A stretch of 64,000 nt of DNA from Marinicella sediminis (GTDB taxonomy: Bacteria > Pseudomonadota > Gammaproteobacteria > Xanthomonadales > Marinicellaceae), in contig NZ_MVBD01000001.1 of assembly GCF_002000055.1 (NCBI RefSeq), positions 1 to 64,000 on the forward strand, written 5' to 3'. Positions 1 through 64,000 of the stretch are shown here, in pieces. Made by a program: the position numbers and the translations under genes. How positions within the stretch are numbered: position 1 is the first letter of the stretch; the number at the start of each line of letters is the position of its first letter. The notes under the pieces were generated by a model. The model saw only the letters and a program-made list of their open reading frames with translations, was not told the origin of the DNA and searched no databases.

Positions 1-1401
1 TCATCGGTGTGGATTTGGCAACAATCACAAACCATCATGGCCGAGCGTGACAAAGCGCTGACTGAGAAAAAAGTCGCCGAAGAGGTGACAGATTTTTTGG
101 TGGAAACATTCAAATCAGCTGACCCCACCCAAACCCTGGGTACTCAAGTGACTGCTGGTGAAGTTTTGAAAAATGCTGAATTGAAGATAGACAGCAATGC
201 CCTGAATAATGTGGTTAAAAACAGATTAAAAATGACATTGAGCGAAGTGTACCTGAATTTATCGGAACTTCCCAAAGCCGGTGAATTGTTGAGCCAGGTT
301 GATGTACCTTCAGCAGATACTGAACTGTATTCTGATTTGTTGTTGTTAAGGAGCAAAGTCAATTTCAATTTGAACCATAATCAACAAGCGCTCGAACTGA
401 TCAATGAATTGCTTGAAACAGGGGAACCTGGTGATCAGGACCACTATGCCCATCTGATGCTGAAAACCCAGATTCTTGACGGCATGGATTTAGAAAGTGA
501 AGCAAAACGATTGAGTGCTGAAATCGTTGACCAGACAAAGAAACAGTTTGGGTCTGAACACCTGCTCTATGCCAGGGCATTGATCAATATGGCAGAAATA
601 CACAAAGAGAAAGGCAATGCAGAAGCCATGATTGTCTTGCTGGAAAGTGCCGATCAGGTGTTGTCAATCCAGCCTGCTGAAGAAATGCTGTTAAGGGCTG
701 ACAATAATTTCAGGTTATCCAGGTTGTATTGGGTGCAAAAAAACCACCAGAAATCATTGGAATATGCTCAAAAGGCGGCTGCAACATACGGGGTGGTTTT
801 TGATGAGAATCACATTCAGATGTCGAACATTGCATTCATGCTAGGTGCCATCAATACCAAACTGAAAAACTTTGATCAGGCCATAGACAACTATAACGAT
901 GCAATCGCCATCAAAGCCAGGCTGTTTGGTGACGATTCGGTGAAGTTGGCAACGCTGATTTATAACCTGGGATCGCTGCATCATTTGTATCGCGATGATG
1001 TACATAGCGGGCTGCCATATTATGAAAAAGCTTTGAAATTATTGGAGAAAGAAGGTGGGCAAAACAAAAACAACTATCAAATCATGCGGTTGAGTTATTC
1101 GTTGGCTTTGATTGAAACAGGCAAACTACAAAAGGCCGAGGAAATGCTGTTGATTTTGGTTCAATACTTTGTAGACAAGAAGCGGATTGCCAAAATCAAC
1201 GAGTCCACTGCCAAAGCCTATTTGGCCACCATCTACATCGAACAAGGTAAGTACAATGAAGCCGCTATTCTGATGAATGAATCAATAGAGTTCCTCAGAA
1301 AAGGTCTGGCAAAAGAACATAAAACATTGAAGTTAGCAGAATCGAACATGAAAAAACTGAACAAAGAAGATGATTCTGCTCACATCACGACAAATTTTTA
1401 A
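1..1401 (+). CDS. C-terminal part of a TPR-repeat protein, probably a membrane-anchored Ser/Thr protein kinase (5' end outside window)
   Basis: The frame is open from the first base, so the gene starts outside the window. What is visible (about 466 residues) begins with a few hydrophobic/aromatic residues and a charged coiled segment (ERDKALTEKKVAEEV, then FLVETFKSADP). That linker is typical of bacterial Ser/Thr kinases of the PknB type, which carry a transmembrane helix and then C-terminal tetratricopeptide repeats. TPR-like helical pairs run through the rest, for example around residues 270-310 with alternating A/Y/L positions. The catalytic kinase domain itself is not in the window, so the kinase assignment is inference from this tail. 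It could instead be another TPR-containing signalling protein. It stops 13 bases before the next gene, which probably belongs to the same transcript. Confidence 0.6.
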   Translation, partial: SSVWIWQQSQTIMAERDKALTEKKVAEEVTDFLVETFKSADPTQTLGTQVTAGEVLKNAELKIDSNALNNVVKNRLKMTLSEVYLNLSELPKAGELLSQVDVPSADTELYSDLLLLRSKVNFNLNHNQQALELINELLETGEPGDQDHYAHLMLKTQILDGMDLESEAKRLSAEIVDQTKKQFGSEHLLYARALINMAEIHKEKGNAEAMIVLLESADQVLSIQPAEEMLLRADNNFRLSRLYWVQKNHQKSLEYAQKAAATYGVVFDENHIQMSNIAFMLGAINTKLKNFDQAIDNYNDAIAIKARLFGDDSVKLATLIYNLGSLHHLYRDDVHSGLPYYEKALKLLEKEGGQNKNNYQIMRLSYSLALIETGKLQKAEEMLLILVQYFVDKKRIAKINESTAKAYLATIYIEQGKYNEAAILMNESIEFLRKGLAKEHKTLKLAESNMKKLNKEDDSAHITTNF

Positions 1402-1414
1402 CAGAGGAACGTAC

Positions 1415-2248
1415 ATGAAAAAATTAATGACACTTTCGATGCTGCTGCTGGCGGCAGTTTCTACAGCAGATACTTGTTTGCCAGGAACCGTTGAAGGAAA
1501 TATGGCCTGGATAAACCCGCCATTTTTGGGCAACATCAAATCAGTATTACCTGATGATTATAAAGGGGGTATTTGTGAAGATCAGGTGTATGTCGATGGG
1601 TTCAAAGGAACACGAGCTGATTATGCTTACTTTATGCCCGAGGTGGGAGACACATCGGCTGGGTATATTTATAATTTTTCGATCGATTTTGCTGAAGTTT
1701 TGTCCCAGATTGGCACCGGCAACAGGATCCAGTTCTATGAGCTGTTCGCAGATCTCGGTCCCAATGGTACCAGACCATTTGATTCTGAATTCAAGATTCT
1801 GAAAATCCGGATCAAGAAAAAGCCTTTGACCAAGGGTGGAATGAAATGGAAGGTTCATTTGTTGTGGCTGGACCGCCCAGATGCATCAGGAAATGTTCAA
1901 CAATATCCGGGTCATTTTGTTTGGTTGCCAGGAGACATTGATCATGGTATTTTGAATTTTTCTGTTTATTCCAATCCACACACCATTTCAGGAACAATCA
2001 CCAATGTGTCATTGCGGTCTGAGTTATTCACCCTGGGCAAAGATGGTAACCCAGTGCCGGTGTTGCTGGACAGAGGTCCTGATGCCAATGGAATATCTAA
2101 TCCTGCAGACTTTGGCCAGACATTTCATTTTGAATCACCCTATCAGATCAAAAGTGCATATATTTCTCAGGCAAAGCTGGGAATCATATCGCATGATTTA
2201 GGGGTGAGTTTTGGTGATGGAATCACTTTTTATACACCATACAGGTAA
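1415..2248 (+). CDS. secreted protein of unknown function
   Basis: The 277-residue product starts at ATG 1415, preceded by AGAGG at 1403-1407. An upstream in-frame start at 1370 would overlap the previous gene and delay the signal peptide. The N-terminus (MKKLMTLSMLLLAAVSTA) is a clear Sec signal peptide, with cleavage likely just before the Asp-Thr-Cys. The mature part has two cysteines near the N-terminus and alternating beta-type sequence rich in Gly, Pro and aromatic residues, with no recognised catalytic motif. The gene is followed by a strong terminator, so it closes the operon begun by the TPR protein. Function is not recognised. Confidence 0.6.
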   Translation: MKKLMTLSMLLLAAVSTADTCLPGTVEGNMAWINPPFLGNIKSVLPDDYKGGICEDQVYVDGFKGTRADYAYFMPEVGDTSAGYIYNFSIDFAEVLSQIGTGNRIQFYELFADLGPNGTRPFDSEFKILKIRIKKKPLTKGGMKWKVHLLWLDRPDASGNVQQYPGHFVWLPGDIDHGILNFSVYSNPHTISGTITNVSLRSELFTLGKDGNPVPVLLDRGPDANGISNPADFGQTFHFESPYQIKSAYISQAKLGIISHDLGVSFGDGITFYTPYR

Positions 2249-2278
2249 CAGCATGTTCAGCTTGCAATGAAAACCCGC

Positions 2279-2307
2279 TAAAACCGCCTCTTGAGGCGGT
2301 TTTTTTG
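2279..2307. terminator. intrinsic terminator, likely bidirectional
   Basis: A perfect 10-bp stem (AAACCGCCTC / GAGGCGGTTT) with a 2-nt loop is followed by seven T on the + strand. A short A-run precedes it, so it can also end transcripts from the convergent amidase gene. Confidence 0.85.
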
Positions 2308-2311
2308 ACTG

Positions 2312-3877
2312 TTATTTTTCTGTCGCTGGTGCTTTAGAGCCAGTTGCTGCGAGGTGCGGATCAAAGCGTAAAGTTTGGCGGTGTAAAGTCAATTGTTCAT
2401 ATGCGTAAGCCACTTCGATGATTGTGGGTTCAGCAAAGGCCTCGGCAAAGACCGATAGCCCAACGGGCAGGCCGTGTACATGGCCCATGGGCACAGTGAT
2501 ATTGGGGTAGCCTGAAATCGCTGCCAGAGAGGAGGAACTGCCCATGAAGTGGTCACCGTTGATCAGGTCAGTGGTCCAGGCAGGTGATCCGGTTGGGGCA
2601 ATCAATGCGTCAAGTTCATGAGCCTTCAGCAAGGCATCAATGCCGTCAGCCCGGGTGGCCTTTTGTACCAGTTGCAAAGCATCCCGATAGGCTTGATCGG
2701 TCAGTGGCCCTTTGGCCTGGGCTTTGCTGAAAATCTCCTGATCAAACCACGGCATTACCTGGTCACGGTTGACTTCATTGTAGGCAATCAGTTGTTCAAG
2801 GGTCAGCACATTCAACGCATTGGGTAAGCTGGCCAGATAGCGATTCAGGTCATGTTTGAATTCATACAGCAACACATCATAACTGGCTTGCCAGAATCCG
2901 TCAGGTGCTTGCCAGCTGAGCTCATCAATCACTTCGGCGCCGCCTTTTTGCAGGTCTTTGATGGCTTGTTCCAGCAAAGCATCTACTTCACTGTGAAATC
3001 CGGCTGTTGAGCGCAACACCCCAATGCGTTTGCCTTGCAGCCCTGCTTTGTTGAGAGACTCACGGTAATCCCGCTGTTGGTATTTACTGACCGTCAGTGA
3101 CAGCTTGTCCTGATCATCTCCACCCTGCATCATGGTCAGCATCAGGGCGGCATCACTGACCGAGCGGGTCATCGGTCCGGCGGTGTCCTGGCTGTGTGAC
3201 AAAGGCACCACTCCGGTGCGGCTGACCAGCCCCACCGATGGCTTGAGACCCACTACGCCATTGGCTGATGCTGGACAAACGATTGAACCGTTGGTTTCAG
3301 TACCCACAGTCAGTGGTGCCAGTCCCGCTGCAGCCGCAGCTCCTGAGCCGGCACTGGAACCGCAGGGGTTGCGGTGGAGGTTGTAAGGGTTATTGGTCTG
3401 TCCACCCAGGCTGCTCCAGCCGCTTGACGAGCGTTCGGAACGGAAATTGGCCCATTCACTGAGGTTGGTTTTTCCAAGGATGAGCGCACCGGCGTCACGC
3501 AGCTGTTTCACCAGGGTCGCATCCCGTCCGGTGATGTTGTTCTTCAGTGCCAGTGAACCGGCGGTGGTGGGGATTTGACCAGCGCTTTCGATGTTGTCCT
3601 TCAGTAACACCGGTATGCCATGCAAAGGCCCCCTCAGTTGACCCTTTTTACGCTCCTGATCGAGTTGTTGTGCTTCAGTTAGGGCATTCGGATTCACACT
3701 GATCACTGCATTCAGGCGGGGGTTCATCTGGCCGATTGCATCTAGTGACTGTTGGGTCAGGCGGACGGCACTGAGTGTGCCTTGCTGCATGGCCTGCTGC
3801 AGATCCTGAACGGTGGTTTCGGCGCTGCTGCTGATGGTTACACACAATAAGCAGATCAGTTTGAATGTGTTTGACAT
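2312..3877 (-). CDS. exported amidase (amidase-signature family)
   Basis: A 521-residue amidase-signature enzyme, predicted to hydrolyse a C-N amide bond; the substrate is unknown. The Ser-cisSer-Lys triad is visible: Lys93 in LLKDN, the cis-Ser near 175 in CGSSAGSG and the nucleophile near Ser198 in GTETNGSIVCPAS. The N-terminus (MSNTFKLICLLCVTISSSA) is a signal peptide, so the enzyme probably acts in the periplasm, unlike cytoplasmic GatA. The length fits the family. The gene is monocistronic, convergent with the upstream secreted protein and divergent from the SPFH gene. Secreted amidases of this type are often annotated as GatA-like; no GatB or GatC is nearby, so a role in tRNA amidation is unlikely. 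Confidence 0.85.
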   Translation of the reverse strand: MSNTFKLICLLCVTISSSAETTVQDLQQAMQQGTLSAVRLTQQSLDAIGQMNPRLNAVISVNPNALTEAQQLDQERKKGQLRGPLHGIPVLLKDNIESAGQIPTTAGSLALKNNITGRDATLVKQLRDAGALILGKTNLSEWANFRSERSSSGWSSLGGQTNNPYNLHRNPCGSSAGSGAAAAAGLAPLTVGTETNGSIVCPASANGVVGLKPSVGLVSRTGVVPLSHSQDTAGPMTRSVSDAALMLTMMQGGDDQDKLSLTVSKYQQRDYRESLNKAGLQGKRIGVLRSTAGFHSEVDALLEQAIKDLQKGGAEVIDELSWQAPDGFWQASYDVLLYEFKHDLNRYLASLPNALNVLTLEQLIAYNEVNRDQVMPWFDQEIFSKAQAKGPLTDQAYRDALQLVQKATRADGIDALLKAHELDALIAPTGSPAWTTDLINGDHFMGSSSSLAAISGYPNITVPMGHVHGLPVGLSVFAEAFAEPTIIEVAYAYEQLTLHRQTLRFDPHLAATGSKAPATEK

Positions 3878-4066
3878 GACGATGTGACTCCTGCAGTTGG
3901 CTGAAGATGTTGAATCATTGTATACCTTTCGCCTGAATCATGGCGACAATGATCCGGCAACTGCTACACAATTTTCAGCAATTGGGCTTTATGAACAGCT
4001 GCGGTAGTGTTCCCTGGCGCCATGTCATAGTGACTTCAGGCACTGTTGAACTGGATCGAATTGATA

Positions 4067-4084
4067 CATAATGATATCATTATG
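4067..4084. promoter_or_regulatory. 18-bp perfect palindrome, candidate operator for the SPFH/Arc gene pair
   Basis: CATAATGATATCATTATG reads the same on both strands. It sits 24 bp before the chosen SPFH start. The operon it precedes encodes a small ribbon-helix-helix protein, which makes autorepression a natural reading, but this is inference. Confidence 0.45.
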
Positions 4085-4108
4085 ATACTAACAGAGCAGG
4101 AGAACCTC

Positions 4109-4975
4109 ATGATTAAAGAAAAGAAAATTAAAGCCCTCAGTGGCATTCCGGTGTTGTTGCTGTTGCTGGCGGCATTGGTTGTCGATGTGTTTATGCTGAT
4201 TTTTGCCGGCCAGAACAAAATCACCTGGTTATTGGTGGTGGCGATCATCATGATTCCAGTGTTGATCATCATGTTGGCTGGTTTGTTTATGGTCAATCCC
4301 AATGAATCCAAAGTGTTGCAATTGTTTGGTAAATACATCGGGACAGTTGCTGATCCTGGTTTGAGATGGGCTAACCCTTTTTACGGCAAAAAAGCAGTAT
4401 CACTCAGGGTGAGAAATTTTGAAAGTGGGCAGTTAAAAGTCAATGACAGTGCCGGTAATCCAATTGAAATTGCCACTGTAGTGGTGTGGAAAGTGATCGA
4501 TACCGCAGAGGCTATTTTTGAGGTGGATGACTATGAATCATTTGTCCATATCCAAACAGAAGCTGCATTGAGAAATCTGGCATCAGCCCATCCATATGAA
4601 TCACACAATGATGAAAAAATCACTTTGCGATCGGACCCGCAGGACATTGCCAATCTGCTACAAAAAGAAGTTCAGGACCGGTTGGATAAGGCTGGTGTGG
4701 ATGTCATTGAGGCCCGGATTTCACACTTGGCATATGCTCAGGAAATCGCTGCCTCAATGCTGAAAAGACAACAGGCTCAGGCAGTGGTGGCGGCTCGAAC
4801 ACAGATTGTGGCTGGTGCCGTAGGTATGGTTGAAATTGCCCTGGAGCAATTAAGCAGTAAGCAAATCATTGAATTGGATGATGAGCGGAAAGCCGCCATG
4901 GTCAGTAATCTGATGGTGGTATTGTGTGGCGAGGAGAATGCCAGGCCAGTGATCAATTCAGGCAGTCTGTATTGA
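4109..4975 (+). CDS. SPFH domain membrane protein (slipin/stomatin-like)
   Basis: The chosen start (ATG 4109) has GCAGGAG seven bases upstream; an earlier in-frame ATG at 4046 lies before the palindromic operator and is less likely. The 288-residue product begins with two hydrophobic segments (about residues 9-32 and 39-62). An SPFH/Band-7 domain follows: VNPNESKVLQLFGKYIGTV, then GLRWANPF and the region running to LKRQQAQAVVAAR. The family forms oligomeric scaffolds at the inner membrane. The next gene, three bases downstream, is an Arc-type DNA-binding protein. This SPFH-Arc pair recurs in many bacteria, and its biological role is not established. Confidence 0.85.
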   Translation: MIKEKKIKALSGIPVLLLLLAALVVDVFMLIFAGQNKITWLLVVAIIMIPVLIIMLAGLFMVNPNESKVLQLFGKYIGTVADPGLRWANPFYGKKAVSLRVRNFESGQLKVNDSAGNPIEIATVVVWKVIDTAEAIFEVDDYESFVHIQTEAALRNLASAHPYESHNDEKITLRSDPQDIANLLQKEVQDRLDKAGVDVIEARISHLAYAQEIAASMLKRQQAQAVVAARTQIVAGAVGMVEIALEQLSSKQIIELDDERKAAMVSNLMVVLCGEENARPVINSGSLY

Positions 4976-4978
4976 ATC

Positions 4979-5152
4979 ATGGCCAAAAAGAAGTCATTTC
5001 CCCTCAGGGTGAATGAGGAGATCATTTCAGCAGTCCAGCAATGGGCTGCTGATGATTTGCGCAGTGTCAATGCGCAAATAGAGTATGTACTCAGAGAGGC
5101 TTTGCGAAAAGCCGGCCGGATGAAAAAGCCAGATCAGACCAGCAATCGCTGA
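4979..5152 (+). CDS. Arc-family ribbon-helix-helix DNA-binding protein
   Basis: A small 57-residue protein beginning MAKKKSFPLRVNEEI, followed by LRSVNAQIEYVLREALRKAG. The short beta-strand near the N-terminus and the SVNAQIE...LLREAL-type helices are the hallmark of the Arc/MetJ fold. It starts three bases after the SPFH stop, so the two are translationally linked. It probably binds DNA as a dimer, and the perfect palindrome upstream of the SPFH gene is the obvious candidate target. Such proteins are sometimes labelled HicB-type antitoxins, but no toxin gene is adjacent. Confidence 0.85.
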   Translation: MAKKKSFPLRVNEEIISAVQQWAADDLRSVNAQIEYVLREALRKAGRMKKPDQTSNR

Positions 5153-5314
5153 CCAACGGCCCTGGTTCACAGTCTGGATCATCAATGATTCACCATTGAT
5201 TCATGCTGTTGTGTTGAAATCATCAATCACAGCATTGATCGACAACGGGTATGTAACTTTATTCCCAGTTGATCGTTTATGATCACACAAGCTTATCTGA
5301 TGAGGAGTAAAACC

Positions 5315-6073
5315 ATGAAAAGAATCGCCTTACTGGGTGCCATATGTGCACTCACTACGCCAGCTCTGGCAGACAAAAAACAATCATTCGAACGCACGCT
5401 GACATTGAACACTGACCGTATTTCCGCCATAGAGTTGAACACCGGTGCTGGTTCTCTGGAAGTGGTGGGAACTTCCGGAAATGACATTGTGGTGAATGCC
5501 ACTGTGGTGTCAGATGATTATGATGACATGACTGAGTTCACCGATGCGTTTGACAAGAAGATGGTGTTTTCTATTGATCGACAAACCGAATATGCCGTCG
5601 TGACGGCCAAAGCCAAGAAGTCAATGTACAACTCACCAGACATTCAGATCAATCTGGAAGTCGCTGTACCCAGGGGACTGGATGTACTGATTGATGACGG
5701 TTCCGGATCGATCCACGTTGAAAACCTCGACGGTGAGCTGACCGTGGATGATGGATCAGGATCGGTGGTCATCAAAGACATCAATAACGATGTGAACATC
5801 GATGACGGATCTGGTTCACTGAGTATCAGCGGGGTTTCAGGAAACCTGGTTGTTGATGATGGATCGGGTTCAGTAGATATGAAAAACATTGCCGGTACTG
5901 TTGAAATTGAAGATGGATCTGGCAGCATCTCGGCCAAATTCATCGGCGGGGATTTTATCCTGGACGACGGATCCGGAGATGTGGTGATCAAAGAACTTAC
6001 CGGTGATTTTGAACTGGTTGATGATGGATCAGGTACCATCAAAGTCAACGGTAAAAAGATCAACAAGCGCTGA
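5315..6073 (+). CDS. exported DUF4097-like beta-repeat protein with DDGSGS repeats
   Basis: ATG 5315 has GAGGAG upstream and opens a signal peptide (MKRIALLGAICALTTPALA). After about 110 residues of beta sequence, six or more units of about 20 residues follow. Each contains (D/E)DGSG(S/D) and a short VxIxxxxG strand, as expected of a right-handed beta solenoid. The underlying DNA repeats GATGA(C/T)GGATC motifs. The pattern matches the DUF4097/adhesin-like family of exported proteins, whose function is unknown. The 252-residue protein ends with a basic tail (NGKKINKR) and is followed by a terminator. It is encoded alone. Confidence 0.75.
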   Translation: MKRIALLGAICALTTPALADKKQSFERTLTLNTDRISAIELNTGAGSLEVVGTSGNDIVVNATVVSDDYDDMTEFTDAFDKKMVFSIDRQTEYAVVTAKAKKSMYNSPDIQINLEVAVPRGLDVLIDDGSGSIHVENLDGELTVDDGSGSVVIKDINNDVNIDDGSGSLSISGVSGNLVVDDGSGSVDMKNIAGTVEIEDGSGSISAKFIGGDFILDDGSGDVVIKELTGDFELVDDGSGTIKVNGKKINKR

Positions 6074-6097
6074 GCGGCAGAAACAATCATTGATACC

Positions 6098-6126
6098 AGG
6101 GTGTGCGCTTTGTACACCCTTTTTTT
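6098..6126 (+). terminator. intrinsic terminator after the DGSG repeat gene
   Basis: AGGGTGT pairs with ACACCCT and is followed by seven T. It overlaps the stop region of the convergent NTF2-like gene. Confidence 0.8.
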
Positions 6127-6478
6127 ATCGGATTTCGATGTGCCTGATCAGGCCGTCCTCTATAACCAGTCTTTCGGTACCAGATCGTTCAAATGATTCA
6201 CCGGATTGATCAGTGCCCTCTAAGATGAAGCTGACCTCCACGATGTGTGTCGAAAGTCTGCTTAATTGGCTGACTTGCCAGTGTAATGATGTATGGCTGG
6301 AAAAAAAACCTTCCATCATGGCCATGATGTCTGCGATGCCATAATACAGGCCCGTGTGTGTTGAGCTGTAAGTCGCGTTGGGTTGAAAAAGGGCTTCAAC
6401 GGCTTTCAGGTCTGCCCGGTTGGAAGCCGCAAAATAGCGTTCGGTGATGTCGGTGGTTGAAATGCTCATGTCAGTCAT
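6125..6478 (-). CDS. SnoaL/NTF2-like small protein
   Basis: About 117 residues with the cone-like NTF2 fold pattern: ERYFAASNRADLKAVEALFQPNATY, then GIADIMAMMEGFF and a C-terminal pair of strands (VEVSFILEGTDQSGESFERSGTERLVIEDGLI). Proteins of this type are isomerase-like or ligand-binding. No catalytic Asp/His set could be assigned. The start at 6478 is chosen because the terminator of the phosphate permease lies just upstream at 6487-6513, making the longer reading frame from 6502 implausible; 6469 is an alternative ATG. The role is unknown. Confidence 0.65.
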   Translation of the reverse strand: MTDMSISTTDITERYFAASNRADLKAVEALFQPNATYSSTHTGLYYGIADIMAMMEGFFSSHTSLHWQVSQLSRLSTHIVEVSFILEGTDQSGESFERSGTERLVIEDGLIRHIEIR

Positions 6479-6486
6479 TGTGCCAC

Positions 6487-6513
6487 AAAAAAGCCCGGAC
6501 ACAAGCCGGGCTT
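6487..6513 (-). terminator. intrinsic terminator after the phosphate permease
   Basis: Read on the minus strand, AAGCCCGG and CCGGGCTT form an 8-bp stem followed by a U-run. It separates the permease from the downstream NTF2-like gene. Confidence 0.8.
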
Positions 6514-6532
6514 AAGAGGAATGGACTGCCGT

Positions 6533-7786
6533 TTATCCACCAAAAATGGCTTTCAGGATAAAGAAGAAGATGATCGATAAAGTGGCTCCGGCGGGGATGG
6601 TCACCACCCAGGAAGCGAAAATATTACGTACCACTTTCAAATCAATGGCTGAGATGCCGCGGGCCATACCCACGCCCAATACCGCCCCAACCAGGGTTTG
6701 GGTGGTGGAAATCGGCATGCCTGTTCCTGAGGCCACCACAATGGTGGTTGAAGCAGCCAGTTCTGCCGCAAAACCACGGGACGGTGTCAGGTGGGTGATT
6801 TTCTGCCCAACGGTGCGGATCACACGCACCCCGAAGGTTGCCAGGCCAATGACAATACCTATGCCACCCAACAGTAAAATCCATACTTCGACGCCTGCTT
6901 TTGCTGAAACAATGCCGGTGTGTGCCGTTGAGACAATGGCGGCTACAGGGCCTACGGCATTGGCCACGTCATTGGAACCATGGGCGAAGGCCAGGCCGGA
7001 AGCAGTGATCACCATCAACACAGCAAACACCCTTTCGACGGTGTAAAAGTGAAATTCTTTTTCTTTCTTCTTATCGCCTTTAATTTTGGAGATGAAGAAC
7101 GCACCGATCAGGGCCACGACCACACCGGACAAGGCGGCATACGAATAGGCCTGAACATCTGACAAATCAAGACCCACGTGTTTCAGGCCCTTTTTAATGG
7201 TCACCAGGGTCAACACAAATGCCGTCAGGAACATGTATACCGGTACATAGCGTTTGGCTTTGGCCAGCGGGTCTTCTTGTTTAAGGATCAGGTGATGTAC
7301 GGTCTGAAAAATCAGGAAAGCAATGAAACCCGCAATCATTGGGGTAATGACCCAACTCAATACGATGTCGCCGACTTTACCCCATTTGATGGCTTCGGTT
7401 CCAATACCAACGGCTGCGAAACCGACCACGGCACCGACAATGGAGTGCGTAGTGGAGACCGGCCAGCCGCGTTTAGAGGCCAATAGCAACCAACAGCCGG
7501 CGGCCAGCAATGAAGCCAGCATGCCAAATATCAGCAATTCAGGGTTGCCCTCAACCGAAGAGGAGTCAATGATGCCTTTGCGGATGGTGGATGTCACTTC
7601 ACCACCGGCCAGCACGGCACCAGCGAACTCGAAAATGGCAGCGATGATGATTGCTTGTTTGATGGTGATCGCTTTGGATCCCACCGATGTGGCCATGGCA
7701 TTGGCCACGTCATTGGCGCCGATACCCCAGGCCATGAAGCCACCGAACACGGCAGCCAGAATGATATAAGTTAATTCATATTCCAT
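6533..7786 (-). CDS. pit: PiT-family inorganic phosphate transporter
   Basis: A 417-residue multi-spanning protein that moves inorganic phosphate with a cation across the inner membrane. The two family signatures are present: GANDVANAMATSVGSKAITIKQA near residue 23 and HGSNDVANAVGPVAAI near residue 270. They reflect the internal duplication of PiT carriers. A hydrophilic loop rich in Lys (KGDKKKEKEF) separates the halves. It lies 15 bases downstream of a DUF47/PhoU-like gene, the usual partner in bacteria. No Pho box was seen in front of this pair, so it may be expressed constitutively. Confidence 0.93.
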   Translation of the reverse strand: MEYELTYIILAAVFGGFMAWGIGANDVANAMATSVGSKAITIKQAIIIAAIFEFAGAVLAGGEVTSTIRKGIIDSSSVEGNPELLIFGMLASLLAAGCWLLLASKRGWPVSTTHSIVGAVVGFAAVGIGTEAIKWGKVGDIVLSWVITPMIAGFIAFLIFQTVHHLILKQEDPLAKAKRYVPVYMFLTAFVLTLVTIKKGLKHVGLDLSDVQAYSYAALSGVVVALIGAFFISKIKGDKKKEKEFHFYTVERVFAVLMVITASGLAFAHGSNDVANAVGPVAAIVSTAHTGIVSAKAGVEVWILLLGGIGIVIGLATFGVRVIRTVGQKITHLTPSRGFAAELAASTTIVVASGTGMPISTTQTLVGAVLGVGMARGISAIDLKVVRNIFASWVVTIPAGATLSIIFFFILKAIFGG

Positions 7787-7801
7787 TTTTGTCCCCCTGG
7801 T

Positions 7802-8476
7802 TTATTTGGCAAGCAGCAGTTCAAGCCGGCGACCGATGCGTTCAGCCTGGTCAGCCACAGAGCCCATCATGTCGATCAGTTTATATAAAAACATCACTTC
7901 CACTGGTGGCAACTCAGCTTCCATTTCAAACAACATTTTCTGGATGTCATTTTGCATGTTGTCGGTTTCGGTTTCGATTTTATCCAGCTTGGCGATCAGT
8001 TTTTCAACCACTTTTACTTCGGCACCGCGAAAACCGGTTTCGTACAATTCGTCCAATTCATTGACGCTTTGTTTTGCTTTCTTGGTGGCGTCCACACAGC
8101 GTTCTGTAAAGGCCATAAAGGCATCCGACAAACCACCCGGAATTTGCATTTTGCGAAGACTGACCATTGACGCAATTGATTTACTGATGTTGGCTACTTT
8201 GTCCTGTACCAGGACCAGTTCCAACAAATCTTGCCGGGGTACTGGCATGAACAGACTTTTGGGCAAGTTAGAACGGATGTCATTCTTTTGCTCGTCAGCT
8301 TCATTTTCAAGCTGGTGGATTTGTTCGACCAGTTCATTGACTTTAATCCAGTCATTGAGGTTGGCGGCTTTGATCAGGTCCGGAAGCAAGGCCACGGCAT
8401 CATAAGCCGTTTTGATGTGTTTTTGTAAAGGGTTGACTGGTGACCGGCCCAGCATGTCTGAGATGAATGATCCCAT
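7802..8476 (-). CDS. DUF47 / PhoU-like protein (TIGR00153 type), partner of the phosphate permease
   Basis: The start at ATG 8476 has GGAGATTA upstream; the longer frame from 8506 adds ten residues without a ribosome site. The 224-residue protein is almost entirely helical and matches the family: GSFISDMLGRSP, LLPDLIKAAN, VNELVEQIHQLENEAD and a C-terminal LIDMMGSVADQAERIGRRLELLL. DUF47 proteins resemble PhoU and are found directly before PiT transporters, where they are thought to modulate transport. The order and 15-bp spacing here fit that. Confidence 0.9.
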   Translation of the reverse strand: MGSFISDMLGRSPVNPLQKHIKTAYDAVALLPDLIKAANLNDWIKVNELVEQIHQLENEADEQKNDIRSNLPKSLFMPVPRQDLLELVLVQDKVANISKSIASMVSLRKMQIPGGLSDAFMAFTERCVDATKKAKQSVNELDELYETGFRGAEVKVVEKLIAKLDKIETETDNMQNDIQKMLFEMEAELPPVEVMFLYKLIDMMGSVADQAERIGRRLELLLAK

Positions 8477-8551
8477 GATAATCTCCGCTAGTGATTTTGG
8501 GGTCACATTATAACCAGTTATATGGTGGTTGTTGGGGGTTTATCCCATCTA

Positions 8552-8607
8552 TTGTCATCAAATCTTCACCCAAATGTCATAATGGCATGAAGCCTGCTGT
8601 CTAGAAT
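8552..8607 (+). promoter_or_regulatory. Pho-box-like array and -10 element in front of the olsF-like gene
   Basis: Four 7-mers stand at exact 11-bp spacing: TTGTCAT (8552), TCTTCAC (8563), ATGTCAT (8574), GCATGAA (8585). After a 10-bp spacer comes TAGAAT (8602-8607). The PhoB consensus is a CTGTCAT repeat with 11-bp period ending about 10 bp before the -10. Units one to three match well and the fourth is weak. Confidence 0.6.
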
Positions 8608-8636
8608 GGGCGTTTTAATCACCAAACAAACTGCTG

Positions 8637-10358
8637 ATGCTGGACATCCGTAAAAGTATCAAGACCCACTATCCGGCTTTGTCTGGCAAACTGGACAAGT
8701 ACACTCAATTATTTCAATGGCTCGAAAAATGGCTACACACCAATGAGATCAATCAATTCATCAGCAGCAATCAGCACCTGACCAATTTTTTGTTTCTGGA
8801 TGCGATCCTGAAGGAATTTGAGTTTGGATACAAACTGGCCAATCATCACCGGGCTCGAATTCCTGCTGAAGGGCGCTTGTTGATCGTGGCCAATCACCCC
8901 ATTGGTTCACTGGATGGTCTGGCTCTGATGCGCATGATTTATGAGATCAGGCCTGATGTAAAAATCATTGCCACCCCTTTGCTCAGCACCATTGAACCCC
9001 TTCGCGAGTTGTTCTTGCCGGTGGATAACATCAGTCAGAACGCTCACCACAAAAATAACCTGGTGAACATCCACAATGCTTTACAGCAAGAACAAGCGGT
9101 GATCATCTTTCCGGCAGGAGAAGTGTCTCGGGTAACGGCCAAAGGCATCAAAGACGGTCGCTGGAAAGCCGGTTTCATTAAAATGGCTGAACGGACCAAT
9201 ACCCCGGTCTTACCGGTGTTGATCGAATCGCGTAATTCCGTCTTGTTTTATGCCGCTTCGATGGTGTACAAACCATTGAGCACGCTGATGCTGATACATG
9301 AGATGTATAAACAAAAAAACAACACCATTGAATTGATCATTGGCGACCTGATCGAACCGGCCAACTGGCAATCACTGGGCATCAAACGCAAAGCCTTGGC
9401 TCAACGGTTTCGACAACATGTTTTTGGGCTCAGGAAAAACAAATCACGGTTCACCACCACTGCGTCCATTGCACAACCGATACAAAGCCGGCGTTTACAT
9501 GCTGAAATCAAACAACACATGCCGATCGGTAAAACCCAGGACGGCATGAGCATTTACCTGCTGGACTATCGCCCGGATTCGTTGCTGATTCAGGAAATTG
9601 GCCGACTGCGGGAACTGTCATTCAGGATGGTCAGGGAGGGGACCGGTTCGCGGGTGGATCTTGATTCATATGATGTGTATTACAAACACCTGGTGTTGTG
9701 GAATGACAAAGAGCTGGAGGTGGTGGGGGCTTACCGTCTGGGCTTTTGTGGAGACATCGTTGCTGATCGGGGTACAAGCGGTCTGTATTGTTCTACTTTG
9801 TACCGGTTTGATCAGGCATTCACCAGCTTGGCACCTGTCACTTTGGAGCTTGGCCGCAGTTTTGTGCAGCCCAAATACTGGGGGCTGCGGGGTCTGGAAT
9901 ATTTATGGTACGGCATCGGTGCTGTATTGCGGATGCACCCGGAGATCAAATACCTGTTTGGTGCCGTGTCTATTCCCGGTGACTATCCTGATGAAGTCTT
10001 GCATCAAATGGTCAGTCATTATGCCAGTCACTTTCCAAAGCCGCCATCAGCGCCTCGGATGACACCCTATCACCCTTACAACAGGCCATTAAAAATTAGT
10101 AAGACAGATCAAAAACAGGCGATAAAGCAATTATTGAGGTCACTGAAATCAGCAGGTGTTAAATTACCGGTGTTGTTCAAACAATACACCGATTTATGTG
10201 AGCCAGGTGGGGTGGGTTTTATCAACTTTGCCGTAGATCCTGATTTCAATGGTTGTGTGGATGGATTAATCTGGCTGGAGCTGGAACATATGAAAGCCCA
10301 CAAGCGCAGTAAATACCTGGCTCCTTCAGAACCGGCAACAGCCAGTCAGTCAGCCTGA
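8637..10358 (+). CDS. olsF: two-domain acyltransferase, probable ornithine-lipid synthase (OlsF-like)
   Basis: The 573-residue product joins two acyltransferases. The first (about residues 70-280) is PlsC-like, with NHPIGSLD as the HX4D-type motif and FPAGEVSR further on. The second (about 285-490) resembles the OlsB/GNAT-type hemolysin family: RLRELSFRMVREGTGSRVDLDSYD, then ELGRSFVQPKYW and LFGAVSIPG. This order, O-acyltransferase then N-acyltransferase, is that of OlsF, which makes ornithine lipid from ornithine and two acyl-ACPs. Ornithine lipids are phosphate-free and replace phospholipids under phosphate limitation, consistent with the Pho-box-like array 30 bp upstream and the phosphate permease pair across the divergent region. 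The product has not been demonstrated, and other acylated amino acids are possible. Confidence 0.68.
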   Translation: MLDIRKSIKTHYPALSGKLDKYTQLFQWLEKWLHTNEINQFISSNQHLTNFLFLDAILKEFEFGYKLANHHRARIPAEGRLLIVANHPIGSLDGLALMRMIYEIRPDVKIIATPLLSTIEPLRELFLPVDNISQNAHHKNNLVNIHNALQQEQAVIIFPAGEVSRVTAKGIKDGRWKAGFIKMAERTNTPVLPVLIESRNSVLFYAASMVYKPLSTLMLIHEMYKQKNNTIELIIGDLIEPANWQSLGIKRKALAQRFRQHVFGLRKNKSRFTTTASIAQPIQSRRLHAEIKQHMPIGKTQDGMSIYLLDYRPDSLLIQEIGRLRELSFRMVREGTGSRVDLDSYDVYYKHLVLWNDKELEVVGAYRLGFCGDIVADRGTSGLYCSTLYRFDQAFTSLAPVTLELGRSFVQPKYWGLRGLEYLWYGIGAVLRMHPEIKYLFGAVSIPGDYPDEVLHQMVSHYASHFPKPPSAPRMTPYHPYNRPLKISKTDQKQAIKQLLRSLKSAGVKLPVLFKQYTDLCEPGGVGFINFAVDPDFNGCVDGLIWLELEHMKAHKRSKYLAPSEPATASQSA

Positions 10359-10462
10359 TTCATTGGTTGTTCTGATCGCTGGGTCTTCACTGACTCGGTG
10401 ATCAACATGGCTCCGCCAATAGTCATCATCAGTACCACAGCCAGAATCACCAATTGATTCAT
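10346..10462 (-). CDS. possible small single-span membrane protein
   Basis: A 38-codon frame from ATG 10462 gives MNQLVILAVVLMMTIGGAM followed by a polar tail. This is one membrane helix with a short charged C-terminus. It lies 50 bases after the glycosyltransferase gene in the same direction and overlaps the 3' end of the olsF-like gene on the other strand by 13 bases. The ribosome site is weak. It may be a real small protein of the PAP2-glycosyltransferase operon or chance. Confidence 0.35.
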   Translation of the reverse strand: MNQLVILAVVLMMTIGGAMLITESVKTQRSEQPMNQAD

Positions 10463-10512
10463 TCTGTATCGGTCAGAAGATTCTGAGCCGTGAGGTTGTT
10501 TATGACAGCAGT

Positions 10513-11547
10513 TCACAGGTGGACCACTTCAACTTGTTGCCACAAGTGTGCATACCAATCGGATTGGCGGTCTGGCAGGCCATTGGCCAACCATTGGCAA
10601 ATGTGACCGGCCACGTCAGGAAAGGTGATTTTTACCCTGCGGTTTTTGTGTAAAAAGTGAACCAGGTCTTTGAGATTCAGGTCTTGAATGACGTGACCAT
10701 ACTGTAACTGTAACAAAGCCATGGCATTGGCTTGTTGTTCAGTTTGTCCTTTCAGTGGCCGAACCAATAGTTTTTTGCCAAGACTCAGGGCTTCTGAACT
10801 CAACTCAAATCCTGCATTGGCAATCACGGTATCACAGCTGTGCAGGTCGGTTTGAAATGTACATCTGGATAAAGGCTTGAAAGTCACGTGTTGGTAGGGT
10901 GAGCTGAGTCTTTCCGGGGTGTAAATAATGAACTGATGAGTGCGGATCTGACTGAGCAGATAGGCCACTTTTTGCTGGTTTTCAAAAGGCAGATAGACCA
11001 ACACCCGATGATCGATGGTTTCACCAATAGGTTCATCGATGGCTATGATGGGTGGCAGGATCGGGGCGTCAAAATGATGCCAGTGTAACGGCACCTTGTG
11101 GGTGGTCGGGGCAAACCAGCGGGTGATCATTTTGGCCAGCCAGTGATTTTTGTTTTGTGGCACCGGATAGTCAAACACGTATTGGTGGCCAATACCAACG
11201 ACGGGGACCTGCTGTCTTCGGCAGGCCCATGCGGTGATCGGTTCGTAATCACTGATGACCCAATCATACCCTGATAAGTCGCAATTTTTGACATCCTGCA
11301 TAAACTGCCAGAGGTTATTTTTAAAAAGGGTTTTACGGTATTTGATTTCGCCATCAATGATTGCAAAAGTCAGCCCCCTGCGGAAGGTTTTTCGGGCAAA
11401 CACAGCCATGTCAAAATAAGCAGTTTCCGGCCGACCTGAAAACAGATAATCAACCTGGCAATCGATTTTTTCAAGAGCCCTGGCCATGACCCTGGCGCGG
11501 GTGATGTGTCCATTTCCTGTGCCTTGCACACCATATAGAATCTTCAT
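10513..11547 (-). CDS. glycosyltransferase of the MJ1255/VC2487 family
   Basis: A 344-residue GT-B type enzyme. It opens with MKILYGVQGTGNGHITRARVMARAL, the Gly-rich loop of this family. A C-terminal nucleotide-sugar region follows: DTVIANAGFELSSEALSLGKKLLVRPLKGQTEQQANA, the usual donor-binding site of UDP-sugar transferases related to MurG and monogalactosyldiacylglycerol synthases. Donor and acceptor are unknown. It is coupled to the PAP2 phosphatase by a TGATG overlap. The phosphatase could supply a dephosphorylated lipid acceptor such as diacylglycerol, but that is inference. The shared promoter carries a Pho-box-like repeat. Confidence 0.75.
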   Translation of the reverse strand: MKILYGVQGTGNGHITRARVMARALEKIDCQVDYLFSGRPETAYFDMAVFARKTFRRGLTFAIIDGEIKYRKTLFKNNLWQFMQDVKNCDLSGYDWVISDYEPITAWACRRQQVPVVGIGHQYVFDYPVPQNKNHWLAKMITRWFAPTTHKVPLHWHHFDAPILPPIIAIDEPIGETIDHRVLVYLPFENQQKVAYLLSQIRTHQFIIYTPERLSSPYQHVTFKPLSRCTFQTDLHSCDTVIANAGFELSSEALSLGKKLLVRPLKGQTEQQANAMALLQLQYGHVIQDLNLKDLVHFLHKNRRVKITFPDVAGHICQWLANGLPDRQSDWYAHLWQQVEVVHL

Positions 11548-12071
11548 CAGTTTAGAGCGGTCAGCAGCACCGTCAGCTGACCAATGGACAATCCCAGAAT
11601 GGCCCCGACCAGCGTATCAGTTGGGTAGTGCACGCCCAACACCACACGTGAAAAACCCACCAGTGAAGCCCAGATCAGCATCGGCGCCCACAACAGCGGC
11701 AACCAATGACAAACCAGGGTGGTATATAAAAAGGCCGCACAGGTGTGGCCCGATGGAAAACTGAACTGGTCATTTGGTTCCACCTGTTGGTTGATGGTCA
11801 AGACCCTGAAAGGCCGGTTGCGTCTCAGCAGGTTCTTCAAAAGCAGGTAAACCGGTCGTTCAATGGCAAAGCCCAGTAACAAACCCAGCAGCATCGGTGC
11901 GAAAGGGCCAGACCACAACACAGCCAATGCAGCAGTGCCCAGATACAGCCAGCCATCTGCTGTGGCAGAAATCAGCCGGGCATAGGGTATCAGTCCGGCA
12001 TGGTGGCGGGCCTGAAATAGGCGTTTAATCAGCGACACAACAAGTGCCTGAATGGAGGCCAGTGGTTTCAT
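11547..12071 (-). CDS. PAP2-superfamily membrane phosphatase
   Basis: A 174-residue membrane protein with the three PAP2 motifs: KNLLRRNRP (KX6RP), PSGH in QFSFPSGHTCAA, and SRVVLGVHYPTD (SRX5HX3D). These enzymes dephosphorylate lipid phosphates such as phosphatidic acid or undecaprenyl pyrophosphate. About five hydrophobic segments surround the motifs, so the active site faces the periplasm in known members. Its stop overlaps the start of the glycosyltransferase (TGATG), so the two are co-translated. The upstream region contains a candidate Pho-type promoter. Confidence 0.88.
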   Translation of the reverse strand: MKPLASIQALVVSLIKRLFQARHHAGLIPYARLISATADGWLYLGTAALAVLWSGPFAPMLLGLLLGFAIERPVYLLLKNLLRRNRPFRVLTINQQVEPNDQFSFPSGHTCAAFLYTTLVCHWLPLLWAPMLIWASLVGFSRVVLGVHYPTDTLVGAILGLSIGQLTVLLTALN

Positions 12072-12097
12072 GGGCTGTACCGATGTAGATTGGCGCC

Positions 12098-12131
12098 ATT
12101 CTAGTGTGCCAATGTGACAGGCCGGTCATGC
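12098..12131 (-). promoter_or_regulatory. Pho-box-like repeat and -10 element in front of the PAP2-glycosyltransferase pair
   Basis: Read on the minus strand: GCATGAC (12131-12125), then after an 11-bp step CTGTCAC (12120-12114), a 10-bp spacer and TAGAAT (12103-12098). The last unit, spacer length, -10 hexamer and flanking bases (CTAGAATGG) match the olsF-like promoter. Only one unit is a strong match, so the call is tentative. Confidence 0.4.
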
Positions 12132-12147
12132 CCTGATGAATTTTGGG

Positions 12148-13491
12148 TTACAACCAGTCAACCAGTTGTGGAAACAAATACAGCACCACCAGCATCAACA
12201 CCTGCAATGCGATGAAAGGCATGACCCCGCGATACAACTGACGCGTAGAAATGTCGGTCACGCCTCGCAGATAAAACAATGCAAAACCAAACGGTGGAGT
12301 GAGGAAAGAAGTTTGTAGGTTGATGGCGATCATGATACCCAGCCACACCGGATCAAAGCCCATCATCAGCAAAATGGGTCCGACGATGGGAATCACCACA
12401 AAAGTGATTTCAATGAAGTCCAGGATAAAGCCCAATAAAAACAGCACCAGCATCACCAGCAACAGGGCAGTCAGTTCACCCCCGGGTAGATGGGTGAGGA
12501 AATGCTGCACTGCCTCATCACCTTTGAAACCTTTGAACACCAATGAAAACAAAGCCGCTCCTATCAGAATCATGAACACCATGGCGGTGACTTTGACGGT
12601 TTCTTTCAGCGCTTCATTGAGTACTTCGCGGTTCAATGTGCGGTTAATGGCAGCCAACACCAGGGCTCCGATGGACCCCACCGATGCGGCTTCTGTTGGC
12701 GTGGCAACGCCACTGATGATGGAGCCCAGCACCGCCAGAATGAGCAGCAGGGGTGGCAGCAAGGATGCCAGTACAGTGGTCAATGATGGTGGATCACTGA
12801 CTTCAATCTCTGGCATGGCATCAGGTCGACGCCACCTGACCCACAACAGATAGATGGCATACAGCAACACCAGCATCAGACCAGGTATCAGCGCACCGAG
12901 GAACAAGTCTTGTACAGAAACTGTTTTGGGGTTGAACACATTGAGCTTGAGCTGTGCCTGCTGATAGGCATTGGACAACACATCGCCCAGCAAGACCAAC
13001 ACAATGGATGGCGGTATGATTTGTCCCAGGGTGCCAGAGGCACATATGGTCCCGGCAGAAACTGCTGGGTCATAACCATTTTTTTGCATCACGGGCATGG
13101 CCAGTAGGCCCAGGGTTACCACTGTGGCACCAACAATACCGGTACTGGCCGCCAATAACATGCCAACGATCAGTAAAGCAAAGCCCAGCCCGCCTTTGCG
13201 ACCGCCCAGTAAGGCAGCCATGTTTTGTAGTAAAGATTCGGCCAGCTTGGCTTTTTCCAGAACCACGCCCATGAAGACGAAGACGGGTACAGCCATCAGA
13301 GTGGCATTGCTGAGAATACCATTGAGGCGGTTGGGCAAGGCTGCAATGAAATCAGCATCAAACCAACCAGTGAGAAACCCAATCAGGGCAAACCACAAAG
13401 ACACACCACCCAGGGTGAAAGCCACTGGAAACCCAGCCATCAGAACAGCAGTGACGGTAATGAACAGCAGCAAAGCCCACCAGGCTTCCAT
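12148..13491 (-). CDS. TRAP transporter large permease subunit (DctM family)
   Basis: About 447 residues with a dozen or more hydrophobic segments and DctM features: PVAFTLGG near the N-terminus, MAVPVFVFMGVVLEKAKLAE, GTLGQIIPPSIVLVLLGD and the C-terminal LQTSFLTPPFGFALFYLRGV. It is the sodium-coupled membrane channel of a tripartite carboxylate-type importer. Start chosen at ATG 13491, giving a TGATG overlap with the small subunit; a GTG one codon earlier is possible. No periplasmic binding protein (DctP) gene is nearby, so the substrate cannot be inferred. Confidence 0.9.
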   Translation of the reverse strand: MEAWWALLLFITVTAVLMAGFPVAFTLGGVSLWFALIGFLTGWFDADFIAALPNRLNGILSNATLMAVPVFVFMGVVLEKAKLAESLLQNMAALLGGRKGGLGFALLIVGMLLAASTGIVGATVVTLGLLAMPVMQKNGYDPAVSAGTICASGTLGQIIPPSIVLVLLGDVLSNAYQQAQLKLNVFNPKTVSVQDLFLGALIPGLMLVLLYAIYLLWVRWRRPDAMPEIEVSDPPSLTTVLASLLPPLLLILAVLGSIISGVATPTEAASVGSIGALVLAAINRTLNREVLNEALKETVKVTAMVFMILIGAALFSLVFKGFKGDEAVQHFLTHLPGGELTALLLVMLVLFLLGFILDFIEITFVVIPIVGPILLMMGFDPVWLGIMIAINLQTSFLTPPFGFALFYLRGVTDISTRQLYRGVMPFIALQVLMLVVLYLFPQLVDWL

Positions 13492-13985
13492 CACTTACCC
13501 TCCGATTGATTGGCTTTGGGAGTGGATCTCAGCCATTGGGTCAACACATAAGCGATCAGGGTCAGGGGCATCAGCACCAGCAGTGATTTGAACAAAAACA
13601 TCAGCGGCAGGCCCCCGGTTTCACCAGAGCCTTCAAGCCGCAGCCAGGCATTGATCACGTACTCAAAGCAGGACCAAATGATGAAGCCCATCATCGGTAG
13701 CATCAGTAACATGGTTCCCCAAAAATTGACGCGGTTTTTTGTGGTGTCAGTATAACCCTGATAAAACACATCAACCCGCACATGCTTGTCATGATGCCAG
13801 GCATAGACCATGCCCAGCATCAAGGCTGTGGCATGACAATAAACGGCCAGCTCCTGAACCGGTATGAACACCACATTGAACAGGTTGCGGCTGACCACGG
13901 TGAAAAAACTCAGCAGCACCATCAACAAGGTGATGACACCCAGCAGCGCACCGTATTTTTCCATGAATCCGGATCGTTCAGACAT
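13491..13985 (-). CDS. TRAP transporter small permease subunit (DctQ family)
   Basis: A 164-residue protein with four hydrophobic segments and typical DctQ landmarks: FFTVVSRNLFNVVFIPVQELAVYCHATALMLGMVYAWHHDKHVRVDVFY. It partners with the large permease encoded immediately downstream, with overlapping stop and start. Together they form the membrane part of a TRAP importer. The gene begins 66 bases after the MAPEG gene in the same direction. A missing DctP in this locus is unusual but not rare. Confidence 0.88.
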   Translation of the reverse strand: MSERSGFMEKYGALLGVITLLMVLLSFFTVVSRNLFNVVFIPVQELAVYCHATALMLGMVYAWHHDKHVRVDVFYQGYTDTTKNRVNFWGTMLLMLPMMGFIIWSCFEYVINAWLRLEGSGETGGLPLMFLFKSLLVLMPLTLIAYVLTQWLRSTPKANQSEGK

Positions 13986-14050
13986 GCGTCATTTTCTTCA
14001 CAACAAGCTGTGCAGTGGTTTGACTGTGCGGGTCAGGTCAGGCGATCAGT

Positions 14051-14434
14051 TCAGAACAAGCGCCAGACAGCGCCACCCAAGCCGCCCAGTAACATCACGT
14101 GTGATGCCAGGAAACCAAGCACAAAGCCCATGCCTCTGGATTTGGGATCTTTCATGTAAGCGGTGAAATAAATAAAGCGGCTGATAAAAAACACCAAGCC
14201 CAGTATGGCAGCGGTCATGGGGTGTACATAACTGGCAAACAAAAACATCGAAGGAACCACTATGATGAGTTGTTCGAGGGTGTTTTGTTGAATGCGGTAT
14301 GCCCTTTCAAAATACCGGTGCCCGCTGACTGCTGGTGCACTGACACTGTATTTGCCACGGGCTGCACCCACCACAAATGAAAAATAAGAGTACTGTAACA
14401 GCACCAATGACAAGACGATGGCCACATACAACAT
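14051..14434 (-). CDS. MAPEG-family membrane protein
   Basis: A 127-residue protein with four membrane helices and the family pattern: an early basic/polar stretch around AARGKYSVSAPAVSGHRYFERAYRIQQNTLEQL, the segment that binds glutathione in eukaryotic MAPEG enzymes, then hydrophobic helices. MAPEG members include microsomal glutathione S-transferases. It lies between a TRAP permease and a soluble GST-like gene on the same strand, which fits glutathione-linked metabolism but does not prove it. A second MAPEG gene stands 3.3 kb further on. Confidence 0.82.
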   Translation of the reverse strand: MLYVAIVLSLVLLQYSYFSFVVGAARGKYSVSAPAVSGHRYFERAYRIQQNTLEQLIIVVPSMFLFASYVHPMTAAILGLVFFISRFIYFTAYMKDPKSRGMGFVLGFLASHVMLLGGLGGAVWRLF

Positions 14435-14473
14435 AATTCACCTCAATCGAAAAAAAAGAGCAATGATTGTAAC

Positions 14474-15058
14474 CTAAAATGGTGCGCTTTTATTCACAAA
14501 CTTGATTTCTGACAGGCGTTCCACATGAGCCTGCAGGTGGGGATAAGGCAGGTCAAACATCTGGTACAGTACCAGGTGGTCCCATAAGCTGACCAGATGA
14601 AATCCGGTGTAATTGGGTTCAGCAGCAAACAGGGTTGCGTGATTCTCCAGCCATTGCATCCCCTGATCAACAGTGAGTCTGAATTTATCGTAACGCTGGT
14701 ATTTGTTGGCATCTATACCGGTGCGATCCGCCATCACCAGTTCCACTTCCGCAGTCATCACGCCATTCATAACGGCCCGGGCATTGAGCATGTCAGTATC
14801 GTTGGTCAAAACCTGAAAACGATCTTTGCAATCATGTTGCCTGACCAGGTAATCAGCGATGTGGTCCGATTCAAAAATCGCCTGGCCGTTATCGGTGATT
14901 AACGTGGGTACTTTCATCAAAGGATTACCGGCAAATAAATCGGGATTATGTGTAGCAACGTTACCGACATCAACCAGTTCCACCGACAGCCCAAGGGCAT
15001 CAATCAGTATCCGGTTTTTGCGGGCAAAATGAGATTTGGGTGTGTAATGCAATTTCAT
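14474..15058 (-). CDS. glutathione S-transferase family protein
   Basis: A 194-residue protein with an N-terminal thioredoxin-like domain (MKLHYTPKSHFARKNRILIDALGLSVELVDV). It has the conserved cis-Pro in MKVPTLITDNGQAIFESDHIADYLV, where Glu-Ser contacts glutathione in known GSTs. A helical C-terminal domain follows. Whether it acts as a transferase or a reductase cannot be read from the sequence; the residue before the first helix is Ser/His rather than a clear Cys. Monocistronic spacing to the flanking genes. Confidence 0.85.
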   Translation of the reverse strand: MKLHYTPKSHFARKNRILIDALGLSVELVDVGNVATHNPDLFAGNPLMKVPTLITDNGQAIFESDHIADYLVRQHDCKDRFQVLTNDTDMLNARAVMNGVMTAEVELVMADRTGIDANKYQRYDKFRLTVDQGMQWLENHATLFAAEPNYTGFHLVSLWDHLVLYQMFDLPYPHLQAHVERLSEIKFVNKSAPF

Positions 15059-15136
15059 TCGATTATTCTAACGGATGAAACTGCCCAGTGTCAGGCAGAT
15101 TGAGCAATGGATGTTGCATTTATAAGCACTCAGGAA

Positions 15137-15158
15137 AGGAGCGGCCAGGGCCGCTCCT
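15137..15158 (-). terminator. GC-rich hairpin after the PKD lipoprotein gene
   Basis: AGGAGCGGCC and GGCCGCTCCT form a perfect 10-bp stem with a 2-nt loop 20 bp past the stop codon. Only three T follow on the minus strand, so termination strength is uncertain. Confidence 0.5.
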
Positions 15159-15177
15159 GTTGGGGTGATCTCCTCAG

Positions 15178-17118
15178 TTACAGGCTGATTTTGTAGGCCT
15201 GTGGGTAAGGTCTGGCAACACAGCCGGTGGCGGCACAAATGCGTACCGTGTCACAACTGGTGGTGGTCGATAGGCCACTGTTGTCCGTAACGGTCAGGGT
15301 CACCGGATAGCCAGTCATATATGTCACCGGCGGAAAATACTCGGTGATGATGCTGCCACTGCCCGTTGGGGTGCCACTCAAGGTCCATTCATAACTGACA
15401 ATGCTGCCATCCGGGTCAAAACTGTCGGTGCCGTCAAAGGTTGATGTTACCGGTCCCAGGGAGAAATTCGGGGTGATGTCACAGTCGGCGATTGGATACT
15501 TGGGATCATTCATGGTCAGCGTACCGGTGCTGCTGCCACTGGCAGCGGTGCCGGTGTAGCCCAGTTCGGTGGCCAGGAAGGCGTTGATGTTACCAACCAT
15601 GGTGCCATTGCTCAGTGGTCCGCCGGCACTGGCATAACTCCAGAATCCGGTCCGGTCCGGTGGAATCACCCCATCATCGCAGGAAAAGTTTTTCACCGCA
15701 CCGGCCAGCCAGTAAGCGCTGTTGTAACGTCCCCAGCTCCAGGATTTGTTGCCACCCCAGCCGCGTGAGTATACCTGGCCTTTGCTGGTCAGTTCGAAGG
15801 TGTGGGTTTCTTCAGAATTGAGCAGGTAGGGCGCTGCGGTGTTGCTGTCAAAATCGACATAGAAATTTTCATGGTTTTCACCATCATTGCCGTTGTGTGA
15901 GATCAGACCAAGCAAGCCTTTTACGGTCTTGTCCACCAGGTCAAATTCGAGGTCAGCCAGCGTGGCCCCATCGGTGGCGATCAGTGCTGCGATGCCCAGG
16001 GCACCTTCCAGAAAAGTCACAAAGGAATCGGTGTTGAACGTGGTGTCCTGCGCCCGGCTCAGAACCACACCTTTGTTGAACAGGGTTTGTTCGCTAACCG
16101 GGCCCGGTGGGTCATAGGTCAGCATGCCTGAATCTGAAGCCAGTGAACGGGAGGCTGACAAAGGACCACCGGCAGCCGATGTTTTCACCCAGACTTTGGA
16201 ACCGTATTCAGCTTGCAAATCCAATTCGCCGGTACAGCTGCCACTTTCACACTGCCCACCACTGCCAGACAGGCACAGGATGGTGGTGCGGGTGCGCAGG
16301 TAGCTGGTGTCAATCCGCGACACATCATTGGCGGCGTGCTGAATGTACCTGACCATATCAGCCGAGTGAGCGGCTTTGTTTTTCACTTGTTTGACATAGC
16401 GTTTGCGTTTCAGGTTGCCCAGCCAGTTGTGTTCTTCAACATTGGGGTTGATATTCACCGAATACCCTGATTCCTGAAAAGTGGTGACCACATCACAGGC
16501 ACAATGATCACCGGCACCGCGGTTGGCATAGTGGTTCAGCAGGCGCTGGCCTTCGCCGCGCAACTCAGCCGATGGCTTGCTGGCTGTCAGGTAGTCGGCA
16601 AATTGACCATAACGGTTGTGGCTGGTAGGCAGCGCTGCAGCTTGTCGATACTGATTCAATACAGCCGGCTCATGAGTCCGCAGCCAGTTACTTAAATCAA
16701 GCCCTTTGGGTGCCAACTGAGACTGTTGCCAATCAAGCAATGTTTGTGGTGCCGAAACCGCTGCCCAATGCATCAGCAGATTGGCATTGACTTCGGTAGA
16801 CAGGTCTATGCGGGCTGAATCATAAAACTCCGGATGTTGTTGTTTGAAGTAGTGAATGATGGTACGTCCGCCAAGTTGCTCTTCGACCTGTAGCAGCCAT
16901 TGATCAAACAAGTCGGTGTGTTCGTTCATCAGCAGGTCTTCAAGTGAAACCGTTGTGGCATATCCCATTTGCCATTGTTCGATCACATCAAACAGTTGTG
17001 CTGATACTTCGAGTCCGCCAATGTCTGATTGCCGGTTTTCTGCCGCCCGCACTGAATCGGTGTGCAGCAGCCCACAGCCACTGATTGTCAAAGCGGCCAG
17101 CAAGGTTAATTTGTTCAT
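15178..17118 (-). CDS. large exported lipoprotein-like protein with C-terminal PKD-type domain
   Basis: 646 residues from ATG 17118, where GAGGA is well spaced; the ATG two codons earlier is too close to it. The N-terminus (MNKLTLLAALTISGCGLL) has a candidate lipobox, SGC. The middle contains many paired cysteines, for example CACDVV, CLSGSGGQCESGSC, and a Gly/Ser-rich region. The last 90 residues (about 555-640) form a PKD-like Ig domain with FDGTDSFDPDGSIVSYEWTLSG. PKD domains mediate extracellular binding or spacing. The N-terminal 450 residues are not recognised, and no protease or glycosidase motif was found. Encoded alone. Confidence 0.65.
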   Translation of the reverse strand: MNKLTLLAALTISGCGLLHTDSVRAAENRQSDIGGLEVSAQLFDVIEQWQMGYATTVSLEDLLMNEHTDLFDQWLLQVEEQLGGRTIIHYFKQQHPEFYDSARIDLSTEVNANLLMHWAAVSAPQTLLDWQQSQLAPKGLDLSNWLRTHEPAVLNQYRQAAALPTSHNRYGQFADYLTASKPSAELRGEGQRLLNHYANRGAGDHCACDVVTTFQESGYSVNINPNVEEHNWLGNLKRKRYVKQVKNKAAHSADMVRYIQHAANDVSRIDTSYLRTRTTILCLSGSGGQCESGSCTGELDLQAEYGSKVWVKTSAAGGPLSASRSLASDSGMLTYDPPGPVSEQTLFNKGVVLSRAQDTTFNTDSFVTFLEGALGIAALIATDGATLADLEFDLVDKTVKGLLGLISHNGNDGENHENFYVDFDSNTAAPYLLNSEETHTFELTSKGQVYSRGWGGNKSWSWGRYNSAYWLAGAVKNFSCDDGVIPPDRTGFWSYASAGGPLSNGTMVGNINAFLATELGYTGTAASGSSTGTLTMNDPKYPIADCDITPNFSLGPVTSTFDGTDSFDPDGSIVSYEWTLSGTPTGSGSIITEYFPPVTYMTGYPVTLTVTDNSGLSTTTSCDTVRICAATGCVARPYPQAYKISL

Positions 17119-17311
17119 ACTCATTTCCTCATGGATTGGATTTCAATCACTCAGTCTGATGGTGCAGACTGAGACCCCATCAACCGAGATGAGGCCAATT
17201 CATGGTAGGATGTAAAGTGTCATGAGGGCACAACAGTTCTGGACAAAACTGGTATTTTCCAGTTTTTACCACATTGGAAAAACCCTCAATAACAGTAACA
17301 TGGAGTTGGTG

Positions 17312-17662
17312 ATGGCCCATAAAGCGAAGATTTTTCAAAGGGTACCGGTAACACGTTTAAACAGCCGAATACCGGCTGAATATCATTGTCTGGTCAACCT
17401 TGCCAGGTTGAACAAGCCGGTTTACACCCTGGTGGTGTTTCCGGTGTCAGCCAACAACAGCCACACGATTGTGACCTCCGCCCTGTTGCAAAAAACGCTG
17501 CGCAAGCGACCTGATTGGGCAGATCCGGTGATTGTGTTGGCTCATGCTTTGACCGATGAAGCGGCCAGCATGATCAGAAATGATGCCGACGTGCTGGTGT
17601 TCACCCAAACTGATTTTTTCTGGACCGATGCCTCAGTCAGGCGGGTCAGTCAGCATGGTTGA
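17312..17662 (+). CDS. conserved-type protein of unknown function
   Basis: ATG 17312 is preceded by GGAG at a proper distance; in-frame starts at 17222 and 17300 are alternatives. The product of about 116 residues (MAHKAKIFQRVPVTRLNSRIP then ARLNKPVYTLVVFPVSANNSH and ADVLVFTQTDFFW) has an alpha/beta pattern with no recognised motif and no signal peptide. It lies 40 bases before a MAPEG gene on the same strand and could be co-transcribed with it. Confidence 0.5.
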   Translation: MAHKAKIFQRVPVTRLNSRIPAEYHCLVNLARLNKPVYTLVVFPVSANNSHTIVTSALLQKTLRKRPDWADPVIVLAHALTDEAASMIRNDADVLVFTQTDFFWTDASVRRVSQHG

Positions 17663-17702
17663 TGTGACAACAAATGTAATTGATCAGATGGAGGATTAAG
17701 TG

Positions 17703-18119
17703 ATGTATTCAAACACCATAATTGCCCTGTTGGGTTTCATTGGCTGGGCTTTGTGCCTGTTGCTGCTGATGGAAGTGATTCGCAGCTGGCTGGTTTTGAC
17801 CGGTCAGCGGGCTGCCAATGACTTCACCCCGGACAACGCCAACCTGTCAACATTCATGCAACGGCTGGCCAGGGCCCATGCCAATTGCGTGGAAGGTTTG
17901 CCGATCTTTGGTGGGTTATTACTGGTGGCAACCCTGACCGGACAGTCATCGGTCACCGATGGCACCGCGCTGATTTTTCTGGCAGCACGGATTGGACAGT
18001 CTGTGATTCATCTGACATCAGTCACTCCCTCAGCGGTCAAAGCTCGGTTCCTGTTTTTTACCGTGCAATTGATGTTCGCGGTTTTCTGGTGCTGGGGTTT
18101 ACTCATGGCAATGATTTGA
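17703..18119 (+). CDS. second MAPEG-family membrane protein
   Basis: 138 residues starting at ATG 17703 with GGAGG upstream. Four hydrophobic segments and MAPEG landmarks are visible: MEVIRSWLVLTGQRAANDFTPDNANLSTFMQRLARAHANCVEGLPIFGGLLL. The RAHANxxE motif matches the Asn/Glu of the family active region. It is not a close copy of the other MAPEG protein at 14.1 kb, so recent duplication is unlikely. The neighbours are two unknown small genes. Confidence 0.85.
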   Translation: MYSNTIIALLGFIGWALCLLLLMEVIRSWLVLTGQRAANDFTPDNANLSTFMQRLARAHANCVEGLPIFGGLLLVATLTGQSSVTDGTALIFLAARIGQSVIHLTSVTPSAVKARFLFFTVQLMFAVFWCWGLLMAMI

Positions 18120-18135
18120 GCCTGGGATGTGCTTG

Positions 18136-18621
18136 ATGAATGATCTGCGAAAATACCGGGGATTTATTGAAGTCACGCCTGGTGCTGTGATTGACGTGTT
18201 GAATAAGCAACAGTGTGAGGTCATCCGACTCGGTTGGAAAAAACAATATGCGCCGCGTGCAGAAGGCATGCGTTTATCACAAAATTTGTGGCATGTATTC
18301 AGCCATGGTGGCTTTCCATCCGTCAGTGGTTTGGCGGCAGATGATGCGTATCAGTCTGAATTATCAGACAAGTATGTGGTGATGGATGATCAGATGACTG
18401 CGGGCCTGGTGACTGATCAGCGACCTGACAACCTGGCATACCATGATGTCCACGTGTTTCCATTGAATCTGGCCTGGACCATGGCCTTCACCCATGAAGA
18501 CGGCAATCTGGGACCCTATTTTGCCAGGCACGAAAAATATGAAGCATTGTCGGCGGAGAACGCTGCACAGCTTGAAAAACAACAACAGATCAGGCGGGCC
18601 AGAGAAAACGGCTGGTTGTGA
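18136..18621 (+). CDS. uncharacterised protein, possibly DUF4275-like
   Basis: The 161-residue product starts at ATG 18136; an in-frame ATG three codons earlier is possible. It contains LSQNLWHVFSHGGFPSVSG, a pattern reminiscent of the DUF4275 WHVFSxG motif, followed by AYHDVHVFPLNLAWTMAFTHEDGNLGPYFARHEKY. Such proteins are soluble and of unknown function, sometimes close to immunity-like genes. It follows the MAPEG gene by 16 bases, suggesting one transcript. Confidence 0.5.
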   Translation: MNDLRKYRGFIEVTPGAVIDVLNKQQCEVIRLGWKKQYAPRAEGMRLSQNLWHVFSHGGFPSVSGLAADDAYQSELSDKYVVMDDQMTAGLVTDQRPDNLAYHDVHVFPLNLAWTMAFTHEDGNLGPYFARHEKYEALSAENAAQLEKQQQIRRARENGWL

Positions 18622-18641
18622 GACGGTTTATCAGCCCCGGA

Positions 18642-19004
18642 TCACTGCCATACAGTCAGCCCAACCCATAACAACAACCCGCTGGTGATGGTGATCATCA
18701 GGACGTTGAGAATGCGTTGAATCATCATTCCCCTGGCGTTTTCGGCCTGTGCTGTCAGCTGTCGCATCTGGTCTTCTGTCAACGGATCAAACACCACATG
18801 TTCTGGGTTCTCATACAACAGCCGGGCATCTTCATATTGATCATCCAGAACCACCCACAAACCGACATTCAGCGGTCCGGCGCCGATGGCGCCGAGGTTC
18901 CTGGTGTTGCGGTTGGCGATGTGGATCATGATCCCTTTGGCGCGCATCTGATGGGCCACCAGCTCTGCTTCGGTCAGGTCATCAAAGGTCTTGAATAATC
19001 GCAT
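18642..19004 (-). CDS. DUF2007-domain protein with C-terminal membrane helix
   Basis: 120 residues. The N-terminal half (MRLFKTFDDLTEAELVAHQMRAKGIMIHIANRNTRNLG, then GLWVVLDDQYEDARLLYEN) is the DUF2007 fold, related to the ACT-like GlnB-type ferredoxin fold and called a putative signal transducing domain. The last 25 residues form one membrane helix. It lies 51 bases downstream of the RND pump gene on the same strand and may be cotranscribed. ATG 19004 is preferred over the GTG just before it. Confidence 0.75.
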   Translation of the reverse strand: MRLFKTFDDLTEAELVAHQMRAKGIMIHIANRNTRNLGAIGAGPLNVGLWVVLDDQYEDARLLYENPEHVVFDPLTEDQMRQLTAQAENARGMMIQRILNVLMITITSGLLLWVGLTVWQ

Positions 19005-19057
19005 CACTTATACTGTATCAAGCTCAGCTGGTGCAAAACATGCACCACAAGTCAGAT

Positions 19058-22000
19058 TCAATGATGCTTCATAAACTGTCGGTACAAAACCGGAATCATA
19101 AACAAGGTCAGTAAACTGGAAAACGCCAGGCCAAACACGATGGATGATGCCACCGGACCCCACAACAAAGATTTGCCGCCCAATCCAGCGGCCAATGAGA
19201 ACAGTCCTGCAATGGTTGTGGTGGTGGTCATCAGGATGGGAATCACCCGCCTTCTGGCGGCATACACCGTGGCATGCAGCGGGCGTTTGCCGGATTGGAT
19301 TCGCTCGTTGGCAGCGGAAATCAATACAATGGCACCATTAACCGCAATACCGGTCAGTGCAATGATGCCATATAAGGTATACAGACTCAGTGGGTTGTTA
19401 GTGATGAACAAACCGAAGACCACGCCGGTGAACGCCATCGGCACCGTGACCATGATCAACAGCGGTTGGAAATAACTGCGCATTTCGGTGGCCAATATCA
19501 GGTAAATCAAACCCAGACCCAGAATGAACAAAGCGCCCATAGCCCCCAGGCTTTCATTGACATCATCCAGTTCACCGGAAAAATCCAGGTCGGTGTTGGG
19601 GTACTGGTTTTTCACCTGTTCCCAGGCAGCGACGATGTCGGCATTGATTTTCGTGGTGTTGGTCAATTCAGCATTGATTTCTGCCTCAATGGTGATGGCC
19701 CGCCGCAGGTTGTAGTGACGGATGGTGCTGCGACCTTTGTCGGTGCTCATGTGAAACAGGTTGGCAAAGGTGGTTTGTTCGCCGCCGGGGAGGGCCACCG
19801 GATCGTCCATGATCTCATCAATCGCCTGCAGGTTGCGTTTATGTGCCCGCACCCTGAGTTCAACTTTTTCACCTTCGTCACGCATCAGGGCCACGATTTC
19901 TCCGTCCAGGTGCAGTCTCAGCAAACGCGACACGGTTCCGGGATCCAGACCCAACCGGCGGATGTTCTGGTGGTTCAGACTCAACACCAGTTCGGAACGG
20001 CCAGGTACATCATTATCGGTGACATCCCGGGCGCCAACCACGCGGTTGGCGACGATGTCCTTGACTTCATCAGCTGCCAGGCGTAATTCAACAAAGTCAT
20101 CACTGCGTACTTTGACACTCACCGGTTTGCCGGCCGGTGGTCCGCCGGAAATTTCCAGGAATGAAATGATCGCATCACCGGGTGTGTTCACCAGGGTTTC
20201 CCGCATGGTTTCCACCACTTCAGCCACCGAACGCATGTCCCCTTCTTTGGGCATCATGGAAACCTGAATCTGACCATACTGATCACCAAAAAGGATTTCC
20301 AGCTCAGTAAACTTAATACCGGCCAAAGAAGTGATGGCACGGATTTCATCGTCCTCGACAAAGGTTCTTAAGCGTTTTTCAACTTCGATGGTCTGCGCCA
20401 GAGTTTGTTCCAGCGGTGTGTTGGAGGGCATGTCGACATTGACATAGAACAGGCGGAAAGGATCAAAAGTGAAAAATTCAGTTTTGACTTTCTCCTGTTG
20501 CATGATTTGAATGGCGCCAACAAAACACAGGAAACCAAAGACCATGATCACATAAGGACGGCGCATCATGAAGCACAATACCTGGGTGTATTTGGTGCGT
20601 AGTTTACGGGTCCAGTTATGACGCCAGTTGGTGGTTCTGACTTCCCCGTGGTGTAATATGTTCCTTACTGGACGGGTGGCAACCTGCCAGCCAGCCGCTG
20701 CATATTTTACGGGATTGTAGCGGCTGCGGATTTTTTTGGGTTTTGGATGGGTTTTGTTGCGTTCACTGCCAATCACATGAGCCGGTAAAATCCAGAAGGC
20801 TTCAATCAAACTGATCGCCAGGCCCAGGGTGACCACGAAGGGAATAACAAACATGAATTTGCCCAGAATACCAGGCAGCAACATCAAAGGCAGAAACGCT
20901 GCCATGGTGGTCAGTACCCCGGCGGTCACCGGCGCACCCACTTCCCGCAATGAGTCAATGGCTGCCTGCAGGGCGGTGGCGCCGCGCTGCATGCGATAGT
21001 AAATGGCTTCAACCACCACCACCGCATCATCCACCAGCATACCCAGCACGATCACGATACCCAACAACACCGAAACGTTCAAAGTGTTGCCAGTCATGTT
21101 CAGTACCCATAAAGTGCCAGTGATGGAAAACACAATGCCCAGGGTGACAAAGAAAGCGATTTTGAAGCCGAGGAACAACCAGCAAACAAACAACACCAAA
21201 ATCAAACCCAGGCCGGCATTGGTTTGCATGATGGACAGCGCAGCACGGGTTTGTATGGTTTGATCATCGGCCAGTACCAGCTGAATGCCAAGGCTTTCCA
21301 GTTGTTGATTTTTGCTGTCAATGTAGGCATTGATGCGATCCACCAGGTCCAGGGTATTGACCATTGATACCTTGGTGACTGCCATAGAAACGGCGGGCTT
21401 GCCTTGATAGGCTGCCAGTTGGGCGGCGTCCTCACGGCTGCGTGAAACCGTGGCTACATTGTCCAGAGTCACCGCGCTGACACCTGCCGCCGGCAATTGA
21501 ATCTGTGCCACCAGTTCGGGCTGATCGGTGGTGCCGGCCACCCGGATCAGCCATTCGTTACCTGCCACTTTGGCACTGCCCGCTGATACGTCACGGAAGG
21601 CACCACGCACGGCTTCGGCCAGTTGCGCGGCATTCAACCCGTGAGCGGCCAGCAGATCTGGATCAAATTCCACATGTAACTCTGGATCCTGTAAACCAGA
21701 TGGTGTGACCTGGTCGACCCCACGAATGCCTTCCAGATCTTCTTTGACTTTGCGGGCCTGTGAACGCAGGGTTTCGTCATCGGCCTGACCAGTAACGACT
21801 ACCAGGGCAGTGGGAAAACCATTGGAAGTGGTTAACTCAATGATCAGCGGATCATCAGCATCATCCGGTAATTCAGCACTGGCTTTGTTCTGAATTTCAC
21901 GACGCAGGTCATTGATGCGTTTATCGAAATTCCGTTCACCAATGTCCCGAAAGCGCACCAGGATATTAGACACCGATTCGCGTGAAGTGGAATTGGTGAA

Positions 22001-22231
22001 GCTGATGTCCTGGACGTTTTTGATGGCATCCTCCAGGGGGGATGTAACCAGTTTCTCAACATCTTCGGCGGATGCACCTGGTAAAACGGTACTGATGTTG
22101 ACCCAGTAAAAATTGATTTCCGGGTCTTGTTCTCTGGGCATGATGAAATAGGACATCAGACCCATGGCCACAACCACAGTGAACAGGATGTTTACCAGTG
22201 GGTGATTGGTGAGCAGTCTGGACAACATCAT
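19058..22231 (-). CDS. RND efflux transporter, inner-membrane pump subunit
   Basis: About 1057 residues with the AcrB/MexB architecture: one N-terminal helix, a large periplasmic domain, a helix bundle, and a repeat of this plan. Recognisable pieces are PLVNILFTVVVAMGLMSYFIMPREQDPEINFYWVNISTVLPGASAEDVEKLVT, the GMLVDDAVVVVEAIYYRM helix with the proton-relay Asp pair, and LTGIAVNGAIVLISAANERIQSGKRPLHATVYAARRRVIPILMTT in the second half. The pump drives substrate out with the proton gradient. A membrane fusion protein is encoded eight bases upstream. No outer-membrane TolC-like gene or regulator lies nearby, so the complex would use a shared channel. Substrate unknown. Confidence 0.93.
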   Translation of the reverse strand: MMLSRLLTNHPLVNILFTVVVAMGLMSYFIMPREQDPEINFYWVNISTVLPGASAEDVEKLVTSPLEDAIKNVQDISFTNSTSRESVSNILVRFRDIGERNFDKRINDLRREIQNKASAELPDDADDPLIIELTTSNGFPTALVVVTGQADDETLRSQARKVKEDLEGIRGVDQVTPSGLQDPELHVEFDPDLLAAHGLNAAQLAEAVRGAFRDVSAGSAKVAGNEWLIRVAGTTDQPELVAQIQLPAAGVSAVTLDNVATVSRSREDAAQLAAYQGKPAVSMAVTKVSMVNTLDLVDRINAYIDSKNQQLESLGIQLVLADDQTIQTRAALSIMQTNAGLGLILVLFVCWLFLGFKIAFFVTLGIVFSITGTLWVLNMTGNTLNVSVLLGIVIVLGMLVDDAVVVVEAIYYRMQRGATALQAAIDSLREVGAPVTAGVLTTMAAFLPLMLLPGILGKFMFVIPFVVTLGLAISLIEAFWILPAHVIGSERNKTHPKPKKIRSRYNPVKYAAAGWQVATRPVRNILHHGEVRTTNWRHNWTRKLRTKYTQVLCFMMRRPYVIMVFGFLCFVGAIQIMQQEKVKTEFFTFDPFRLFYVNVDMPSNTPLEQTLAQTIEVEKRLRTFVEDDEIRAITSLAGIKFTELEILFGDQYGQIQVSMMPKEGDMRSVAEVVETMRETLVNTPGDAIISFLEISGGPPAGKPVSVKVRSDDFVELRLAADEVKDIVANRVVGARDVTDNDVPGRSELVLSLNHQNIRRLGLDPGTVSRLLRLHLDGEIVALMRDEGEKVELRVRAHKRNLQAIDEIMDDPVALPGGEQTTFANLFHMSTDKGRSTIRHYNLRRAITIEAEINAELTNTTKINADIVAAWEQVKNQYPNTDLDFSGELDDVNESLGAMGALFILGLGLIYLILATEMRSYFQPLLIMVTVPMAFTGVVFGLFITNNPLSLYTLYGIIALTGIAVNGAIVLISAANERIQSGKRPLHATVYAARRRVIPILMTTTTTIAGLFSLAAGLGGKSLLWGPVASSIVFGLAFSSLLTLFMIPVLYRQFMKHH

Positions 22232-22238
22232 CAATACC

Positions 22239-23231
22239 TCACTTTACCCGAATGGCTTGTTGATCCTGTAAGCGTTCGCGCCCACCGATGATGACCTGCC
22301 AGTCAGGTACCTCATTCAACGGTACCGGCCGGCCTTCCTGGGCTCCGGCTAAAGGCTGAAAGCGGGCCACTTCACCTTCGGCCAGAAATACCCCCAATTG
22401 ACCCTCACGTTTAACCACCAGGTCGGCAGGTAATAACCGGCCTTTGAGGATCCAGACCAGTTCGCCGGTCAGGCCAATTTGGACTGACTCAGAGGAGCTG
22501 AATCGTGCGGTTTGGACACCGGCCAAATCATCAATCACGGGTGACAATTGCAACAGCTTTACGGGTGTTACCTGCTGTTGCTGAACAAACATCAGTTGAT
22601 CCGCGTTGGGCAGTTCAGCGGCCAGATGGCTGGGTATTTTGGCCACGATTTGCGGTTCGCTGGTTTGTACCAAAGACAGCATGGGAGCGCCCACAGACAA
22701 CCATTGACCTAATTGTGCCTGCCGGTCACTGACCACACCCTCAAAGGGTGCCAGGATACGGGTTTTGCTGAGGTTCCTGACGGCCACTTTCTGGGCTATC
22801 CTGAGGCTTTGCAAATCGGCTTTCAACACGGCCACATCGGTCTCTCTGGACAACAGGTCGTCGGCAGAGATGTATTGACTTTGATTCAATTGATTGGCGC
22901 GTTCCAGACGCAGTTCGGCCTGCGTCAGGCGTGCCCTGGCAGCCTGTAAATTGGCTTGGGCCTGTTCCAGTTGTAATTGGAGGTCTGTGTCATCCAGGCT
23001 GATCAGTAGCTGGTCTTTACTGATCGGGTCACCACTGTCCGCGTGAATGGCTTTTACCACCGCATTGACTTCCGCAGACAGGGTACTGGCATTGCGAGCA
23101 GTGACTTCGGCATTGGCCGTCAGCCGGCGCTCGATAACCACATCCTGTAATGACTGCGTGGTGACTGGAACAGGTGGGTTGTTTTGGGCCTGTACCGACA
23201 GGCTGAAAAGAATTAAAAACAGTTTTTTCAT
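22239..23231 (-). CDS. RND efflux periplasmic adaptor (membrane fusion protein)
   Basis: 330 residues from ATG 23231 with AGGAA upstream; a longer frame from 23249 is rejected. A signal peptide (MKKLFLILFSLSVQA) is followed by the adaptor layout: barrel-sandwich hybrid halves (VNAVVKAIHADSGDPISKDQLLISLDDTDLQLQLEQAQANLQAARARL and ILAPFEGVVSDRQAQLGQWLSVGAPMLSLV) flanking a long alpha hairpin. It links the inner-membrane pump encoded next to an outer-membrane channel. There is no lipobox. Confidence 0.92.
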   Translation of the reverse strand: MKKLFLILFSLSVQAQNNPPVPVTTQSLQDVVIERRLTANAEVTARNASTLSAEVNAVVKAIHADSGDPISKDQLLISLDDTDLQLQLEQAQANLQAARARLTQAELRLERANQLNQSQYISADDLLSRETDVAVLKADLQSLRIAQKVAVRNLSKTRILAPFEGVVSDRQAQLGQWLSVGAPMLSLVQTSEPQIVAKIPSHLAAELPNADQLMFVQQQQVTPVKLLQLSPVIDDLAGVQTARFSSSESVQIGLTGELVWILKGRLLPADLVVKREGQLGVFLAEGEVARFQPLAGAQEGRPVPLNEVPDWQVIIGGRERLQDQQAIRVK

Positions 23232-23361
23232 GACAATTCCTGATGACATGCAAGATACATTTTAGGGCTGACAGCTGATGATGTTTGGTGACAACCGGTG
23301 GCTGATTCCAGGCTGTATTTTAGCGGATTTGCTGTGACATTATGTTAAGCAAAACACTTTT

Positions 23362-24522
23362 TTAGCTGGCTGCTTTCAGCTGCAAGCGATTACGGCCCTT
23401 TTTCTTTGCGGTATACAAAGCCTGGTCAGCGGTTTTGATGGTTTCATCCGCATTGGCTTTGTGGATCGAATCTGTCAGCCCGATGGAAATTGTCACTTGT
23501 ACGGTTTTTGGTTTCTGGTTTTTCCGCCGGTTAACCACAAAAGGCGTGTCAGCAACAGCATCAATCACCGCTTGTAAATGGTCTTTGATTTCTTTGGCAC
23601 TGTGGTTGTTGAACACGATGGTGAATTCCTCACCACCATAACGGTAGGCTTTGCCACCACCGGTCACCTGATTGATTTTAGCGGCAATCATACGCAGTAC
23701 ATCATCCCCCACATCATGACCATAGTTGTCGTTGAATTTTTTGAAATGATCCACATCAACCATCGCCAGCGCATAGATACCCAGGCTGCGCTGTAGTTTT
23801 TCCTGTAAAGCACGGCGACCTGGCAGGCCGGTTAATTCATCCACATAAGCCAGATGCCAGGATTTCTGCAGCGCGCTGAATAAGAAACACAACAGGCCTG
23901 CAAACTGAGTCATGTCCCGGGCCGAATCGGGCACATGGAACAACACCGCCAACAGCAACAGCCCCAGTAAACTGTCAAATGTCCGTCGTCTTTGTTGTTT
24001 GATGAACCACAGCAGCAACAGCATGAATACCATCAACCACAGCAGTAATGACCATTGATTCAAAGATGTCCAGCGAAACCAGTTTGGTGGTAGCCATTGT
24101 GGATTCAGCCAACCAGCCACCAAATCCGGATAACGCAATTGCAAACCATAAGCCACCGCAGAGATACCCAGAACCACCAAATGAGTCAACCACCCTGCAA
24201 AACTCAGTAAACCTCTTTCACTGATCAATCCCAGCAAAGCCAGGATCACACAGCACGCACTCCAAAGTAACCACAACTGGGCCTCTGTCATGCCCTGAGT
24301 CCATCCCGGCAGCAGATATGCCAGCCAGCAAACCCAGGTCAGATAAAACAAACCACCCTGGTTGTAATACATGGCTACCAGCGTCAGGGTGGCCAGCAGC
24401 AGGTATGGCATCATCGGTAAAGCCTGTTGCAGAGGTTGAGGTATTTGGGCGATGAACAGCTGAGCCACCACAGCGAACACGCTGATGATCAATGGCGGGA
24501 TGATGGCTTTATATGGGTTCAA
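23362..24522 (-). CDS. membrane-bound diguanylate cyclase (GGDEF protein)
   Basis: 386 residues. Six or more hydrophobic segments fill the first 200 residues, without a recognised sensor domain. The C-terminal GGDEF domain (about 210-380) has LTGLPGRRALQEKL, MVDVDHFKKFNDNYGHDVGDDVLRMIA and the active-site loop RYGGEEF, so it should make cyclic di-GMP. The inhibitory I-site (RxxD before GGEEF) is absent: GGGKAYRYGGEEF lies there instead. Start is TTG 24522; no ATG precedes the first helix. It is read in the same direction as the RND genes but 130 bp before them. Confidence 0.88.
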   Translation of the reverse strand: MNPYKAIIPPLIISVFAVVAQLFIAQIPQPLQQALPMMPYLLLATLTLVAMYYNQGGLFYLTWVCWLAYLLPGWTQGMTEAQLWLLWSACCVILALLGLISERGLLSFAGWLTHLVVLGISAVAYGLQLRYPDLVAGWLNPQWLPPNWFRWTSLNQWSLLLWLMVFMLLLLWFIKQQRRRTFDSLLGLLLLAVLFHVPDSARDMTQFAGLLCFLFSALQKSWHLAYVDELTGLPGRRALQEKLQRSLGIYALAMVDVDHFKKFNDNYGHDVGDDVLRMIAAKINQVTGGGKAYRYGGEEFTIVFNNHSAKEIKDHLQAVIDAVADTPFVVNRRKNQKPKTVQVTISIGLTDSIHKANADETIKTADQALYTAKKKGRNRLQLKAAS

Positions 24523-24613
24523 TAAATGCGGAGTTGTCAGGTAAATCAGCTATGATAAACACAGCGTGACAAAAATGCTATGATAAGTATGCAGCTGAGT
24601 GGAGGATTGTGTC

Positions 24614-25117
24614 ATGGGTAAAGCATCATCAGACTTAACCGGTGGGTGTGGTTGTGGGCAGGTTCGGTATGAATTAACCAACAACCCGCTGTTTGTGCAC
24701 TGTTGTCATTGTACCTGGTGTCAGCGAGAATCCGGCTCGGCATTTGCCCTCAACGCATTGATTGAAACGACTGAAGTTAACATCACAGCCGGTCAGCCAG
24801 TGTTGGTCAAGACACCCAGCGAGAGTGGTCAAGGACAGCTGATGGCCCGCTGTCCGGATTGTCAACTGGCTCTGTGGAGTCATTATGGTGGACGCAACAC
24901 CCTGATCAGCTTCATCAGAGTGGGTACCCTTGATCACCCGGCTTTGGCTCCGCCAGATATTCACATTTATACCAGGTCTCAACAACCCTGGCTATCCATA
25001 CCAGAAACGGCGATTCAATGTGAAGGGTATTACCGGCGTGATGAGCATTGGCCGGCAGACAGTCTGCAACGCTTTTACTCAGTGATCAGACAATGGCAGC
25101 AGGAAAACCCGTCATGA
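24614..25117 (+). CDS. GFA-family protein (glutathione-dependent formaldehyde-activating enzyme-like)
   Basis: 167 residues from ATG 24614 after GGAGGAT. The zinc ligands of the family are present: GGCGCGQVRYEL, HCCHCTWCQRESGSAF and RCPDCQLALWSHYG. The structure is CENP-V/GFA type; true formaldehyde activation has been questioned for most members. It begins a three-gene run with a cupin and an acetyltransferase (ATGA overlap with the next gene), so it is part of a small detoxification-like operon. Confidence 0.87.
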   Translation: MGKASSDLTGGCGCGQVRYELTNNPLFVHCCHCTWCQRESGSAFALNALIETTEVNITAGQPVLVKTPSESGQGQLMARCPDCQLALWSHYGGRNTLISFIRVGTLDHPALAPPDIHIYTRSQQPWLSIPETAIQCEGYYRRDEHWPADSLQRFYSVIRQWQQENPS

Positions 25118-25443
25118 GTCGGCAAAGGATGACCATTTCTGGTGCCTTACAACAGTTGGACAAGCATGATCAGCCCTTCTTGGAATTGTTCAGTCACGGA
25201 TCGCTGGTGGTGGAAATGTATCAGCCTGATGGTATTGATCACCAACAACCACACAGTCGAGATGAGTTGTATGTGGTGGCCCAGGGAACAGGTTGGTTCA
25301 TCAATGGTGTTGATCGTCAACCTGTTGAACCAGGCGAAGTGTTGTTTGTTCCAGCCGGGGTGAAACATCGGTTTGAGGATTTTTCCGATGATTTTGCTAC
25401 CTGGGTGATGTTTTATGGACCCGAAGGCGGGGAAGAACCATAA
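25114..25443 (+). CDS. cupin-domain protein
   Basis: 109 residues starting at ATG 25114 inside the previous stop (ATGA). The small beta barrel shows the two cupin motifs: PHSRDELYVVAQGTGWFINGVDRQ (HxxxxE-type metal site) and PGEVLFVPAGVKHRFEDFSDD. No fused domain is present. Function cannot be read from the sequence; such stand-alone cupins are often metal-binding isomerases or oxygenases. It is followed at 11 bases by the AAC(6')-like gene. Confidence 0.85.
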   Translation: MSRQRMTISGALQQLDKHDQPFLELFSHGSLVVEMYQPDGIDHQQPHSRDELYVVAQGTGWFINGVDRQPVEPGEVLFVPAGVKHRFEDFSDDFATWVMFYGPEGGEEP

Positions 25444-25454
25444 ACAGCGAGGGC

Positions 25455-25904
25455 TTGCACATCCGTGAAGTCATGGCAGCGGACCTGGCCGGCTGGGCGC
25501 GGTTGCGTGGCCAATTGTGGCCGGCTGATGCGGCACAGCATATCAATGAACTCAATCAGTATTTTACAGGGCAATCAGTAGACATCATCAAGGCCTATGT
25601 GCTGGTGGATGACAACAGACAGGTACAGGGGTTCATGGAGCTGAACATTCGTAATTTCGCTGAAGGCAGTCGGTCCCCTCAGGTGCCTTATGTGGAAGCC
25701 TGGTATGTCAGTCCGGTGTATCAGGGACAGGGCTGGGGCAAACAATTCATGCACAAGGCTGAACAATGGGCTTTGAAAATGGGGCATCATGAATTGGCCA
25801 GCGACACCGAAATAAGTAATCAACTCAGCATCAACATACACAAGCATTTAGGCTTTGTAGAAACCGAACGCATTGTGTGTTTGCTGAAACAATTGAAACC
25901 CTGA
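25455..25904 (+). CDS. GNAT acetyltransferase resembling chromosomal aminoglycoside 6'-N-acetyltransferases
   Basis: 149 residues starting at TTG 25455. This start restores the first strand (HIREVMAADLAGWARLRGQLWP) that family members have; the ATG six codons later would remove it. Motif A is present (EAWYVSPVYQGQGWGKQFMHKAEQWA). The C-terminal part ASDTEISNQLSINIHKHLGFVETERIV closely follows the pattern of AAC(6') enzymes, which acetylate aminoglycosides. Many intrinsic AAC(6')-like proteins have other natural substrates, so resistance is only a possibility. Confidence 0.72.
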   Translation: MHIREVMAADLAGWARLRGQLWPADAAQHINELNQYFTGQSVDIIKAYVLVDDNRQVQGFMELNIRNFAEGSRSPQVPYVEAWYVSPVYQGQGWGKQFMHKAEQWALKMGHHELASDTEISNQLSINIHKHLGFVETERIVCLLKQLKP

Positions 25905-25932
25905 TTATTCAGGTAAAAACCAAGAGGAAGTT

Positions 25933-27264
25933 ATGAAGAAAACCGTGATCATTCTGGCGGCCCTGCTGCTGCAGCTCAATGCACAGGCGGGTGAAGTGAA
26001 AGCCCTGGTAGGTGGTATGTTAATTGATGGTTTCAAAGACCAGCCGATACAGAATTCTGTGGTCATCATTGAGGGTGAAAGAATCACCGCAGTCGGTGAA
26101 ATGGGAAAGTTGGCGATTCCTGAAGGTGCAGAGGTGATCTCCACTGAAGGGATGACGGTGATGCCTGGATTATGGGACATGCACGTGCACCTGCAAATCA
26201 ATGGTCATGCCGATTATACGCATTGGCACAGCACCTATCCCCCCCGGTTCAAAGATGAGATCATGCCCGCATCAGCTCACCAACTGCTGATGGCCGGCGT
26301 GACATCGGCCCGTGATCTGGGTGCACCTTTGGATGACATCATTCATGTTCGTGATGCCATTAATCGCGGTGATATTCCAGGTCCTACCATGTACGTATCA
26401 GGCCCATTCATTCAAAAAAGACCTTATCCGGGTACTGATTTGTATCGCTGGGGGATCGATGGTGCCCGTGATGCACGTGCCAAAGTCAAAAAACTGGCCG
26501 ATGGTGGGGTGGATGTCATCAAATTGATTGATCAGGATCAGATGACTGAAGCTGAATTGTTGGCAGTGGTTGATGAAGCGCATAAACATGGTTTGCCGGT
26601 GGTGGCCCATGCCCACCGGCCCAAAGAAATACTCCTGGGTTTGAAGGCCGGGGTGGATAATTTTGAACACACTGGATTATCAACCGCGCCTGAATACCCG
26701 CCCGAAGTGGTGGCCGGGCTGAAAGAACGTGCGGCTCAAATGAACATAGGGCCGTTGTTCTGGACCCCAACAGTTGAAGGTTTGTTCAATTATGATTATG
26801 TAAAAAACAACACTGAAAAGCTGGACAATGACAGTTGGCACCTGGGGCTTTCTGAGGACATCATAAAAGACATCAGAGCATCCATAGCACACCCGGAACG
26901 ATTGCCTTATTTTCAGATCACCAGTAAGCGCAAGCCGACTCTGAAACGCAAAATCCATCAGTTGCTGGATGCAGGTGTGGTACTGATGGTCGGCACCGAC
27001 AGTGGCATCCCATTGAAATTTCACAGTCAATCAACCTGGAATGAACTGGACATCTGGGTTCGGGAAATGGGCATCTCGCCAATGGAAGCCATTCGTGGTG
27101 CCACCTACTGGCCTTCAGTGATGATGAAAGTCGACGACCAGGTGGGTACCATCACCGCTGGTAAGTACGCCGACATCATTGCAGTTAAAGGTGATGTGTT
27201 GCGATACATCAATTTATTGCAACGGGTTGATATGGTATTCAAGCATGGGCAACGGGTTAAGTGA
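25933..27264 (+). CDS. exported metal-dependent amidohydrolase
   Basis: 443 residues. The signal peptide (MKKTVIILAALLLQLNAQA) sends it out of the cytoplasm. The amidohydrolase core is clear: MPGLWDMHVHLQ with the first metal His pair, a Lys in VIKLIDQDQ, VVAHAHRP, and the late GTDSGIPLKFH Asp. A small beta domain formed by both ends (ALVGGMLIDGFKDQPIQNSVVIIEGERITAVGEMG and KYADIIAVKGD) surrounds it. Members hydrolyse dipeptides, imides or related cyclic amides; the substrate is unknown. SD GAGGAAG lies before ATG 25933. Followed by 260 bases without a supported gene. Confidence 0.88.
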   Translation: MKKTVIILAALLLQLNAQAGEVKALVGGMLIDGFKDQPIQNSVVIIEGERITAVGEMGKLAIPEGAEVISTEGMTVMPGLWDMHVHLQINGHADYTHWHSTYPPRFKDEIMPASAHQLLMAGVTSARDLGAPLDDIIHVRDAINRGDIPGPTMYVSGPFIQKRPYPGTDLYRWGIDGARDARAKVKKLADGGVDVIKLIDQDQMTEAELLAVVDEAHKHGLPVVAHAHRPKEILLGLKAGVDNFEHTGLSTAPEYPPEVVAGLKERAAQMNIGPLFWTPTVEGLFNYDYVKNNTEKLDNDSWHLGLSEDIIKDIRASIAHPERLPYFQITSKRKPTLKRKIHQLLDAGVVLMVGTDSGIPLKFHSQSTWNELDIWVREMGISPMEAIRGATYWPSVMMKVDDQVGTITAGKYADIIAVKGDVLRYINLLQRVDMVFKHGQRVK

Positions 27265-27525
27265 AACCATACGGTTATTGAATTAACTGGCTGAAAAGGT
27301 GGTTCAGGCGACTCACTGAGGGTCGTGGCTTGTGCCATCGTCACCAGATCCATCGGTCAAACGCAGCCAGCGGTGACCAGTGGCTTCGATGTGTATCGGC
27401 TTTCCGCAGTGGCATCAATGCCAGTGCTCGGTTTAACGGCTGGTGCAACACCAGGCATGGTCTGCAGTGGTTTATTGGTGATGGCAGAATAACCCACATA
27501 CCTGGGATGAACAGGCCCCTTTGAC

Positions 27526-28059
27526 CTATTGATCAGTGGCTGGTTTTTCTGTTGCCGGCGCCAATTGTAAACCGACCTGTTGCTGGTAGCTGTGGTAATC
27601 GGCATAATCGGTGTGGCTGATGATTTTATCCCCTTCAAACACCAGAATGGTGGTAATAGGAATGGCCACCAGGACAGGCCCAATGGCCCGTTCACCATAC
27701 CAGTTTTTGGGCAACAGACTCTCAAAAGTTGATTGAATGACCACATGATCACCGGAAACAAAATGTTGACTGATTTTGAACACACTGTATTCAGGCCGTT
27801 GTTCAGCAAAGATGCCTTTGAGAAAATCAGCCACTTCCTGTTTACCTTGTTTTGCAAATGATCTTTTGAAGGCTTCGGTGGCGGTGGGGTCATTGAACTG
27901 AATGGCTTCATGATGCATGGCACTCATGGCATCAATGTTCCAGTCACTGTACGCCTTCATGTATTGATGAGCCTGCTCCAAAAGCCCGGTTACGCGTTTA
28001 TCTGCCTGGGCGTTGAGCCCCATCAGCATGAGGGTCAGAATGATCAGTTTTCGGTGCAT
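27526..28059 (-). CDS. exported SnoaL/NTF2-like protein
   Basis: 177 residues with a signal peptide (MHRKLIILTLMLMGLNAQA). The remainder follows the SnoaL-like pattern: HQYMKAYSDWNIDAMSAMHHEAIQFNDP, KQEVADFLKGIFAEQRPEYSVFKISQHF and a strand pair ending ILVFEGDKIISHTDYADYHSY. This resembles the small periplasmic NTF2-type proteins. Putative catalytic residues (Asp/His) are present but not diagnostic. It is encoded alone, upstream of a terminator-bearing intergenic region. Confidence 0.75.
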   Translation of the reverse strand: MHRKLIILTLMLMGLNAQADKRVTGLLEQAHQYMKAYSDWNIDAMSAMHHEAIQFNDPTATEAFKRSFAKQGKQEVADFLKGIFAEQRPEYSVFKISQHFVSGDHVVIQSTFESLLPKNWYGERAIGPVLVAIPITTILVFEGDKIISHTDYADYHSYQQQVGLQLAPATEKPATDQ

Positions 28060-28140
28060 CGATGGGTTCCTTGGTTATTGAGCAACGATTGTAGAGCCCA
28101 ATGAGTTTGCCCCCAACTGCCAATGGTCATTGGTTGAGCC

Positions 28141-28169
28141 AAAAAAAGGCCGGTTGATTTACCGGCCTT
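28141..28169 (-). terminator. intrinsic terminator after the cysteine-peptidase-like gene
   Basis: Read on the minus strand, AAGGCCGGT and ACCGGCCTT form a 9-bp stem with a 6-nt loop, followed by seven T. Confidence 0.87.
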
Positions 28170-28201
28170 GCACTTCACTGGCTCAATAAAAGCATGTCAA
28201 A

Positions 28202-29665
28202 TCAACGTTTACAGGCACTGATGGCTGATGACCAATTGCTGCCTTCTTTGATTTTTTTCTTAAAACACACCACGGTGCGGTTGGCATTCAATGTACCCTG
28301 ACACAGTTTCAGGGCATTTTCCCACTGCCATTGAGTGCCCCCTCCCCAGTTAACATTGCCGTGCATCACCTTGTTAAAGCATTTGGCAGGTTGGTCAGAG
28401 TTGGTGGTGCCACACAGACGGTCCATGTTGGCTGTGCCCCAACGTTTATTACCTTTATAGTCCCAGGCCACTTTGTTTTGCAGACTGTTATGACAACGGT
28501 TACCAACGGGTCTGACGATGGGCGGTATGGTGGTATTCACTGTGGTGGCAGAGCGGTAATTGAGGTCAATCTGTTTGCTGTGGCGTCCTCCTTTGAATTC
28601 ATACCAGGGTTGTCCCTCGACTGCTTTCATGTCCACTGCCCGACCATACTCAATGGCCTGTACCTGTACTTTGTTGACTTTCCAGTTGTCACCGGACATG
28701 CCACCGCCAAAAGCGGTCATCAGTTTAATGTGACTGATCTCGCTGCGCTCAACGGCCTGCCGGAGGTTCAGTTCAACGGTTTGGGTGTAGTGATCAATCC
28801 AGCGTCTGGAATTGTTGACGTTATTGAATCGTTGAGGGCTTTGTCCAAACACGCCAACTTCAATGTCTACATTGTCATTGCCACCCCGCAGGTCGTCGCC
28901 ACCGGTGGTGATGTGAACGCGCAAGGTGCGGATTTTGCCATCGGTATGAACCCGGTTTTCTTCAATGGTTGGTGGGCTGTGACGACGGTATTTTTTATCC
29001 ACAAAATATGACTGCCAGCGTTTTTCGCGGTCATCGATGTAGTACCAGTTTTCGGTCTGTGGATTGGCTTTGAGGATGCGTTTGGCGTTTTTCTTGTTGG
29101 GGTCATAAACGTGGATTTCAAAATCTGTCTGGTGTGCACCCAGATCACCCCGGTATCGGCCCATCTTGTAGCCAATGGCCAGTACCTGATGGTCTCCGCC
29201 TCTGTGATCATCGGCATGGAACAGGCCCAAAGGTACCGGAATACCACGATCAATCGATGAACGCAATTCATCTATGCGACCTCCGCGTTTGCCTTCCAGC
29301 CCCCACTTGAAGAATTCGCTGTTGCGCGCACCGCCCGGATTAAAGCCGAGTTCTGCCCATTTATCTACGTTGTCAGCAATGGAGTGAACCTGGCGATCAT
29401 AAATGTAGTCATGCAACTGACTGTTGACTGCAGGCCGATAATCCTGAGAAGGGATTTTTTTGCCTGCCAGGTAATAATCCAAAGCGGCATAAACCATACC
29501 GCCACACAGGCCATTGGTGCGCCAGTCGAGTTCGCTGACAAAATCATTGGTGAAGGTGTTCTCAAAATTAAACCCATGTTCATTGGGGTCAAATGAAGTG
29601 TGCCGTTCCTGGGCATGTACCGAAAGGCTTAAAGCCATCAATAAGAAGGACATTAACTTGTTCAT
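28202..29665 (-). CDS. exported protein with a papain-fold-like N-terminal domain and Cys/Trp C-terminal repeats
   Basis: 487 residues with a signal peptide (MNKLMSFLLMALSLSVHA). An N-terminal domain contains a possible Cys-His dyad: Cys54 in TNGLCGGMVYAALDYYL and His in RGGDHQVLAIGYKMG, with Asp in HVYDPNKK. That is the order seen in C39 and papain-like cysteine hydrolases. A central beta region (RVHITTGGDDLRGGNDNVDIEV) resembles a PLAT/beta-sandwich. The C-terminal 100 residues hold three similar units with CF/VCFKK and W..AL..C patterns. The catalytic assignment rests on motif order only. Followed by a strong terminator; encoded alone. Confidence 0.6.
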   Translation of the reverse strand: MNKLMSFLLMALSLSVHAQERHTSFDPNEHGFNFENTFTNDFVSELDWRTNGLCGGMVYAALDYYLAGKKIPSQDYRPAVNSQLHDYIYDRQVHSIADNVDKWAELGFNPGGARNSEFFKWGLEGKRGGRIDELRSSIDRGIPVPLGLFHADDHRGGDHQVLAIGYKMGRYRGDLGAHQTDFEIHVYDPNKKNAKRILKANPQTENWYYIDDREKRWQSYFVDKKYRRHSPPTIEENRVHTDGKIRTLRVHITTGGDDLRGGNDNVDIEVGVFGQSPQRFNNVNNSRRWIDHYTQTVELNLRQAVERSEISHIKLMTAFGGGMSGDNWKVNKVQVQAIEYGRAVDMKAVEGQPWYEFKGGRHSKQIDLNYRSATTVNTTIPPIVRPVGNRCHNSLQNKVAWDYKGNKRWGTANMDRLCGTTNSDQPAKCFNKVMHGNVNWGGGTQWQWENALKLCQGTLNANRTVVCFKKKIKEGSNWSSAISACKR

Positions 29666-30024
29666 GATGTTACTCCGCTAATTAAAGAATGTATTTCATG
29701 CTACGGTAAGGTGCACAAATTCATGACACCCCAAAAGCAAATAAATCCATCCAGTTAACTGAATCAGCACACAGTCACAAAATGTTTTTAGGTGATGTTT
29801 AGTTTGTGTTCAGTTTCATTCGAATGGACTGAGTATTGGCAAAAATCAGTTGATGAGTCTGCATGTCCATATCACTTGCGAGTTGTCAGCAGCGGGCCGG
29901 AAAAAAACATTTGTCATATTGTGCAAAATATGCCAAACTAAAAATGCAAGTGTAAACATTAGTGATGTGTAAATATAATAAAAATCGCAATGGTTAGTTG
30001 CGCTGGCGGATAAAGAGGTGACAC
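29666..30024. other. 359-bp intergenic region with divergent promoters
   Basis: AT-rich sequence between the cysteine-peptidase-like gene (minus) and the GTPase/Roadblock operon (plus). TATAAT at 29974-29979 is a good -10 for the plus side, with only a poor -35 at 29951. CATTCGAATG near 29820 is a 10-bp palindrome. No open frame or RNA gene was recognised. Confidence 0.6.
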
Positions 30025-30909
30025 ATGGAAATCAAGATAGCTTGCTCACTGGACGGTCGTGACCTGGCATTGATCCGGTCATTGATTAACATCAATAACA
30101 TATACGGAGAACTGGTGCTTCAATATACCGAGGACGCCAGGTACTGTCAGATCCTGATTGCCAAGGACTATCACAACCATGGCTCAGTCTATTATGCCAT
30201 GAATAGGGCGACCGGTGAAAAGACCCACATCAAACCAGAATTAAACCCCCAAACCGTCAGGGCTTTGTTCGAGCGGTTGTCAACTCTGATCCAGCCTCAA
30301 CCGCTGGATGCCACTGGTCTTTATCGCCTGGAAGAATTGGTATTAAAACACACCGGTTCCTCAACCAATGACAACGTTGTTGTGACCACACCAGAGGTCA
30401 GTTTCATTATGGACAAGCTCAACAACACCTTATTCACCGATCAACCCATCACCGATGAGTGGCTGAATGCGTTCATCCAAACCCCACTGGATAAAGTGGA
30501 GTTTAGCATCTCCGGGGGCAAGGCCAATACAACGGATCACCCCTACACGGAAACCCTTGAATTGTTCAAATGGCAGTTGGGTTACAGCCTGTCTGACCGG
30601 TTAATCAACACAGATCACCAATCGCCCCTGAAAGCCTTTAAACAAATTTCCTGGCCGAATTATGGCGAATATCCTTGCTGCAACGAATTCATCCGGCTCA
30701 GTTCCATGTTGTGGAAGCGCAGTGAGTCATATGCTGAACTGATCGAGCACAGCGGATTTGAACAATCAGTCATCAATCGGTTCCTTAATGCCACGCTGAT
30801 GTCCGGAAATGTGGTGGTGGTTGATGCCGCGCAATCACAGGAAGGACGGGTGATGAAGAACGGCAGCCCGTTTTTGGAGGGTTTGAAAAAACTGTTTAAG
30901 TTCAGCTGA
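30025..30909 (+). CDS. uncharacterised first gene of a GTPase/Roadblock operon
   Basis: 294 residues, no signal peptide or membrane span. The N-terminal 90 residues (ACSLDGRDLALIRSLININNIYGELVLQY, then LFERLSTLIQP) look alpha/beta. The C-terminal part (FIRLSSMLWKRSESYAELIEHSGFEQSVINRFLNATLMSGNVVVV) resembles a winged helix-turn-helix. It precedes the small GTPase by 70 bases and the two Roadblock genes, so it probably acts with them, for example as an effector or adaptor. Start ATG 30025 has AGAGGTG upstream. Not assigned to a known family. Confidence 0.6.
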   Translation: MEIKIACSLDGRDLALIRSLININNIYGELVLQYTEDARYCQILIAKDYHNHGSVYYAMNRATGEKTHIKPELNPQTVRALFERLSTLIQPQPLDATGLYRLEELVLKHTGSSTNDNVVVTTPEVSFIMDKLNNTLFTDQPITDEWLNAFIQTPLDKVEFSISGGKANTTDHPYTETLELFKWQLGYSLSDRLINTDHQSPLKAFKQISWPNYGEYPCCNEFIRLSSMLWKRSESYAELIEHSGFEQSVINRFLNATLMSGNVVVVDAAQSQEGRVMKNGSPFLEGLKKLFKFS

Positions 30910-30979
30910 ATCAACAGCCAGAGCCGAATCAAACCGGTGAACGGCCGGTTGTTATTGACCAACTAAGAAGGAAGACATC

Positions 30980-31501
30980 ATGCATAAGAAAGTGGCTTTT
31001 ATTGGCTCGGTGGGCTCTGGTAAAACCACCATCATTGAGAGTCTGAGCAACATCCACACCATCAACACCGATGTGCAATCAAGTGTTGATATCGGTAAGG
31101 AACTGACCACAGTGGGCATTGATTATGGTCACCTGGTGGTGAATCAGGACACCACGCTGGGATTGTATGGTGTGCCCGGTCAACAACAATACTCCCTGGT
31201 TTGGGATTTCGTAAAAAAAGGTCTGTGGGCGATTTGTATTCTGGTGAAAAACAATGAGTCGGACTCATGGCAGGAAGTCAGTTATCTGATTGATTATTTT
31301 GAAATTCATAAAGGTATGCCCTGTGTGATAGGCATCACCCATGCAGACCAGGGCTGTGATCAGCACACGGTGCACAACATCAATCAGATACTGGCTAAAC
31401 ACCAGCTGAATATTCCTGTATACACCATTGATCCACGGCAACGAGACAGTGCCAACCTGATCATGCAAACCCTGATTGCTCTGGAGGAAGCCGTAACATG
31501 A
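30980..31501 (+). CDS. small Ras-like GTPase (MglA/Roadblock-associated type)
   Basis: 173 residues. The P-loop GSVGSGKTT spans residues 9-17, a G2 Thr lies near TTVGIDYGHL, the G3 motif is YGVPGQQQYS (in place of DxxG), and G4 is THAD (in place of NKxD). These changes are common in bacterial GTPases that work with Roadblock/LC7 proteins. It overlaps the first Roadblock gene by four bases (ATGA), showing tight coupling. MglA-like GTPases set cell polarity or modulate signalling in other bacteria; here the target is unknown. Confidence 0.85.
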   Translation: MHKKVAFIGSVGSGKTTIIESLSNIHTINTDVQSSVDIGKELTTVGIDYGHLVVNQDTTLGLYGVPGQQQYSLVWDFVKKGLWAICILVKNNESDSWQEVSYLIDYFEIHKGMPCVIGITHADQGCDQHTVHNINQILAKHQLNIPVYTIDPRQRDSANLIMQTLIALEEAVT

Positions 31502-31887
31502 GTCAGACATTTGAAGCCATTTTTAAAAACCTGGATGCCAAGTTAAAGAACGTCAGGGCGCTGAACCTGACCACCGCAGATGGTTTTCCCTTGTATTCCT
31601 ACATCAATGGCAGTTTCAAAATTGAGGAAGACAAATTATCTGCCGTGACCAGTTCGCTGACAGCACTGAGCCATGCAGCAGCCAGACAAATCATGAACGA
31701 TGATTATGAGTCGACGTGCATCGAAACCAGCATGGGCATGATGTTCATGGTGCAAACCAGGTATCAGGATCAGGATTGCATCCTCAGCCTGATCAGTTAC
31801 GGCCAGCCCAATCTGGGACAGATCAGATACTACCTGCTCAGACTGGCCAAATACCTAACAACAGCCAAGCTGTCTGCTGAAAAATGA
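31498..31887 (+). CDS. Roadblock/LC7-domain protein 1
   Basis: 129 residues with the Roadblock alpha/beta order: FKNLDAKLKNVRALNLTTADGFPLYSY, a helix LSAVTSSLTALSHAAARQI, then TCIETSMGMMFMVQTRYQDQDCILSLIS and a C-terminal helix. Roadblock proteins regulate small GTPases, acting as GAPs or scaffolds in the MglAB system. It overlaps the GTPase gene by ATGA and is followed by a second Roadblock gene with different sequence, so the two may form a heterodimer. Confidence 0.82.
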   Translation: MSQTFEAIFKNLDAKLKNVRALNLTTADGFPLYSYINGSFKIEEDKLSAVTSSLTALSHAAARQIMNDDYESTCIETSMGMMFMVQTRYQDQDCILSLISYGQPNLGQIRYYLLRLAKYLTTAKLSAEK

Positions 31888-31915
31888 CAGCCCATAACAA
31901 AAAGAGGTAATGATT

Positions 31916-32275
31916 ATGTCAGATATCAATTCAAGTTTAGCGGAATTACTCACCATCGATGGCGCCAAATGTACGTCCCTGGTGGACTCTTCCTCGGGGA
32001 TGGTGCTGGGAGAAGACGGCAGTGGAGTGGACATGGAATTGGCTGCTGCCGGCAACTCAGAAGTGGTCAAGGCCAAGCTGAAGACCATGAAAAGTCTGGG
32101 GTTTAAAACTGAAATCGAGGACATCCTGATCACCCTGGGTGATCAGTACCACATCATCCGGCCGATGGCCAAGCAAAAAGGCTTGTTCATCTACCTGGTG
32201 TTGGATAAAGCCAAAGCCAATCTGGCCCTGGCCCGGCGGAAGGTGCAGAATGTCGAAGAGTCAATGAAAGTTTAG
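31916..32275 (+). CDS. Roadblock/LC7-domain protein 2
   Basis: 119 residues starting at ATG 31916, with AAAGAGG at good distance; an ATG two codons before is too close. Landmarks: SLAELLTIDGAKCTSLVDSSSGMVLGEDGSG, ELAAAGNSEVVKAKLKTMKSLG, IEDILITLGDQYHIIRPM and LFIYLVLDKAKANLALARRKV. The KANLALARRKV end is typical of LC7-type proteins. It is the last gene of the four-gene operon. A hairpin-rich intergenic region follows. Confidence 0.82.
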   Translation: MSDINSSLAELLTIDGAKCTSLVDSSSGMVLGEDGSGVDMELAAAGNSEVVKAKLKTMKSLGFKTEIEDILITLGDQYHIIRPMAKQKGLFIYLVLDKAKANLALARRKVQNVEESMKV

Positions 32276-32588
32276 GAATGACCTTGGGACTTGATTCACT
32301 TTTGTTCTTGACAAAAGTGAAAGCCGACTCTACGGATGGAGGAGTTAGGGTCTCGTCTGGAACAGAGACCGAGGCCTCGGCGATCATGTCGTGTGATCAA
32401 GCGCTCGACGCTCTGATTCGCTATCGCTCACGGCTTATCGATCATTCCATTATGGCTTCTTGACTTCGTCAAACCGCCATATCTGCATGATCTGCCTAAC
32501 CAAGTCGGCGGGTCGAGCTGATCATCAGCTCTCCTGATTCAATGACCAATGCATTGATGTGTGGCGGGGACCGGTTCTTCGTTACACA
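32276..32588. repeat. hairpin-rich intergenic element after the Roadblock operon
   Basis: Four separate inverted repeats lie in 313 bp: 11-bp perfect arms at 32295-32321 (TTCACTTTTGT/ACAAAAGTGAA), CCGAGGCCTCGG at 32369-32380, GAGCTGAT/ATCAGCTC at 32515-32531, and ATTGATGTGT/ACACATCAAT at 32553-32593. No supported open frame. The composition (GC-rich blocks) differs from the flanking genes. It may be a composite of palindromic intergenic repeats. Confidence 0.55.
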
Positions 32589-33491
32589 TCAATCCATATT
32601 GCTGGCAAAAATCACGTCCCAGCGAAAATCAGTGACGTGATAAATGGCGTTGAGCAGGATTTGCAGGTTGTTGCCGTTGGTGGCATGGGGTTGGTATTCG
32701 CCGGGTTGATAGGCCACCACCTTTGACTGCCAGTCAGGGCATTGTTTGGTGTAGCCCAGCAGATGTTGATTGCCCTGATCACTGTAATTGCTTTCAAACA
32801 GGGTTTCCAGTACGCACCCGTTGTTGGCGTTGTTGAAATCCATCAGTGGATAGCGTTCATCAGGCGTGTTGTTGAAAAAGGGATAGTTGGCAGCTGCCAC
32901 GCCATGCGCCGGATTACTGTAGGTGGTGACACCAGAGAAATTGATTTGGTGAGCGCCGATGAAATGATCGCCACCCACGAAAATCACATCCTGACCATTG
33001 ACGGTATCCCAGGGCACTGCTCCGGTGGCTTCAGCACCCAGCAGATCCTGTATGCCTTGTTTACCTGCGGTAAGATATAGGCCATGATGGAAGGCGATGA
33101 CTCCCCCGCCATCCTGCAGGAATTGTTCCACGGCATTCACAAAAACCGCCTGTCGTCCGCTGGCATCATTGCCGTTGTTGGGTATACGATGGGCGAAATA
33201 GATCAATACGTCTGGCCGGCCCTCATCAAAAGGGTGAAAATTCAATAAAGCAGTGGCTTGTTCCAGGTCATTGGTAGACACTTCAACCACGCTGCTGGTG
33301 TGCAGCGATGGTGTATTGCTCAGCAGATCTGATAAATCACCTGGTTGCATGAGGTCACCATCAGGCAAGCCATGTGGGTTCACTTCATCTGAGACAATGA
33401 GGATGTCAATGGGGTCATGATCAGGCAATATCTGAGCATCAGCGTCGTGTGCGTTCAGTAAAATGATCAAGAGTAGCCAGCTGGTTTTCAT
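32589..33491 (-). CDS. exported ThuA-like protein
   Basis: 300 residues from ATG 33491; a longer frame from 33518 would delay the signal peptide (MKTSWLLLIILLNAHDADA). The body follows the ThuA-like/glutamine amidotransferase-like fold: DILIVSDEVNPHG, then RPDVLIYFAHRIPNNGNDASGRQAVFVNAVEQFLQDGGGVIAFHHGLYL. Strand-helix alternation and the HHGLY region mark the family, whose members occur in sugar metabolism. No catalytic Cys is visible in the expected nucleophile elbow. It is flanked by hairpin elements on both sides. Confidence 0.65.
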   Translation of the reverse strand: MKTSWLLLIILLNAHDADAQILPDHDPIDILIVSDEVNPHGLPDGDLMQPGDLSDLLSNTPSLHTSSVVEVSTNDLEQATALLNFHPFDEGRPDVLIYFAHRIPNNGNDASGRQAVFVNAVEQFLQDGGGVIAFHHGLYLTAGKQGIQDLLGAEATGAVPWDTVNGQDVIFVGGDHFIGAHQINFSGVTTYSNPAHGVAAANYPFFNNTPDERYPLMDFNNANNGCVLETLFESNYSDQGNQHLLGYTKQCPDWQSKVVAYQPGEYQPHATNGNNLQILLNAIYHVTDFRWDVIFASNMD

Positions 33492-33711
33492 GGTTTTATT
33501 GTACCTGATTAAATGCAATTGACATGCGCCTGATTCATCAAGGTGAATCAGCGTCAGTTCAGGTATCGGTATTGGCTTGGTTTTATCTCCTTAAAGGTAA
33601 CAAAAACACAAGTGACGGCTGGCATCAATATGATCTTTTGCAGTCGCGGATCGGGGTGGCATGATTATTGTCTGTAACTTTTGTGCTGCAGGGTCGTTAA
33701 TAAAAGTGACC

Positions 33712-33775
33712 TTGACTCAATGTTGTAAAGAAACCTCTACGCTCTCCTCTTATTTCTTTACACGCAATGAGTCAA
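33712..33775. repeat. long imperfect inverted repeat downstream of hisD
   Basis: Outer arms TTGACTCA (33712-33719) and TGAGTCAA (33768-33775), inner arms GTAAAGAAA (33725-33733) and TTTCTTTAC (33753-33761). It sits 34 bases past the hisD stop and could fold as a transcript-end structure. A smaller actttt/aaaagt pair stands before it at 33679-33707. Confidence 0.6.
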
Positions 33776-33808
33776 AGGCCAAACCAGCGCGCCGGGTCAG
33801 GATGATGG

Positions 33809-35023
33809 TTACAGTTTCCTGATTTCGGCGCTTTGTTCGTGATAGGTCAACCCTTCGGCCGCAGCCAGCTTGGCGGATATGTTAGCCAGCACACCTCGAC
33901 CGGTGTTGTTGATTTTCTGGGTTGACTGGACTTTCAGAAACTGGTGGACACTCAGCCCGCCGGAAAATTTGGCTGCTCCGGCAGTCGGCAGGGTGTGATT
34001 TGGGCCTGCACAGTAGTCACCAAAAGCCACGGCCGAATTTTCTCCGATGAACAATGAGCCATAATTTTTGAACAGTGCGGTTTTCATCGATTCATCGCAA
34101 ACCATCAGGTGTTCCGGGGCATAGTCATTGATGAACGCCAGGGCTTGTGGTTGATCATCGGCCAGCAACAGCACAATGTTGTCATTGTTCAGCAGTTCTT
34201 TGCCTTTGGGGTGTTCATCCAGTAAATCATACAGGTTTTCCAGTAATTCAGGGGTTTCGCTGACCACCACACTGACGGCATTGGCATCATGTTCAGCCTG
34301 TGCCAGCGCATCAAACATCAGCCACTCAGGTTGTTTAATCTGGTTGCCGTAAATCAACAATTCGCTGGGTCCGGCAAGGGTATCAATCTGGGTGCGGTGC
34401 TGGACCTGCGCTTTGGCCTGGTTGACATAAGCATTTCCCGGTCCGACAATCAGGTTGACCGCAGGGGTTTGATCATATCCATAGGACAAGGCTCCTATGG
34501 CCTGGGCACCACCCAAGTGTAAAAACTGAGTGGCGCCGGCCAGGCTGGCAGCTGCCAGCAGTGCCGGGTGATCGGAAGGTGAACAAGCCACACGAACAGG
34601 ACAGCCAGCGACCTGGGCTGGAATCAAGGTCATCAAAGCAGTTGAAATCAGCGGGAACTGGCCACCTGGAATGTATGCGCCGATGTGTTCGATGGGTTGG
34701 TAAACGAAACCAAAATCACCCATTTCATCGCTGAACTGGTCATTTTTCAGGTCTTTGATCTGAAACTGACAAAACTTTTTGATGCGTCGGTGGGCACTTT
34801 GGATCGCATCTTTCAATGATTGGTCAATGGGGTATTCATCGAAGGGTAATAAGTCAATGTATTGAGCATCCTGTTGATCAATTTTCTGGCTGATGGCCTG
34901 CACGGCGGCATCACCATGGTTTTTGATCTTGTCCAGAATTTTGGCCACGGTCTGTTCTATTTTCGACTGGTCTTTGAAAGCCGGTCTGATATAGTCAGTG
35001 ACGTGGCTGTATTTATCGCTCAT
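33809..35023 (-). CDS. hisD: histidinol dehydrogenase
   Basis: 404 residues from ATG 35023 (GCGGAG upstream); it overlaps the end of the hisA-hisIE gene by 11 bases. HisD oxidises histidinol to histidine in two NAD-linked steps (steps 9 and 10). Conserved sites are present: IGAYIPGG, GPGNAYVNQAK, IDTLAGPSELL, AQAEHDANA, YAPEHL and GPNHTLPTAGAAKFSGGLSV. Zinc ligands would be the Gln/His of AQAEH and the later Asp/His set. It is the last gene of the his operon. Length is slightly below the common 430 residues. Confidence 0.93.
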   Translation of the reverse strand: MSDKYSHVTDYIRPAFKDQSKIEQTVAKILDKIKNHGDAAVQAISQKIDQQDAQYIDLLPFDEYPIDQSLKDAIQSAHRRIKKFCQFQIKDLKNDQFSDEMGDFGFVYQPIEHIGAYIPGGQFPLISTALMTLIPAQVAGCPVRVACSPSDHPALLAAASLAGATQFLHLGGAQAIGALSYGYDQTPAVNLIVGPGNAYVNQAKAQVQHRTQIDTLAGPSELLIYGNQIKQPEWLMFDALAQAEHDANAVSVVVSETPELLENLYDLLDEHPKGKELLNNDNIVLLLADDQPQALAFINDYAPEHLMVCDESMKTALFKNYGSLFIGENSAVAFGDYCAGPNHTLPTAGAAKFSGGLSVHQFLKVQSTQKINNTGRGVLANISAKLAAAEGLTYHEQSAEIRKL

Positions 35024-36257
35024 GGTTTCGACTCCGCAGGTCATTGATGATTTCATTGATGCTGACCCCCTTGGATTTGGCCATTACCAGGGTAAAAAAC
35101 AACAGATCAGCTGCTTCCCAGCGCACGTGGTTGTGTTCGCTGGCTTCTATTAACTCAGCACATTCTTCATTTAATTTCTCAATTTGCAAGTTTTTATCGG
35201 TAAACAATTGCTGAGAAAACGATTTTTGTGAACTGTTTTGCGCTGCAGTCTGTCGTTCGGTCAATACTTCATCCAGGTAATCCAATGAGTAATTTTTGGT
35301 TTGACTGGCAAAACAGGAGTAACGATCAAAGTGGCAGGCGTGGTCGGTTTGTTCGACCAGAAACAACAAAGTATCACCATCACAATCCACATCCACTTGT
35401 GTCAGTTTCTGGGTGTTGTTGCTGGTTTCTCCTTTGGTCCATAATTGGTTTCGTGATCGGGAAAAATAGGTGCCGGTGCGGTGGGTTAATGCATGATTCA
35501 GTGATTCAGCAGAAGAATAAGCCATCATCAGTACTTTGCCTGTTTTGACATCCTGTACCACTGTTGGAATCAGGGGCAATTTGTCAAAATCAACCAGACA
35601 GCTGAATGCTTCAGTTAATGACATTTTGCCTGAATAGATGGCCATGCCGATCTGAGAATTGGCACCATGGCGATTGATCCATTGCAGATCCTCATAACTG
35701 GTGATGCCACCAGCGACCGTCACCGGGATCGGAGAAGCTTTGATGACCTCGCTGATTCGTGGTTGGTCAATGCCCTGCATCATGCCTTCTTTTTTGACCT
35801 GGGTGTACAGGAATTCGCCACAGTGTTGTGCCCAATCTGCAATGATGTCCAGTACTTTGATATCCTGGGTTTTCTTCCAGCCATGGGTGGTCAAATAATC
35901 ATCTTTGGCATCGATGGCAAAAATCAGTGCCTGGCGGGGCAATTTCTTCACCCAGTCCTGGCTGGCGGATGTGCCAAGAATGATTTTGGTGGCACCAGCT
36001 GCCAGGTAGTTTTTGGCGGTTTGCAGGTCACGAATGCCTCCACCAACCCGGCAAGGTCGTTTCCTCAATAACTGTTCAATCAGCTCCCGATTGGAGCCCT
36101 TACCCATGGCCGCATCCAGATCAATGATGGCCACTTCACCATACATGGCAAACTCGTCCAATAAATCAAACACGTCCTCGCGTTCGATGATTTTTTTATC
36201 GCCTTGTTGTAGCTGGACGGCTTTGCCGTTCATCAGGTCGATGCTCGGTATCAACAT
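35013..36257 (-). CDS. hisA-hisIE: trifunctional HisA-HisI-HisE fusion protein
   Basis: 414 residues from ATG 36257, seven bases after AGGAG; an ATG two codons earlier is too close to it. Residues 1-225 are HisA, the ProFAR isomerase (step 4): MLIPSIDLMNGKAVQLQQG, VGGGIRD, AIDAKDD. Residues 228-320 are HisI (phosphoribosyl-AMP cyclohydrolase, step 3): LIPTVVQDVKTGKVLMMAYS, YFSRSRNQLWTKGETS, DVDCDGDTLL with Cys292, and DHACH with Cys308. Residues 345-414 are HisE (pyrophosphohydrolase, step 2): NEECAELIEASEHNHVRWEAADLLFF. HisIE fusions are common; joining them to HisA is unusual. In the HisA part the loop usually reading (T)xxxxDG reads TQVKKEG, so the expected general-acid Asp is Glu157. Confidence 0.88.
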   Translation of the reverse strand: MLIPSIDLMNGKAVQLQQGDKKIIEREDVFDLLDEFAMYGEVAIIDLDAAMGKGSNRELIEQLLRKRPCRVGGGIRDLQTAKNYLAAGATKIILGTSASQDWVKKLPRQALIFAIDAKDDYLTTHGWKKTQDIKVLDIIADWAQHCGEFLYTQVKKEGMMQGIDQPRISEVIKASPIPVTVAGGITSYEDLQWINRHGANSQIGMAIYSGKMSLTEAFSCLVDFDKLPLIPTVVQDVKTGKVLMMAYSSAESLNHALTHRTGTYFSRSRNQLWTKGETSNNTQKLTQVDVDCDGDTLLFLVEQTDHACHFDRYSCFASQTKNYSLDYLDEVLTERQTAAQNSSQKSFSQQLFTDKNLQIEKLNEECAELIEASEHNHVRWEAADLLFFTLVMAKSKGVSINEIINDLRSRNHER

Positions 36258-36312
36258 ATTCATTCTCCTTTCGTGATTCTGTCTGAGGCTCATAGCGGCG
36301 TTGTGGCAGTGC

Positions 36313-36396
36313 TCGCATGATCACGTATAAAAATACGCTCACATGCTGTGCGCTGGCATGCCTTGCTCTGAACCACAGCCCGAACCACTTGTTCAA
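36313..36396. repeat. intergenic direct repeat, copy A (within his operon gap)
   Basis: A 36-nt block at 36313-36348 and a 16-nt block at 36381-36396 recur exactly 228 bp further on. The 36-nt block can fold: GCATG and CGTAT pair with ATACG and CATGC around an AAAA loop. It stands in the 359-bp gap between hisF and hisA-hisIE. Confidence 0.75.
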
Positions 36397-36540
36397 CTTT
36401 GGTTGTTGTTCATTGTCTGGCATGTCACGATCAGTGCTCGATTCACATGCCTTGCGTTGTCAAACCGGGCCTCGAATCACAGTTCAAAACCCGCATTATA
36501 TCCATTGGTTCATCTGTCAGGCTCGGCGTTGTGGTTGTAC

Positions 36541-36624
36541 TCGCATGATCACGTATAAAAATACGCTCACATGCTGCGTGCACCCACGCCTTGTCCTGAT
36601 AAACAGCTCGAACCACTTGTTCAA
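36541..36624. repeat. intergenic direct repeat, copy B (within his operon gap)
   Basis: Identical 36-nt block (36541-36576) and 16-nt block (36609-36624), with the same 68-bp internal spacing as copy A. Bases just before both copies (GGCGTTGTGG) are also shared, while the rest between has diverged. Confidence 0.75.
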
Positions 36625-36652
36625 TGTGGTTGAAGTCTGTTGTTCTTGTTCT

Positions 36653-37441
36653 TCAGGTCTTTCTGATTTTGATGTCGTTGTCAATCAGAAAGTCTTTGAT
36701 CTCGCCAACGGTGTATTCACCGCGATGAAACAAACCGGCAGCCAACACAGCATCTGCCCCGGCGTGGATTGCATCAAGAAAATCCTGTGGCCCTTTGGCG
36801 CCGCCTGAGGCAATCACCTGCACCGGAAAGTCGGCACCGAAATGTGCCAGCAAATCGGTGTCAAAACCACTGCCAGTGCCGTCTTTGTGCATTGCGGTGA
36901 GCAGGATTTCACCGGCACCCCGATCCACAATTTCTTCAATCCACTGGTGATAGTCCACATCAACGCGACGTGAACCGCCATGGGTATAAATGGCCAGTTC
37001 ACCGTTTTCTTCATGATTGACATCAACCGCCACCACAATGCTTTGGGAGCCATATTGAGTGGAAATCTGATTGATCAATTCTGGTTTTTCCACAGCCATG
37101 GTATTCAAAGTGACTTTGTCAGCTCCGGCATGAAAAAATTGATGGACATCTTTAAGGGTTTTGATGCCTCCGCCAACAGCGAATGGAATTGACAGGTGAG
37201 TGGCCACCTGATAAACCATATCCAGGGCCGATTGCTGTCCATCAACAGAGGCTTTGATGTCCAGGAAAACCAATTCATCGGCGCCTTGTTGTTCATACAT
37301 TTTGGCCAGTTCAACCGGATCACCCATATCGGTGAGCTGTTTAAAGTTGGTACCTTTGACCACCCGGCCATAAGCCACATCAAGGCAGGGAATGACCCGG
37401 GCCGTCAGGTCAGAGTTTGAGTTTGGGCTATTGACATACAT
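36653..37441 (-). CDS. hisF: imidazole glycerol phosphate synthase, cyclase subunit
   Basis: 262 residues. HisF closes the imidazole ring with ammonia from HisH (step 5). Catalytic Asp is seen in RVIPCLDVAYGRVVKG, the phosphate loops in AVGGGIKTLKDV and IASGGAKGPQDF, and the second Asp region in LLTAMHKDGTGSGFD. An N-terminal extension of about 10 residues (MYVNSPNSNS) precedes the usual start. It overlaps the hisH stop by 14 bases. The downstream gap to hisA-hisIE is 359 bp, long for one operon. Confidence 0.94.
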   Translation of the reverse strand: MYVNSPNSNSDLTARVIPCLDVAYGRVVKGTNFKQLTDMGDPVELAKMYEQQGADELVFLDIKASVDGQQSALDMVYQVATHLSIPFAVGGGIKTLKDVHQFFHAGADKVTLNTMAVEKPELINQISTQYGSQSIVVAVDVNHEENGELAIYTHGGSRRVDVDYHQWIEEIVDRGAGEILLTAMHKDGTGSGFDTDLLAHFGADFPVQVIASGGAKGPQDFLDAIHAGADAVLAAGLFHRGEYTVGEIKDFLIDNDIKIRKT

Positions 37442-38009
37442 ATTTGATCAGCTCCCTACCGAATGATCCTGATTTCTCAGGGTGAAATTGAAAACCATAC
37501 AAATTGCCTTTTTGTACCGAAGCACAAAAGGGTTGGCCATAGGTCACCTTAGAAGTGGCGAAATGACATTCTGTGATGGCAAATGAATTGACGAAATAAG
37601 CAAACTGATCTTTCAGGGACAGTTTGTATGAGTCCAGTTGTGCCCAACCGACCATGGGTGTTTTGGGATGCGGCAGTTTGTGACATCGACCAGGAAAAAA
37701 CCCCAGTCCTTTGGCTTCAGGGTCTTCGTCGCTGCCTTCAAACAGCACCTGCATACCCACACAGATGCCCACCAGGCGCCGACCGTTGCGGTACCACTCA
37801 AGGAGAAAATCCCGCCAGCCTGAATCATCGATTTGTTTCATCACATAAGCAAAACGGCCTTGTCCGGGCATCACCAACACATCAATTGAAGTGAACAACG
37901 TTTCACTGGGTTGTTTAACCACGGTCAGTTCATTACCCGCCGCTTTAATCGCCGTGTTGATGCTCAGCAGGTTGCCTGAGTCCAGATCAATGACGCCCAC
38001 CCGGCTCAT
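37428..38009 (-). CDS. hisH: imidazole glycerol phosphate synthase, glutaminase subunit
   Basis: 193 residues with the class-I glutaminase triad: Cys in GICVGMQVLFEGSDED and His-Glu in YGFQFHPEKSG. The oxyanion strand region is VMPGQGRFAYVM. HisH releases ammonia from glutamine and channels it to HisF (step 5). Start ATG 38009 overlaps the end of hisB by four bases. The spacing through hisF shows one translational unit. Confidence 0.94.
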   Translation of the reverse strand: MSRVGVIDLDSGNLLSINTAIKAAGNELTVVKQPSETLFTSIDVLVMPGQGRFAYVMKQIDDSGWRDFLLEWYRNGRRLVGICVGMQVLFEGSDEDPEAKGLGFFPGRCHKLPHPKTPMVGWAQLDSYKLSLKDQFAYFVNSFAITECHFATSKVTYGQPFCASVQKGNLYGFQFHPEKSGSFGRELIKYVCQ

Positions 38010-38578
38010 AAGACCCCCTTGGTTGAGCGTTCACCACTGACCGGTTGTAAGGCTTCTTTGAGGGCGTATGCCAGGGCTTTGAAAGCGCCTTCAACCAGGT
38101 GGTGGTTGTTGCGGAAGTATTGGTTTTTAAGGTGCAGACAGATTTTGCTGTTGATTGCCAGGGTGTAAAAAAAGTGTTCCCACATTTCGGTGTTGATGCC
38201 GCCCAGCGTGGGCTGTGAAAAGGGCAGATCAATCACCGCATAAGGCCGTCCGCACAAATCAACTGCACATTGGGTCAGGGCTTCATCCATGGGCAGCAGG
38301 CGTTGGCCGTACCGCTGATTGGGTTTGGCATCCTGCCAGGCCTGATACAAAGCCTCACCCAGACAAATCGCCACATCTTCTATGCCATGGTGGTCATCGA
38401 CCTCCAGATCTGCAGTGACTTTGAGGTTGAGGTTCCAGCCAGCATGCGAAGCCAGTTGGTCCAGCATGTGATCAAAAAAGGGCAGGCCGGTGTCTATGTC
38501 TTTGTCAGCTGGATTGCCTTTGATGTCAAGTGACAATGCAATCTGGGTTTCTTTGGTTGCTCGTGATACCTGGATCAT
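38006..38578 (-). CDS. hisB: imidazoleglycerol-phosphate dehydratase (monofunctional)
   Basis: 190 residues covering only the dehydratase domain (step 6). The two manganese-binding His clusters are visible: FFDHMLDQLASHAG with DDHHGIEDVAICLGEAL, and WEHFFYTLA with NNHHLVEGAFKALA. In enteric bacteria HisB also carries an N-terminal HAD histidinol phosphatase; here that domain is missing and a HAD domain is instead fused to HisC, just upstream. Overlaps that gene by ATGA. Confidence 0.95.
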   Translation of the reverse strand: MIQVSRATKETQIALSLDIKGNPADKDIDTGLPFFDHMLDQLASHAGWNLNLKVTADLEVDDHHGIEDVAICLGEALYQAWQDAKPNQRYGQRLLPMDEALTQCAVDLCGRPYAVIDLPFSQPTLGGINTEMWEHFFYTLAINSKICLHLKNQYFRNNHHLVEGAFKALAYALKEALQPVSGERSTKGVL

Positions 38579-40212
38579 AAGAGTGTCTCAAGTTGGTTGA
38601 TGTTTTCAAGGACCACATCGGCCCCTGCCTGAAAGAGGTTGTTTTTGGCTTGCGTGGTTTTGGCACCAATGCCGATGCAAACACACCCCGCTGCCTGGCC
38701 GGCCTGCATGTCATCGACTGTGTCACCACAATACCAGGCCCGTTCTGCTGCGGTGTCTCTCATCACCTGCAACAGCCCTTGTGGATCGGGTTTTTGTTGG
38801 CTAACGTCATCAGCACTGACCAGCTCATTGGGGTTGATGTCCAGTTGTGCTGTTCCTTGTTCGGCTTCAGCCCGCGGTCTGCCGGTCACCACCGCTGTAC
38901 GGTATGTGCTTGATTTGAACACCCGTTGGCGCATCGGGTCAAGCAGCAGGTTTTTTTCCTGACTGACCAGGCCCGGTTGTTCAGCCGTGCCCAGGTAAAT
39001 GGACTGAAAGGTACTGACCACTGTGTCAAAATCCACCGCATTACCGGTTTGTTTGATCAGTTCGGCACAGAGCACCCAGTCATTGTTGAAGCCACCCTTT
39101 GCGCGCACCTTTTCGATGTCTTGTTGGGTGACCTGTTGTGGGGTCAAAGTCGCGACCGTTTGTCTGATGCATTCATCATAGCTGGCGGTGGTGTCGATCA
39201 ACACCCCGTCCATGTCAAAAGCCAGCAGTTGCGGATCAAGAATTAACTGTAATGCATTCATCAGTGCTGTCGTGTTTTCTGGAATGGTCAGCCGCACGGC
39301 ATTGGGCAGGTCAGCCAATTCAGTTTTGATCTGTATGCCTGATTTTTTCATCACCCGGTCAAACAGTATTTTTTGTCGGGGGTTGGTTTGAAACAACAAA
39401 AAATTGCCCCTGCTGGGAAAAGGCTGCAGGCCATTTTTGTCAAGAAATTGAGCAATCTGGGTGCGGTTTTCTGCAATGCGCTGGCAATATACGCTGACCT
39501 CATCCCTGGCCTGCCAGGCTGCTGTGGCCAGTTGTAAGTTGGCACGTGACACATTAAATGGCATGGCCAGTCGCCTGAATTCAGCAATCAGCTCCGGTTG
39601 GCCAAAGACATAGCCAATCCGTGCGCCGGCCAGGCCAAAGGCCTTGGAAAAAGTTCTCAGGGTTACCAGGTTCTGATGGGCTGCATAATCGATGCCTTCA
39701 CCCTCATTGGCAAATTCAACATAGGCCTCATCAAGAAAAACCTTTGCGCCCACCTGACTGGCGGCTTTGATCAGCTCCAGCAGCCGACCGGACTCCAGGA
39801 ATTCGCCCGTGGGGTTGTTGGGACGGGTGAGGATCACCCATTGATTCGGTTTCATGGCTGCGGTAATGGCTTGTGTATCGATCGACAAGTCTTCATTGGC
39901 TGGCACAAAAATGGTGTCATTCTGCCAGATCTTTTGGTTATGGGTATATTGGCTGAAACAAGGCTCAGGCACCAGCAGTGACTGATCAGTGAGCTTACAT
40001 AATTTGTACAGCAGTTCGATGCTTTCATCACCACCATTGGTCAGCAGTACAGCAGATGGTGGCAACTGCAGGTCGGTGGCCAGTTGTTGTTCCAGCGCTG
40101 TACGGTCCGGGTAGCGCCACAGCTCATCGCTGTTCAAAGCAAAGGCTGACAACCAGGCGGGTGTGGAATCAGCCCGCTCGTTGAAATCCAGTTTGAGTGA
40201 CACGTCTTTCAT
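38575..40212 (-). CDS. hisC: HisC fused to a HAD-family phosphatase
   Basis: 545 residues in one frame. Residues 1-325 form histidinol-phosphate aminotransferase (step 7): DEAYVEF at 161, TFSKAFGLAGARIGY with PLP Lys190, TRPNNPTGEFL. Residues 328-545 form a HAD subfamily IA phosphatase: DMDGVLIDT (D333, D335), VVTGRP (T443), KPDP (K474), GDTVDD (497-501). The natural reading is a histidinol-phosphate phosphatase (step 8), so the enzyme would do two consecutive steps. No other candidate for step 8 was seen in the operon. The phosphatase substrate is inferred. The C-terminal stop overlaps hisB (ATGA). Confidence 0.85.
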   Translation of the reverse strand: MKDVSLKLDFNERADSTPAWLSAFALNSDELWRYPDRTALEQQLATDLQLPPSAVLLTNGGDESIELLYKLCKLTDQSLLVPEPCFSQYTHNQKIWQNDTIFVPANEDLSIDTQAITAAMKPNQWVILTRPNNPTGEFLESGRLLELIKAASQVGAKVFLDEAYVEFANEGEGIDYAAHQNLVTLRTFSKAFGLAGARIGYVFGQPELIAEFRRLAMPFNVSRANLQLATAAWQARDEVSVYCQRIAENRTQIAQFLDKNGLQPFPSRGNFLLFQTNPRQKILFDRVMKKSGIQIKTELADLPNAVRLTIPENTTALMNALQLILDPQLLAFDMDGVLIDTTASYDECIRQTVATLTPQQVTQQDIEKVRAKGGFNNDWVLCAELIKQTGNAVDFDTVVSTFQSIYLGTAEQPGLVSQEKNLLLDPMRQRVFKSSTYRTAVVTGRPRAEAEQGTAQLDINPNELVSADDVSQQKPDPQGLLQVMRDTAAERAWYCGDTVDDMQAGQAAGCVCIGIGAKTTQAKNNLFQAGADVVLENINQLETLL

Positions 40213-40215
40213 TGT

Positions 40216-41064
40216 TTACACCACTTTTCTGATGGGCAGCTCAAGGATGTCGGTGGCGCCGGCCTGCTTGAGTTTAGGAATCAGGTCTTTGGTCGCCATT
40301 TTGGGAATGGCGGCACGCACTGAATAGGCTTGGGAGTTGAACAGCTGGGCCACTGTTGGTGAGCGCATGGCCGGTAGCAATGCCACAATTTTTTCGATGT
40401 TTTCACTTTGGCAGTTCATTTCCAGCAACACCCTTTGACGGGCATTCATCACCCCGTTGATCAGCAGCAGCATGTCGTCAATCACGGCTTTTTTGGCAGG
40501 GTCTGCCAGGGCCGCTTTGTTGGCAAAAAACTGGGTGGCACTTTCATAAACCACATCACAGATTTTCAGACGGTTGGCTTTGATGGTGGTTCCGGTACTG
40601 GTGTTGTCAATCACCATGTCAGCATCTTCCGGGGGAAACACTTCAGTGGCACCATACGAGCGGATAAGCTGGGCATCGAAACCATTGTCATCAAGGAACT
40701 TTTGAGCCAGATTCATGTACTCCGTGGCTACAATGATTTTGCGTTGTTTCAGTGCTTCATAATCCCAGTCTTCTGGGATGCAGGCAACGATCTGTACCGG
40801 ATTGTATCCAAGGGGTTTGATGATTTCCACATCAGCACCCTGTTCAGCAATCCAATCCAACCCGGCAAAACCAATGTCGTGCTGACCTAATTCCACCAAC
40901 GAAGGGATGTTTTGACCTTTGAGCAATTTAATCTCAAAACGTTCATCGGAACAATTGGGCCGGTAATTGCGTTCACTGCCCATGATTTTGATGCCGATGT
41001 CGGACAACAGCCGGTCAATTTCAATTTGCAGTTTGCCTTTGGGAATGGCCATTTTAATTTTCAT
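40216..41064 (-). CDS. hisG: ATP phosphoribosyltransferase, long form
   Basis: 282 residues. HisG starts the pathway by joining ATP and PRPP, and is the feedback-controlled step. Landmarks: MAIPKGKLQIEIDRLLSDIG, GLDWIAEQGADVEI, the PRPP loop VIDNTSTGTTIKANRLKI, and a C-terminal ACT-like regulatory domain ending in PAMRSPTVAQLFNSQAYSVRAAIPK. The long form does not need HisZ; none was seen. It is the first structural gene of the operon and stands 47 bases after the second leader terminator, so both leaders should control it. Confidence 0.95.
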   Translation of the reverse strand: MKIKMAIPKGKLQIEIDRLLSDIGIKIMGSERNYRPNCSDERFEIKLLKGQNIPSLVELGQHDIGFAGLDWIAEQGADVEIIKPLGYNPVQIVACIPEDWDYEALKQRKIIVATEYMNLAQKFLDDNGFDAQLIRSYGATEVFPPEDADMVIDNTSTGTTIKANRLKICDVVYESATQFFANKAALADPAKKAVIDDMLLLINGVMNARQRVLLEMNCQSENIEKIVALLPAMRSPTVAQLFNSQAYSVRAAIPKMATKDLIPKLKQAGATDILELPIRKVV

Positions 41065-41110
41065 GTTTATTCTCAGTTTTTCAGTCTGTTACAGCCACAT
41101 ATCAATGGCC

Positions 41111-41140
41111 AAAAAAAACCCCGTATTTTCGACGGGGCTT
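41111..41140 (-). terminator. his attenuator 2: terminator between second leader peptide and hisG
   Basis: On the minus strand AAGCCCCGT (41140-41132) pairs with ACGGGGTTT (41124-41116), with one G-U pair and a 7-nt loop, followed by a U-run ending at 41111. The rival pairing would be GACGGCGC inside leader 2 (41173-41166) with GCCCCGTC (41138-41131), seven of eight bases. Confidence 0.8.
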
Positions 41141-41159
41141 CGTGAATTAAATGCGAACT

Positions 41160-41222
41160 TCAGCAGCGCCGTCTCCTTATGTCGGTCAAATGATGGTGGT
41201 TGGCTGTGATGTTGATGTTCAT
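41160..41222 (-). CDS. his leader peptide 2 (NHHHL; attenuator)
   Basis: A 20-codon frame from ATG 41222 to TGA 41162-41160. Codons 9-11 are CAC CAT CAT, three histidines in a row, followed by Leu; the end is four Arg and Cys. A terminator lies 20 bases downstream. The Shine-Dalgarno is poor, as often in leaders. The 13-nt CCACCATCATTTG block covering the His codons (41187-41199) is identical to that in leader 1. Translation stalling at His codons would free the antiterminator. The 20-residue size and position are as in known hisL leaders. No ORF caller would find it. Confidence 0.72.
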   Translation of the reverse strand: MNINITANHHHLTDIRRRRC

Positions 41223-41249
41223 ATAAAAGATCTGTTCGTTAAATGAAGC

Positions 41250-41281
41250 AAAAAAAAACCCCGTTTCGATGAACGGGGTTT
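41250..41281 (-). terminator. his attenuator 1: terminator after first leader peptide
   Basis: Minus strand: AAACCCCGTT (41281-41272) and AACGGGGTTT (41265-41256), a perfect 10-bp stem with a 6-nt loop and nine U. Antiterminator partner: AACGGGGT inside leader 1 (41323-41316), eight bases complementary to the 5' arm and identical to the 3' arm. Confidence 0.85.
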
Positions 41282-41308
41282 TTAAGAAAACTTTTTTTCA
41301 AACCGGCA

Positions 41309-41368
41309 CTAAGCCACCCCGTTGTCAAGCAACAAATGATGGTGGATGTGTGCGATTCGTGATGTCAT
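41309..41368 (-). CDS. hisL: his leader peptide 1 (HIHHH; attenuator)
   Basis: From ATG 41368 the frame reads MTSRIAHIHHHLLLDNGVA and stops at TAG 41311-41309. Four of five residues (HIHHH) are His. An ATG three codons earlier (41377) overlaps the -10 of the best promoter and would be upstream of its start point, so the shorter start is preferred; the transcript would then be almost leaderless. The CCACC of the His codons (41345-41341) can pair with GGTGG at 41318-41314, and that region holds the antiterminator arm. This gives the 1:2, 2:3, 3:4 folding logic of classical attenuation. Confidence 0.75.
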   Translation of the reverse strand: MTSRIAHIHHHLLLDNGVA

Positions 41369-41375
41369 GCTTGGC

Positions 41376-41404
41376 ATGTTAGTCAGGTTTATTGTTAATG
41401 TCAA
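41376..41404 (-). promoter_or_regulatory. candidate his operon promoter
   Basis: Minus strand: TTGACA (41404-41399), a perfect -35, 17-bp spacer, then TAACAT (41381-41376) as -10. It points to hisL and hisG. No other sigma-70-like pair of this quality was seen upstream. Confidence 0.6.
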
Positions 41405-41627
41405 TGCCTGATATTTAAAAAATTGAAGCTAAATTCTGTTTTTACTGTTTGCCGGGTCAGAAAAAGCAAATTGCTGTATATTCTGCTTTAACTTCGGCAG
41501 CTTTGGTTGTACTCTTTATTGCTGGGGGAATAATGAGAAGTGGTTGGTCGCAGTATGTGATTGAGCAGGCATGCTGACTGGCACAACCCAAGGATAAAAA
41601 ATACTACAAAAAAAGAGGCAATGCCAC

Positions 41628-44189
41628 ATGAGCAGACATATTTTGATACTGTTGATATTGATGATATCAACTACCGGATTCAGTCAGTTTGAGATATTGG
41701 ATGAATCCAACCACACCGTTTCTTTACTGGAAACATTTCAAAACAAACCAGCCAAACCCATCCGATCACAAAGTTTGGTGGCCAATGAAGCGGCCATCGT
41801 AGGAGAATACATCAAAGGATCTTACCAAACCCCTTCACCTTATCCAGGTAATCCATCCAGACAAGCTGCGCTGGTCTGGACTGATGTCATTCATTATGCC
41901 AGTGGTACATACATTGCACCTTACTTCAGTATGATGGATCTGGGACCTGGTGATTATGTGGTCTTACGTTCACCGGACAATTCCAGAAAATGGGTTTATG
42001 AAGGTACTGGCATCAATGGCCAGGGAACCAAAGGTGGTTTCTGGGGTATTCCGATTTACGGTAACACTGCAATCGTTGAATTGTATGTGGCTTCAGAAGA
42101 TGGTGGCAAAGGTTATGCCATCAGTCAGTTTGCCCGTGGGTACACCCGCACAGAAATGGGCTTTGACAATGAGTCGATTTGTACCACTGATGACAGTCAG
42201 GAAGCCAAGTGTTTCATGAATTCAGAGCCTGAGGTCTATGACAAAGCCCGTGCAGTGGTCAGGATCATTTCCAATGGCAACGCCCATTGTACCGGTTGGT
42301 TGGTGGGTGACGAAGGTCACATCCTCACCAACGAGCATTGTGTTACCGATCAATCAGGCGCCAATAACCTGACATTGGAATTGATGGCTGAGGGCCCTGA
42401 TTGTGCCACCAATTGTGCGTCATCATTGGGTTGTCCCGGTATCATTGAGGCTTCGGGACCCACCTTTATCAAAGACAGTGCGCCGCTTGATTATGCCCTG
42501 TTATTACCCACCAATACGGTCAATGACTTGCCCTCCACATATGGCTTCATGCAATTGCGAGCCACTGGCGCCGTGCTGAATGAACAAATCTACATTCCAC
42601 AGCATCCGGCTGGTTGGGGTAAACGGGTGGCATTCAACTCATCATATCCAGATGATGTGAATGGCAACGCCGGCCTGGGTCAGGTCAACAGCGTGACGGA
42701 AGCAGCCTGTAGTGCAGGCGGTCCACAAGATGTTGGATATTGGCTGGATACGCAGGGTGGTTCATCAGGATCACCTGTTTTGGGCTACAGTGATCACAAG
42801 ATTGTCGCTTTGCATCATTGTCGAGGCAGTGGTTCATGCACCACAGGTGGTGCTGGCGATGATCCAAACCGTGGTGTACCCATTCAAAACATCATCACTG
42901 ATCTGGGCGCCGATTTACCCAATGGTGCAGTTTGTGATTCGCCAGACGCGCCTGGCGCGGTGACCGCAGCAGCCAATGGTGATAATCAGATTGATGTGAC
43001 CTGGACAGCGCCTCCATCCGGCGGCCCATACACTTATGACGTATACCGTTCAGTGGGGAATTGTCAGTCGACTGCATATGAAAAAATTGCTGAAGGCGTT
43101 AATGGTACCGCTTTTTCTGACACCGATGTTTCAGGTGGTTCGGAGTATTCATACAAAATCAAAACTTATGATGTGGCAGAGTCATGCAGCTCCTCGTTCT
43201 CAACCTGTGATGCGGCAACTGCGACCGGTATTTGTACCCTGGCCCCGGCTTTTGCAGGTGTGGATCAGGCTTCAAACATGAAATCCGGAACCTGTGGCAT
43301 TCAGGTCGACTGGTCACAATCGACGGCCAGCTGTGGCAATGATGTGGTGTATAACGTGTATCGTTCATCCACAGAGGCGTTCACACCGTCACCAGGGAAC
43401 ATGATTTCATCGTGTGAAACCGGCACTTCTTACAGTGATCTGGGAATTGCTCAAGGTCAGGAATTTTTCTATAAAGTCCTGGCTGAGGACAACAGTGGCA
43501 ATGGCGATGGCCATTGTGCCAGCGGTAATCACCAGGGTGATTTGCCTGCCATGTCAGCATTGGCCACAGGTCCTGATTTGTTGTTGTTTGCCGATGACAT
43601 TGAGTCTGGAACCAGTGATTGGAATGTCAATGCAGGTTCAGCCGATACCGGTACCGATCCCTGGGGGGTCACCACCGTGAATGCCAGCTCAGGAGCGAAC
43701 TCCTGGTTTGTTTCTGATCAACCTGTCACCAAGGACCAAAACCTGGTAATGGATCAGGCGGTCAACATCACTGAGGTGGGTTACTCGCTGAAATTCAACC
43801 ATTTCTATAACACCGAAGTCACCTGGGACGGCGGTGCCATAGAGTACTCTACCGATGGTGGAACCACTTGGTTTGATATCCTGGATGGCAACGGCGGTTC
43901 GGTGCCGGCCAATGCCAATCGATTTGTGCAAAACGGTTATTCGTCAGCCTTGCGAGGTGGACCCATGAGTGGCCGGGATGCCTGGAGTGGCAGCATCGCT
44001 GATTGGGAACAGGTGATTGTTAATCTGGATGATTTTGTCGGTGAAGCCGTGTTGTTCAGGTGGCGCATGTCCTGTGATTCATCGGTATCTGGTGAAGGCT
44101 GGTATGTGGATGACATCGAAGTGGCTGCACCAACCCAGTGCAGTGCCAACGATGTGATCTTTATGCATGACTTTGGAGCCAATAACTGA
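41628..44189 (+). CDS. exported trypsin-like serine peptidase with fibronectin-type and jelly-roll C-terminal domains
   Basis: 853 residues with a signal peptide (MSRHILILLILMISTTGFS). The chymotrypsin-fold peptidase domain lies about residues 205-435: His237 in ILTNEHCVTD, Asp288 in APLDYALLLP and Ser380 in QGGSSGSPVLGYS. Two fibronectin-III-like domains follow (about 440-530, 540-640). The last 200 residues resemble the jelly-roll/MAM-like domain found in immune-inhibitor and choice-of-anchor proteins (DDIESGTSDWNVNAGS, WYVDDIEV). The protein is secreted and should degrade extracellular protein. RBS AAAGAGG lies upstream of ATG 41628. A terminator follows. It is divergent from the his operon. 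Confidence 0.82.
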   Translation: MSRHILILLILMISTTGFSQFEILDESNHTVSLLETFQNKPAKPIRSQSLVANEAAIVGEYIKGSYQTPSPYPGNPSRQAALVWTDVIHYASGTYIAPYFSMMDLGPGDYVVLRSPDNSRKWVYEGTGINGQGTKGGFWGIPIYGNTAIVELYVASEDGGKGYAISQFARGYTRTEMGFDNESICTTDDSQEAKCFMNSEPEVYDKARAVVRIISNGNAHCTGWLVGDEGHILTNEHCVTDQSGANNLTLELMAEGPDCATNCASSLGCPGIIEASGPTFIKDSAPLDYALLLPTNTVNDLPSTYGFMQLRATGAVLNEQIYIPQHPAGWGKRVAFNSSYPDDVNGNAGLGQVNSVTEAACSAGGPQDVGYWLDTQGGSSGSPVLGYSDHKIVALHHCRGSGSCTTGGAGDDPNRGVPIQNIITDLGADLPNGAVCDSPDAPGAVTAAANGDNQIDVTWTAPPSGGPYTYDVYRSVGNCQSTAYEKIAEGVNGTAFSDTDVSGGSEYSYKIKTYDVAESCSSSFSTCDAATATGICTLAPAFAGVDQASNMKSGTCGIQVDWSQSTASCGNDVVYNVYRSSTEAFTPSPGNMISSCETGTSYSDLGIAQGQEFFYKVLAEDNSGNGDGHCASGNHQGDLPAMSALATGPDLLLFADDIESGTSDWNVNAGSADTGTDPWGVTTVNASSGANSWFVSDQPVTKDQNLVMDQAVNITEVGYSLKFNHFYNTEVTWDGGAIEYSTDGGTTWFDILDGNGGSVPANANRFVQNGYSSALRGGPMSGRDAWSGSIADWEQVIVNLDDFVGEAVLFRWRMSCDSSVSGEGWYVDDIEVAAPTQCSANDVIFMHDFGANN

Positions 44190-44240
44190 AGTCAAGCCAG
44201 GATGGAATCAAAGTAACGATTGACCATCTGTCAAATGATA

Positions 44241-44278
44241 ACAGGTACACCTCATCAAAGGTGTGCCTGTTTTTTTTT
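44241..44278 (+). terminator. intrinsic terminator after the peptidase gene
   Basis: ACAGGTACACCT pairs with AGGTGTGCCTGT (one wobble) and nine T follow. The 210 bases after it up to the next gene hold no other recognised element. Confidence 0.87.
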
Positions 44279-44488
44279 GTCATTTCATTGGTGAATTCTT
44301 GTTTTATCAAGCGCAAGCTCTGTGGATATGGGTTGCTTTGTGGTTGTTGTTATATAAGTAAAAATTAATACTTGATAATCCATCACCATTGGCTCAAAAT
44401 GATGATGTGAAAAAAGCGTGAAAGTGGCGGCACTGTCCTTCACTGATTAGTCCGAACACAAATCAAATAATAACCAAAAGGGGAAAAT

Positions 44489-45934
44489 ATGAAATTCAAA
44501 AGATCAGCCATCACTGTGCTGATGGCAGCCATGCTGTTCTCAGCTCAGGCCAATGCACAAACATCATTCTTTCAACAAATGCTTCAGGAGATTGTAGACA
44601 TCATCAACGCCACCGCCACTCAGGTGCCGACGATGGATACTTTTGCTCAGTTGCCCGAGCCATTAACGGATGAAGACTTTCATTTGTACAGCGCCGAGAA
44701 AGTGGCACTGGGAAATCTGTTGTTCTATGACAAAATCCTCAGTGGAAACATGAATGACTCTTGCGCCACTTGTCATCATGGCATGGCGGCCACCGGAGAT
44801 GGTTTGTCGCTGTCTGTTGGTGAGGGTGGCTCCGGACTTGGGGTTTCCCGGGATACCGGATTTGAGCATGATGAGGTTCATGAGCGGGTGCCCCGCAATG
44901 CACCGCATGTATTCAATGCCGGCGCCAAAGAGATGACCGTGATGTTCCATGACGGAAGGGTATTTGCCGATGCCTCTCAACCCAGTGGTTTTGTATCTCC
45001 TGCTGGTGATGACTTGCCGTTGGGGTTGGACAATACCCTGGCAGCACAAGCCATGTTTCCAGTCACATCAGGCACCGAAATGGCAGGTCAGACTGGTGAA
45101 AATGAAGTGGCTGATCAGGCAGCAGCAGGTAACTTGGCAGGGCCTGGCGGGGTGTGGGATTTATTGGCTACGCGCATTCAGAACATCCCGGAATACGTTG
45201 ACCTGTTCAAAGGGGCTTTTGATGATGTGAATCAAGCCTCCGACATCACTTATGTGCACATCGCCAATTCACTGGCGGCTTTCGAAGCAGTGATCTGGCG
45301 GGCCGATAATTCAGCCTTTGATCAGTACCTGCGTGGTGACAAAGGGGCCATGAGCCCCAATCAGATTGCTGGCATGAATCTGTTCTATGGAGACGCGGGT
45401 TGTGCCGATTGTCACTCCGGAAAGCTGTTGGGTCCGGCGGATTCGTTCAAGTCAATTGGCATGATTCAACTGGGGCCAGGTAAAGGTGATAACCTGGATG
45501 GTTACAGTGATGGTCAGGACGATTTTGGTCGTGAACGGGTCACTGGTGACCCGGCAGACCGGTTTAAATTCCGTGTGCTGTCCGCCCGCAACGCATTGCT
45601 CACCGGTCCCTGGGGTCACGCTGGCGCCTATGATCGTCTGGAAGATTTGATCAAGCATCATCTGGATCCGATTGAAGCCACTGCCAACTATGATCGCACA
45701 CAGGTTAAACTACCAACCAATGACACGCTCAATGCCATCGATTGGACGGTGCTGGATGATGATAACCGCACCGCTCAAATCCTGGCTTCCAGCGAAATCA
45801 CACCCCGTTTACTGAGTGATGCGCAAATTGCCAGGTTGATTGACTTTCTGGATGCCGCCACTGACCGACGCAGTTTAAATTTACGCAACGAAGTACCGCT
45901 GACGGTGCCCAGTGGATTGCCGGTTTTTGATTAA
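44489..45934 (+). CDS. exported di-haem cytochrome c peroxidase family protein
   Basis: 481 residues with a signal peptide (MKFKRSAITVLMAAMLFSAQANA). Two c-type haem sites are visible: CATCH at residues 92-96 and CADCH at 305-309. Peroxidase/MauG landmarks are YDKILSGNMNDSCATCHHG, NAPHVFNAG, MFHDGRVFAD and LTGPWGHAGAYDRLEDLIKHHLDP. The family reduces hydrogen peroxide in the periplasm or, in MauG-like cases, oxidises a protein partner; the sequence does not decide. RBS AAAAGGGG lies before ATG 44489. A terminator follows. It may be exported together with the upstream peptidase, but each has its own terminator. Confidence 0.87.
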   Translation: MKFKRSAITVLMAAMLFSAQANAQTSFFQQMLQEIVDIINATATQVPTMDTFAQLPEPLTDEDFHLYSAEKVALGNLLFYDKILSGNMNDSCATCHHGMAATGDGLSLSVGEGGSGLGVSRDTGFEHDEVHERVPRNAPHVFNAGAKEMTVMFHDGRVFADASQPSGFVSPAGDDLPLGLDNTLAAQAMFPVTSGTEMAGQTGENEVADQAAAGNLAGPGGVWDLLATRIQNIPEYVDLFKGAFDDVNQASDITYVHIANSLAAFEAVIWRADNSAFDQYLRGDKGAMSPNQIAGMNLFYGDAGCADCHSGKLLGPADSFKSIGMIQLGPGKGDNLDGYSDGQDDFGRERVTGDPADRFKFRVLSARNALLTGPWGHAGAYDRLEDLIKHHLDPIEATANYDRTQVKLPTNDTLNAIDWTVLDDDNRTAQILASSEITPRLLSDAQIARLIDFLDAATDRRSLNLRNEVPLTVPSGLPVFD

Positions 45935-45957
45935 ACCGCCGATCTCAGCTTGAAATC

Positions 45958-45988
45958 AAAAAACGGTCTTTCGGGACCGTTTTTTTTG
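45958..45988 (+). terminator. intrinsic terminator after the cytochrome c peroxidase gene
   Basis: AAAACGGTC (45960-45968) and GACCGTTTT (45975-45983) around a 6-nt loop, with eight T. Confidence 0.85.
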
Positions 45989-46074
45989 TGGGTATAAAGT
46001 CAGGTTTTGCTGACCACAAGGAACCTTTTAGTCAAAGCATACTCCATAAAGATTATTTCACAGCGGAGATGGTC

Positions 46075-46857
46075 ATGAGTGGCTTTCATTGGGATTATGA
46101 GGTTTTTTTGTTTTTGGGTACTTGTCTGACATTGTTGGCATGGTTGGTCAGCAGGCACAAAAAATGGCGCAAGTCTGAACATCAAACGGTCAGAACCCTG
46201 GCCAGTGTGGGCAATTTCTTCCCACTGTTGTTATTGGTCCTGTCGGTGAGGTCATTTGCTTTTGAGCCGTTTCGCATCCCCTCCTCATCCATGATGCCGA
46301 CGCTGCTGACTGGTGATTTCATTTATGTCGATAAAACCGCTTATGGTCTGAAAATGCCGGTGTTTCACAACACCCTGATGGAAACCGGTCAGCCCCAACG
46401 GGGTGATGTGTTTGTGTTTCGCTCAGTGGAGGATCCTTCAGAGGACATCATCAAAAGGGTGATCGGCGTACCGGGTGATCACATCCGTTATGATGAACGC
46501 AGCAAACAACTGTATGTCAATGGTGAATTGCTGGATGCGCAGTATGTTGGACCTTATACAGGCTTTCATGATGACATTGATCCACGTGGGCTGAACATGA
46601 AAAATGCATCCACCGGTGGGGTGGCGCACCACATCCTGCAGGCCAACGGCGTGCGGCGGCCATTTGCGCACACCGATCTGATCGTGCCTGAGGGGCATTA
46701 CTTTGGCATGGGTGACAACCGCGATTATTCCAAAGACAGCCGGGTGTATGGTTTGATTCCTGAGAAAAACATCGTTGGACAAGCCAAATTCATCTGGATG
46801 CACTGGCGGCCATCGGCGTTTCTGGAAGGCTTCAAACGCATTGGTCAGACGCTCTGA
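46075..46857 (+). CDS. lepB: signal peptidase I
   Basis: 260 residues from ATG 46075 (GGAG upstream); the frame extends to 45988 but that part lies in the terminator. Two N-terminal membrane helices precede the catalytic domain. The nucleophile Ser is in RIPSSSMMPTLLTGDFIYVDK and the general base Lys in IIKRVIGVPGD; the GDNRDYSKDSR box is also present. It removes signal peptides at the outer face of the inner membrane. It is not next to lepA or rnc, the usual neighbours, so it may be a second copy or a relocated gene. Confidence 0.93.
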   Translation: MSGFHWDYEVFLFLGTCLTLLAWLVSRHKKWRKSEHQTVRTLASVGNFFPLLLLVLSVRSFAFEPFRIPSSSMMPTLLTGDFIYVDKTAYGLKMPVFHNTLMETGQPQRGDVFVFRSVEDPSEDIIKRVIGVPGDHIRYDERSKQLYVNGELLDAQYVGPYTGFHDDIDPRGLNMKNASTGGVAHHILQANGVRRPFAHTDLIVPEGHYFGMGDNRDYSKDSRVYGLIPEKNIVGQAKFIWMHWRPSAFLEGFKRIGQTL

Positions 46858-46923
46858 CACAAGTCACTTTACCTGCTTGCTGCGATGGCATAGAATCTTT
46901 CCTTCAATAATTAGGCCCCTGAC

Positions 46924-48573
46924 ATGAAATTATTCCCCATTTGTTTACTTGTTTTCGCCGCCTCAGCAGTGGCCAAAAAAGTACCTGATTCGTCAGTGGA
47001 CGACTTGTTTGCTGATTGGCAGACTGGCACCCCCGGCGCCATTGTCGGGGTGATTCACCAAGGCGATTTGGTGTACGCCAAAGGCCATGGTATGGCCAAT
47101 CTGGAATATGACATTCCAATCGATGCCGATTCGGTGTTCCGCATTGGTTCCACGTCCAAACAATTCACCGCCGCTTGTGTGGTGCTGCTGGCCGAACAGG
47201 GAGCATTGAGTCTGGATGACAGCTTGCACAGCTTCTTCCCGGACTTTCCTGAGTATGCCAAAAACATCACCGTGCGGCAGTTGATCCACCACACCAGTGG
47301 CATCCGGGATTACCTCACCTTGTCTTACCTGAAAGGTCTGACCGATGAGGACTATTACGAAGACAAAGACATCATGCAGTGGCTGATCAATCAGCAGGAA
47401 CTGAACTTTGAACCCGGAACAGAACACCTGTACAGCAATTCAGGTTATTGGTTGTTGGGGCAGATCGTCAACCAGGCCGCCGGCATGAACATGGCGGATT
47501 ACGCCAAAAAACATGTGTTTGAACCATTGGGCATGCAACACACCCACTTTCACAACAACCACAAAAAAATCGTTAAAAACCGGGCTTCCGGATATGTGCC
47601 TGTGACTGCTGGTGGGTACCAAATCAGCATGACCACCTTGAACATGATTGGTGATGGTGGCATCTTCACATCACTCAATGACATCCGCAAATGGGACGCG
47701 GCCTTTTACGACCGCACGGTGCTCAAAGAGTCATTCTGGAACACCATTACCACTGTAGGCACATTGCGCAACGGCAAGTCCATTGATTACGCCGGTGGCT
47801 TGCTCATCGGTGAACACCAGGGGCACAAGCTGATCAGTCATGGTGGGGCCTTTGTGGGCTTCCGTGCTGAACTCTTGCGTTTCCCTGATCAACAACTGAG
47901 TGTGGTGGTGTTCGCTAACCGGGGAGATGCCAGACCCACTCAAAAAGCCTTGCAGGTGGCTGAACTGTATCTGCCACAAGAGCCAGCCAACGCGACCATT
48001 GAGGAACAACCCAAGCCTGCATTGGTTGTTCAGGGTCCATCTGCGAGCCTGGATCAGTTGGTGGGCAGCTATGAGGTTCAACCCGGGGTCCAGCTGGAAG
48101 TCACTGCGGCCGGTGAGGTGTTGCATGTCAAACAAACCTGGAATGGCATTGAGTATGATTTGCAGAACAGCAAGCACGGTGGCAATGTGTATCAAATTGG
48201 TGAGGACGGGTCCATCACCTTCACCTTCACTGATTTCAAAAACCAACAGGCCCAGGCCATCGATCTGCTGCAGGCCGGTAATCCCTCGAAATGGCAACGC
48301 CAGGCCGACACCGATGCCTCAGCAGTGGTGCTGGCTGATTTTGTTGGTGATTACTACAGTACCGAACTGGATGTGGTCTACCAGCTGAAGATGGATGGCG
48401 ATAAGTTGATGGTGCAGGTGTTGAACAATGAACCTGCGGAACTGAATGCCATGGACACCGATCAACTGGGTTACCAGGGCACCATCTGGGATTTCCAGCG
48501 CACCGATGGTCAAATCAGCGGTTTTAAACTACAGGCCGGGAGGGTGCAAAACCTGACGTTTGTGAAGCAGTGA
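46924..48573 (+). CDS. exported serine hydrolase, beta-lactamase class C/PBP-like
   Basis: 549 residues with signal peptide. The serine beta-lactamase-like domain (about residues 25-350) has SxxK as STSK (Ser76, Lys79), YSN at 170-172 and HGG in LISHGGAFVGF. The remaining 200 residues form two beta domains like the lipocalin-like C-terminus of esterase/aminopeptidase relatives. Substrate could be D-amino-acid peptides, esters or lactams; none can be assigned. It begins 66 bases after lepB and is convergent with the following gene. Confidence 0.85.
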   Translation: MKLFPICLLVFAASAVAKKVPDSSVDDLFADWQTGTPGAIVGVIHQGDLVYAKGHGMANLEYDIPIDADSVFRIGSTSKQFTAACVVLLAEQGALSLDDSLHSFFPDFPEYAKNITVRQLIHHTSGIRDYLTLSYLKGLTDEDYYEDKDIMQWLINQQELNFEPGTEHLYSNSGYWLLGQIVNQAAGMNMADYAKKHVFEPLGMQHTHFHNNHKKIVKNRASGYVPVTAGGYQISMTTLNMIGDGGIFTSLNDIRKWDAAFYDRTVLKESFWNTITTVGTLRNGKSIDYAGGLLIGEHQGHKLISHGGAFVGFRAELLRFPDQQLSVVVFANRGDARPTQKALQVAELYLPQEPANATIEEQPKPALVVQGPSASLDQLVGSYEVQPGVQLEVTAAGEVLHVKQTWNGIEYDLQNSKHGGNVYQIGEDGSITFTFTDFKNQQAQAIDLLQAGNPSKWQRQADTDASAVVLADFVGDYYSTELDVVYQLKMDGDKLMVQVLNNEPAELNAMDTDQLGYQGTIWDFQRTDGQISGFKLQAGRVQNLTFVKQ

Positions 48574-48597
48574 ACCCTTTGATTTAAATGATTTCAA

Positions 48598-48975
48598 TCA
48601 TTGCCGCTGATCGGGTACATCATCTGTTGACTGTTGTTGCCTGATCAGCCGGTTTTCGGGATGGTCAGGATTGAGTTGCACCGGTAACAACAAACCAATG
48701 ACTGTCCACAACACGAATACCACCAACAGGGCCAAAGGCCAGGTGTGATTGTCCAGCAGCCAAAACAGTAAGAACACAAAGGGCACGGCCAATAAGGTGA
48801 ATACCAACTCAAACAGGGTGTTGTAACAACCGGATTCCTCATTTTTCAATGGTTGATCAAACACACTCAGGTGGTGGCGGGCGCCGCACACATCACAACG
48901 CAATGGCCGGCCCCAGATTTGAGCGAATTTTTTCGCCCAGCTGAGCCCCTCCTGGTCACACAACTGACAGTTCAT
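48598..48975 (-). CDS. small zinc-ribbon membrane protein, DUF983-like
   Basis: 125 residues from ATG 48975. The N-terminus holds CQLCDQ and CDVCGARHH, two CxxC pairs that form a zinc ribbon. Two hydrophobic helices (about residues 55-100) follow. Similar proteins are annotated as DUF983, of unknown function. It follows the arsH gene by 18 bases and could be its last cotranscribed partner, though no arsenic role is known. Confidence 0.65.
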   Translation of the reverse strand: MNCQLCDQEGLSWAKKFAQIWGRPLRCDVCGARHHLSVFDQPLKNEESGCYNTLFELVFTLLAVPFVFLLFWLLDNHTWPLALLVVFVLWTVIGLLLPVQLNPDHPENRLIRQQQSTDDVPDQRQ

Positions 48976-48993
48976 GCTCACCTTATGGTGTCA

Positions 48994-49707
48994 TCAATCC
49001 GAACGCTGGCTGATGCGTTTTTTGAACGCTTCCAGGTCTTCCTTGCGTTCTGAATAACGGTCTACCAAATACTCCTTGATGTCACGGGTCAACCAGGTGA
49101 ATTTCACCAATTCTTCCATCACATCGACGATCCGGTCATACAGTGAGGATGGTTTCATGCGGTCATCCTCATCAAATTCCAGCCAGGCTTTGGGCACTGA
49201 GGACTGGTTGGGGATGGTCAGCAACCGCATCCAGCGGCCCAGAATGCGCAGCTGATTAACCGTGTTGAAGGATTGTGAGCCACCATTGACCTGCATCACC
49301 GCCAGGGTTTTGCCCTGGGTGGGCCTGACCGAGCCAATGGACAACGGGATCCAGTCGATCTGGGCTTTCATGATGCTGGTCATCGAGCCATGGCGTTCCG
49401 GTGAACACCAGACCATGCCTTCTGACCAGTTGACCAGTTCATGCAGTTCTTTGACTTTCGGATGACTGCCATCATCGGTGTCTGGTTGGGGTAAACCCCG
49501 CGGGTCAAAGGTTCTGGCCTCCGCGCCCAGTTCCTGCAGGATGCGGGCGGCTTCTTCGGTCGCTAGCCGGCTGAAGGAACGTTCGCGCAGTGAGCCGTAC
49601 AGCAACAGGATGCGCGGTGCGTGACTGGATTGGCGGTTGGCAAACAGCTGTTCCAGGTTGGTGTGCTGAAAGCTCTCAGCTTCGATGTTGATCAGTTCTT
49701 TATTCAT
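48994..49707 (-). CDS. arsH: ArsH, flavin-dependent arsenic resistance protein
   Basis: 237 residues from ATG 49707 (AAGGAG upstream). Landmarks of the NADPH-dependent FMN reductase-type Ars[50 protein letters not shown], and [30 protein letters not shown]. ArsH oxidises trivalent organoarsenicals and protects against oxidative effects. The gene overlaps the end of acr3 by eight bases, so it is translated in the ars operon. Length and order fit the family. Confidence 0.92.
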
Positions 49708-50719
49708 GATGGGCTCCTTGGTCGAACCAGTGACGGGTGCGGTTGGCAAAGGCCACCAGCGACAGCATCACCGGTACCTCAACCAGCACGCCGACCACGG
49801 TGGCCAGGGCGGCGCCGGAATTCAGGCCGAACAGACTGATGGCCACGGCCACCGCCAGTTCAAAAAAGTTGGAGGTGCCAATCATGCAGGCCGGGGCGGC
49901 GATGTCATGGGTCAGCCGCAGGCGTTTGGCCATGAAGTAGGCAATGAAAAAGATGCCGTAGGTCTGGATCAGTAAGGGAATGGCAATCAGCACAATGGCG
50001 GTCGGCTGGTTGATGATTTTCTCGGCCTGAAAGCCAAACAGCAGCACCACCGTGGCCAACAGCCCAATGATCGACCAGGGTTTGAGGGTGTGCAGCAAGC
50101 CCTCAATGCGATTGTGCAGCAGTTTGCGGGTCAGTGCACCGGCCAACAAGGGCAGCAACACATACAACACCACCGACAGCACCAGGGTTTGCCAGGGTAT
50201 GGTGATGTCATTGATGCCCAGTAAAAAGGCTGCAATGGGCGCAAAGGCAAAGATCATGATGACGTCATTCACCGAGACTTGTACCAGGGTGTAGTTGGGA
50301 TTGCCTTTGGTTAATTGACTCCAGACAAACACCATCGCCGTACAGGGGGCCACACCCAGCAGAATCATTCCTGCAATGTATTCATTGGCGGTTTGTGGAT
50401 CGACCCAGGATACAAAAAACACTTTAAAAAACAGATATCCCAGCGCAGCCATGGTAAATGGCTTTATCAGCCAATTGATTACCAGTGTCAGGATCAGTCC
50501 ACGCGGATTTTTGCCCGAATCTTTGATCGCACTGAAATCAACCTGCACCATCATCGGGTAAATCATCACCCAGATCAGCACCGCGACCACCAGATTCACA
50601 TGGGCGTATTCCAGGGCCGCAATGTGTTGAAAGAGGCCAGGGAAAAAATTACCCAGGATGACACCAGCGAGGATGCACAAGGCCACCCAAACCGATAAAT
50701 AGCGTTCAAAAAGTCCCAT
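49700..50719 (-). CDS. acr3: ACR3-type arsenite efflux pump
   Basis: 339 residues from ATG 50719 with AGGAA upstream. Ten hydrophobic segments and the ACR3 landmarks: [35 protein letters not shown], and the conserved Cys in [34 protein letters not shown]. The Cys is needed for arsenite transport in known members. It exports arsenite made by ArsC. The stop lies within arsH. Encoded between arsC and arsH. Confidence 0.94.
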
Positions 50720-50756
50720 TTGATTTCCTGTCAATACAATTGTTGAGGGTGGTCAG

Positions 50757-51185
50757 TCAGAGCCCCACCCTTTGTTCAAAGTCGTTCACGAATCTGCCAA
50801 TATCATCACGCACCCTTCGGTAACAATCCAACCGGGCATCAGGGTCACTCAGCTCAGCAGCCAGTTTCGGCGGGTCATCAAAACCCACATGTACCACCCG
50901 GGTTTGGCCCGGGAACAAGGGACAGCTTTCTGCAGCATGTCCACAGACAGTGACCACCAGATCCAGGGGCTGACCGGCAAATTCGTCCAGCAGTTGTGAT
51001 TGGTGACCGGAGATGTCGACCCCGGCTTCTGCCATGACTTTGACCGCATTGGGGTTTAAGCCATGGGTCTCTATGCCCGCTGAGAATACGCGGTATTTAT
51101 CACCTTTCACATGTCGCAACCAGCCTTCGGCTATTTGTGATCGACATGAATTTCCGGTACATAAAAACAGGATGTTTTTTTTCAT
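50757..51185 (-). CDS. arsC: thioredoxin-coupled arsenate reductase
   Basis: 142 residues from ATG 51185 (TGATG overlap with arsR). It is of the low-molecular-weight tyrosine-phosphatase type: the P-loop LCTGNSCRSQIAEGW near the N-terminus and the second Cys pair in VTVCGHAAESCPLFPG, which pass the disulfide to thioredoxin. It reduces arsenate to arsenite for Acr3. The order arsR-arsC-acr3-arsH is a compact and common resistance operon. Confidence 0.94.
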   Translation of the reverse strand: MKKNILFLCTGNSCRSQIAEGWLRHVKGDKYRVFSAGIETHGLNPNAVKVMAEAGVDISGHQSQLLDEFAGQPLDLVVTVCGHAAESCPLFPGQTRVVHVGFDDPPKLAAELSDPDARLDCYRRVRDDIGRFVNDFEQRVGL

Positions 51186-51520
51186 CAGCAACAGCCCTCT
51201 TTGAGGTAAGTGTTCAGCCGGCTCAGATCATCTGCAAAAGGATCTTCATGAGCCAAGGCTTGCATGTTTTTTTGAAGCAATGCGTTCCATGGGTCGGAGA
51301 GTTGCGGATGCAACTGATAATGCACCCACTGATCACGACGCTCATCCAGCACCAGTCCGGCATCACGAAGGTATTTGAAATGTCTTGAAATGCGTGACTG
51401 AGGAGCATTCAGAATGGCCATGAAATCGCACACGCACAGGCTGTCACATTGACTGAGCAGGTACAGACAGCGCAAGCGGGTGGGGTCGGCGAGGTTTTTA
51501 TAAAATTCACTGGCGTTCAT
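51185..51520 (-). CDS. arsR: ArsR-family arsenic-responsive repressor
   Basis: 111 residues from ATG 51520; the frame extends upstream without a ribosome site. A winged helix (RISRHFKYLRDAGLVLDERRDQWVHYQL) is preceded by SLCVCDF, the Cys pair that binds As(III) in many ArsR proteins; further Cys residues lie just before (SQC) and at the C-terminus (GCC). It should release DNA when arsenite binds. A matching inverted repeat sits 16 bp upstream at 51536-51553. Confidence 0.93.
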   Translation of the reverse strand: MNASEFYKNLADPTRLRCLYLLSQCDSLCVCDFMAILNAPQSRISRHFKYLRDAGLVLDERRDQWVHYQLHPQLSDPWNALLQKNMQALAHEDPFADDLSRLNTYLKEGCC

Positions 51521-51535
51521 GACATTAACTATGTA

Positions 51536-51553
51536 TATTCGTATATGCGAATA
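51536..51553. promoter_or_regulatory. candidate ArsR operator
   Basis: TATTCG and CGAATA are 6-bp inverted arms around TATATG, 16 bp before arsR. ArsR-family sites commonly contain ATxxG-type inverted arms in this position, so autoregulation is likely. Confidence 0.7.
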
Positions 51554-51654
51554 AGCTGCATTATTCATGGAGGCGGAACTTAAGTCAACCACTGAATGAA
51601 CTTTTTAACTGCTCAGTGGCCTGATGGGTGGTCATTGATAACACCGGAGGAATC

Positions 51655-52137
51655 ATGAAATACCAATTGGCTCAACTTAACATTGCCCAGTTCCGACTGC
51701 CACAGGAACATCCAGCCAATGCTGACTTTGTCAACAACCTGGATCGGGTCAATGCCCTGGCTGAATCACATCCGGGTTTCGTTTGGCGTTTTACTGGTGA
51801 AGGCAATGATGCCCTGGATGTGCAGGCCTTTACCGATCCACTGATCGCGGTGAACCTGTCGGTTTGGCAGGATGTATATTCTTTGGTTGATTTTGTTTAC
51901 CGCAATGCAGGTCATACCCAAATCATGCGTCGCCGCAAAGAGTGGTTTGACAAGCTCGATGTTCACATGGTTTTATGGTGGGTAGAACAGGGGCGTATAC
52001 CCTCCCTGGAAGAAGCCAAAATCAGGTTGGAATTATTGCGTATCAATGGCCCGACTGACGCTGCTTTTACTTTCAAACATGCCTTTGCACCACCCAACGG
52101 AAAACGCATTGATGTATTCAAAGATCACAGCGACTGA
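51655..52137 (+). CDS. DUF3291-family protein
   Basis: 160 residues from ATG 51655 (GGAGGAAT upstream). It shows the DUF3291 pattern: LAQLNIAQFRLPQEHPANADFVNNLDRVNALAESHPGFVWRF, VNLSVWQDVYSLVDFVYRNAGHTQIMRRRKEWF and VLWWVEQGRIPSLEEAKIRLELL. The fold is related to antibiotic-biosynthesis-type monooxygenases, but no activity is established. It overlaps the next gene by one base (TGATG), so they are coupled. Divergent from arsR. Confidence 0.85.
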   Translation: MKYQLAQLNIAQFRLPQEHPANADFVNNLDRVNALAESHPGFVWRFTGEGNDALDVQAFTDPLIAVNLSVWQDVYSLVDFVYRNAGHTQIMRRRKEWFDKLDVHMVLWWVEQGRIPSLEEAKIRLELLRINGPTDAAFTFKHAFAPPNGKRIDVFKDHSD

Positions 52138-52472
52138 TGAGTAAGACGCTACCCACCTGGCACTGCGAAGCGCTGGATCAGGGTTTGGATTATGTTGTAT
52201 TGGTGTTTAACCACACAGCTGGCCTGGTGTTTGCGCCTGCCCATCTGAAGCAACCTTTCCGGGTCGGTGGTGGTTATGATGGAAACTGGCCGGTTGATGC
52301 CCAGGGGGCGCTTGAACACATCCGTGATGATCTGCCAAAATCCCACCGAGAATCATGCAGCTGGTTTATTCCATTTGTACAGAAAGTACATGATCAGCAG
52401 GACTTTTCATTGCATGATATGGGCCTTGATAAACGTGCGGTGAGGCTGATCAGAGGTCCATGGCCCTGGTGA
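52137..52472 (+). CDS. uncharacterised small protein coupled to the DUF3291 gene
   Basis: 111 residues starting in the stop of the preceding gene. Sequence is mixed alpha/beta, with LPTWHCEALDQGLDYVVLVFNHTAGLVFAPAHLK and HESCSWFIPFVQKVHDQQDF-type regions. No signal peptide, membrane span or known motif. The coupling suggests a shared process with the DUF3291 protein. Function not recognised. Confidence 0.5.
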   Translation: MSKTLPTWHCEALDQGLDYVVLVFNHTAGLVFAPAHLKQPFRVGGGYDGNWPVDAQGALEHIRDDLPKSHRESCSWFIPFVQKVHDQQDFSLHDMGLDKRAVRLIRGPWPW

Positions 52473-52590
52473 GTCATGTGAACAGACTTGCCAGTCAGTA
52501 TTGAAGATCAAAAATTGATTGGTTATGATGTGTTTATGATCATTGAAGATCGGAACATACATTGATTAAGTAAACAGGGAGTGAAGTCAC

Positions 52591-52809
52591 ATGAAATACA
52601 ATAACTGGGCCTTATTTGTCGCATTGTTGATCGGTTTGACAACAAAACGGATTATCTTTTCTTATTATGATTTTCATTACAACTTCATTCAGGACCCGTT
52701 CCATTTGGGCTATTTGCTCATTGATTTGGGTGTGTATTTTGCGCTGTGTTATGGTGCACTTTTTGCCATCATGGCTTTGTTGCCATCAAAAAATGAAGAA
52801 TCCAAATAA
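52591..52809 (+). CDS. small two-helix membrane protein
   Basis: 72 residues with two hydrophobic segments: WALFVALLIGLTTKRIIF and FHLGYLLIDLGVYFALCYGALFAIMALL. A polar C-terminus ends in SKNEESK. GGGAGTG lies before ATG 52591. It overlaps the start of the downstream M23 peptidase gene by 17 bases, suggesting coupling. Unknown function. Confidence 0.6.
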   Translation: MKYNNWALFVALLIGLTTKRIIFSYYDFHYNFIQDPFHLGYLLIDLGVYFALCYGALFAIMALLPSKNEESK

Positions 52810-53422
52810 CCCATCTAATCCCTTGCTGCTGAGTTGGTTTATGGCCGGAATGTGCAGTGTGTTTGCTGCCATGGCTAAAGAACAGCAGGACTGGATTAAA
52901 ATCCATGCTCCGCATGACGAGGTATTCAGTTGTATTGAGCACTGGGATGGCCAGTTCAACCATGTTGGGGATGCGCTGGGTACCGATTGTGTGATTCAGG
53001 CCTGGTATCAACACAAAGATCGCATGTTCGTGCGTTCTTTTGAGAAACGTGGCCACCGAAACAAAGACTGGTTCGGCTATGGGAAAGCTGTATTGGCGCC
53101 CTGTGACTGTGAGGTGGAGGCCACGTTTACCAACCCCAAAACCAACCGGCCCGGCATCATGCAACCAGGGAAAGCCAGTACCATCACCTTTAAAAATGAA
53201 GCAGGCATTCGCATCTTATACGCCCACGTGGACGACATTCAGGTCAAACCCGGCGATGTGGTCAGGGCCGGGCAGACTGTGGCCAAAGTGGGCAACAACG
53301 GCTTTTCCCGTAACCCCCACCTGCACATTGGTGCCTGGCAGGGAGAACAACCCCTGCAAATCCGGTTTGACCAAAAGTCTTTACAGTTGAAAAGTCGTAA
53401 ACAGTCAGTGGTCCGGTATTGA
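52793..53422 (+). CDS. exported M23-family (LytM-like) metallopeptidase
   Basis: 209 residues from ATG 52793, giving a signal-type N-terminus (PLLLSWFMAGMCSVFAAMA). The C-terminal M23 domain has the expected zinc features: a His/Asp region near HRNKDWFGYGKAVLAP, YAHVDD and NPHLHIGAW (HxH-type). Members cleave peptidoglycan or act as degenerate activators. The first metal ligand is not in the usual GxxHxGxD form, so activity should be checked. Its gene starts within the preceding small membrane protein. Confidence 0.8.
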   Translation: MKNPNNPSNPLLLSWFMAGMCSVFAAMAKEQQDWIKIHAPHDEVFSCIEHWDGQFNHVGDALGTDCVIQAWYQHKDRMFVRSFEKRGHRNKDWFGYGKAVLAPCDCEVEATFTNPKTNRPGIMQPGKASTITFKNEAGIRILYAHVDDIQVKPGDVVRAGQTVAKVGNNGFSRNPHLHIGAWQGEQPLQIRFDQKSLQLKSRKQSVVRY

Positions 53423-53477
53423 TATTTAACCACTTACCACCAAATGAATCAGTGCATGTTATCTTAACTGAGGATTG

Positions 53478-53976
53478 ATGTTGGACTTCCTGGCCATATT
53501 TATTGTATTTTTTCAGTGGTAGACCCGGTTGGCACCGTGCCGGTGTTCATCGCTGTGACTGATGGATATCAACAGGCCGTTAAAAGAAAGATTGCATTGA
53601 TTGCATTCATGGCTTCAACCTTCATTCTGGCATTCTTTGTGGTTGCCGGCGAGTTGATCCTGACAGCGATGTCCATTCCTTTATCGGCCTTTCAGATTGC
53701 CGGTGGTGTGATTTTTTTTTGTTTGCTCTGAAGATGATTTTCGGTGACAGCAAGCCAGAAGAAGAGCTCAAGTTGTACGGAAAAGACTGTCATGAAACCG
53801 CTGTATTTCCACTGGCAATTCCATCAATTGCCAGTCCGGGTGCAATGCTTGCAGCGGAGTTGTTAACCAAAAATGATGTGTTTACAGTCTGGGAGCAGTT
53901 GTAGACCGGAATGTTCCTGGCTGCTGTTGCCACCACCAATATCCTCAAAGGTATCAGTGACTATTTTGGTTTTTAA
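53478..53976 (+). pseudogene. decayed MarC-family membrane protein gene
   Basis: Three disjoint frames keep pieces of MarC: a start (MLDFLAIFIVFF), then VDPVGTVPVFIAVTDGYQQAVKRKIALIAF in a shifted frame, then, after a T-run near 53713, ALKMIFGDSKPEEEL with AVFPLAIPSIASPGAMLAAELLT. An in-frame TAG follows WEQL before GMFLAAVATTNILKGISDYFGF. At least two frameshifts, one stop and a loss of the central helices are visible. Two frameshifts lie in T-runs, so sequencing error cannot be ruled out for those; the stop and missing part argue for real decay. Confidence 0.75.
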
Positions 53977-53995
53977 TGCTTTGCAGCACACTCAG

Positions 53996-54017
53996 TGATT
54001 GAGTTTGTGCTCAATCA
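53996..54017. repeat. inverted repeat downstream of the marC remnant
   Basis: TGATTGAG and CTCAATCA, 8-bp arms with a 6-nt loop and no T-run. Its sequence is related to the larger hairpin at 54120. Confidence 0.5.
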
Positions 54018-54119
54018 TGATGATTTCCTGATACACAAGTCAAGCTGGTCATTCTGGTAAGAACTCGGTAAGAAGTCTCAAGGCATGGGTAAGAACTTCG
54101 GTGTTGTTCATCCCGGATA

Positions 54120-54169
54120 ATGATTGAAACAGCCACTGGTCTGAAGAGACTGGTGTTTATTTCAATCAT
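54120..54169. repeat. 5'-UTR hairpin before the GH18-type gene
   Basis: Outer arms ATGATTGAAA/TTTCAATCAT (10 bp, perfect) and inner arms CACTGGTCT/AGACTGGTG (9 pairs, two wobbles) around GAAG. It ends four bases before the AGAGGAG ribosome site. It might affect translation or be a relic repeat. Confidence 0.55.
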
Positions 54170-54183
54170 AAGAGGAGACACAC

Positions 54184-55533
54184 ATGTACCGAGTTATACA
54201 TACCGGACCATTCATCACCACCTTGATTTTCATCTTGATGCTGCTGTTCAGCGGCAGCAGTCAGGCCGGAAAAATCAATGCCGCTTACATCAACACCCAA
54301 CCGGAACCACTGGGCAGTCTGACCCTCAGTACGGCACATATTTATGGGCAAACGGTGTTCACCCGTTTCAATATCATGGGTTTGACCTTGTGCCCGGGTG
54401 GGAACGGTAGCCAGTGTACCACCCCTGCTGAGCAGGCCAACCCAATCCATTGGGGAGGCGGTCAGCCGCTGGATGCCAGTTGGCAAGTACCCGCGAATAT
54501 GCAGCCGGTACTGAGCGCTATTCAGGCATTGAACCCAAACGGGGATAAAAAGTTATTTGCTTCCATGATTGGCGGTCAGACCAACAATTACCTGGCCGGA
54601 CTGGCCACCACCAGCATCACCGCCAATGCCACCAATTGCGGCCTCAATGGATCAGGTGTGGGTAACATTCATTGTGCTGTTTTCTACCTCGATCAGTTCT
54701 TTACAGCCTATGGTATTCATGGCCTGGACATTGATTTGGAGGGCGGTAACCAACAAGGTTTTGTCAACCTGCTCACAGCCATCGGTAACACCACCACCAT
54801 CAAGAATAAATACCTGTGGTCGTTCGCGCCTTATGTGGATTATTCAGGTTACAGTGCTGTGGCCTTACAAGGTGGTAGCTGTGCCTTTCAGGACAATGGT
54901 TTGAGCTATATTGCAGGCAGACAATACTATTCAGGTGGTGCCATTGGTTTCCCGCCACAACAAGTTGATGACCTGGTGAACACCCTCGGTGGTGAATTAC
55001 AACAGGCAAGTACCACCAATTGTGCAGCCACAGGTGCTTTGCAGTTGGGAGCCAGGCAAATGGTCATGGGTTTGGCGCCGTATTCTGTGCTGGGAGACCA
55101 GTTTCCTCACGGCCGGGGTTTCCCCAATACCTGTCAGTATTACTATCAGCGAAACAATCCTGACTGTGCGGCAATGATGACCAAGGTGATCAGTCAGTAC
55201 CCTGATATCGGAGGAGCCTTTGTCTGGACCAGTGGTCTGATCGATCCGACATATTATGCCTGTTACATGGGCAATGCCCTGAACGGCACCAGTAATGACT
55301 GTGGTCAGCCTCAGCCAATACCCGGGAATGCCGGCTACTGCGGACCGACCCAACCGGCCAATTGCAGCAACCCCGATGCACTGGATATTCAGGCGGGTCC
55401 CATATGGAGTAACCAGGAGGCGCAGACCGTCTGCCCCCAAACCTGCGGTGATGTCAGCCTCAGGTGGAATGGCCAGTGGAACACCACCCAGCCTGGGGTG
55501 ATGTCGGTTTGTGGTTGTGTGCCGAAATCATAA
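54184..55533 (+). CDS. exported GH18-like protein with C-terminal mannan-binding (MVL) domain
   Basis: 449 residues with a signal peptide (residues 1-28). The central barrel has HGLDIDLEGG, the GH18 DxDxE motif (Asp182, Asp184, Glu186), so a chitinase- or endo-beta-N-acetylglucosaminidase-like fold is expected; catalytic activity was not shown. The last 65 residues (GPIWSNQEAQTVCPQTCGDVSLRWNGQWNTT and SVCGC) match the mannan-binding lectin-type MVL domain. Many paired cysteines are present. RBS AGAGGAG lies before ATG 54184. It probably binds or degrades extracellular glycan. Confidence 0.72.
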   Translation: MYRVIHTGPFITTLIFILMLLFSGSSQAGKINAAYINTQPEPLGSLTLSTAHIYGQTVFTRFNIMGLTLCPGGNGSQCTTPAEQANPIHWGGGQPLDASWQVPANMQPVLSAIQALNPNGDKKLFASMIGGQTNNYLAGLATTSITANATNCGLNGSGVGNIHCAVFYLDQFFTAYGIHGLDIDLEGGNQQGFVNLLTAIGNTTTIKNKYLWSFAPYVDYSGYSAVALQGGSCAFQDNGLSYIAGRQYYSGGAIGFPPQQVDDLVNTLGGELQQASTTNCAATGALQLGARQMVMGLAPYSVLGDQFPHGRGFPNTCQYYYQRNNPDCAAMMTKVISQYPDIGGAFVWTSGLIDPTYYACYMGNALNGTSNDCGQPQPIPGNAGYCGPTQPANCSNPDALDIQAGPIWSNQEAQTVCPQTCGDVSLRWNGQWNTTQPGVMSVCGCVPKS

Positions 55534-55544
55534 AACCAGTGATG

Positions 55545-55578
55545 CACACGGGCGAAGTGGCTGACAATCGCCCGTGTG
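55545..55578. terminator. strong GC hairpin after the GH18-type gene
   Basis: CACACGGGCGA and TCGCCCGTGTG form an 11-bp perfect stem with a 12-nt loop. No T-run follows, so it may be a stabilising 3' structure. Confidence 0.5.
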
Positions 55579-55623
55579 GTTGCGAATACTGAGCCATTCA
55601 CAGCAGCCAAAAACTGAATCAAT

Positions 55624-55647
55624 GAACGCGGATTGAAGTCCGCGTTC
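55624..55647. terminator. second GC hairpin between convergent genes
   Basis: GAACGCGGA and TCCGCGTTC, 9 bp with a 6-nt loop, between the GH18-type gene and the beta-helix gene. The following bases are T/G-rich without a clean U-run. Confidence 0.45.
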
Positions 55648-55712
55648 CGTTGGCTTGTTGGCTCTGGTATCAGCCCTCCACTGAGGAATTTCCATGAGCC
55701 AGTCGATCAGGA

Positions 55713-56729
55713 TCAATAACTGTTGCCCACCCCCACATCAACGATCGGAGTGGCGGTGCCGGTGTAGGCATTACCCACAGCATTGTTGTGGTGGGCGTCA
55801 TTGTTGAAGAAGATGCCGGTGGCATTGTTGTAGATTTTGTTGTTATTGATCTGGTTTTTAAATACTTCGCTGCTGCTGAGGATGCCCAGACCGAGGATGA
55901 TGCCGGAGTTGAAATCGATGGTGTGATTACCCTGAAAGGCGTTTTTGAAACTGCGGTTGGCGCCGGTGTGCAGGCAGCCACTGCCGCCATCAGCGTAGAT
56001 CTCAAGGCCCCGGTCACCGACCCTCAATGAGTTGCTCTGCAACTGATTGTAGGAGGCATTGTCCAGGCGGATCGCGGTTTGGTAAGAATCCTGTACCTTG
56101 TTGTTGTGGATGGTGTTTTCATCGCTGCGGGACACTTTGATGCCGTAGTACCAGCTTTTCCAGATCAGGTTGTTGCTGATCACATTGCGGTCGCTGTCAT
56201 CACCACACAATTCGACACCCAATGCACTCTCATAGAATTCATTGTTGTCGATGACGTTGTTGTTGGCCTCTTTGCCGGCCACAAAATTGGCCACAAACAC
56301 GCCCTGTGCGTTGATGTAAATGAATTGATTGTCGGCGATCAGGGCATCGCTGCCGGAAGACACCACCACACCCACGCCAAGGTCGTAAAACACCACATTG
56401 GAAACGTTCAGTGCAGATGTGTCGGCGGTGTTCACCCCGGCCCAAAAGCCTTTGATGACCCCGCCATTGCCTTTGATTTGAACACCACTGCGTCCATAGA
56501 CCACCACTCCGGCCAGGTCCGTGGTGCCCGAAAGGCTGTGACCATTGAGGTCCAGGGTCACCCCATCGGCACCGATTTCCAGCGCATACCAGCCGGTGGT
56601 GCAATGCAGATCCGCGGTCAGTGTGGTGTTGCTGGTCAGCACATCACCACAGCTGACGGCAAAGGCCTGAAATGACAGCAGCCACAGGAAGGTGGCGGTG
56701 ATGAGCTGGTTGATTCCGCTTGGTTTCAT
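55713..56729 (-). CDS. exported right-handed parallel beta-helix protein
   Basis: 338 residues from ATG 56729 (AAGGAGAAC upstream). A signal peptide (about residues 1-24) is followed by repeated coils such as NNNVIDNNEFYESALGVEL, DRNVISNNLIWKSWYYGIKV, ENTIHNNKVQDSYQTAIRL and YNQLQSNSLRVG. This spacing of about 22 residues with Asn ladders is that of NosD/pectate-lyase-like beta helices. No catalytic site could be located. Such proteins bind or cleave polysaccharides or serve as surface structures. Faces the GH18-type gene. Confidence 0.8.
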   Translation of the reverse strand: MKPSGINQLITATFLWLLSFQAFAVSCGDVLTSNTTLTADLHCTTGWYALEIGADGVTLDLNGHSLSGTTDLAGVVVYGRSGVQIKGNGGVIKGFWAGVNTADTSALNVSNVVFYDLGVGVVVSSGSDALIADNQFIYINAQGVFVANFVAGKEANNNVIDNNEFYESALGVELCGDDSDRNVISNNLIWKSWYYGIKVSRSDENTIHNNKVQDSYQTAIRLDNASYNQLQSNSLRVGDRGLEIYADGGSGCLHTGANRSFKNAFQGNHTIDFNSGIILGLGILSSSEVFKNQINNNKIYNNATGIFFNNDAHHNNAVGNAYTGTATPIVDVGVGNSY

Positions 56730-56919
56730 GTTGTTCTCCTTGAGTGTGATTAAGTACAACAAGGGTTCGTGAATGCAGGCTGATTTATGACACGTCTGCT
56801 CAGTGAATTGTTTAGTTTGGAAGAGCTGATGATAAGCTCAACCCGCTGACCCGGTTGGTTAAACGCAATTTAATCAGAGGGTAGTGCGCTTGATTTAATG
56901 ACATGATCGCCGTGGCCGC

Positions 56920-56948
56920 ATTCAATTTTGTTGGGAACAAAATTGAAT
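56920..56948. repeat. 13-bp perfect inverted repeat
   Basis: ATTCAATTTTGTT (56920-56932) and AACAAAATTGAAT (56936-56948) around GGG. It lies 54 bp before a small gene. There is no T-run, so it is not an evident terminator. Confidence 0.65.
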
Positions 56949-57002
56949 GAAGTCCCCAGATCATTCCTTATATGATGCACTGGTGTCATTCAATTCAATC
57001 AG

Positions 57003-57290
57003 ATGAGTTTCAGGCAAGACAACAAAGACCCTGAGAGACAATGGCTCAGTCATAATAAGGGGTTGTTGAATGAGCTTGGTGTACCAGATGCAGCCATTGA
57101 GCATTGGAACTACGTGTTGCTCCATGGTGATGATGCGTTTGGATCAGGTTGGCATGCTGAAAATTTGTCAATCGAGGATGCCAAAGCACTGCTTGCTCTG
57201 CTGAAGTCTTTTTATAAGAATGAAACAGGATTGGATCTGATTCAGGTATTAAGGCGAGTGATTGCCCGTACTGAGAAAAGCGGGGTATAG
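57003..57290 (+). CDS. small uncharacterised protein
   Basis: 95 residues with mostly helical sequence: QWLSHNKGLLNELGVPDAAIEHWNYVLLHGDDAFGSGW, then EDAKALLALLKSFYKNETGLDLIQVLRRV. No signal or membrane span. It is four bases before the gamma-glutamylcyclotransferase-like gene, so the two are cotranscribed. Ribosome site weak. Function not recognised. Confidence 0.5.
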   Translation: MSFRQDNKDPERQWLSHNKGLLNELGVPDAAIEHWNYVLLHGDDAFGSGWHAENLSIEDAKALLALLKSFYKNETGLDLIQVLRRVIARTEKSGV

Positions 57291-57293
57291 CCA

Positions 57294-57701
57294 GTGAATG
57301 AACAGTCACAGCAGGTTTTTTTCTATGGTCTGTTTATGGACCCGGAAGTGCTTTTATCCATGGGGGTAGAACCACCTCAGGGCCAGCCAGTGAGTTTAGC
57401 GGATTATGCCTTACACATCGGTCAACGGGCGACCCTGGCTCCAGCGAATGGTGAGCGGGTTTATGGCATGTTGTACCGCTTGTCTGCGAGCGACCTGGAG
57501 CGCTTGTATGGCGCACCGGGTCTGGAAGATTATCACCCGGAATTGGTTCAGGTGGTTACTGAACCAGGAAACATAATCAACGCCCATTGTTACAACCTAC
57601 CGACCATTCCCGGACCGGATGAGGGCAATCCGGCTTATCGTGCACAGCTGAAAGCCACTTTTCACAAACTGGGCTTGCCTGACATCATTGGAGCGGATTG
57701 A
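57294..57701 (+). CDS. gamma-glutamylcyclotransferase-like (GGCT/AIG2) protein
   Basis: 135 residues starting at GTG 57294. The family substrate-binding loop appears as FFYGLFMDPEVL near the start, followed by RVYGMLYRLSASDLERLYGAPGLEDYHPELVQV. GGCT folds act on gamma-glutamyl amines or peptides, but many short bacterial members are of unknown activity. The catalytic Glu is likely in the LERLYG region. It follows the small unknown gene by three bases. Confidence 0.75.
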   Translation: MNEQSQQVFFYGLFMDPEVLLSMGVEPPQGQPVSLADYALHIGQRATLAPANGERVYGMLYRLSASDLERLYGAPGLEDYHPELVQVVTEPGNIINAHCYNLPTIPGPDEGNPAYRAQLKATFHKLGLPDIIGAD

Positions 57702-57822
57702 CGCACTCAGGATGTCCGGTTCAGTGGGGATCTCAGCGCATACCAACATCACTGTCGGGCGAAAGTCGTGGCCGGTTTTAGCTAAAATATACATACTGAC
57801 CCCTCACCACAAAGGAGCACTT

Positions 57823-58236
57823 ATGATCATCAAAAAACTGCGCAATAAGAACAACTGGTCCCAGGAACACCTGGCTGCCCTCTGTGACCTTAATGTGAGA
57901 ACCATCCAGCGGGTAGAAAGTGGCAACAAAGCCAGCCTGGAAACCTTGCAGTCATTGGCAGCGGTGTTTCAGGTGGATGTTTCTTTATTAACTGAGGAGG
58001 TGACTGTGATTGATAAACACTCGGAACACTGGAAGGCCCAACCCTGGTGGTTGAGGCTGCTCTTTTTTGGCGTACCATCGAGAAAAATGCAGGTTTGGCT
58101 GGAGTTGTCCTTGTTGCTGCTGGGCATGTTGGTGCTGTTTGTGTATGACAGCAAAATCGTGGCAGCAAGCATCTTCGTATCCACCTATATCACCGGTTTA
58201 AGCATCCGTTATGGTGATGATCGGGCGATTTGGTAA
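57823..58236 (+). CDS. membrane-anchored XRE-type HTH regulator
   Basis: 137 residues from ATG 57823 (AAGGAGC upstream); earlier in-frame starts lie within the previous gene. An N-terminal HTH_3 domain (KLRNKNNWSQEHLAALCDLNVRTIQRVESGNKASLETLQSLAAVF) is followed by two membrane helices (about residues 90-130). This HTH-plus-membrane form is common in small sensors. The target is unknown; no palindromic site was assigned. Confidence 0.8.
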   Translation: MIIKKLRNKNNWSQEHLAALCDLNVRTIQRVESGNKASLETLQSLAAVFQVDVSLLTEEVTVIDKHSEHWKAQPWWLRLLFFGVPSRKMQVWLELSLLLLGMLVLFVYDSKIVAASIFVSTYITGLSIRYGDDRAIW

Positions 58237-58347
58237 GCATGTTTTTCATTTGATTCCCGCAGTGATCCGGGGAATCGAAGGACTGTTCAACAACGTGGAC
58301 TGAAGGCCGCAACTCAGTGTCATTATTCTTACAGGATTGGTTGACTT

Positions 58348-58968
58348 TTAGGTTGGTTTTTTCTGGAACAGTGCCCACAAAGCGATTAAGCCAAATAAAC
58401 CCATCAGAATGAATCCTATGTTCAAGGGCACAGCAGGTACTTGTCCGCGAAAAACGAAACGGAAATAGTTGTTTAACTGATCAGGGTCCCATTCCTCGGC
58501 GGCTGGTATCCACCATAAAGTCTCCAGTTGTCCGCTTTGTTCAAAAGTCAGGTTTAGGGTACAGGTTTTGGTTTGGTTAACAGCGAGTGGACCATGCATG
58601 GTGAAACTTTGAACATACATGATGTCGTTGACAGGTGGTCTCGGGTCAATGTGTCGCCATTCAAAACTACAGTGGTTTTCGGATAAGGGACTTTCGAGCA
58701 ACATTGTATATATCCAATAATCCTGTGTGACATTGAATCCTGGCATCACAGCTAATCTTGCATCCGGGTTGGTGATCGGATCGGGCCCATGGTTAGTCAC
58801 TTGAAATTGCAATTGACCACTTTCGCCTGGCTCGATGCCATCGGCAAATTCAACGGAAGTAACGCGAACAGATAAATCAGTTTGAAAGTTTTGCCCAAAA
58901 ACCAACTGACAGCTCATCAGCAAACCAAGGCAAAACAGGCGAATGCATAAAACAGGTGAATATTTCAT
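58348..58968 (-). CDS. exported CARDB/DUF11-like protein with C-terminal membrane anchor
   Basis: 206 residues from ATG 58968, chosen because it opens the signal peptide (MKYSPVLCIRLFCLGLLMSCQLVFG). The middle (DLSVRVTSVEFADGIEPGESGQLQFQVTNHGPDPITN) is a beta-sandwich of CARDB/DUF11 type. The end (VPAVPLNIGFILMGLFGLIALWALFQKKPT) is a short hydrophobic stretch with a basic tail, much like IPTL- or PEP-CTERM sorting signals although no IPTL is present. It is probably an envelope protein. A longer frame upstream is possible. Confidence 0.65.
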   Translation of the reverse strand: MKYSPVLCIRLFCLGLLMSCQLVFGQNFQTDLSVRVTSVEFADGIEPGESGQLQFQVTNHGPDPITNPDARLAVMPGFNVTQDYWIYTMLLESPLSENHCSFEWRHIDPRPPVNDIMYVQSFTMHGPLAVNQTKTCTLNLTFEQSGQLETLWWIPAAEEWDPDQLNNYFRFVFRGQVPAVPLNIGFILMGLFGLIALWALFQKKPT

Positions 58969-59322
58969 GGGTACAACAGTATACACACTTGATCTTGTGA
59001 GGGTGTTAAGTTCAGGGTCAAAGTGGACTGACATACAGGATATATGGAGAAAAAAATTTCATGGCAGTCTTGGCGAGCCGCAGGCGCGGCCATCACCAGA
59101 CGGCTTTCCAATTGTATGAGATTTATTCATGGTTTCAAGCCGTTCATCATCAGGCTGGGTGCGTTTGGTGAATTAGCATTGCAGCTTGTGAGATGCCACG
59201 CCACTGAAGTGGCTGGCAAAGACAGTCTGATTGACGTCGTCCCGGCCAGTGAGCCGGGATCCAATGTCTGATCCTGATCTGAGTCGCTTGTTACAACTGA
59301 CTGTAAGCGGTAGACTGAACCC
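58969..59322. other. 354-bp intergenic region
   Basis: Between divergent genes. A 75-codon frame (59044-59271) lacks coding character. GTCCCGGCC...GCCGGGATCC at about 59240-59262 forms a short inverted repeat of the kind seen in dispersed intergenic repeats. No RNA gene recognised. Confidence 0.5.
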
Positions 59323-60027
59323 ATGAGTCAAAAAATCAAAACCAAACACATCGGCATCGTCGGCTGCTCAGCCGAAGGGGCGGCGTTGTGTTACACGACC
59401 CTCTGCACCCAAGCACCCAAATTGATGGGGCCTCACGCGCACCCGGAAGTGTCGATGCACACCCATTCGCTGGCCGATTACGTCACCTGCCTGGAAGCCG
59501 CTGACCTCGATGGCGTGGCGGCCCTGATGCACTCATCGGCGGAAAAGCTCATCGGCATGGGCGCTGACTTACTGATTTGCCCCGACAACACCATCCATCA
59601 GGCCCTTGGCTTGATCAGGGAGCGGATATCTGTGCCCTGGCTGCACATCGCCGAAGTGGTGACACTGGAAGCGAAACGATTGGGATATCAGCAACCCGGT
59701 ATCCTGGGCACCCGCTGGCTGGTCGAAAGCAGCGTGTATCCTAACGCACTCGAAGGGCAAGGCCTGAGGTGGCAAAAACCCAACCCGGTACAAACAAACC
59801 TGATGAGCGACATCATCATGGACGAACTGGTGTGTGGCACCTTCAATGAGTCATCCACCAGCCAACTGATCGACATCATTGATGACTTAAAAGACCGGGA
59901 CTGTGACGCGGTGATCCTCGGCTGCACCGAACTGCCGCTGGTCCTGAATGATGACAACAGCCTCCTGCCCACCCTGAATTCCAACCGGCTGCTGGCAGAA
60001 GCCGCGCTGAGGGCGGCTTTGAATTAA
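59323..60027 (+). CDS. aspartate/glutamate racemase family protein
   Basis: 234 residues. The two cysteines of the racemase fold are visible: Cys in LICPDNTIHQALGLI, which replaces the common CNTxH by CPDNTxH, and Cys in VILGCTELPLVL. N-terminal GIVGCSAEGAALCYTTL resembles the substrate loop. Enzymes of this fold racemise Asp, Glu or hydantoin. The altered first motif suggests a different substrate subgroup. Its 3' end overlaps the convergent gene by four bases. Confidence 0.82.
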   Translation: MSQKIKTKHIGIVGCSAEGAALCYTTLCTQAPKLMGPHAHPEVSMHTHSLADYVTCLEAADLDGVAALMHSSAEKLIGMGADLLICPDNTIHQALGLIRERISVPWLHIAEVVTLEAKRLGYQQPGILGTRWLVESSVYPNALEGQGLRWQKPNPVQTNLMSDIIMDELVCGTFNESSTSQLIDIIDDLKDRDCDAVILGCTELPLVLNDDNSLLPTLNSNRLLAEAALRAALN

Positions 60028-60704
60028 TCAATCACTGTGATCTGTTGGTGTTCCATGCTTTGCATGTAATTGAACTGGCTTAATGACCAGCGACCATCTT
60101 TGGTACCGGAAACCATGAACCCAGCCCTTTTATAAGAACCGATGCCGTTGTACAAATAGATGCTGCAGCTGTTTTGTGACACACTGAGCAGCTTGATGCT
60201 CAGGAATGACAGGGCTTTGGGGAAATCCTCAGAGAAGTGTTCTGACCTGCGGGATGGGTGTCCTTTGATCAATGGTATGCAGGTTTTGAGGATGCTGTTG
60301 TGTTGTTCCTTGGTCAATCCACCCTCCAAGACGTTCACCGCGTACTCGTAACCCAGGGTGTCTTCTGCCCAGGTTTGTGCCATCATTTCTTTCCACTCTG
60401 GTGCTTGCTCAAACAATTCCAAAAGGGCAATGATGCTGATGCCCTGAAGAGAGTGATAATCCCTGACATTGTTCAATGATTCATGCAGTGCATCCGGATC
60501 CTGATTGACCAGCTCCTCAAACAGTTCTGGCATGTATTTATGCATATCACGGAGGTGGTTGAGTAACTCATCATCACTCAGCGCATTGTTGTCCAGTGCG
60601 GCAGCGGCCACCTGTTCTTCCCAGGACTGACCTAACTCTTTAGTTTGGCCGAAAGCTGATGAACAATTGTAAATAAAAAGAACAACGGTGATGAAGCGGA
60701 GAAT
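60024..60704 (-). CDS. exported protein of unknown function
   Basis: 226 residues from ATG 60704 with signal peptide (MILRFITVVLFIYNCSSAFG). The mature part is helical: LDNNALSDDELLNHLRDMHKYMPELFEELVNQDPDALHESL then ISIIALLELFEQAPEWKEMM. Two late Cys are present. A longer frame from 60737 is possible but lacks an SD. Function not recognised. Confidence 0.55.
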   Translation of the reverse strand: MLRFITVVLFIYNCSSAFGQTKELGQSWEEQVAAAALDNNALSDDELLNHLRDMHKYMPELFEELVNQDPDALHESLNNVRDYHSLQGISIIALLELFEQAPEWKEMMAQTWAEDTLGYEYAVNVLEGGLTKEQHNSILKTCIPLIKGHPSRRSEHFSEDFPKALSFLSIKLLSVSQNSCSIYLYNGIGSYKRAGFMVSGTKDGRWSLSQFNYMQSMEHQQITVID

Positions 60705-60785
60705 CATATGAATCCGTGAGAGATTGGGTGTTATCATCAGACATCAGAATAACAAGATTGTTTAAAATAGGCGGGAGATTAAACA

Positions 60786-61115
60786 GTGGCTTTATTGATA
60801 ACCGGTTTTACTAAATGTGGCTTATGTGGCGAAGTCATCGAAGCACACCATCAGTTCCATTCATTTGCAGCCTTTATTCCTCCCGGTCACAGATTGCATG
60901 GTTTTTCAGATGCATCGGTTCATCAATCCTGTTTGTTGAACTGTGAAGATTATCAGGGATTGATGCACTTGTATGCTGGTTATCAGCAGATTTATGAGAG
61001 AAGGCCCTTACCTTCACCTGAAGAAGCAAAAAACTTCACTCATTGGTACAACAATTCAGAAGACATCAAATCATGGCAGGCCGAATTGGCTCAATTCTGG
61101 TCACAAAACAGTTGA
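60786..61115 (+). CDS. small cysteine-containing protein of unknown function
   Basis: 109 residues beginning at GTG 60786 (GGGAG upstream). The N-terminal part holds CGLCGEVIEAHHQFHSF and later HQSCLLNCED, a possible zinc site made of Cys and His. The remainder is helical. It is the first of a close run of genes on the same strand ending with the YcaQ-like gene. Function not recognised. Confidence 0.5.
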   Translation: MALLITGFTKCGLCGEVIEAHHQFHSFAAFIPPGHRLHGFSDASVHQSCLLNCEDYQGLMHLYAGYQQIYERRPLPSPEEAKNFTHWYNNSEDIKSWQAELAQFWSQNS

Positions 61116-61127
61116 GGTGAACACAAG

Positions 61128-61619
61128 ATGACAATTGCACGAAGACCCACAATACCATTTGCCCAGTGGAAGCTGGCTGTCGATCTTAAGGCAACCAGAA
61201 AGCTCCAAAATCAGGCGGGCATGCCGGCTTTTGGCTGTGCCTGCGATGTGTGTGCGGACTGGAAAAAACTGTATAAAAAAATCATACCTGGTCAGATGTC
61301 TGAACAACTCAATCGCATAGGGGTTGACCAACAACACCCAACCGATATTTACGCATTTATGGAATCTGAAAATGACCGAGCTATTCGGGTTTTGTTCCAT
61401 TTTATAGGAAAAATTCTGTCAGGACCTGGTGCACAGACGTTCTGCAACAAGGTCCATGGACAGATCATGAATTATGTGCCGCAAGGGTATGAAAATTTTT
61501 TCAGTATCATGGTGTTACCTGCCAATCAATCATTTGAGACCGCACCCAGAAGGTCTGATGGCAGCCACGATCAGGTGGTCTGCATTGACATGAGGTTGAT
61601 GTACTCCTTACCGCAATGA
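61128..61619 (+). CDS. small cysteine-containing protein of unknown function
   Basis: 163 residues with FGCACDVCADW, a CxCxxC motif of possible metal-binding use. The rest has mixed helices and strands (AIRVLFHFIGKILSGPGAQTF, ENFFSIMVLP). It overlaps the YcaQ-like gene by ATGA, suggesting co-translation, and stands 13 bases after the previous gene. Function not recognised. Confidence 0.5.
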   Translation: MTIARRPTIPFAQWKLAVDLKATRKLQNQAGMPAFGCACDVCADWKKLYKKIIPGQMSEQLNRIGVDQQHPTDIYAFMESENDRAIRVLFHFIGKILSGPGAQTFCNKVHGQIMNYVPQGYENFFSIMVLPANQSFETAPRRSDGSHDQVVCIDMRLMYSLPQ

Positions 61620-62830
61620 ACGTCATCACAACCCAAGCTGATTTAAGACGCCTGTGCCGGCTGGCCCTCAAGGCGCAGGGCTTGTTGCAGGTGGGGCCTT
61701 TTGGCCGGGGCATCAATGGCGCGCACAAAGCCATTGGACACTTGGGTTATGTGCAGCTGGACAGCATCTCGGTGATTGAGCGGGCCCACCACCATGTGTT
61801 GCAGGCCCGGGTGCCGGGGTTTCAGCCGGGGATGGCCGAACGCTTGCTGATTCGGGGCGACATCTTTGAATACTGGTCGCATGCGGCGGCGTTTTTGCCA
61901 ATGGCTGATTTTCGCTTCTCATTACCGTATAAACACGCCATCAAAAGTGGCCAGACCCATTGGTTCAAAGACCCGGATCAGCAGCTGATGCAGGATCTGC
62001 TGACACGCATCCGTATGGACGGCCCCCTGCGCGCCCGGGATGTAGAAACCCAGCGCTCAGGCAACAGCGGCTGGTGGGATTGGAAACCGGCCAAAAAAGC
62101 CCTGGAGCAACTGTACATGCAGGGTGATTTGATGGTCTCAGACCGCACGGGATTTCAAAAAACTTATGACCTGACTGAGCGGGTGTTGCCGGCCGGTACC
62201 GACACGTCACCACCGTCAGCGGCAGAACTGGCAGCCCATCTGCTGGACCAACAACTGCGTTGTCATGGCCTGGTGTCAGGCAAAGGCCTGACCTACCTGC
62301 GCCGGGTGCCGGGGCTCAAAGAGGCCATGAAAGACCTGCTCGATGAGCGCCTGGCTGCCGGTGAATTGGCATCGGTACAACTGCACAACGGCGCGGTGTT
62401 TCACCTGTCAGCAGGAGCCCTGGATGGCCCGGCCCCACGCACCAGTCACCGCCTGCGCATCCTTTCGCCATTTGACAATGCGGTGATCCAGCGCGACCGG
62501 CTAAACAGCTTGTTTGGCTTTGATTACCAGATTGAATGTTATGTGCCGGCGACCAAACGCCGTTATGGCTACTTCAGCCTACCGTTGCTCTACCGTGATC
62601 ATTTTGTTGGTAGGATGGATGCCAAAGCGCACCGCAAGACCGGCGTGCTGGAGGTCCGGCAGTTGCACCTGGAAGACCACCCGTTCGATACCGATGCGCT
62701 GATCGATGCGCTGGTCAAAGCCCTGGATGAATTCCGCGTGTTTCAGGGGTGTGCGCGGGTGGTGGTGAAGTCGGTGGAGCCTGATGAGATCAAACAACTT
62801 TTACAATTGTCTTTGAATGACATCCATTGA
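61616..62830 (+). CDS. winged-helix DNA glycosylase, YcaQ/AlkX family
   Basis: 404 residues. The family layout of winged-helix domains with a catalytic QxD motif is visible: GYVQLDSISVIERAHHHVLQARV, then EYWSHAAAFLP and a C-terminal region with FDNAVIQRDRLNSLFGFDYQIECYVP and GRMDAKAHRKTGVLEVRQLHLED. E. coli YcaQ removes crosslink-derived lesions from DNA; members of this group act similarly. Start ATG 61616 is inside the previous stop. It is GC-richer than its upstream neighbours. Confidence 0.87.
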   Translation: MNVITTQADLRRLCRLALKAQGLLQVGPFGRGINGAHKAIGHLGYVQLDSISVIERAHHHVLQARVPGFQPGMAERLLIRGDIFEYWSHAAAFLPMADFRFSLPYKHAIKSGQTHWFKDPDQQLMQDLLTRIRMDGPLRARDVETQRSGNSGWWDWKPAKKALEQLYMQGDLMVSDRTGFQKTYDLTERVLPAGTDTSPPSAAELAAHLLDQQLRCHGLVSGKGLTYLRRVPGLKEAMKDLLDERLAAGELASVQLHNGAVFHLSAGALDGPAPRTSHRLRILSPFDNAVIQRDRLNSLFGFDYQIECYVPATKRRYGYFSLPLLYRDHFVGRMDAKAHRKTGVLEVRQLHLEDHPFDTDALIDALVKALDEFRVFQGCARVVVKSVEPDEIKQLLQLSLNDIH

Positions 62831-63001
62831 AGTTGGTATTAAGATGCCTTATTGCCATTAATGTGTTTAGTGCAGGATCGCTCACAAGGGACATGTCTCA
62901 TTGAACACGATAAATTAACCACACCAATTGAAATACCCGTGTTGTCGGTTCATAATCGCTTTATATGATTCACATACCTCAACGATTTCAAGGAACGAAA
63001 C

Positions 63002-63676
63002 ATGAAGCACAACATCACATCAAGGGCCATGCACAGCACATTCCCTGAGCTGTATCAGGCGTTTGCCCGTCACCCAAAACCCAAGTCCATCGCCGTTTGT
63101 CCGTGTTGTATGGATCAGGAGGAAGTGGATGTGATGTTAAAAAAACAACGGGATGTGTTGACCGCAGATGAGCTGAGCAGCTATGCCAGTTCTGTGTTTC
63201 TGACCTGTGGTGACATCAGTGACTTCATGTATTTTTTTCCCCGCATACTGGAGTTGCAGTTGCTTGATGTCTTCAGTTGGCCCAATCCGGAAGTTTATTA
63301 TCGTGCCATTGGGCAAGCTGAATTCAATAATTGGACAGATGCTGAACAGTCAGTTGTCATTCAACTGACAGTTGACAAGATCAATACCTTATCAATGCAT
63401 GCTGAGAATGGAGCCGAGGTGGATACCTGGTTGTGTGCTTTGTCCTCCATCATGAATGACATCAGTCCTGTTTTGGATAATTTGGAGTCAACGGAGGTTT
63501 GGGGGGACTTCATTGATTGGAACATTAAAGCCTTGACGGAAGCAAAACTGACCAACAGTTTCTGGGATGATCGACCGGAGCAGGCCAAACAGTTGCTCAA
63601 CAGACTTCAATCAAATTCTGTCAGAGCATTGTGTGGGGATAGGTATGGCATGGTGTTTGATGATGAAGGAGCATGA
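63002..63676 (+). CDS. uncharacterised protein with CPCCMD motif
   Basis: 224 residues with no signal peptide. A CPCCMDQEEVDVML region near residue 33 suggests a metal or zinc-ribbon-like site, and a later Cys in FLTCGDISDFMYFFP. The C-terminal half is helical (VWGDFIDWNIKALTEAKLTNSFW). AAGGAACG lies before ATG 63002. Function not recognised. A second small paired-Cys gene follows. Confidence 0.5.
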   Translation: MKHNITSRAMHSTFPELYQAFARHPKPKSIAVCPCCMDQEEVDVMLKKQRDVLTADELSSYASSVFLTCGDISDFMYFFPRILELQLLDVFSWPNPEVYYRAIGQAEFNNWTDAEQSVVIQLTVDKINTLSMHAENGAEVDTWLCALSSIMNDISPVLDNLESTEVWGDFIDWNIKALTEAKLTNSFWDDRPEQAKQLLNRLQSNSVRALCGDRYGMVFDDEGA

Positions 63677-63742
63677 AAAAATTGCTCGATACACCAAATC
63701 CAAGTGGGTTGTTTTTACTGGTGTTCAATAACTGAGGTTGTT

Positions 63743-64000
63743 ATGAATAAGTCTTGTTATTTCTGCGGTGTCAATGAGTCAGAATCAAAGTTTGATTTGT
63801 TAGAAGAAGGATACTATGAAGACATGCTTATCTGTCATGAATGTTGGTTTTCAGACACAGCACGTCGCTGGCGGCTCAAACAAGAAGAAAAAGACCAGGC
63901 CTATAAACTACACAGCGAACTTGTCACTGCTGGTTTTCCTGTGGACTGTGAACACTGTGGTCATCGGTCATTCCGACACCCGAAATACATAGGTCACTCA
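63743..64000 (+). CDS. small zinc-ribbon-like protein (3' end outside window)
   Basis: The frame opens at ATG 63743 and is still open at the window end, 86 codons. The visible part begins MNKSCYFCGVNESESKF, continues LICHECWFSDTARRW and includes DCEHCGHRSFRHPKY. Three CxxC pairs indicate zinc binding. No further function can be read. It follows the preceding gene by 66 bases on the same strand. Confidence 0.55.
   Translation, partial: MNKSCYFCGVNESESKFDLLEEGYYEDMLICHECWFSDTARRWRLKQEEKDQAYKLHSELVTAGFPVDCEHCGHRSFRHPKYIGHS

Follow-up and report, generated by a model that had tools for sequence, protein, structure and literature searches.

Two predicted histidine attenuators in series ahead of the his operon of Marinicella sediminis and its relatives

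Organization of the his leader region

The his operon of Marinicella sediminis is very probably preceded by two complete attenuators that respond to the same signal and lie in series, which amounts to a doubling of classical ribosome-mediated his attenuation. This reading is built on the anatomy of the leader region, its conservation among relatives, the complementarity and compensatory changes of its pairing segments, the geometry of the two units and the presence of a promoter before unit 1 only. The first-pass annotation had proposed a tandem his attenuator from the letters of this DNA, and the comparative data presented below support that interpretation.

The window, defined as the whole stretch of 64,000 nucleotides that was analysed, was read on the minus strand from 41404 to 41064, where a promoter, leader 1, the terminator T1, leader 2, the terminator T2 and hisG follow one another. 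The TTGACA-17-TAACAT promoter announced ahead of leader 1 is present (41376–41404, minus strand). It is of the sigma-70 type, with hexamers at 41404–41399 (TTGACA) and 41381–41376 (TAACAT) and a spacer of 17, and 7 nt (41369–41375) separate its -10 hexamer from the leader 1 ATG. The two His-rich frames that had been described before hisG were recovered as well. Leader peptide 1 (MTSRIAHIHHHLLLDNGVA; 41309–41368, minus strand), which is probably leaderless, begins with the ATG at 41368 and its TAG ends at 41309; leader peptide 2 (MNINITANHHHLTDIRRRRC; 41160–41222, minus strand) begins with the ATG at 41222 and its TGA ends at 41160. Leader 2 has neither a promoter of its own nor a clear Shine-Dalgarno sequence, and its start was read as internal initiation. 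The segment CCACCATCATTTG is indeed common to both His blocks, as had been pointed out, although most of it is simply His codons and it carries little weight alone. A second in-frame ATG for leader 1 occurs at 41377, overlapping the -10 hexamer.

Each leader is followed by a predicted intrinsic terminator. T1 (41254–41283, minus strand) has a 12-bp stem and then a U tract, with a folding energy of -16.0 kcal/mol that was equalled by none of 200 shuffled sequences (z -3.7). T2 (41115–41141, minus strand) has a 10-bp stem and then a U tract and is weaker than T1, at -13.9 kcal/mol, a value equalled by 8 of 200 shuffles (z -2.1). Both terminators had been reported before; the ends then given for them were a few nucleotides off and took in the U tract. 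Antiterminator segment 1 (AACGGGGT; 41316–41323, minus strand) is located downstream of the last His codon at a distance of 12 nt, with 4 nt remaining to the stop, and pairs with the 5' arm of T1 at 8 of 8 positions, as claimed (-14.2 kcal/mol; p 0.03 against shuffles). Antiterminator segment 2 (GACGGCGCT; 41165–41173, minus strand) has one mismatch to the 5' arm of T2, in keeping with the 7 of 8 pairs that had been counted for ACGGCGCT (41172–41165); the duplex energy of this window copy is -13.2 kcal/mol, with p 0.12 when taken alone. The units are directly followed by hisG (40216–41064, minus strand), the first gene of the cognate biosynthetic operon hisG-hisC::HAD-hisB-hisH-hisF-hisA::hisIE-hisD, which runs on the minus strand from 41064 down to 33809.

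When both strands of the window (64 kb) were searched for leader-plus-terminator units, exactly two sites were returned, namely those described here. Not one of 2000 first-order Markov versions of the 320-nt region yielded even one unit, and 12 simulated 64-kb strands gave 1 unit in total. The hairpin pattern CCCCGT-N3..12-ACGGGG was found only at T1 and T2 within the 3.99 Mb assembly. A chance origin is ruled out by this unique hairpin together with the Markov simulations, and the uniqueness of the hairpin also rules out that the shared arms represent a common genomic terminator sequence.

Conservation of the two units

The comparison set consisted of 59 loci with distinct upstream regions, the nearest named genomes being Marinicella marina, litoralis, meishanensis, pacifica and gelatinilytica. 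Two complete units were identified in 33 distinct genomes, many of them closely related to each other, comprising 12 Marinicella, 2 members of the sister genus and 19 Kangiella. The first-pass annotation had stated that conserved hairpins with leader frames that are not conserved would refute its reading; this refutation does not apply, since across these 33 genomes from three genera the frames, the His codons, the antiterminators and both terminators were kept jointly. The tandem leaders contain 3–6 His codons each, with a mean of 4.9. CAC and CAT swap freely among relatives while the His positions and the frame are kept, and third-position changes predominate in the M. pacifica clade and the Kangiella sets, with a weak bias of this kind in the leader 1 set of Marinicella. 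The mean computed terminator strength in the tandem loci is equal for both units.

One unit is visible in the other 26 relatives, a count that includes L023, whose contig ends just past the apparent T1 and which is treated as a two-unit locus in the tree. Five Marinicella and most genomes of the sister genus lack unit 2, and the lone unit retained by these Marinicella corresponds in type to leader 1. The HisG tree requires at least 6 changes in unit number; one history that fits, with the root unsure, is a single gain in the common ancestor of the Kangiella and Marinicellaceae sequences followed by five losses. Judged from this tree, the double state is old and has been lost several times, and unit 2 is therefore not indispensable. 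In L006, the sequence past the sole terminator is that found past T2 in its sister L003, so that the loss looks like a deletion or recombination between T1 and T2, whose 3' arms and T tracts are nearly identical.

These losses could also be taken to mean that unit 1 regulates alone, with unit 2 being a decaying duplicate that acts as a constitutive terminator or adds nothing. The absence of unit 2 from the genomes named above, the one-gain, five-loss history, the deletion-like state of L006 and the imperfect antiterminator 2 of the window all agree with such a reading. We nevertheless regard it as improbable, given that the His codons, frame, antiterminator and terminator of unit 2 are kept in 33 genomes, that unit 2 shows compensatory changes of its own (L011 and L024, below) and that it is retained in 19 of 19 Kangiella, all of which have both units. 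The loss of a whole unit is, moreover, a different matter from the decay of a unit that is still present.

HisG of the Marinicellaceae is about 60–64% identical to that of Kangiella, but 25–30% identical to that of most order-mates. In view of these identities and the HisG tree, the his operon and its attenuators have probably undergone lateral exchange together, and the control element seems to have moved with the operon between distant bacterial families. A class-wide survey at E 1e-60 detected the same HisG type in none of 368 other Gammaproteobacteria genomes. A His-rich leader and a terminator were also seen ahead of a 47%-identical HisG of the same type on a metagenome-assembled contig labelled Planctomycetota (L058). 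The order-mate L027 presents another mode of control, with a gene for a TrpR/YerC-type regulator directly upstream of hisG; the HisR regulator of Xanthomonadales has been described in this setting (PMC9413887).

Antiterminator pairing and covariation

Pairing of the antiterminator with its own terminator 5' arm was stronger than in 300 shuffles at p below 0.05 for 31 of 33 copies of unit 1 and 26 of 33 copies of unit 2, counts that lean upward because the pairs were chosen by best duplex energy. The segments lie about 9–10 nt past the last His codon and near the stop codon in the tandem loci. Masked folding, which gives equilibrium probabilities for an assumed ribosome footprint, returned a mean antiterminator probability of 0.86 for unit 1 and 0.84 for unit 2 with the ribosome placed at the His codons, and of 0.00 and 0.24, respectively, with the ribosome at the stop codon. 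In 33/33 copies of unit 1 and 25/33 copies of unit 2, including both units of the window, the antiterminator was accessible with the ribosome stalled and occluded with the ribosome at the stop. Without any ribosome it forms to 0.31–0.52 on average, and the textbook protecting hairpin is therefore weak here. Signs of an early pause or protecting hairpin (1:2) are weak and not universal: 22 of 92 units show excess pairing (p below 0.05).

The geometry departs from this pattern in nine of the 19 Kangiella (L076, L078, L081–L083, L087, L088, L091 and L094), where leader 2 carries an Arg/Trp-rich tail (RERRWWC...) and its stop falls 22–35 nt beyond the antiterminator. A ribosome at that stop would miss the antiterminator, and the simple model gives no explanation for this late stop.

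A comparison of relatives for covariation in both stems had been proposed as a check, and compensatory changes were seen in both units. At position +1 of unit 1, the pair is G-C in 18 copies and A-T in 13. Both partners have changed in unit 2 of L011 (CAACAG with CTGTTG) and in L012 (AACGAGG with CCTCGTT), and they have changed jointly in unit 2 of L024 (TCGG with CCGA). The antiterminator pairing of unit 2 extends into loop bases outside the terminator stem, which indicates that it is not a by-product of the stem.

The similarity of the arms raises the question of whether the units act separately. One alternative holds that they are coupled, such that formation of antiterminator 1 leaves the freed T1 3' arm, or segment 1, to pair with the T2 5' arm and thereby extends antitermination. 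The T1 3' arm and the T2 5' arm of Marinicella do pair, with energies between -11.7 and -17.9 kcal/mol, and in the clade of the window the pairing of segment 1 is about equally good with T2 and with T1. No site in the genome other than T1 and T2 carries the arm sequence. In most Kangiella, however, the T1 arm is unlike that of T2 and the antiterminators fit their own terminator far better; segment 1 of L088, for instance, pairs at -15.7 with its own terminator and at -5.9 across units. Shared arms would also be expected from duplication or gene conversion, and coupling appears highly improbable to us as the working principle. An obligatory form of it was rejected, as it is not kept in Kangiella, most of which have insulated units. 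As the arms are shared, the two units may not be fully independent in the clade of the window.

Transcription start and leader 1

In nearly all loci of the relatives, the promoter ends 6–8 nt before the first codon of leader 1, an ATG or a GTG, and those 6–8 nt vary. The usual distance from the -10 hexamer to the start of transcription would place the RNA 5' end at the start codon of leader 1. With the promoter so near, leader 1 probably lacks a 5' untranslated region, its ATG lying at or adjoining +1. The mean promoter match was 10.0 ahead of unit 1 and 7.6 ahead of unit 2, and a score of 9 or more was reached before unit 1 or a single unit in 48 of 58 cases and before unit 2 in 5 of 33. An arrangement of parallel units, in which leader 2 would have its own promoter downstream of T1, was also considered and rejected, no conserved promoter being present there. 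The thr leader of the same genome (L111, minus strand, about 1044–1063) likewise starts 7 nt past its -10 hexamer, as does his leader 1, and a leaderless start may be the norm for leader peptides in Marinicella.

A strong promoter and a probably leaderless first frame could belong to a system in which the main role of T1 is to release a trans-acting product, either a short leaderless RNA or a peptide, leaving T2 as the real his attenuator, and the rnTrpL/peTrpL of Sinorhizobium, which acts in trans, provides a precedent (PMC7298713). Leader 1 has the full antiterminator geometry, however, and single-unit Marinicella retain unit 1, not unit 2, as the sole attenuator, which makes this alternative scarcely credible.

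Proposed mechanism

Under the preferred reading of two attenuators in series, RNA polymerase would start at or beside the ATG of leader 1. When charged tRNA-His is plentiful, the ribosome would reach the stop of leader 1 and cover the antiterminator, and T1 would end transcription. When charged tRNA-His is scarce, the ribosome would stall at the His codons, the antiterminator would pair with the T1 5' arm and the polymerase would continue. A polymerase past T1 would then face an identical test posed by leader 2 with T2, and hisG would be transcribed only after both tests had been passed. This scheme supposes that both terminators are active in vivo, that ribosomes translate both leaders, that transcription has a leaderless start and that the two gates multiply.

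The consequence could be stepwise or multiplied control. Given that both gates must be passed, basal read-through would be roughly the product of two small leaks while induced expression stays high, and a lower leak and a steeper response would be expected from gates of equal kind in series. Theory for a single gate relates sensitivity to the number and fraction of control codons (PMC1183508). A more elaborate variant, which we put forward tentatively and consider unlikely, is that the two same-signal sensors are loaded differently, leader 1 as a leaderless mRNA and leader 2 by internal initiation. If so, opening of the operon would require a histidine shortage that affects both modes of initiation, with very low leak and a steep response, and stresses that shift leaderless relative to canonical translation could tune histidine synthesis.

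Comparison with known systems

Attenuation is a textbook mechanism with one gate. A double his leader, or any pair of ribosome-mediated attenuators for the same amino acid, was not found in the open-access literature searched, where absence is not proof. On the sequence evidence, the doubled same-signal his attenuator is a real, conserved and new form of a known mechanism.

Like the enteric hisL (RF00514, His_leader), the Marinicella region combines a leader peptide rich in His codons with an antiterminator/terminator switch and precedes hisG. It differs from hisL, which is a single unit, in having two units, a probably leaderless first frame and a weak protecting hairpin. At the gathering score of 49 bits RF00514 did not match the window, nor did it match the genome of M. 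sediminis at E 0.001; for this reason it could not be used to decide membership. The his units of Kangiella and Aliikangiella score 27–31 bits, below the 49-bit cut-off, and each unit of Kangiella HZ709 is matched separately with weak, sub-threshold scores. As a finder the model was rejected, since it gave no significant match and the weak Rfam matches rest mostly on the terminator hairpins.

The closest described case is Salmonella mgtCBR, in which tandem attenuators respond additively to two signals, ATP and proline, and which its authors called a singular example (PMC3641672). There too, two short translated frames follow each other in one leader and each affects transcription (PMC3641672). 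In contrast to mgtCBR, which uses two signals and lacks intrinsic terminators, the Marinicella region has one signal, two intrinsic terminators and a biosynthetic operon; both leaders are His-rich, and it is not a two-signal system of the mgtCBR type. Tandem riboswitches and T-boxes also repeat regulatory units serially in one leader (PMC7583486, PMC12452182), but they bind the ligand or tRNA directly, whereas the sensor in Marinicella would be the translating ribosome. The leaderless trpL of Sinorhizobium meliloti is similar in that the attenuator frame begins at the RNA 5' end (PMC7298713), and differs in sensing tryptophan, in being a single unit and in belonging to the Alphaproteobacteria.

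The natural double, together with related genomes that have one or two units, offers a ready test of what a second gate does to leak, steepness and robustness. Deletion of unit 2 should recreate a state that evolution has reached several times.

Other leaders and features of the operon

The idea that the organism generally builds its attenuators in tandem was rejected, as the ilv attenuator (MNFIANLINNVVVVILVIIGPRVW; L110:1813–1946) and the thr attenuator (MQNRTNTTTTITTRHPMVMC; L111 1063–1177, minus strand) of the same genome are both single. Neither the sequence before trpE nor the leuA region examined in this genome showed a leader. Within the operon itself, HisC is fused with a HAD-type phosphatase domain (38575–40212 of the window), HisA and HisI-HisE are fused in one frame (35013–36293), and hisD closes the operon. 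The 360-nt gap between hisF and hisA contains a 101-nt direct repeat whose copies, at 36296–36396 and 36524–36624, are 85% identical.
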